Program-made: the position numbers and the translations under genes
Notes under the pieces: generated by a model
The model's input: the letters and a program-made list of their open reading frames with translations, nothing else
Databases searched by the model: none
What the model was told of the DNA's origin: nothing
Shown here: positions 1 to 20,917 of the stretch, one piece after another
Position numbering within the stretch: position 1 is the first letter of the stretch
Layout of the letters: each line of letters starts with the position of its first letter
IMG/VR virus record: IMGVR_UViG_3300047496_000198
Location: 1-20,917 of that record
Origin: a virus
Strand: one strand, 5' to 3'
Length of the DNA stretch: 20,917 bases

Positions 1-237
1 GTCCGCGCTTGCCGCGCGCCAGCCAAGATTCATCAGGTTCTCCTTGAGCCACACCGGATTATCGACGCGCACCCGAAGCGGCACGATCCCGCGTCGCGCA
101 AAATCTATTGAGGTGTCGCCCCCCACTACCACCACCACGCTGGTGGTTTTAGGGATGGCTGCGATAAAACGATCGAACGCCGCCACTCGCAGCCCCGAAG
201 GATGGTTGAACAGAGCAGTCACTACGCAGAGCTTCAT
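1..237 (-). CDS. Probable glycosyltransferase, N-terminal part (runs off the window)
   Basis: The frame is open from an ATG at 237 to the window edge, giving 79 residues. It is preceded by a good ribosome site (GAGGTG, 3 bases before ATG). The start MKLCVVTALFNHP, the hydrophobic strand VVVVVGGD near residue 35 and the segment NPVWLKENLMNLGWR at about 60-74 resemble the N-terminal nucleotide-sugar fold of phage and bacterial family-2-like glycosyltransferases, where an NP.W.KE..LN stretch is common. The DxD metal motif and the rest of the protein lie outside the window, so substrate and reaction cannot be told. It is the last visible gene of the leftward operon, 71 bases after the zinc-ribbon gene. 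A role in modifying DNA or a host surface sugar is only a guess. Confidence 0.5.
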   Translation of the reverse strand, partial: MKLCVVTALFNHPSGLRVAAFDRFIAAIPKTTSVVVVVGGDTSIDFARRGIVPLRVRVDNPVWLKENLMNLGWRAASAD

Positions 238-308
238 TGGTCACCTCGCAGCGGTTATTCGATACCGCCAAACGCCGGCACTAATTTTCTCCGGCCGTCA
301 CCGCAGTT

Positions 309-590
309 TTAGGATTGCGGCTCCTGTTTATGGCCGGCTGCGGCTTGGATGCGCGCCTGCCACTCGGCCGCATGCTTGCGGCAAAGGTCCTTATTTTCTG
401 CTGGCGAATAAGAGCAATCATCGCACAGCGGTATATCGCACGTTACCGAACTCAGTTTCGCGCGCGGCTCAATCTTCCAATCGCACAAACGAGTTGACGG
501 TTTTCCGCAGGCGCATCGCTTCGTCTTTCTGGTCCTCCCGCATACAATTGCGTGCGCGCCATTAGGCAATATGAAGTGCTCGCATCCCAT
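309..590 (-). CDS. Small Cys-rich, zinc-ribbon-like protein
   Basis: This is a 93-residue protein with about nine cysteines, arranged as C..H..P.G near the N-terminus, CACGK, LCDW, CDIPLCDDC and LCRKH. The repeated CxC and CxxC pairs and the final C..H suggest two zinc-binding clusters. Similar short proteins are frequent in phage accessory operons and have no assigned function. The ATG at 590 overlaps the TGA of the upstream methyltransferase by one base, and GAGGG lies 7 bases ahead. A GTG one codon earlier (593) is an alternative start. The overlap indicates translational coupling to the methyltransferase. Function unknown. Confidence 0.7.
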   Translation of the reverse strand: MGCEHFILPNGAHAIVCGRTRKTKRCACGKPSTRLCDWKIEPRAKLSSVTCDIPLCDDCSYSPAENKDLCRKHAAEWQARIQAAAGHKQEPQS

Positions 591-1564
591 CACGTCGCCC
601 TCAGCGGAAAGAGGTGCTCACCTTTTGGGTAATACGTCCGCGCGATGTGCGCCGCGAGCGTAAAGGGGATTTTGGCGATCATGGCGGAGGCCACCTTCCG
701 CTTGCTGCTCTTGCTGGCGTGCTGGCTGATGCCAGCCTCCCGAAACCAGTCCCCGCCCTGTTTGCGATGCTCGTCGCGCGGATCGTTCCCGCAAACCGTT
801 GCGCCATTGCATACGCGAAACCAAGAACCGCCGCTGTTCTTGATAGCCTGGTTCACCTCAAGCGAATCCTCGCCATTCAAGCGCCAATGTGGTGAGACCT
901 CGCCGGTTTGCTTGAACCTATTCCAATCGTGACCAGGGCGTTTAGCCACCACTTTTACCATTGGCATGAGCGCCGGCACGTCGCCCCACAGATGATACGA
1001 GCCGAAGTTCCACCGGCTGCGGCCGACCCAGGGCTGCGCCCCTCGAACGTTCTCGACCACAAGCGGGATGTGGTGGCCGGCCGCGCCGCTGGCTTCGCGC
1101 TGTATCCGAAAGCATGCGTCGAACAATCGCGTGAGATCCTTCACGTCGCGCGTGCCGTCGCGGTATTCCGCGGCGATCTGCTTCGCGCGCTTCCACGGCA
1201 TCGCCATGTAGCTGTACTCCTGGCACGGCGGGCTGGCGACAATCAGGGCAGCATCCTTGAACTGGCTCCCATGCAGCGTCAGCACGTCCTGGATGACCAA
1301 CTGCGCCGGATACCGATGCTCACCGTAGACATGGCGCACGTTGTCGAAGCCGACCACGTAGAAGCCGGCCTCGAGCAAGCCCTCGGCCCAGCCTCCTAAA
1401 CCTGAAAAAAGATCAATGGCCAAAGGCTTCAATGCACGCCCGTCCTTAAGATTTCGCACACCAAAAATATCACGATCGCCCAGGAGCGGATCAAGACGCC
1501 CATTTTCTGGTGGGCCGTTGCAGTCCGCCAAGCTAAACTTCTCGTAACGGTCCATCTTATCCAT
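590..1564 (-). CDS. DNA (cytosine-5) methyltransferase
   Basis: This 324-residue protein should transfer a methyl group from S-adenosylmethionine to C5 of cytosine in DNA. Motif I is AIDLFSGLGG (residues 49-58), the catalytic loop is SPPCQ (111-115, nucleophile Cys114), motif VI is ENV (171-173), and the C-terminal KIPFTLAAHIAR resembles the final AdoMet-pocket helix. The usual long target-recognition domain is short. The frame stays open upstream to a TTG at 1606, but that would overlap the previous gene by 50 bases. The ATG at 1564 has GGAG 9 bases ahead and overlaps that gene by only 8 bases, so it is preferred. No restriction endonuclease gene is adjacent, which fits an orphan anti-restriction enzyme (inference). 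Confidence 0.9.
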   Translation of the reverse strand: MDKMDRYEKFSLADCNGPPENGRLDPLLGDRDIFGVRNLKDGRALKPLAIDLFSGLGGWAEGLLEAGFYVVGFDNVRHVYGEHRYPAQLVIQDVLTLHGSQFKDAALIVASPPCQEYSYMAMPWKRAKQIAAEYRDGTRDVKDLTRLFDACFRIQREASGAAGHHIPLVVENVRGAQPWVGRSRWNFGSYHLWGDVPALMPMVKVVAKRPGHDWNRFKQTGEVSPHWRLNGEDSLEVNQAIKNSGGSWFRVCNGATVCGNDPRDEHRKQGGDWFREAGISQHASKSSKRKVASAMIAKIPFTLAAHIARTYYPKGEHLFPLRAT

Positions 1565-1880
1565 GCTCTGATGCTCCGCTGTTCGTCGAGCCAAGCGCCT
1601 TGTCAACGCGGGCCATCCAAACGTTCACCGCATCAACGCCATTAAATCTATCAAGCCCCATAGACTTTGCGGCCCGCGTAGCTTTGTCCAACAGGGTACG
1701 TTCGGTAAAATTGTGATCGTTCCACACGAGCGCGCACCATAGAATGTCCCGGATGCCAGGGCTTATCTCGCGCAACAATTCCTCAAGCTCGCGGATGCGG
1801 GTTTCGTATCTCTTGCCAAGAATTTCCAGCGAATTGATGCGGCCACGAAGGTCAACTATTTCAATGTCTTTGTCGGTCAC
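1557..1880 (-). CDS. Hypothetical protein with N-terminal coiled coil
   Basis: This 107-residue protein has a first half rich in charged heptads (DLRGRINSLEILGKRYETRIRE and on), predicting a short coiled coil at about residues 8-40. The second half is helical with Trp-containing segments (ILWCALVWNDHNF, NVWMARVDKAL). It starts at GTG (1880), which overlaps the preceding stop as GTGA, with a strong GGGAGGTGAG ribosome site. The family is not recognised. The coiled coil suggests an oligomer or a partner protein. Confidence 0.75.
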   Translation of the reverse strand: MTDKDIEIVDLRGRINSLEILGKRYETRIRELEELLREISPGIRDILWCALVWNDHNFTERTLLDKATRAAKSMGLDRFNGVDAVNVWMARVDKALGSTNSGASEHG

Positions 1881-2392
1881 GTAGGCTCACCTCCCCGGTT
1901 CGACTGAAACGCTAACGCGCCATAAGGCGGATTGATCCAGACCTCATTACAAACGGCGCACTCGCCGCGTTGGACCTTCGCCAACTGCGCAACCTCGACG
2001 GTACAATTCGGTTTTTGCAGATCGTGTTCACAGGCCGTTTCCGAGGTAGCCGCAGGGCTAGATTGTGATGATTTAATCTCGTTCAATACGGCTGTCAGTC
2101 CACAGGTGCAGTCGTCCAGATTGGATCGCGCATAGACACGGCAATCCCCGCTGTGTCGGCTGTGTTTGCGCAGCGCCGCCTCCAGCGCCTGCACCCTGGC
2201 ACGATACTGCGTTACGGAATTCATCAATACTAGGCACGATTGGTGCCGTGCCTCCCTATCGGCCGCGAGGGCGTCGTAGTGGGCCGCGTCTACGAACTCC
2301 AGCGTGTAAGGAACAGAAAATCCTTTGATCGCCATTCGGTACTCGGTCCACGCATCGGCGATCTCGCGGTTGGTGTAGCGGCGTACTGTCAT
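1877..2392 (-). CDS. Hypothetical phage protein with Cys pairs
   Basis: This 171-residue protein has an ATG at 2392 behind AAAGGAGATG, a strong ribosome site. It has a helical first half with a coiled segment (RARVQALEAALRKH), then CRVYARSNLDDCTCGL and, near the end, CEHDLQKPNC and CAVCNEVW. These Cys/His clusters could bind zinc. The ALRKHS...DC.CGL pattern occurs in many small phage proteins of unknown role. It is coupled to the downstream gene by a GTGA overlap. Confidence 0.75.
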   Translation of the reverse strand: MTVRRYTNREIADAWTEYRMAIKGFSVPYTLEFVDAAHYDALAADREARHQSCLVLMNSVTQYRARVQALEAALRKHSRHSGDCRVYARSNLDDCTCGLTAVLNEIKSSQSSPAATSETACEHDLQKPNCTVEVAQLAKVQRGECAVCNEVWINPPYGALAFQSNRGGEPT

Positions 2393-2436
2393 GTTTCATC
2401 TCCTTTGGTGCGGGACTTGGTTTAGTTTGAGAATAG

Positions 2437-2997
2437 CTAGACATTGCGCACGGCCCGAACCAGGCCTTCGCCGTCTTGGCGGCCGCAGAGCGCGTCGCCA
2501 AAGTCGAAATCGACGAACCACGCGTAATCGCCGGGCGACGACGCGAGAGGAGTCGCGGTCCAATACCAGGAAGTTTTGCATGTGGGGAACGCGTCCTTGT
2601 CGATCGCCGGCGAATGCCGCTCGTAGTCGACCAGGGTGAGCAGCTCGCGGACCGTCGGGAGCCGCCAGTCGCTGAAGCCGCCCAAGCGTAGATCCGCGCA
2701 GACCTTGTGCGCATCCTTCCAAGTGAGATTGGCGCCGGTGTCCTCGCGCGCCCACATGAGGCCGGTCGAATGATCTACCACGAAGCGCCGCGGCGGCGGC
2801 GGTACATCGACACCGACAGTCTTCGATACGTCCGTCCCAAAGTTTGTCCAAGTATTGGCCCCGATAGTGGCGAAGGGGTTGACCGGCGACGCCTCCGCGG
2901 CGCACAGATGGCTGGCGATCATCAGGATCTCCGCCGCCGACGCCAATTCGAGGCGGCGCACAATGATCTCTTTCAGTTCGGTGATGAGTGTTTTCAT
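2437..2997 (-). CDS. DUF1566 / Lcl C-terminal-domain protein
   Basis: This 186-residue protein carries a clear DUF1566 domain at about residues 78-184: TGLMW, LTWKDAHKVCADL, GFSDWRLPTVRELLTLVDY, PAIDKDAFP, a YWTAT strand and a closing VRAVRN. The fold is lectin-like and is known from surface adhesins such as Legionella Lcl and from some variable proteins of diversity-generating retroelements. No reverse transcriptase or template repeat is seen here. The N-terminus is amphipathic helix without a convincing signal peptide. The ATG at 2997 has ACGGAGG 4-5 bases ahead; a TTG six codons upstream lacks this. An adhesin-type domain inside an early operon is unusual. Confidence 0.85.
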   Translation of the reverse strand: MKTLITELKEIIVRRLELASAAEILMIASHLCAAEASPVNPFATIGANTWTNFGTDVSKTVGVDVPPPPRRFVVDHSTGLMWAREDTGANLTWKDAHKVCADLRLGGFSDWRLPTVRELLTLVDYERHSPAIDKDAFPTCKTSWYWTATPLASSPGDYAWFVDFDFGDALCGRQDGEGLVRAVRNV

Positions 2998-3011
2998 TGA
3001 TCCTCCGTAGT

Positions 3012-3428
3012 TCAATTGAACGTCAGCAGCGGCGGCATCTTGCCGTCAGCGTAAGCCTGCTCAATGAGCGGCTTGGCATGCTCGGCAAGAGTCATGCCAT
3101 TGGGTAGCACAACGTGCGCCATGAACGATTCCTCAAACGTCTCTATGCCGGTCGCCACCGACTCTAGCTTGGCCTTGATGCACATCGACATCGAGCGCCA
3201 ACGCCGGCGAGTCTCTTTCTCAAAAGCTGTCTGCGAGCCGCATTGCTTCAACGACGGCAACGGCAAAACAAATCGTATGTGCCTGCCGCTTGACCGAAAC
3301 ACAATGACCGCCGAGTCTGATTTCGTGCCATAGCCGAACTGATCCGCTCCGAAGCGCGTCAAAGTGCGCTCTATCTCAGAGCGGGATCTGTCGGCCGGGA
3401 CGCTGGTCCCATTGGCGTATTTAGCCAT
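3012..3428 (-). CDS. Conserved hypothetical phage protein
   Basis: This 138-residue protein begins MAKYANGTSVPADRSRSEIE, followed by LTRFGADQFGYG, a strand pair (SAVIVFRSSGRHIRFVLPLP), a basic helix (EKETRRRWRSM) and a conserved-looking end (FMAHVVLPNGMTLAEHAKPLIEQAY..GKMPPLL). I recognise this as a family common in proteobacterial prophage early regions but without a known activity. The start ATG at 3428 has only a weak ribosome site. It lies 14 bases from the DUF1566 gene and 17 from the methyltransferase gene. Confidence 0.8.
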   Translation of the reverse strand: MAKYANGTSVPADRSRSEIERTLTRFGADQFGYGTKSDSAVIVFRSSGRHIRFVLPLPSLKQCGSQTAFEKETRRRWRSMSMCIKAKLESVATGIETFEESFMAHVVLPNGMTLAEHAKPLIEQAYADGKMPPLLTFN

Positions 3429-3445
3429 CTACCATGCTTATCCGG

Positions 3446-4351
3446 TTAGCACCCATGACCGCTATCCATAGTGGCTCTCACGAACTCCGCCGCGACTTGC
3501 GGGACGATGGCATTGCCGTAACCGCGCAGGCGTCCCATGCGGGCGGGTATCCCATGAGCCAGCGGGAATGTGCCGGGTTCAACTGGCCGCCACTTGCCGT
3601 CGATGCACTCAAGCCACTCGCTTGCAGCCCAAGGTCCGTGAGCGAAGCGCCCATCTGAACGCCCCGCGCTATCGCTTTCAGCTTCCGATCGACGAAGCCT
3701 TGCGCCGTTCCGCCTGCTGGAGCTCGTACTGGCGTCGCCCAACTCGCCAAACTGGTCGCTTGATTCAAGTCCTGCGGACCGCCCTTGCGGGCTATCTCCT
3801 TCAGACTGCCCTCCAGCGTCCTCACATTCTTGGCGCCGTCCGTCGCCCTGGCGGTCGGCCACGAACCACAGCCGTTGCCTGATGTGCGGGGCTTGGACGC
3901 CCGCAGCGCACAGATCTGCCGCCCCGACGGCGTAGTCCGCACTTTCCAAGTCAGCCGAAACAATATCCAGCCAGGCGAGGCCATCCTTGCTTGCAACCTG
4001 CTCTCCAAAGACCGTTGCAGGGCGATGCTCGCGGATGAGCCGGAAAAAATCCGGCCAGAGGTGGCGCTTGTCTTCCGTGCCGCCCTTTTGACCGGCGTCA
4101 CTGAAGGGCTGGCAGGGGCAGGAGCCAGTCCAGACGGCGCGATCGTCGGGCCATCCACCCAATCGTAGGGCGTAGCTCCATCCGCCGATGCCGGCGAAGA
4201 AATGGCACTGGGTAAACTTTGTGAGGTCATTGGGCTGTACGTCCTTGATGCTGCGTTCGTCAACCACGCCGTTTGCGATGTGGTCTTCTTTGATAAGTTC
4301 CCGGAGCCACGCGGCGGCCTTGGGGTCGTTTTCGTTGTAGTAGTTAATCAA
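3446..4351 (-). CDS. DNA (cytosine-5) methyltransferase, phage type
   Basis: This is a 301-residue 5mC methyltransferase, clearly different from the one at 590-1564. Motifs: FFAGIGGWSYAL (51-62), SCPCQPFS (77-84, nucleophile Cys80), GEQV (116-119) in place of ENV, APHIRQR (154-160), VEPG...AHG (258-267) and GYGNAIVPQ (277-285). Residues 161-245 are low in complexity and rich in Gly, Ser and Arg, where a recognition domain would sit. Homologues usually begin MxYYNE.D..AAAWLREL, matching this N-terminus. The start is therefore a TTG at 4351, directly after an in-frame stop (TAG ATC TTG), with GGAT 8 bases ahead. A long second frame runs through the same DNA (see nested ORF). No cognate nuclease is seen. 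Confidence 0.92.
   Translation of the reverse strand: MINYYNENDPKAAAWLRELIKEDHIANGVVDERSIKDVQPNDLTKFTQCHFFAGIGGWSYALRLGGWPDDRAVWTGSCPCQPFSDAGQKGGTEDKRHLWPDFFRLIREHRPATVFGEQVASKDGLAWLDIVSADLESADYAVGAADLCAAGVQAPHIRQRLWFVADRQGDGRRQECEDAGGQSEGDSPQGRSAGLESSDQFGELGDASTSSSRRNGARLRRSEAESDSAGRSDGRFAHGPWAASEWLECIDGKWRPVEPGTFPLAHGIPARMGRLRGYGNAIVPQVAAEFVRATMDSGHGC
3478..4263 (-). other. Long alternate-frame ORF nested in the methyltransferase gene
   Basis: A second minus-strand frame is open for about 260 codons entirely inside the methyltransferase gene, shifted +1 relative to it. Its peptide contains FSGSSASIALQRSLESRL, FRLTWKVRTTPSGRQICALR, SWATPVR and, at the end, NPAHSRWLMGYPPAWDACA then SSRKSRR. 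From memory, the same words recur in many database proteins annotated as hypothetical or methyltransferase at phage loci, so the frame seems conserved and not random. No good start or ribosome site is visible (TTG at 4263, ATG at 4230). It may be a real overlapping gene, a frameshift product, or a by-product of the conserved methyltransferase codons. Confidence 0.3.
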
Positions 4352-4388
4352 GATCTAGTATCCGTGGGTGTCAAGCGGATAAGCATGC

Positions 4389-4628
4389 TTAGTTTCGCAC
4401 TTCGACTTCGAGCTTGGCACACCGCCAGTTGGGCTGCACCGGCGGCCACAACGCCTGGGAGAACATCGCGACGTTGCCGGTTCTCGCATCGGCCGAGATC
4501 ACGGCATAGGCAGAGATCGGCGGCTCGTAGGCGCACACCATCTGCAGCGATCCATTGGCCGTCACATGCGAATCGCTGTGAATGCAATCCTTGCAGCTCG
4601 GACGTATCTCTAACTTGGTTTTTTCCAT
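4389..4628 (-). CDS. Small hypothetical protein with CxxC
   Basis: This 79-residue protein starts at ATG 4628 behind AAGGAA (7 bases). It has CKDC near residue 12, a second Cys in MVCAYEPP and a third in NWRCAKLEVE near the C-terminus. A structural zinc site is possible. It reads like the short Cys-containing proteins that pad phage early operons. The family is not known to me. It lies 3 bases after the YdaS-like gene and 37 bases before the methyltransferase gene, so all three are probably co-transcribed. Confidence 0.7.
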   Translation of the reverse strand: MEKTKLEIRPSCKDCIHSDSHVTANGSLQMVCAYEPPISAYAVISADARTGNVAMFSQALWPPVQPNWRCAKLEVEVRN

Positions 4629-4631
4629 GGT

Positions 4632-4898
4632 CTATTTCCTTGATTTGAAAAGCTGTTTCGCCGGGTGTGGCAGCTGGACCGATACGCCTGCCATCACGCA
4701 TGCCCCGACGATTGCGGGGGCGGCCCAGCGCGGGACCGGGACCTTTCCGGACAGCCAAAACGAAAGCGCCGGTTGAGTCACGCCCATGAGCCGGCTGAAG
4801 CTCATCTGGTTGGCATGCGTGAGGCGCATGGCGCGGCGCAACATATCAAGACGGCTTGACTCATCCAGATCGACCACCAGCACGTGGTTGCTGCTCAT
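4632..4898 (-). CDS. YdaS/Cro-like helix-turn-helix DNA-binding protein
   Basis: This 88-residue protein has a helix-turn-helix at about residues 30-58: ANQMSFSRLMGVTQPALSFWLSGKVPVPRWAAPAIVGA. The G-V-[ST]-Q-P-x-[LV]-S-x-W-x-x-G-K core followed by a VP...A..I helix is typical of the YdaS/Cro family of phage repressors. It should bind operator DNA as a dimer, but which operator cannot be read here. It starts at ATG 4898, overlapping the preceding TGA as ATGA. It lies mid-operon, not next to the divergent control region, which is unusual for a classical Cro. Confidence 0.75.
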   Translation of the reverse strand: MSSNHVLVVDLDESSRLDMLRRAMRLTHANQMSFSRLMGVTQPALSFWLSGKVPVPRWAAPAIVGACVMAGVSVQLPHPAKQLFKSRK

Positions 4899-5155
4899 TC
4901 CGGTTTTATGGTTTTGCGGCGCAGTTGCAGACGCAAAATGCCGCCGGCAATGCGGGCATCAAGCTTCAACTGTCCGGTAGGCGTGGCGGGGATCTGAAGT
5001 TCGAATCCCCACTGATAAATTCTGTCGTCCGCCTCAAGGTCCGTGATTTGGACTCCGTGAGAACCGCCGAGGGCGCGCAACAACGAGACGATCACGGCGC
5101 GCTGAAAGGCGTCCGTCGCTTCGGGCGTCAGCGGCAGCGGCGTAGCGTCGGTCAC
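4895..5155 (-). CDS. Hypothetical protein
   Basis: This 86-residue protein starts at GTG 5155 (GTGA overlap with the preceding stop, GGAGGATC ahead). It has an N-terminal helix (EATDAFQRAVIVSLLRALGG) and then beta-rich sequence (VQITDLEADDRIYQWGFELQIP, GILRLQLRRKTIKPE). No Cys cluster, membrane segment or known motif is visible. Function unknown. It is tightly coupled on both sides. Confidence 0.7.
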   Translation of the reverse strand: MTDATPLPLTPEATDAFQRAVIVSLLRALGGSHGVQITDLEADDRIYQWGFELQIPATPTGQLKLDARIAGGILRLQLRRKTIKPE

Positions 5156-5334
5156 GGCTGATCCTCCGAGGCGGCATCCGGATAGGCCCCGATGGAGAAT
5201 ATTAGCAAGTACCGCTTTTGAGCGGCATCGGCCCCGATCTGCAACAGCCGCAATGCCGCTCGGGCGGCCGGCAGGCTATGGGTGACCGCGACGAGTCTTG
5301 GGTCACCTGTGCCCACGATAAAGTACCTGTTCAA
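5152..5334 (-). CDS. Small hypothetical protein (TTG start)
   Basis: This is a 60-residue protein reading MNRYFIVGTGDPRLV, a helix with SLPAARAALRLLQIGA, then KRYLLIFSIGAYPDA. The frame is open further upstream, but that part overlaps the next gene out of frame. The TTG at 5334 overlaps the upstream TGA as TTGA and has AAGGTG 5 bases ahead, which decides the start. It looks like a small alpha/beta protein. Family not recognised. Confidence 0.65.
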   Translation of the reverse strand: MNRYFIVGTGDPRLVAVTHSLPAARAALRLLQIGADAAQKRYLLIFSIGAYPDAASEDQP

Positions 5335-5645
5335 TGCCGCACCTTCACGTCGTGCGTCACGGGCGGACCACCGCCTTGGAACTGGTCCGGGTCCAGCAAC
5401 AGCGCGTGCTTTACCTCCTCGCGCAAGGCCTCCTCGGTCATGGCGCGCGGGTCCGTGAGGATCGCGACCGCCTCTCCATCGTGCGAATAGCCGACGATGT
5501 AGACGCGAATCGGCACGATCGGTGAGGTGCCAATCGGGAAGACCCTGGCCGCGCGCTGCATGGGGGCGACTTGTTTTTGCACCCAACGCTCAAACTCGTC
5601 TGGGTCTTCCGGAATGTTCCAATCGGTCGCATCAATCACTGGCAT
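5331..5645 (-). CDS. Hypothetical protein
   Basis: This is a 104-residue protein starting MPVIDATDWNIPEDPDEFERWV. A central strand-rich part (VPIRVYIVGYSHDGEAVAILTD) is followed by an acidic helix (MTEEALREEVKHALLLDPDQF). Two adjacent ATGs (5648, 5645) overlap the end of the preceding gene by about 14-17 bases; I chose the second. The longer open frame to 5708 would duplicate coding DNA of that gene. No known domain. Probably a small soluble protein. Confidence 0.65.
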   Translation of the reverse strand: MPVIDATDWNIPEDPDEFERWVQKQVAPMQRAARVFPIGTSPIVPIRVYIVGYSHDGEAVAILTDPRAMTEEALREEVKHALLLDPDQFQGGGPPVTHDVKVRH

Positions 5646-6045
5646 CATCCAAATCCATCTGGCGCGACACGGGCTTGACCGCTTGCTCCATCCCACCAAC
5701 GAACTCATCGAGATCGCACAGCACGATCATGCACTCCCCGCCCACCGAGTCGGCCACATCGTGGACCGTCTTGTTGGTGCGATTCATGTTGATCTGGCAT
5801 TGCACCCCGTCCTTGAACTGCACCTTGACGATGGTGCCAGGCAAACTCTTGTAGGACTTCGCGGCGATCTGCACCACCGCCTCGCGCAGCTGGTCGCCGA
5901 CTTGGAGCCGTAGCCGGTCGATGATCTCCTGCTGCATCTCCTCCGACTGGTGGGTGAATCGCGGGCTCAACATCTTGAGTTCCGTGATGAGCGCCTTGAG
6001 CAGCGTGGTACCGATGCTCTCCGTGATCTTGTCTACTGTGGCCAT
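5632..6045 (-). CDS. Conserved hypothetical phage protein
   Basis: This 137-residue protein begins MATVDKITESIGTTLLKALITELKML and continues with an acidic helix (EEMQQEIIDRLRLQVGDQLREAV), a strand segment (TIVKVQFKDGVQCQINM) and a region near residue 105 (GGECMIVLCDLDEFVGGM). I recognise the N-terminal ITESIGTTLLKALITE and GGECM.VL words from small proteins of proteobacterial phages, but no activity is known. ATG 6045 has GGGGAACGAG ahead. It lies between the membrane-protein gene and 5331-5645, overlapping the latter. Confidence 0.75.
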   Translation of the reverse strand: MATVDKITESIGTTLLKALITELKMLSPRFTHQSEEMQQEIIDRLRLQVGDQLREAVVQIAAKSYKSLPGTIVKVQFKDGVQCQINMNRTNKTVHDVADSVGGECMIVLCDLDEFVGGMEQAVKPVSRQMDLDDASD

Positions 6046-6072
6046 ATCTCGTTCCCCGGGTTGTTTTGGATC

Positions 6073-6291
6073 TCAATTCAAATGGCGCAGGATGGCACCG
6101 ACCATGCAGGCGTAGATCACGAACACGATTGTCCAGATCGACCATTCAGGATAGGACAGCACCACCGAGACAACGCCGACCGCGACCGTCAACATCCCCA
6201 TCAACAGCACCGCGCACAGGAGTGCGACCGCGATGATTATCCCTAAAATACTGGCCAAAGACCACAATCCCATCTCACTTTTGATCGTCAT
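6073..6291 (-). CDS. Small membrane protein, two transmembrane segments
   Basis: This is a 72-residue protein with two hydrophobic helices, at about residues 9-45 (long, Gly/Val/Leu rich, possibly bent) and 50-68 (WSIWTIVFVIYACMVGAIL), ending in RHLN. It has no signal cleavage site and few charges. ATG 6291 overlaps the csrA stop (ATGA), with GGGGAGG ahead. Size and topology would also suit a holin, but the early-operon position and lack of an endolysin neighbour argue against that. Confidence 0.7.
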   Translation of the reverse strand: MTIKSEMGLWSLASILGIIIAVALLCAVLLMGMLTVAVGVVSVVLSYPEWSIWTIVFVIYACMVGAILRHLN

Positions 6292-6470
6292 GAAGCCTCC
6301 CCGATTCGCTTGAGTTCCAGGCGTGCTCTCACCTCAGCGCGGTCGATCCGCACGCTGGCCGGCGCGCAGATTGCGAGCCGCACCTCGCCGCCGTTGATCC
6401 TCGTGACCGTGATCGATATGTCATCGCCGATCCGAATCGACTCGTTCGTGCACCTCGTCAGTATCAGCAT
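6288..6470 (-). CDS. csrA: CsrA/RsmA-family RNA-binding translational regulator
   Basis: This 60-residue protein is the usual CsrA length and begins MLILTR, followed by IRIGDDISITV, NGGEVRLAICAP and IDRAEV. These match the five-strand CsrA fold. Arg6 and Arg44, known from E. coli CsrA to contact RNA GGA motifs, are both present. The family binds GGA-containing leaders and alters translation or stability of target mRNAs as a dimer. ATG 6470 has an excellent AAGGAGAT site, embedded in the last codons of the upstream gene; the open frame upstream to 6512 is not needed. Its own leader contains AAGGAGA, so self-regulation is possible (inference). Host mRNA reprogramming by the phage is the attractive reading. 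Confidence 0.93.
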   Translation of the reverse strand: MLILTRCTNESIRIGDDISITVTRINGGEVRLAICAPASVRIDRAEVRARLELKRIGEAS

Positions 6471-6472
6471 TG

Positions 6473-6694
6473 CTATCTCCTTGGCTTTCGGAATTGTTCT
6501 GCCTGCGGGCATGTGGCGAAATGGCTCTTGTGTCGCGTCAAATCAAGCTGGTGTTCGGCGTCCGTGGGTTTGGTCGAGGCCTCATCGACCGGCATACGTT
6601 TGCCGCTTTTGGTGCGAAACCAGACAATTGGGGCGCCACAAGAACTGCACTTCACCTCAAAGGGATGATGTCGGCGAATTTCTTCTTGGGTCAC
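6473..6694 (-). CDS. Conserved small zinc-finger-like phage protein
   Basis: This 73-residue protein contains CSSCGAPIVWFRTKSGKRMPVDE followed by HKSHFATCPQAEQFRK. The CxxC and later H.....C arrangement predicts one zinc site of CCHC type. I recognise this as a widespread phage/prophage family (C..CGA.I.W..T..GK.MPVD...HFATCP.A..FRK) of unknown function. It starts at GTG 6694, overlapping the upstream stop (GTGA). No clear ribosome site exists, so translation is probably coupled. Its last codons supply the ribosome site of csrA. Confidence 0.8.
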   Translation of the reverse strand: MTQEEIRRHHPFEVKCSSCGAPIVWFRTKSGKRMPVDEASTKPTDAEHQLDLTRHKSHFATCPQAEQFRKPRR

Positions 6695-7131
6695 AGCGGA
6701 TACACCGTTTTCATGGTGGGGTAATGCTCGCCAAGCGAGAATACGATCCGAAGTCCGAGATACTCGGTCTCCCAGTCGGCAAAGCCGAGCGCTGCGTGAT
6801 CCTTCATGGCCTCACCGCCACGCTCGATGGCCTCGCGGCCGATCCGACAGAGCCACGAATACAGGCCTTCCTGATCGTCTTTCGCGGTCTGGTGCCAAAT
6901 CTTACGGCACGCAAGTGAGGCTCTATCGAGGGCGTGTCCCGACAGTTCGATGGTCGGCAGCGTCGTGCCGCGGCGTTTCAGTTCAGCTGCAGCGATGGCC
7001 TTGGCATTCGTGCGACTGCCGCCTGGCGTGTTCACGAGCCACCGCAAATAACTCACAGGCACGCGGGTCCACGGCTGGCCGGCATGCTTGCCGAAATCGA
7101 CGATCAGCCCGTGGGTGTTAATCTCAATCAA
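6691..7131 (-). CDS. DUF3820-like domain protein
   Basis: This is a 146-residue protein. Residues 8-35 (GLIVDFGKHAGQPWTRVPVSYLRWLVN) match the short DUF3820-type motif (FGK..G....+P..YL.WL), also found appended to some exonucleases. The rest (HALDRASLACRKIWHQT, GLYSWLCRIGREAIERGG) is helical and recurs in phage homologues without assigned activity. It starts at TTG 7131, overlapping the preceding TGA as TTGA, with GAGGAG 7 bases ahead. A role near DNA processing is possible but not shown. Confidence 0.75.
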   Translation of the reverse strand: MIEINTHGLIVDFGKHAGQPWTRVPVSYLRWLVNTPGGSRTNAKAIAAAELKRRGTTLPTIELSGHALDRASLACRKIWHQTAKDDQEGLYSWLCRIGREAIERGGEAMKDHAALGFADWETEYLGLRIVFSLGEHYPTMKTVYPL

Positions 7132-7430
7132 TGCGCCACTCCTCGGATTGCGCTGGCGAGCGCCGTAAGTTCGTGGCGCTCTTTGCCAATCGCCTCAGGA
7201 TCGATGCCGGCCTTTACGCAAACTTCCGCAAACGCCAGCGCCAATGCGATCCGCAGAGCTTTGCGCACTTCCATGCGCTCAATGTCCTCCAAGTCCATCC
7301 GCCGTTCTTGGTTGCGGCAATGCCGGATCCTGGCCGCAGCGTCGATCGATATCATGCGTCGGTGCTTGCCGCACATGAATTGGTCGGCAGCAATCCGTTT
7401 GCCGCACGCCGGGATGGGGCAGTAATTCAC
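7128..7430 (-). CDS. Hypothetical protein with N-terminal Cys cluster
   Basis: This is a 100-residue protein whose N-terminus (NYCPIPACGKRIAADQFMCGKHRRMI) has three Cys and a His in zinc-ribbon spacing, followed by charged helices (RIRHCRNQERRMDLEDIERMEVRKALRIALALAFAE). The same zinc-ribbon opening is common in small phage proteins. The longer open frame is out-of-frame overlap with upstream genes. The GTG at 7430 (GTGA overlap, CGAGG ahead) is the supported start. Confidence 0.7.
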   Translation of the reverse strand: MNYCPIPACGKRIAADQFMCGKHRRMISIDAAARIRHCRNQERRMDLEDIERMEVRKALRIALALAFAEVCVKAGIDPEAIGKERHELTALASAIRGVAH

Positions 7431-7576
7431 TTGAGCCTCGAAAAACAGCGCGGGCAGAGCGGCACATGCGTGCGATTCTCGTCCGTGGTGTCGGTCCATG
7501 TGCAAAGATTGCCGAACCAGCCGCACCAGCATGCGTATCTGGCGTGCTTGCCGGCGAACTCGTAAAGAAACTTCAT
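7427..7576 (-). CDS. Very small zinc-ribbon-like protein
   Basis: This 49-residue protein reads MKFLYEFAGKHARYACWCGWFG and ends CPRCFSRL. The CWC, a middle Cys (NLCTW) and the C-terminal CPRC could form one zinc site. ATG 7576 overlaps the previous stop by one base (TGATG) and is preceded by GGGAAGG. It is a complete small gene between two coupled neighbours. Function unknown. Confidence 0.6.
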   Translation of the reverse strand: MKFLYEFAGKHARYACWCGWFGNLCTWTDTTDENRTHVPLCPRCFSRLK

Positions 7577-7782
7577 CACCTTCCCGTACACGCCTTTCTC
7601 CTCCAGTATGCAAATGCCGAATCCGTGATGCCGAGCGCTGCGGCCTTCTGCCGCGGTCCCATGAGCCGTCGCTTCTCGGCCTTCCAGCGCCGATACGCTT
7701 CCTCTGCGGTCCCATGTGCCCTGACCGCCGCGACCCAGGCGAAAATCTCTTTCACCTGAGCGTCGCTTAGTTTGCGATTCAC
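7576..7782 (-). CDS. Small helical, possibly helix-turn-helix protein
   Basis: This 68-residue protein is Arg/Lys/Ala rich: LSDAQVKEIFAWVAAVRAHG, EEAYRRWKAEKRRLMG and KAAALGITDSAFAYWRRK. The last segment (AALGIT.S.F.YWRR) resembles the recognition half of a helix-turn-helix, so DNA binding is possible. It starts at GTG 7782 (GTGA overlap, CGGGAAT ahead). The family is not recognised with certainty. Confidence 0.65.
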   Translation of the reverse strand: MNRKLSDAQVKEIFAWVAAVRAHGTAEEAYRRWKAEKRRLMGPRQKAAALGITDSAFAYWRRKACTGR

Positions 7783-8045
7783 ACCAATTCCCGCTCTCGC
7801 TCTTGAGCCTCATCCGTCACGTCGGCCGGCGGCTCAATCTTTTTCAGGTCCGAGCGGATATAGCAATACTCGCGCTCCTCATCGAATTGCACACCATAGG
7901 CATGCACACCGAGCACCGCGCGAATACAAAAACAATACTTCGAGATCGTGCCGATGGCGCCGGCTTGTGGCCGCCCCGCTACTTCCGGCTTGTATTGCTT
8001 CATCACCACCATCACCGAATCGCCCGGTTTCAAATCACCGTGCAC
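7779..8045 (-). CDS. SH3-like/beta-barrel hypothetical protein
   Basis: This 88-residue protein reads GDLKPGDSVMVV, AGAIGTISKYCFC, AYGVQFDEEREYCYIRSDLKKIEPP. The pattern of a PGD.V.V strand, G..G.I turn and IRSDLKKIEP end is that of a small SH3-like barrel seen in phage proteins. The GTG at 8045 is chosen because GGAG sits exactly 7 bases ahead; the frame extends to 8078 but inside the upstream gene. It overlaps that gene by 11 bases. Function unknown. Confidence 0.65.
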   Translation of the reverse strand: MHGDLKPGDSVMVVMKQYKPEVAGRPQAGAIGTISKYCFCIRAVLGVHAYGVQFDEEREYCYIRSDLKKIEPPADVTDEAQERERELV

Positions 8046-8205
8046 CGGATTTCTCCGCGAGCGGCGGCCGCGCCACATAGTCCGCCAGCCAGCGAGCCCT
8101 GACTTGCGCGCACTCGGCGGCGCAAGGCGGACAGGACTGCACGATGCGCTCTTGCTCGACCACGCAGCCCTCGCACGCCGCGCTAATTTTGGTCTTGTGC
8201 TTCAC
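8035..8205 (-). CDS. Small Cys-rich protein
   Basis: This is a 56-residue protein with CEGC, CPPC and a further Cys (AAEC), a likely single zinc site, ending ARPPLAEKSGAR. GTG 8205 overlaps the previous stop (GTGA) and has a strong AAGGAGAT site, which excludes the longer frame that runs up to 8322. Function unknown. Confidence 0.65.
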   Translation of the reverse strand: MKHKTKISAACEGCVVEQERIVQSCPPCAAECAQVRARWLADYVARPPLAEKSGAR

Positions 8206-8369
8206 GAAATCTCCTTGAGCGCGTTTACGGTCACGCGCTGGACTTCCCTCACGTAACTCAAAAAGCTGCCTGACACAAGCATGTTGGCTAGCAGCATGTT
8301 GGCGCCGGTTAAAATATCGCACAGCGCCGCAGTGGCTATCTGCAACCGCTCGGACTCAGATTGCGCCAT
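8202..8369 (-). CDS. Small helical hypothetical protein (55 aa)
   Basis: The frame runs from ATG 8369 to TGA 8202 and encodes 55 residues beginning MAQSESERLQIATAALCDIL and ending VTVNALKEIS. It fills an otherwise gene-free gap on the coding strand. It overlaps the upstream gene by 14 bases and the downstream GTG as GTGA. It is mostly amphipathic helix with a Met/Leu-rich middle. The ribosome site is weak. Function unknown. Confidence 0.55.
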   Translation of the reverse strand: MAQSESERLQIATAALCDILTGANMLLANMLVSGSFLSYVREVQRVTVNALKEIS

Positions 8370-8499
8370 GGATAAAATCCGCGAATTTACGCGCGTCCTC
8401 GGCTAGCAGGTAGCGCACGATGGCCACCGGACGCACGCCAGGGTGAACCTCCCGCATCCGACGGTAGAGAGGCGCAAGGGTGGTCAGTGAAACGCTCAT
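8356..8499 (-). CDS. Small hypothetical protein (47 aa)
   Basis: This is a 47-residue protein from ATG 8499, beginning MSVSLTTLAPLYRRMREVHPG and ending KFADFIHGAI. The start overlaps the preceding stop (ATGA). The open frame continues upstream to 8688 but only through coding DNA of other genes in another frame. It is mostly helical, with no known motif. Confidence 0.55.
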   Translation of the reverse strand: MSVSLTTLAPLYRRMREVHPGVRPVAIVRYLLAEDARKFADFIHGAI

Positions 8500-8615
8500 T
8501 GGCCATCTCGCCGCACGAATCGCAGGAATGCTGTGACCAGCATGCACACCACGGAGAACAGGAGCCCTCCCGCGACCACCACCATAATCCATGCCTCGTA
8601 GCGGTCTTGGCTCAT
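8496..8615 (-). CDS. Tiny single-pass membrane protein (39 aa)
   Basis: ATG 8615 to TGA 8496 encodes 39 residues: MSQDRYEAW, a hydrophobic helix at about 10-30 (IMVVVAGGLLFSVVCMLV) and a basic end (RFVRRDGQ). Charge bias predicts N-out, C-in topology. It overlaps both neighbours by four bases (ATGA on each side), the typical pattern of this operon. It is too short for most gene finders but positionally well supported. Function unknown. Confidence 0.55.
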   Translation of the reverse strand: MSQDRYEAWIMVVVAGGLLFSVVCMLVTAFLRFVRRDGQ

Positions 8616-9046
8616 AGGATGGCCTCGGCAGCGCACCGCTTGATGTCTTTGAGCGCATTGGCATTCGTGTCAAAAAAATCAGGCTCACGTCCGGTGCTCG
8701 CGCGGTAAATCATGCGGCCGGCTTGATGCGAGCCATACTTCGCTTCGAGCGCCGCGCCGGCTTCACCGGCTAGCGTGATCGCCCATCCGGCGCGGCAGTG
8801 GGTAGTTTTGCATTTGTGCCATTTCGACATTTCCAGATGGCCACCGCCGACCGTGATCGCCTCCAATATGCGGCTATCCAGATTTTCCACCATTGGGACG
8901 TCAGGGTTGCGCGCTCGAAATTCGGCGGCGCGTTGTGCGGGCGTCTTGGGCGGCGGTCTATCTGCCGATTGAATCGATTCCGATCCATTCGTTTCCGGCA
9001 CATTCTTGGCGTCCGTGAGGTTGGCGTCCGCGAGGTCGGCGTTCAT
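8612..9046 (-). CDS. Conserved hypothetical protein with pentapeptide-like start
   Basis: This is a 144-residue protein. The first residues (MNADLADANLTDAKN) resemble two to three pentapeptide-repeat units (A[DN]LxX). After a Pro-rich linker comes a domain at about 50-140 with HLEMSKWHKCKTTHCRAGWA, LAGEAG..LE, AGRMIYRAS and NANALKDIKRCA. I recognise that domain from other phage and bacterial proteins, often beside pentapeptide repeats, but its role is unknown. The start at 9046 has GAGGAG 6 bases ahead; an ATG two codons earlier is too close to it. The frame to 9316 is overlap only. Confidence 0.7.
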   Translation of the reverse strand: MNADLADANLTDAKNVPETNGSESIQSADRPPPKTPAQRAAEFRARNPDVPMVENLDSRILEAITVGGGHLEMSKWHKCKTTHCRAGWAITLAGEAGAALEAKYGSHQAGRMIYRASTGREPDFFDTNANALKDIKRCAAEAIL

Positions 9047-9072
9047 GATCATCTCCTCGATGGTTTGGTGGG

Positions 9073-9282
9073 TCAATACGCGATCACGTTTGGGTAGGAC
9101 GCCAATGCGCGGCGAACCTTCGTGCGGATGCGGCGAATTTGCTTGTGCGATTGGCCGGCCGTCAGCGTGCCAAGTGCTTCCGAGAGAAAACCCGCGCGAA
9201 TCAGATTGTAGACGTGGCCCAAGCGCTGCGCCTTGGCGGTCAGATGGGGGCCAAGGGCCGCGTTGATTTGGTCGGTGGTCAT
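9073..9282 (-). CDS. Small basic hypothetical protein
   Basis: This 69-residue protein is helical and basic: MTTDQINAALGPHLTAKAQRLG, HVYNLIRAGFLSEALGTL and SHKQIRRIRTKVRRALASYP. The Arg/Lys-rich second half could contact nucleic acid. ATG 9282 has GAGGTG 5 bases ahead and overlaps the preceding stop (ATGA). Function unknown. Confidence 0.65.
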   Translation of the reverse strand: MTTDQINAALGPHLTAKAQRLGHVYNLIRAGFLSEALGTLTAGQSHKQIRRIRTKVRRALASYPNVIAY

Positions 9283-9446
9283 GGGCGCACCTCAATGCGG
9301 ATGGTATCGCCGGCATGCAGCGTCCAACGCCGATCCCAGATGATTTCGAGCACCCGATCGGTCAGGTTCTTGCCATCACCATCGAAGTTCACCGTGTCGA
9401 GCTCGCACTCGCTGGAGTTGACCAGCACCAGTCGCAATTTGTCCAT
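9279..9446 (-). CDS. First small gene of the leftward operon (55 aa)
   Basis: ATG 9446 to TGA 9279 encodes 55 residues of beta character: MDKLRLVLVNSSECELDTVNF, RVLEIIWDRRWTLHAGDTIRIEVRP. It has an AAGGATCAAGG ribosome region and is the first gene after the leftward promoter. Its place and strand pattern fit a small beta-barrel. Function unknown. Confidence 0.6.
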   Translation of the reverse strand: MDKLRLVLVNSSECELDTVNFDGDGKNLTDRVLEIIWDRRWTLHAGDTIRIEVRP

Positions 9447-9734
9447 GAGCCTTGATCCTTTCGCGGCGTCACCGCGGTTGTTGTTGACGGTGCCGAGTAT
9501 GGCCCGAAAGATGAGAAGTTGTCAACCAATGCCAAGCGATCATGAAACTATTCAGGTTTACCCCGACAGCATTGGGGCCGTCAGTTCGGTAGCCCACATT
9601 ACGCTGTAGGACTCCGCCGAGTTTGGTGTAGGATTGCTGCGGCGCCTACTTCGGACTGATCCCCGAGGGACAACGGCAATCCCACCGCGGCGCCGTCCTT
9701 CATGGGTATTTGAATTGGGAGTCGCAACAAGAAA
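9447..9734. other. Divergent control region between leftward and rightward genes
   Basis: This 288-base stretch holds no convincing gene. It contains the leftward promoter. A rightward promoter is not clear: TTGACG at 9484-9489 has only a poor -10 after it. Short inverted repeats are present, such as GTAGG/CCTAC around 9630-9650 and CACCG/CGGTG near 9470-9492, and could be operators, but none is strong. No terminator hairpin with a T run is seen. Confidence 0.5.
9496..9525 (-). promoter_or_regulatory. Leftward sigma70-type promoter for the early operon
   Basis: On the minus strand a perfect -35 TTGACA (9525-9520) is followed after 18 bases by CATACT (9501-9496), 4 of 6 to TATAAT. Transcription would start near 9489, about 43 bases before ATG 9446. 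It is the best promoter-like sequence ahead of the leftward genes, and the short overlaps downstream suggest that it may serve most of them. Confidence 0.55.
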
Positions 9735-10466
9735 ATGGCTGGTCTGCCGATGATGCCTTGGTTCCCGAGCGACTTTTTGGGCGCTACCCGCGGCTGGCCA
9801 CTGACGGCCCGCGCGATCTACCGCGAATTACTTGACGCTCAATGGGACATGGGCGTCCTACCAATTGCTACGATTTTGCTACAGCAAATCGTTGGCGCCA
9901 CACCAGAGCAATGGCAGGAGGGTTGGCCGTTCGTCGAGGCTAAGTTTCCGGCTATCGAGGGGGGTAGACGCAACCCGACCTTGGAAGAACACAGGATCAA
10001 GGCTTTGAAACTAAAAGAAAAACGGGCAGAAGTAGGCCGCAAGGGTGGCCTAGCAAAAGCTGTAGCAATTGCTAAACCAATTGCTGTACCAATTGCTCTA
10101 GCAAAGGTCTACCATCCATCTCCATCTCCATCTCCATCTGATACTTCGCAAAGCCTCGTATCAGAGATCAGGCCTACGGCCCGCGCTTCGCGCTCCCCCG
10201 CGACCTACATGCCGGAAGATTTCCAGATGACGCCGGAAAGGGAGCAATACGCACGCGACCAAAAACTGATAAATCCTGCACGGACGTTCCAGAATTTCTA
10301 CGACTACTGGATCGGTAAATCTGGTGCCCAAGGCAAACACCGCGATTGGGATCGAGCGTGGCAACGCTGGTGCAGGATTGAGGCCGATCGACAACAGCCG
10401 CTCGCTAACCGCAGCACTAAAACCAAGTTCGAGCAAATGATGGAGAAAATCGATGCGCAAACCTGA
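9735..10466 (+). CDS. DUF1376 (YdaU-like) replication initiator-type protein
   Basis: This is a 243-residue protein. Residues about 5-95 form a DUF1376 domain (MPWFPSDFLGATRGWPLTARAIYRELLDA, GGRRNP.LEEHR). A low-complexity linker (about 105-150) is built on Ala/Val/Ile/Lys and Ser-Pro repeats. The C-terminal part, about 158-215 (YMPEDFQMTPEREQYARDQ, FQNFYDYWIGKSG...WDRAWQRWCR), resembles the DNA-binding domain found in phage replication and DnaT-like proteins. Such proteins act at the phage origin ahead of helicase loading, and the next gene looks like the loader. ATG 9735 has only a distant GGGAG; Met6 or Met7 are alternatives. Repeats in the linker DNA may be the origin. Confidence 0.85.
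   Translation: MAGLPMMPWFPSDFLGATRGWPLTARAIYRELLDAQWDMGVLPIATILLQQIVGATPEQWQEGWPFVEAKFPAIEGGRRNPTLEEHRIKALKLKEKRAEVGRKGGLAKAVAIAKPIAVPIALAKVYHPSPSPSPSDTSQSLVSEIRPTARASRSPATYMPEDFQMTPEREQYARDQKLINPARTFQNFYDYWIGKSGAQGKHRDWDRAWQRWCRIEADRQQPLANRSTKTKFEQMMEKIDAQT
10054..10101 (+). repeat. Four 12-bp direct repeats, candidate origin iterons
   Basis: Units start at 10054, 10066, 10078 and 10090. The last three share CAATTGCT exactly, followed by AAAC, GTAC or CTAG; the first (CAAAAGCTGTAG) is degenerate. The second unit lies in a 10-base palindrome, AGCAATTGCT (10064-10073). A further CCAATTGCT occurs at 9861-9869 in the same gene. They sit in the linker-coding part of the replication gene, as lambda's origin iterons sit inside gene O. 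Function as an origin is inferred. Confidence 0.55.
10116..10139 (+). repeat. CCATCT hexanucleotide repeat, four perfect units
   Basis: Four exact tandem CCATCT units encode the Ser-Pro run in the linker of the replication protein. A 6-base unit keeps the reading frame when copies are gained or lost, so linker length could vary between isolates. Confidence 0.8.
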
Positions 10467-11055
10467 TCGACGCATGACACAGGTGTGGAAACGGCTCGCC
10501 CAAGCCTATGGCGCGCGCTTGGCCGATACTCACGGCACCGAGATGCCTGACTCTTGGGTCGAGGCGCTGGACGTCTTCACCGACGAACAGCTCGCCTACG
10601 GCGTGCGGCATGTGATCCGCGAGAGCGTGAACCATCCGCCAACCTTGGGGCTGCTGCTGAAGGGCTGCGCCGAGATGCCGATGGCTCAGATGGCCCGCGG
10701 CGGCCCGAGCCTGCAGGAGCAACTTTGCGCCTACGTGATGCTGACCCGCTTCCCGTCGCGCCTGGACAAAACCTTCACGCCCGACCAGTCTCGCCAAACC
10801 GCCCTGCCATGGACCTACCTGTATCGCGACTGGGTGGACCCCGAGCGGCCCAAGGGGGTGCAGCGATGCCAGGAGTGCACCGGGGTGCTGGTGCCGGCGG
10901 CCGGCGCCCTGGAAGGCTTCCGGGTGAACGTCATGGATATGCTGGCCGACACCGAAGGCCACCAACGGGCGATGCGCTCGTTCAAGCCAGGACCTCTGCC
11001 TAGGCCGCAGGCTGTGGCGCACGCATTGCAGGATGGCGAGGCGGAGGTGTTTTAG
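10453..11055 (+). CDS. Lambda P-like helicase loader / replication protein
   Basis: This is a 200-residue protein. The N-terminal half (VWKRLAQAYGARLADTHGTEMPDSWVEAL, FTDEQLAYGVRHVIRESVNHPPTLGLLLKGCAEM) follows the pattern of phage replication protein P and related loaders: W..L...YG..... then T..Q+..G+......PPTL..+...C. The middle has W.YLYRDW and the C-terminal part CQECTGVLVP. It would recruit the host replicative helicase to the origin bound by the upstream protein. ATG 10453 overlaps that gene by 14 bases with GGAG 7 bases ahead. No Walker A motif is present, so it is not an AAA+ DnaC-type loader. Confidence 0.65.
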   Translation: MRKPDRRMTQVWKRLAQAYGARLADTHGTEMPDSWVEALDVFTDEQLAYGVRHVIRESVNHPPTLGLLLKGCAEMPMAQMARGGPSLQEQLCAYVMLTRFPSRLDKTFTPDQSRQTALPWTYLYRDWVDPERPKGVQRCQECTGVLVPAAGALEGFRVNVMDMLADTEGHQRAMRSFKPGPLPRPQAVAHALQDGEAEVF

Positions 11056-11141
11056 CCATGGCAGAGTGGCGGGTAGGCGCCGATCGCCGCCCATAGACGA
11101 TCTGAGGCGGTTTTAGAAAAAACAGCGGGGATGCCGGTTTG

Positions 11142-12221
11142 TTGAATCAAATTCACGTCGGGGATACCAGGGTATTAATGCGGCGCATGATCGCGGCGGG
11201 GATCAAGGTGCAGTGCATCGTGACGTCGCCCCCTTACTGGAATTTGAGAAATTACGACGTTGCCGGCCAATACGGTCTTGAGCGCACCTGGGTCCGCCAC
11301 GTCGCGCGGATGCGCGGGGTGTTTCGCTTGGCGCGCGAACTTCTGGCCGACGATGGGGTGTTGTGGCTGAATTACGGGGACAGCTATGCGAGTTCCGGCG
11401 GCGCCGGCTGGCAGGGCAAGCACGGGCAGCGGGCGAACCGGAGGCACACGCAACGGGCGTTGAAAAGGCGCACGGCAATGACCGGCTTGAAGCCGAAAGA
11501 TTTGGTCGGCATGCCCTGGCGGATTGCGTTCGCGCTGCAGGCGGACGGCTGGTATCTCCGGCAGGACATCATCTGGTCGAAGCCGAATCCGATGCCTGAG
11601 TCGACGCGCGATCGCTGCACCAAGGCGCATGAGCACGTGTTCCTGATGTCGAAATCCGAGCGCTACTACTGGGACTTCGAGGCCATGCAGGAGGACGTCG
11701 GCGGCGGGGCGCACGCGCGGCGCGCCAAGACCCCGGACGGGTGGGACACCGGCGAAGGCGCCCACGGCAGCTTCCACAAAGCGGGGCGCGAGAAGGGGCA
11801 CTTGCCCGGCAACCGAACCCACAAGGGCGTCACGGCCTACCAGAACGGCGATGAGCGCAGCCGCACCAAGGCCGGGTTGGTGGACTACGCCTCGAAGCTG
11901 CGCCCGAAAAGCAACGCCAGCATGGATGAAGCAATCAAAGATTTGGTGAGCCGACGCAACCGCCGCGACGTCTGGACGATCGCCTCCGAACCGTTCCGCG
12001 GCGCCCACTTTGCCACGTTCCCTACGGCCCTAGTCGAGCCCTGTATCCTCGCCGGCAGCCGCCCGGGGGATGTGATCTTCGATCCGTTCATGGGCTCGGG
12101 GACGGTGGCCAGCGTCGCCATGAGCCTCGGGCGGCAGTTTCTGGGGTGTGAGATCAATTCGGCCTACGCGGCCCTATTCGAGTCCGCGCGGTCGCAGCAA
12201 AAGGGGTTGGCGCTAGGATGA
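11142..12221 (+). CDS. DNA N4-cytosine / N6-adenine methyltransferase, beta class
   Basis: This is a 359-residue protein. The catalytic motif IV, TSPPYWNLRNY (28-38), precedes the AdoMet motif I, DPFMGSGT (314-321), the order of the beta class. SPPY is commoner in N4-cytosine enzymes but does not settle the base. In between are the usual DDGVLWLNYGD, GMPWRIAFALQADGWYLRQDIIWSKPNPMPES and HEHVFLMSKS segments. Residues about 180-260 are Gly/Lys/Arg rich and likely hold target recognition. Homologues begin MNQI..GD, so I chose the second of two consecutive TTG codons (11142). It overlaps the next gene as ATGA. No partner nuclease is present. Confidence 0.9.
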   Translation: MNQIHVGDTRVLMRRMIAAGIKVQCIVTSPPYWNLRNYDVAGQYGLERTWVRHVARMRGVFRLARELLADDGVLWLNYGDSYASSGGAGWQGKHGQRANRRHTQRALKRRTAMTGLKPKDLVGMPWRIAFALQADGWYLRQDIIWSKPNPMPESTRDRCTKAHEHVFLMSKSERYYWDFEAMQEDVGGGAHARRAKTPDGWDTGEGAHGSFHKAGREKGHLPGNRTHKGVTAYQNGDERSRTKAGLVDYASKLRPKSNASMDEAIKDLVSRRNRRDVWTIASEPFRGAHFATFPTALVEPCILAGSRPGDVIFDPFMGSGTVASVAMSLGRQFLGCEINSAYAALFESARSQQKGLALG

Positions 12222-12577
12222 TAGTTCGTCGTGGAACGTCCCGCTCGAAAGCCGACCAAGCCCGCTTGGACGCCATCCACGACCTGCCGTGCGTCGCCTG
12301 CGAAATGGACCACAGCGGCTTCGCCACCCTGATGCGCACCGAGGCTCACCATCTGGTCGATCGCGGCAACCGGGCGGCTTCCGGCGGCCACCAGGCGACG
12401 ATTCCGCTGTGCGGCTGGCACCACAGGGGCGAACCGCCGCGCATGGACATGTCAGCGGCGCAGGCGGAAACGATTTATGGGCCGTCGCTCGCGCGGTCGA
12501 AGCGCGACTTCGTGAAGCGCTACGGCACCGAGCGGGAGTTGCTGGCGAAAGTTGATCGCAGATTAGCCGGCTACTAA
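12218..12577 (+). CDS. HNH-type nuclease, Ref-like (RecA-dependent)
   Basis: This 119-residue protein has CVAC (25-28), EAHHL (42-46) and IPLCGWHHRG (62-71), a zinc and beta-beta-alpha-metal arrangement. The spacing and the later GPSLARSKRDFVKRYGTERELL match small phage proteins related to P1 Ref, a nuclease that acts with RecA. Expected role: cutting DNA at recombination intermediates during phage replication. ATG 12218 overlaps the methyltransferase stop (ATGA), so the two are coupled. The gene ends 8 bases from the convergent TerL stop. Confidence 0.75.
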   Translation: MIVRRGTSRSKADQARLDAIHDLPCVACEMDHSGFATLMRTEAHHLVDRGNRAASGGHQATIPLCGWHHRGEPPRMDMSAAQAETIYGPSLARSKRDFVKRYGTERELLAKVDRRLAGY

Positions 12578-12585
12578 TCGGCAAT

Positions 12586-14253
12586 TCAGGCGTACTTGCG
12601 CGGTCGCCGTTGCCAGGTGAAGGGGTTTATTTCCTCTCCCAGCTGGTCGTCGTCTGGCAAAGACAGGTCATAGAATCGCCGCAAGTATTGAAAGGCGATC
12701 GTCACGGTGCTTGTGATGTCGTCGTGGTCACCCGATGGAAAGAGCGCACAGTGGTCTATGACTTTGTAGCTGAACGAGCGCGGGCAATACCAGATGCAGC
12801 CCTTCTCTAGCATCAGGCTGGCCTCGTGCGCTCGAGCGATCAAGTCTCCTTGGCCGCGGCCGCGGCCGCTTGAACCAGCCAGACCCACGGCCTTCACGGG
12901 CAACTTTTTGCGGCGCAGCTCTTGAAGCAAGCTATGTCCGCTGGACTTCTTTTCGATCAGGATCCAGTCCGGTGCGAACGATTCATTGGAGCGGATCACC
13001 TCTGAGCGCAGATCTGGATAGGAGAGCCTTTCCTCCATGCAATCGAGTAGCATCGCGCAAATGCGCTGCAGCCTTGAGATGATTTTGCCGTTCGCATCGC
13101 GCTGTACGTCCTCGTAGTTGAACACTCCCCAGGTGGTGCGGGCGCTGAAATCGGCTTCTTCGTCCTCCTCGAAAGCGGTGTCGTAGACTTGGATCATCTC
13201 GAAGAAATCCGGTAGCGGTTTTTCCTCGCCGGCTTGCGGGTGGTCGTCCGGCCACACCCAAGGACGCCACCAGCCGCGCTTCAAGATCAAGCCTCCCTGG
13301 CCCTCGGGCTGCTGCTGGTACTGCGCGTTCCAAGCGCGCGAGCTCATGATGCCTTTTTCGTGTTTGGCGGTCGCTGCGTCGAAGCGCTTCGGATCCAGCA
13401 TCTCGCCGTCGATCTTGCGTGGGTCCTTGAACAACGGTTTGGCATTCGGTTCAACGCCGTTGCCTTTGTTCGGATACGTGATGCAGGCGCGCGTCGAGTC
13501 GAACTCCAAGGGCAGCATCAGATGCACCCAGCGTTTGCCTTCTTGCGCCAGCACATGTCCGACCACATCACTGTCGTGCGTGCGCTGCGCGACGTAGAGT
13601 TTCTGCGCCGTCAGTGGATTGTTCACGCGCGAACGCCACTCGTTGTCGTGCCAATTGAGTGTCGCTTGGCGGATCGTGTCCGACTCGATTTGCTTTACGG
13701 AATTTGGATCATCCAAAATCTGCAGATCCCCCCCGCTCCCTATGACGCGCCCTTGCACGGATGCGGAAATGCGATTGCCGCCCACGCTGTTGCGATATTG
13801 GCGCCCTGAATTCTCATCCGGCAACAGGTAGAACCGATCGCCGTACATGCGTTGATACCATGGCGACTCGATCACGCGCCGCGAGAGGCGGCTGAAATCA
13901 AGCGACAAGCGATCATCAACGGAAGCTGTCAAAAATTGCGTAGTCGGCTGGTGGATCCAATGCCATACCGGAAACAAGACCGAGCAAATGATCGACTTTG
14001 AATGGCGCGGCGGAAGCGATACCGCCAAGAAACGGATTTCCCCTTTGGTTAAAGCCACCAAGTGGGAACACAAAGCATCGAGGTGCCAACCCCATACGAG
14101 TCTCTGCGGCGCCACCTGAGACCAAGCCGCCTTGCAAAACGCCCGGAAGTCGCCAGCGAACTCCTGCGCCGCGATGTAATACAGCAACCGTTCCGCATGG
14201 GTACGGTCGTGGCGATCAAGGATCGCCTGCACTCTGGCATCAACTGCGCTCAT
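12586..14253 (-). CDS. terL: Terminase large subunit
   Basis: This 555-residue ATPase and nuclease drives DNA packaging into proheads. The ATPase has a Walker A-like PPRHSKS (81-87) and Walker B LQILDDP (177-183). The RNase H-like nuclease has Asp358 (QVYDTAFE), Glu434 (ILIEKKSSG) and the acidic pair in SGDHDD (507-512). The layout is that of the Terminase_6 group. The ATG at 14253 is used; a TTG at 14292 overlaps the preceding stop (TTGA) but has no ribosome site. Residues 464-470 are encoded by an overlapping GCGGCCGC run. The expected portal gene does not follow: the operon ends here, facing the HNH gene. Confidence 0.95.
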   Translation of the reverse strand: MSAVDARVQAILDRHDRTHAERLLYYIAAQEFAGDFRAFCKAAWSQVAPQRLVWGWHLDALCSHLVALTKGEIRFLAVSLPPRHSKSIICSVLFPVWHWIHQPTTQFLTASVDDRLSLDFSRLSRRVIESPWYQRMYGDRFYLLPDENSGRQYRNSVGGNRISASVQGRVIGSGGDLQILDDPNSVKQIESDTIRQATLNWHDNEWRSRVNNPLTAQKLYVAQRTHDSDVVGHVLAQEGKRWVHLMLPLEFDSTRACITYPNKGNGVEPNAKPLFKDPRKIDGEMLDPKRFDAATAKHEKGIMSSRAWNAQYQQQPEGQGGLILKRGWWRPWVWPDDHPQAGEEKPLPDFFEMIQVYDTAFEEDEEADFSARTTWGVFNYEDVQRDANGKIISRLQRICAMLLDCMEERLSYPDLRSEVIRSNESFAPDWILIEKKSSGHSLLQELRRKKLPVKAVGLAGSSGRGRGQGDLIARAHEASLMLEKGCIWYCPRSFSYKVIDHCALFPSGDHDDITSTVTIAFQYLRRFYDLSLPDDDQLGEEINPFTWQRRPRKYA

Positions 14254-14288
14254 CTCAGGGTGTCCCTGGAGCCCCGTGGGGCCTGCAA

Positions 14289-14522
14289 TCAATCGACGGT
14301 GACGCCGATCCGCGCACCGAGCCTGTGCGCCAAGTTAATCAAAAACGCGAGGCTAAAGCGCTGAAATGTGCCGGTGCACAACCGCGACATGATGTCGGGG
14401 GTGAACCCCAATGCCTTGCAGGCGTCCCGCTGGGTGACGTACTGGGCGCGGATTTTGGTGGCGATTCCTTCGATCAGGATCAGTTTGACGTGGTCAACCT
14501 GCTCCGATCCACGCGTTTTCAC
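14289..14522 (-). CDS. XRE-type helix-turn-helix regulator
   Basis: This is a 77-residue protein with YVTQRDACKALGFTPDIMSRLCTG (about 28-51), then FSLAFLINLAHRLGARIGVTV. This is the HTH_37 / HigA-like XRE pattern: TQ..A...LG...+.+S.L..G...+FS...L...A..LG..+.+.+. It should bind DNA. GTG 14522 overlaps the stop of the upstream gene (GTGA) without a clear ribosome site. It lies directly upstream of terL in the same operon. No HigB-like toxin gene is next to it. Confidence 0.8.
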   Translation of the reverse strand: MKTRGSEQVDHVKLILIEGIATKIRAQYVTQRDACKALGFTPDIMSRLCTGTFQRFSLAFLINLAHRLGARIGVTVD

Positions 14523-14824
14523 TGACTCTGATCAGTAATTGCGGCGTCCACCTTGCGGCCGTAGTTCGCGAGCCGATTGGCGGCCGTGGTGACGGCCAAG
14601 TCCTTGGTGGGGTTGTCCGCTGGCTCGGCACCGACCGATGCCTGGGCCATTGGCCGGGGTGCCGCTGCGACCGCTTCCTGGGCCTTGAGGGCGGCGTGCA
14701 CCGTCTGGGCGTCCGCTGGGCCGACTTTCGGCCGATCGCCGAGCCTATTGCCGCTGGCGTCGGTCGTGAACACGGGATTGGGGGCTTGGGTTGGACGGTT
14801 GGCCCGCATGGCAGGGTTCGGCAC
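14519..14824 (-). CDS. Ala/Pro-rich hypothetical protein
   Basis: This 101-residue protein is rich in Ala, Pro, Asn and Thr and is probably disordered in the first half (MPNPAMRANRPTQAPNPVF), with a helical end (LAVTTAANRLANYGRKVDAA). It starts at GTG 14824 behind TAGGAG (6 bases). No homologue comes to mind. Its place between TerS and TerL suggests a packaging- or head-related accessory role, which is inference only. Confidence 0.65.
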   Translation of the reverse strand: MPNPAMRANRPTQAPNPVFTTDASGNRLGDRPKVGPADAQTVHAALKAQEAVAAAPRPMAQASVGAEPADNPTKDLAVTTAANRLANYGRKVDAAITDQSQ

Positions 14825-14833
14825 GGGAAACTC

Positions 14834-15064
14834 CTAGGGAACAACCGGCCCGGTATTCATCGGGCCGGCGGGGTTGGCGGGAATCGGTCCTTGAACTGCG
14901 GTCGGATTGCCGGCCGGCAGGCCCATCGGGGTGGCGGCGCGCACCATGGCGGCTTTGCTCATCACCGGGCGGCCGAAGTGCGGCGCCTTGGCCGGCTGGA
15001 TGCCCAAGCGCCCCATCGGCTTGCCCGGGGCCATTCGCATGTCTCTGATTCCGCGTGCTGCCAT
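14834..15064 (-). CDS. Gly/Pro/Met-rich hypothetical protein
   Basis: This 76-residue protein has an unusual composition: many Pro, Gly, Ala and Met and almost no acidic residues (MAARGIRDMRMAPGKPMGRLG, ending NPAGPMNTGPVVP). It is likely disordered and basic. ATG 15064 has AGGAGAACCCC ahead, a strong ribosome site, which supports a real gene despite the low-complexity sequence. It forms a pair with the Ala/Pro-rich protein 9 bases downstream. Confidence 0.65.
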   Translation of the reverse strand: MAARGIRDMRMAPGKPMGRLGIQPAKAPHFGRPVMSKAAMVRAATPMGLPAGNPTAVQGPIPANPAGPMNTGPVVP

Positions 15065-15094
15065 GGGGTTCTCCTGGTTGGGAAGCTCAGCCTA

Positions 15095-15331
15095 TCATGC
15101 GGACAAAGCCGCATCACGTTCGGCCATGAACTGCCGCGCGCGAATGATGTTGGTCGAATCGATCGACACCTTGCGCCCGAATGCCGAGCGGATGCGCTTG
15201 ACCTCGCGCAACACCGAGTCGGGATCGACCGGCACAGGGGCGGTCGGCTGGGGGTCCAGCAGCTCGCCATGCTCGTCCCGAACGATCAATGCCGCGCGCA
15301 CGTCGTACTCCACCTTGGTTGTTACTGGCAA
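15095..15331 (-). CDS. Small hypothetical protein
   Basis: This 78-residue protein has a beta segment (VEYDVRAALIVRDEHGELLDP), a Pro-rich turn and a helical end (DSVLREVKRIRSAF, IIRARQFMAERDAALSA). The start is uncertain: TTG 15331 has a distant GGAG, while GTG 15301 has GGAG at 6 bases and would give 68 residues. Family not recognised. Confidence 0.6.
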   Translation of the reverse strand: MPVTTKVEYDVRAALIVRDEHGELLDPQPTAPVPVDPDSVLREVKRIRSAFGRKVSIDSTNIIRARQFMAERDAALSA

Positions 15332-15358
15332 CAGTGTGCGGTCTCCGAGTGAAATTCG

Positions 15359-15514
15359 TCAATGCACATCGCGCCTTTGGTACTTCTCAGTTTCATTCCC
15401 TTGGTAAGCATCTGAATGGATCAGTATCGGGATCGATTGCGATCGGCTACCGTGTCGCAGGACGAACGCTGACTGATCGCTCAGCGATCGCTGGGCGACC
15501 GTTTCAGTTTTCAT
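15359..15514 (-). CDS. Possible small gene just after terS (51 aa)
   Basis: The frame from ATG 15514 to TGA 15359 encodes 51 residues (MKTETVAQRSLSDQSAFVLR to YQRRDVH), starting 8 bases after the TerS stop with GGACGCG ahead. It covers most of an otherwise empty 190-base gap. It includes the 10-base palindrome AGCGATCGCT. Composition is hydrophilic with no motif, so it may be only an open frame. Confidence 0.35.
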   Translation of the reverse strand: MKTETVAQRSLSDQSAFVLRHGSRSQSIPILIHSDAYQGNETEKYQRRDVH

Positions 15515-15522
15515 CGCGTCCG

Positions 15523-16203
15523 TTATTCAGGGTCAGATTGGTCATCGTCGTGCATTCCGAACACTTGGCGGGCCGCCTCGGTGCCCACCAGATCGATCAG
15601 CAACCCCTTGACGTGCCGCAACTTTTCCATATCGAGGTCATGCAAGTGCAGGTGGTTGTGGGTCTCGTTGTCCTTTTTCGAGAAGCCAGCCGCCTGTTCG
15701 CCCAAGACGGTGAAAGCGGACAGCCGGGTCTTGGCCGCCGGCAGGCTGTACGAAATCTTGCCCGTCACATGGTCATAGGACACTTGATCGACCGCGGCGG
15801 CTTCCTCGCGCGTGAGCTCCAAGATAGTCTTCATCCGAAAGCCTGGCGTGGCATTGCCCTTCTCGTCGATGTTGACGCAGGGAGTCACATAGTCGAGCGC
15901 GTTGGCGTAAGCGATCCTGGCGATGCCCTCCAAGATGTCCTTGCGCTCATAGGCGATATCGCGCGACACGATGGCTTCGACCTTCGGCAGCCTAGCGTCC
16001 AAGTAGCGACGGAAGCGCTGCAGCTTGCGCGCCGAGCGGGTGTGATTATTGGAGTCCGAATGCCCCGCCTCGCGGTAGGCTCGAACATGGTCATGGTGGA
16101 CCAGCCAGCGCTCGCAGAATTTCAGGTCCATCTCGTTCTTCGGGGTCGCGCCTTCCTGCACTTTGCGCGTCGGCGGCAGATTTCGAGTCTTAACCTTCTT
16201 CAC
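15523..16203 (-). CDS. terS: Terminase small subunit
   Basis: This is a 226-residue protein. After a basic N-terminus (VKKVKTRNLPPTRK) comes a helix-turn-helix-like segment, FCERWLVHHDHVRAYREAGHSDSNNHTRSARKLQRFRRYL, of the kind TerS uses to bind the packaging site. Residues about 105-180 carry LEGIARIAYANALDYVTP, LTREEAAAVDQVSYD and AAKTRLSAFTVLGEQAAGFSKKD, a central oligomerisation region shared by terminase small subunits of this group. The GTG at 16203 overlaps the previous stop (GTGA) and is preferred to the TTG at 16224. Five small genes separate it from terL, a longer distance than usual. Confidence 0.85.
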   Translation of the reverse strand: MKKVKTRNLPPTRKVQEGATPKNEMDLKFCERWLVHHDHVRAYREAGHSDSNNHTRSARKLQRFRRYLDARLPKVEAIVSRDIAYERKDILEGIARIAYANALDYVTPCVNIDEKGNATPGFRMKTILELTREEAAAVDQVSYDHVTGKISYSLPAAKTRLSAFTVLGEQAAGFSKKDNETHNHLHLHDLDMEKLRHVKGLLIDLVGTEAARQVFGMHDDDQSDPE

Positions 16204-16454
16204 GCCGGCTGTCTCGCGGTCCAATGAGCGGAGCGGATGCTGGCGTGAAAATTACCATGCGCGTCGCGGCGAATATCAGCGTGGGCGTAGTCGATCAATT
16301 CAAGACCCACGAATTCTGCGACGCCCTTCACATATTCCGAACGACTGCGGGCCGTCGAGAGGGTGTTCCATTCCGCTAGTCTGTCAGATATTTCTGACGC
16401 TGATATATTAATCTCCAGCTCGTGGCAGATCAGAACGTTCAACACCAGGTGCAT
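16200..16454 (-). CDS. Hypothetical protein upstream of terS
   Basis: From ATG 16454 the frame gives 84 residues with a hydrophobic start (MHLVLNVLICHELEINIS), then EISDRLAEWNTLSTARSRSEYVKGVAEFVGLELIDYAHADIRRDAHGN. The start lacks a ribosome site, and its first third coincides with the plus-strand promoter and dyad at 16381-16409. A shorter form from GTG 16331 (CGGAAT ahead, 43 residues) would leave that control region non-coding. It overlaps terS by four bases. Function unknown. Confidence 0.45.
   Translation of the reverse strand: MHLVLNVLICHELEINISASEISDRLAEWNTLSTARSRSEYVKGVAEFVGLELIDYAHADIRRDAHGNFHASIRSAHWTARQPA
16381..16409 (+). promoter_or_regulatory. Rightward promoter for the reversed unit
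   Basis: CTGTCA (16381-16386, 4 of 6 to TTGACA), a spacer of exactly 17 bases and TATATT (16404-16409, 5 of 6 to TATAAT). The start would be near 16416, about 40 bases before the ATG at 16456. The short AT-rich patch stands out from its GC-rich surroundings and carries an operator-like dyad. Confidence 0.6.
16383..16398. promoter_or_regulatory. 16-base dyad, candidate repressor operator
   Basis: GTCAGATATTTCTGAC is a perfect inverted repeat with 6-base arms and a TATT centre. It lies across the -35 box and spacer, where a bound repressor would block polymerase. The size suits a dimeric helix-turn-helix regulator such as the XRE protein (14289-14522) or the YdaS-like protein (4632-4898). I found no second copy in this window. 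Confidence 0.5.
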
Positions 16455-16455
16455 G

Positions 16456-16797
16456 ATGAGCAGATTACTCACCGATCGGGAGATGGTCCAGTTCATTTCT
16501 GACCTTCAGCACACGCCAGAGGGGCAGCGATACCGGAAGGCTTGGGATATGCGGCAGCGGGCCTTGAAGAACGTCCTACGGCTGAACGCCGACAAAACCG
16601 CCACCGATGCGGACTGTGATGCGGCCAGGCGCATCTACATCGCCAACGCCGATCAGGCCAGCCTTGCGCTCGGCAAGGTCACAGAGAGATTCGGCTGGCC
16701 CACCGATGCACACTTTGAGTCCGGGTTTATCTACCGCCCGCCTGCCGCACGAGCTTCACTTCCACGCCGTACACGTCAAAAACCTGCTTCAACTTGA
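16456..16797 (+). CDS. Plus-strand hypothetical protein inside the leftward block
   Basis: This 113-residue protein is helical and charged: MSRLLTDREMVQFISDLQHTP, GQRYRKAWDMRQRALKNVLRLN, DCDAARRIYIANADQASLALGKVTERFGWP, with a basic tail. A CAGG lies 6 bases before the second of two adjacent ATGs (16453 and 16456). No minus-strand gene occupies 16455-16726, so this is the best reading of that stretch. It overlaps the convergent DUF1064 gene by 71 bases. The promoter and dyad upstream make it look like an independently controlled insertion (moron). Family not recognised; a small regulator is possible. Confidence 0.55.
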   Translation: MSRLLTDREMVQFISDLQHTPEGQRYRKAWDMRQRALKNVLRLNADKTATDADCDAARRIYIANADQASLALGKVTERFGWPTDAHFESGFIYRPPAARASLPRRTRQKPAST

Positions 16798-17164
16798 GGT
16801 TCTTGAGTGCGCTGTCGGCACCGTGCGCGTCCTCGAACGTCACGCCGCCGCTGTACAGATCGGTTCCCCACACAATCATGAAATCGGCGCGAAAAATGGC
16901 GTGCCCGGGCAGTCTGAACGGAACTTGACAGAGGAAATAGCGGATTTTTCCAGCCTTTTGCAGCAACTTCAATTCCTCGTAGCGCCGTCCTTCAAGCTTA
17001 GAATCGAACGTCCACCCGTCGATCGTCACTTTCTCGTTGCCGTATTTGCTGTTGGTGCGCTCCCGCGGCATCAGCTTGGTCTGCGCCGGCGGGGGTGCTG
17101 CGGGCCGGCGACCGCTTTGGTTCTCAAATTTGCTCAGGTCCTGCTCGGTCCAACGCTTGTTCAT
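16727..17164 (-). CDS. DUF1064 nuclease-like protein
   Basis: This is a 145-residue protein. Residues 39-75 (SKYGNEKVTIDGWTFDSKLEGRRYEELKLLQKAGKI) and 84-128 (RLPGHAIFRADFMIVW, VTFEDAHGADSALKNLKLK) match DUF1064, a phage endonuclease-like family of the PD-(D/E)xK type. Glu58, Asp94 and Glu111 can serve as acidic residues, but the usual Lys of EDVKG is His114 here (EDAHG), so activity may be altered. The first 35 residues are Pro-rich. ATG 17164 overlaps the preceding stop (ATGA) with TTGGAG ahead. Likely role: processing branched DNA in replication or before packaging. Confidence 0.8.
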   Translation of the reverse strand: MNKRWTEQDLSKFENQSGRRPAAPPPAQTKLMPRERTNSKYGNEKVTIDGWTFDSKLEGRRYEELKLLQKAGKIRYFLCQVPFRLPGHAIFRADFMIVWGTDLYSGGVTFEDAHGADSALKNLKLKQVFDVYGVEVKLVRQAGGR

Positions 17165-17445
17165 GGCATCTCCAAGTCATCCGCCTTGTAGTCGTACCTG
17201 CCGCGCAGCTCCGCGCGGCCGGCTTTGTTCAGTTCCTCTACGCAGAAATCGTTCAGCGCATCACAGAAGGATGCCGCCCGCCGCTCAAATTCCAAGGTGT
17301 GGATCGGCGACCAGACCTCCCGGGCATGCATATACAGCGTCATTGCCTTGTGCGCGCCCGGATGCCCGCGCTCGGCCAGCCGCTTCAATTCGTAGCGATT
17401 ACTCGCCATCCAAGCCATCGCGGTCGGCAGCGTCATCGTCCCCAT
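17161..17445 (-). CDS. Hypothetical protein
   Basis: This is a 94-residue protein beginning MGTMTLPTAMAWMASNRYELKRLAERG and continuing with helices (GAHKAMTLYMHAREVWSP, FERRAASFCDALNDFCVEELNKAG). The ATG at 17445 has GGAG 6 bases ahead but overlaps the upstream gene by 47 bases; the ATG at 17409 would cut the overlap but has no ribosome site. Similar short proteins with a T...A..WM..N...LK.LA..G opening occur in phages. Role unknown. Confidence 0.65.
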   Translation of the reverse strand: MGTMTLPTAMAWMASNRYELKRLAERGHPGAHKAMTLYMHAREVWSPIHTLEFERRAASFCDALNDFCVEELNKAGRAELRGRYDYKADDLEMP

Positions 17446-17902
17446 CATTCTCTCCGCTTTGCCTATGCAGCCACAGATCGAAGGGGATACGGACCAAGCG
17501 GTGATAGCGCTCGAGCGCCGCAGGGTCCGAATCCAGTTCGGACAGCGACTTTACACCGATGACGTATTTCGTCCATTCCCGCACGCGCGCCGTATCCCAG
17601 TGATCACGCGCCGGGGCGAGGGATTTCGCGTACCTCACGAATTCCTCGCTGGTGATTTTCAGGTGTGCGGAGTTCGATGGATGCTGCACGGGATCTTCTC
17701 CCTGATCTGGATCCACTTCCACCAGCACCATCTGGAAAATTTGCCCCGCCACTTTGCCTTTCCTGACCGTTGCCAACCTGAACGCTTCCAAGTCATCGGC
17801 GGACTCCAGCCAAAATGTCACGCGACACCCTTGGTTGTGCGATTCGGCCCACCCCGCAAGTTGCACGGCGCCTTGGAAGAAAATCGGAACCTTATCCGGC
17901 AT
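17399..17902 (-). CDS. Hypothetical phage protein
   Basis: This is a 167-residue protein. The N-terminal part is strand-rich (PDKVPIFFQGAVQLAGWAESHNQGCRVTFWLESADDLEAF), followed by KVAGQIFQMVLVEVD, a helical region (SEEFVRYAKSLAPARDHW) and an acidic tail (GENDGDDDAADRDGLDGE). ATG 17902 has TTGGAG 9 bases ahead and overlaps the upstream gene by 11 bases; the frame to 17986 is overlap only. The first half looks like a small beta domain, but no function is known to me. Confidence 0.7.
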   Translation of the reverse strand: MPDKVPIFFQGAVQLAGWAESHNQGCRVTFWLESADDLEAFRLATVRKGKVAGQIFQMVLVEVDPDQGEDPVQHPSNSAHLKITSEEFVRYAKSLAPARDHWDTARVREWTKYVIGVKSLSELDSDPAALERYHRLVRIPFDLWLHRQSGENDGDDDAADRDGLDGE

Positions 17903-18095
17903 ACTCGCACTCCAACTCGACCTCGCTCTCAACCACCGCGAGCACCGTCGCGACCTGCAACGGCGGCTCGGCGATGACACCGTCACGGTCTCGCCACAGG
18001 TTCCGGCCGCTCACCTCAATGCGTCGGTAGGTAAGCGCCCATTTCAGGGCATCTCGCAGGACCTTCGCGTCACGCTGCAAATCATGGTTTGTCAT
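17892..18095 (-). CDS. First gene of the second leftward operon, hypothetical
   Basis: This is a 67-residue protein reading MTNHDLQRDAKVLRDALKWALTYRRIEVSGRNLW, then VIAEPPLQVATVLAVVESEVELECEYAG. It has a helical first half and an acidic end. ATG 18095 has AGAGGCG about 9 bases ahead. It lies next to the divergent promoter region shared with the recombination genes. Function unknown. Confidence 0.65.
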   Translation of the reverse strand: MTNHDLQRDAKVLRDALKWALTYRRIEVSGRNLWRDRDGVIAEPPLQVATVLAVVESEVELECEYAG

Positions 18096-18188
18096 CTTTG
18101 AACGCCTCTAGTTTGACTGCTATTGCCAATCATCGGGCGTAGGAATATCATCTTTCGCGTTACCTTTCAACCCACCAAGGATTATACG
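18096..18188. promoter_or_regulatory. Divergent promoter region, terminase-side and recombination operons
   Basis: This 93-base gap lies between oppositely directed genes, so it should carry a promoter for each. On the minus strand, TTGAAA (18170-18165), 17 bases, then TATTCC (18147-18142) is a fair -35 with a weak -10. On the plus strand only partial boxes are seen (TTGACT near 18113, TTATAC near 18182). No clear operator dyad. Confidence 0.35.
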
Positions 18189-19103
18189 ATGCCATTCACA
18201 GATGAACAGTTGGCCGAACGTCGCAAGTTCATTGGCGCCAGCGAGGCGTCCGCCGCGTTGGGGCTGAACCCCTTTTTCAGTCAGGTGGACCTGTACTTGG
18301 ACAAGATCGGTGAGGGTATCCCATTTGAGACCACGATCCCGATGATGGTCGGCACTGCGCTCGAACCCGTCACCTTGGAACTGTTCGAGCGCCAATCCGG
18401 CTTGCGCGTCGAGGCGCGCCAGAAGGTATACAGGGACCCGAAATGCGCGTGGCGACGCTGTACCGTGGACGGCATGACCGATGATGGGGCGATCGTCGAG
18501 GCCAAGACCTCTGGCGATTTCCGCGGCTGGGGCGATGGGGGGGATGAGGTGCCGCAACACTACCTCCTGAACGCCATGCACAGCCTCTCCTGCGTTCCTG
18601 AGGCCCTAGGCGTGCACTTTCCCGTGCTGGTCGGTGGAAGGACGTATCGGTGCTACTACGTGCCGCGGGATGAGGAGTTGATCGGCATGGTGGCGGACGG
18701 CGAAGCGCAGTTCATGGAACATGTGCGCCAGCGCATCGCCCCGGCGCCCAAGTCCTTGGATGACATGAAAGCGCTCTACCCTAAGTCGTCCGGAACGCCC
18801 ATCACGGCGACCGAGGAGGTGGAGAAGGCTGCGCAACGCATCGCGTTCGGCAAACGCGGGATCAAAAAACTCCAAGAGATGATCGATGAGGACATGCTCA
18901 TCATCACCTCTTTCATGAAGGAGCATTCCGAACTGCGCCGTCTCTCACTCACGGGAGCTCAAGGGGCCGTGCTGGCGACGTGGAACAGCCAAGAGCGCAG
19001 GACGATCGATGCCGACGCGCTGCGTGCCAATTACCCCGACATCGCCAAGGCCGTCACCAGGGTCTCGACGAACCGGATCTACCTCAACAAGATCAAGGAA
19101 TAG
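18189..19103 (+). CDS. YqaJ-family phage exonuclease (5'-3' resection)
   Basis: This is a 304-residue protein. The YqaJ domain fills about residues 8-205: RRKFIGASEASAALGLNPF, a GTALEP stretch (55-60), VDGM with Asp94, IVEAKT with Glu104 and Lys106, and VPQHYLLNAMH (121-131). These are the PD-(D/E)xK catalytic positions of lambda-exonuclease-like enzymes. It should degrade one strand from duplex ends and hand single strands to the annealase two genes downstream. The ATG at 18189 with AAGGA ahead is the start; the frame extends back to 18123 without a ribosome site. The usual QxxxY..Q part of the last motif has Asn at the second Gln position. Confidence 0.88.
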   Translation: MPFTDEQLAERRKFIGASEASAALGLNPFFSQVDLYLDKIGEGIPFETTIPMMVGTALEPVTLELFERQSGLRVEARQKVYRDPKCAWRRCTVDGMTDDGAIVEAKTSGDFRGWGDGGDEVPQHYLLNAMHSLSCVPEALGVHFPVLVGGRTYRCYYVPRDEELIGMVADGEAQFMEHVRQRIAPAPKSLDDMKALYPKSSGTPITATEEVEKAAQRIAFGKRGIKKLQEMIDEDMLIITSFMKEHSELRRLSLTGAQGAVLATWNSQERRTIDADALRANYPDIAKAVTRVSTNRIYLNKIKE

Positions 19104-19106
19104 CCC

Positions 19107-19712
19107 ATGCTCGCCATCTTCTACGATTCGGAAACGCAATCTTTGCCGCTTTGGAATGAGCCATCCGAACACCCAAGCCAACCGCACATCGTGCAACTCG
19201 CTGCGTGCTTGGTCGATCTCGAGACGCGAAAGACGATCTCAAGCCTAGACGTCATCGTGCGGCCAACGAACTGGATCATCCCGCCGGATGTCGAGAAGAT
19301 TCATGGTATCTCGACTTCGTATGCCCATGAGGTTGGCATTCCGGAACCCACGGCCGTAGATGCTTTCCTCGAAATCTGGCGCGGACGCTTGCGGATCGCG
19401 CATAACGAATCTTTCGATGCACGCATTTTACGGATCGCACTCAAACGGCACGCGATCAATGCCGGCGCTCCAGATGCGTGGAAAGATAGTCCAGCGCATT
19501 GCACACAGAACCTCGCCAACCCGATCATGAAGTTGCCGCCCACCGAACGCATGCTGGCCACCGGCCGCATGCACAACAAGGCGCCGAACCTCGGCGAGGC
19601 CTACAAACACTTCACCGGCAAAGACCTTGTCGGTGCCCACAACGCCATGACGGACGTGCAGGCTTGCATGGCGGTTTATTTTGCCATCCAAGACCACAAG
19701 GGGAAAACATGA
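19107..19712 (+). CDS. DnaQ-like 3'-5' exonuclease (DEDDh)
   Basis: This is a 201-residue protein. Exo I is FYDSET (Asp7, Glu9), Exo II is AHNESFD (98-104, Asp104) and Exo III is GAHNAMTD (177-183... His178, Asp183), so the whole DEDDh set is present. PPDVEKIHGIST (59-70) is the usual DnaQ-family stretch. Substrate should be 3' ends of single-stranded DNA, or RNA. It starts 3 bases after the YqaJ gene (AAGGAATAG ahead) and overlaps the next gene as ATGA, so it belongs to the recombination cassette. It may trim 3' tails before or after annealing (inference). Confidence 0.9.
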   Translation: MLAIFYDSETQSLPLWNEPSEHPSQPHIVQLAACLVDLETRKTISSLDVIVRPTNWIIPPDVEKIHGISTSYAHEVGIPEPTAVDAFLEIWRGRLRIAHNESFDARILRIALKRHAINAGAPDAWKDSPAHCTQNLANPIMKLPPTERMLATGRMHNKAPNLGEAYKHFTGKDLVGAHNAMTDVQACMAVYFAIQDHKGKT

Positions 19713-20689
19713 ACGCTGCCGCTCAATCTGTCGATCAACCCTCGCTGGTGAAGAAGTTCGCCAGCAAGTACAGCATCGATCCGAAAGTGCTTCTGACCAC
19801 GCTCAAGAATACCTGTTTCCGACAGTCGGACGGCGAGGTCACGAACGAACAAATGGTGGCGCTTCTGGTCGTCGCAGACGTCTATAACCTGAATCCGTTC
19901 ACGAAGGAAATCTACGCCTTTCCTGACAAGAATCGCGGCATCGTTCCGGTGGTGTCGGTGGATGGTTGGGTGCGGATCATCAACGAGCACAAGGATTATA
20001 ACGGCTACGATGTCATCCTGCCGAACGAACCATTGGCTGCCATTCCGGGAGAACGCCCCGCCGCTTGGGAGTGGGTCACGATCCGACTGCACCGCAAGAA
20101 TGTCGAGTACACACCAGCGCTCACAGAGTATCTGGACGAGTGCTATCGACCGCCGATCAAGAAAAACGGCAACAACGGCCCCTACACGATCAATGGACCG
20201 TGGCAGTCGCATCCGAAGCGGTTCTTGCGGCACAAGGCGCTTATCCAAGCCGCGCGTGTCGTGTTCGGATTCGCCGGCATCTACGACGACGATGAGGCGC
20301 AGCGCATCCTTGAGGCAGGCTCTGTGGTGTCTGTCGTGCCGCGCGCCGAAGGCACGAAAGCGACCGACGTGGCCAAGGCGAACCTGAAACGGCATCTGGA
20401 ACAGACGCGCGCCGAGACGCTGGAGACGAAGGTCGAGCAGGCAGAGCAAGCGCTGGTCGAGGAGAAATCCGCAGATCCGGCCGTGAATCAGGCGCAGCCA
20501 AAGCACGACTATCGCTACGACATCCCGGCGGCCCTCACTCATCTGCGTAGCCAGAACACCGTGGCTCAATTGAAGGGTGCCTTCCAAGAAATAGTCGATG
20601 ACTATGAGTTCAGTGGCAGAGAATTGCCGCTGGATGTCGAGGCGGTATATCGAGACCTGAAAGAAATGCTTGAAGGAGGTGGGAAATGA
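19709..20689 (+). CDS. bet: Phage recombinase Bet/RecT, single-strand annealing protein
   Basis: This is a 326-residue protein. The core at about residues 11-190 (LVKKFASKYSIDPKVLLTTLKNTCF, VTNEQMVALLVVADVYNLNPFTKEIYAFPDK, GIVPVVSVDGWVRIINEH, PKRFLRHKALIQAARVVFGFAGIYDDDEA) is that of lambda Beta. It binds single strands made by the exonuclease and pairs complementary DNA. The C-terminal 130 residues are charged with a coiled coil (LKRHLEQTRAETLETKVEQAEQAL) and may contact host SSB or the exonuclease. ATG 19709 has AAGGGG ahead and overlaps the DnaQ-like gene (ATGA). Confidence 0.95.
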   Translation: MNAAAQSVDQPSLVKKFASKYSIDPKVLLTTLKNTCFRQSDGEVTNEQMVALLVVADVYNLNPFTKEIYAFPDKNRGIVPVVSVDGWVRIINEHKDYNGYDVILPNEPLAAIPGERPAAWEWVTIRLHRKNVEYTPALTEYLDECYRPPIKKNGNNGPYTINGPWQSHPKRFLRHKALIQAARVVFGFAGIYDDDEAQRILEAGSVVSVVPRAEGTKATDVAKANLKRHLEQTRAETLETKVEQAEQALVEEKSADPAVNQAQPKHDYRYDIPAALTHLRSQNTVAQLKGAFQEIVDDYEFSGRELPLDVEAVYRDLKEMLEGGGK

Positions 20690-20917
20690 CAGACGACAAT
20701 TTGGTTAGTGAACAACCACTACAAGCAGTCGCCCAATTGCCGGCTGAGATCGGTTCTCAAGGTCTGATCCTCCTTGAGCGCGCCAAATCCGTGGTGATTG
20801 ATACGGACGTCGATTACGCCAAAGCGGCGGATTTCATCAACGACGTGAAAGCCATGGAGCGCCGGTTGGATGAGGATCGGGTACGACTGAAGGCCCCGTT
20901 CCTTGCCGGCACCCGCC
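20686..20917 (+). CDS. Hypothetical protein after bet, N-terminal part (runs off the window)
   Basis: Seventy-seven codons are visible from ATG 20686, behind GGAGGTGGGAA and overlapping the bet stop (ATGA). The sequence MTDDNLVSEQPLQAV, LILLERAKSVVIDTDVDYAKAADF and VKAMERRLDEDRVRLKAPF is helical with coiled-coil character. Similar A..+...K.+..++DE.R..+..P openings occur in proteins next to phage annealases. Function unknown. Confidence 0.75.
   Translation, partial: MTDDNLVSEQPLQAVAQLPAEIGSQGLILLERAKSVVIDTDVDYAKAADFINDVKAMERRLDEDRVRLKAPFLAGTR

Follow-up and report, generated by a model that had tools for sequence, protein, structure and literature searches.

A conserved reversed gene opposing the terminase operon in a group of phages, with a putative promoter inside the facing gene

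Genes and features at the locus

The window, by which we mean the entire stretch of 20,917 nucleotides of viral DNA analyzed here (IMG/VR record IMGVR_UViG_3300047496_000198), contains a short plus-strand gene among minus-strand genes near the gene for the terminase small subunit (terS) (Table 1). A first-pass annotation of this DNA had pointed out this reversed gene, and its existence is borne out by a plus-strand frame that is open from 16363 to 16797, by a conserved start codon and by homologues in related phages. A second plus-strand ATG, at 16453, is an alternative start that would overlap the start codon of the gene on the opposite side.

The same annotation held that no minus-strand gene occurs in this part of the window. 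This is correct for positions 16455-16726, across which the relatives were examined and carry no conserved minus-strand gene, an outcome that favors its reading of a separate reversed gene, but a facing gene immediately beyond that interval had been overlooked. Its start was placed at 16454 on the grounds that the homologous proteins of the relatives begin with M(R/H/Q)LV, and given the extent of this gene, both the putative promoter of the reversed gene and the dyad that overlaps it fall within its coding sequence. The two start codons in the window are arranged head to head and separated by one base (16454-16452 for the facing gene). In the related contig L090, where the facing gene starts with TTG, they have one base in common; in L092, choosing the ATG closest to the conserved MQLV makes them overlap at CATG.

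At its other end, the reversed gene is arranged tail to tail with the DUF1064 or resolvase-like nuclease gene, with an overlap of 71 nt. No plus-strand terminator-like site was found directly after 16797; the nearest is at 17200, and sites of this type are no more frequent than expected by chance. The G+C content of the reversed gene is 0.591 compared with 0.596 for the window, which places it in the 49th percentile.

Table 1. Positions of the features discussed (window coordinates unless a contig is named)
Feature	Positions	Strand	Basis or remarks
Reversed gene	16456-16797	+	113 aa, predicted helical; conserved part extends to F.Y.PP, about residue 98
Putative promoter (-35 CTGTCA, spacer 17, TG-extended -10 TATATT)	16381-16409	+	Conservation in L090
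Imperfect dyad GTCAGATATTTCTGAC, possible operator	16383-16398		Overlaps the -35
AGGTG, candidate ribosome-binding site for the reversed gene	16447-16451	+	L090 retains GAGGTG
Facing gene	16200-16454	-	84 aa, conserved, directly upstream of terS; coding sequence holds the putative promoter
terS	15523-16224	-	Terminase_2 4e-5 (narrowly below the curated cut-off); phrog_51 1.5e-4; alignment with relatives
DUF1064 or resolvase-like nuclease gene	16727-17164	-	DUF1064 6e-12; phrog_190 2e-22
TerL gene	12586-14292		Query used to reach relatives
DUF7352 gene, L101	2365-2661	-	Opposite terL
DUF7352 gene, L103	3361-3852	-	Opposite terL
DUF7352 gene, L104	5096-5404	-	Opposite terL
DUF7352 gene, L120	2827-3210	-	Opposite terL

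An undescribed protein family

Direct searches with the reversed or the facing protein of the window found nothing, a nucleotide search of phages gave no match, and a scan of genome contigs yielded only distant TerL relatives. Relatives were reached solely via TerL in IMG/VR, followed by profiles built from the paired proteins. The reversed ORF of L003/L092 (57% by TerL) has TPEGQRY..AW and YI..A...WP in common with that of the window, and the reversed pair and the facing pair each outscore all 1000 shuffles; BLASTP left the two facing proteins unaligned, and these were linked by the shuffle test and the later profiles. Profile searches with the reversed gene then identified homologues in L090 (E 7.5e-28), L125 (3e-12), L098 (8.5e-10) and L094 (1.4e-9), which brings the family to five related viral contigs besides the window, with one copy per contig, always on the strand opposite to terL. 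Homologues of the facing gene lie directly upstream of terS in L092 and in the contigs found with its own profile (L090, L093, L094, L095, L096, L098 and L125).

Alignment of the six reversed proteins shows a C-terminal F.Y.PP-like motif in all of them except that of L092, which stops earlier, with identity falling to about 22%. The family is absent from Pfam, PHROGs and PADLOC (no PADLOC model matched any of the six members), in agreement with the initial remark that the product matches nothing known. In Pfam, no member gave a match better than E 0.09, and PF24043 (DUF7352) was not matched; hits to Prok-TraM (E 0.09), phrog_16371 (E 0.016) and PDB (E 0.94) are at noise level and were set aside. 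For the facing protein, there is likewise no useful Pfam or PHROGs match.

Comparison of the reversed genes of the window and L090 gives dN 0.64 and dS 1.48 (P=0.0008 for nonsynonymous versus synonymous change). Among L094, L098 and L125, dN/dS is 0.34-0.40, and for the family overall it is about 0.34-0.43; on these ratios, the gene is under purifying selection. An AlphaFold2 model, built on six sequences only, predicts helices at residues 7-19, 21-45 and 51-79 followed by a loose C-terminus. The mean pLDDT over residues 21-70 exceeds 90, while the model as a whole has a pLDDT of 77 and a pTM of 0.59. Conservation of the protein, of its reversed direction and of a likely promoter in related phages indicates that this is a real accessory gene, of a type that phages often carry.

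Distribution and history among relatives

The presence of the reversed gene varies among the related phages, and so does its position. In the window, L090 and L092, it is flanked by the nuclease gene on one side and the facing gene on the other. Its place in L094, L098 and L125 is two genes farther upstream, where it faces the homologue of window gene 17448-17161; in L098, the DUF1064-like gene directly adjoins the terS-proximal gene. L093 carries no reversed gene at either position. Thus, as comparison with L093, L098, L094 and L125 makes clear, the reversed gene is an extra gene between genes that are neighbors in relatives. In the TerL tree, all carriers belong to one supported clade (100/98) with L092 in the basal position; the rows for L091, L095, L096 and L097 are cut contigs that give no firm information on gene presence. 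From its confinement to a single TerL clade, combined with the differing positions and the absence from L093, we conclude that this is a long-standing gene of the clade that has been moved or lost.

The sister clade (L101, L103, L104 and L120) has, in place of this family, a reversed DUF7352 (PF24043) gene immediately upstream of terS. The two resemble each other in that each is small, is oriented opposite to terL, occurs once per contig and lies upstream of terS, but the protein families are unrelated, and across the 16 records tested, they are mutually exclusive.

The putative promoter and the dyad

The 17-spaced promoter with a TATATT -10 that had been proposed for the reversed gene is present, in the form CTGTCA-N17-TATATT. 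It scores 9/12, with TG before the -10, and no other TG-extended site in the 20.9 kb window, on whichever strand, scores 9/12 or higher; by itself, it is not significant because sequences simulated with matching dinucleotide frequencies average 0.58 such sites. The block from AGTCTGTCAG to ATTTCTGACGCTGATATA is nearly identical in L090, where it reads CTGTCA-17-TATAGT and retains the TG. Between the window and L090, third positions of the facing gene are changed in 1 of the 10 codons in 16380-16409 versus 47 of 74 elsewhere (P=0.0017, a value that depends on the promoter interval having been fixed beforehand by the first-pass annotation). When only codons for the same amino acid are considered, the change affects 1/8 inside the promoter and 29/44 outside (P=0.007). 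Without this prompt, a scan for unchanged third positions over every 10-codon window of the facing gene reaches only P=0.065.

Beyond L090, a weaker TG-extended candidate, TGGTCA-18-TAAATT (8/12), is found in L092 at a similar distance from the reversed gene. No sigma70-like promoter matching the quality of that in the window was detected in L092, L094, L098 or L125, and the latter three lack a candidate even of the L092 quality (TG-extended 8/12). In the clade of L094, L098 and L125, a different block upstream of the reversed gene is conserved, TTGCGGA.GGC.AG...TAGCC..TACGCT, though it is mostly intergenic. Conservation of the promoter thus depends mainly on one genome pair, the window and L090. 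Within this pair, the putative promoter appears to be kept beyond the constraint imposed by the protein, which supports separate control of the reversed gene, as had been surmised.

The dyad over the -35 is imperfect. Described earlier as a perfect 16-base dyad, GTCAGATATTTCTGAC has only 7 of 8 symmetric pairs, with 6-bp arms and a 4-nt center. Dyads as good as this one occur 11 times in the window, and inverted repeats with 6-bp arms are found at about 1.6 per 417 bp. In L090, the dyad is poorly retained, with the arms shrinking to 5 bp (GTCAG-N6-CTGAC).

Lifestyle and comparison with known accessory genes

Tyrosine integrase (PF00589), serine recombinase (PF00239) and S24 repressor (PF00717) were not found in the window and ten relatives, whereas the controls were positive. 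Five of these 11 records exceed 60 kb and none is classed as complete, so that the absence of lysogeny genes is strong only when the records are taken together. CRP-901/902, which by TerL (37-39% identical) are the closest relatives in culture, are described as strictly lytic (PMC10149686). The phage is probably incapable of lysogeny.

Phage morons, by the definition restated in PMC6316719, are accessory transcription units that phage genomes have acquired by insertion. The locus resembles them in having a single extra reversed gene, with a candidate promoter of its own, amid genes that adjoin each other in some relatives, and in encoding a protein of about 100 aa that has no known relatives. 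It differs in that no terminator was found, the base composition is ordinary, and the gene has been inherited in one TerL clade since its base, with no sign of a prophage. The label of moron that had been attached to the gene consequently holds for its variable presence and position but fails for foreign base composition and a terminator, and we regard the gene as moron-like rather than as a textbook moron. In the lytic phage SPP1, small accessory genes of unknown function interrupt the packaging and assembly region (PMC6316719); the reversed gene is similarly small and located within the packaging region, SPP1 being adduced as a described example only.

Interpretation and alternatives

The gene and its family, their constant orientation and purifying selection, the promoter conserved in L090, the head-to-head junction and the lack of integrase and S24 repressor can all be read from the DNA itself. 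The explanation that we favor, with a probability of roughly 0.55, is an early accessory gene driven by the host polymerase and later shut off by opposing transcription of the terminase operon. Under this scenario, an old, conserved accessory gene in a phage group without detectable lysogeny genes would be transcribed by host RNA polymerase from the sigma70-type extended -10 promoter embedded in the facing gene. The transcript would begin near 16416, with a leader of about 40 nt in which AGGTG precedes the start codon, and a small helical protein would be made, probably early in infection. Later, transcription of the terminase operon would pass antisense across the reversed gene and its promoter, which should shut the gene down. 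Firing of the promoter, early timing and silencing are what we infer from this arrangement. No function-bearing homologue of the protein was found, and its role as a host-takeover or counter-defense factor is a guess. Because opposing transcription should silence the reversed gene, the two directions would form an early/late switch; the stronger proposal that such a switch is built into the locus, with a promoter concealed in a packaging-operon gene so that transcription one way excludes the other, and with DUF7352 filling the same role in the sister clade, is speculative.

The alternatives differ in what they take to be the active product. RNA from the promoter at 16381, more than the protein, might act as an antisense timer that delays the facing and terminase genes until late; in the window, L090 and L092, the start codons touch or overlap, which would indeed make the transcripts complementary there. 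However, a different gene is faced in L094, L098 and L125, where the terS-proximal pairing is absent, and the reversed protein is under purifying selection, so we consider this account improbable. Less probable still is a small regulatory protein that, by binding the dyad at the -35 of its own gene, governs both directions: the overlap speaks for it, but the dyad is imperfect, frequent by chance and poorly retained in L090, and the AlphaFold2 model consists of long helices that recall no recognizable DNA-binding family.

About equally doubtful is the suggestion, also made at the outset, of a moron expressed during lysogeny for superinfection exclusion or host defense. A single reversed gene with its own likely promoter and with variable presence and position would suit this idea; against it stand the 11 records (five above 60 kb) without tyrosine integrase, serine recombinase or S24 repressor, the lack of a PADLOC match and a G+C content equal to that of the window. 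Expression in lysogens and a role in exclusion or defense are accordingly left without support. Finally, failure of protein-family libraries to produce a match might be taken to mean that there is no plus-strand gene and that the ORF is spurious, but this is refuted by the conservation data, namely homologues that retain conserved features at identities as low as about 22%, an orientation that never varies and a dN/dS ratio of less than 1, and we assign it a negligible probability.

The findings add an undescribed phage protein family of constant reversed orientation whose promoter is apparently conserved inside another gene. They further suggest that the region just upstream of terS holds different reversed genes in different phage lineages and may be a useful place to seek early host-takeover or counter-defense factors.

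Other genes in the window and in relatives

The window also encodes a phage CsrA, an RNA-binding global regulator (6288-6512, minus strand; PF02599, E 2e-19), and, within 21 kb, three DNA methyltransferases, two C5-cytosine and one N6/N4 (590-1606 and 3446-4351, minus strand; 11139-12221, plus strand). An HTH_37-type DNA-binding gene (14289-14522, minus strand; E 1.5e-9) lies directly upstream of terL, and many relatives have a small homologous ORF ahead of terL. Convergent with terL is a gene for a RecA-dependent nuclease (12218-12577, plus strand; PF16786, E 1.4e-21), with homologues in the same place and orientation in L090 and L091. In L004, two further reversed ORFs, which encode 86 and 375 aa and match nothing in Pfam, are located upstream of terS (1576-1836 and 1897-3024, minus strand), the shorter of which matches the reversed family only very weakly (E 2.8). 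In L005, an RNase H gene that adjoins a DUF7352 gene is likewise reversed and upstream of terS (1577-2059, minus strand).
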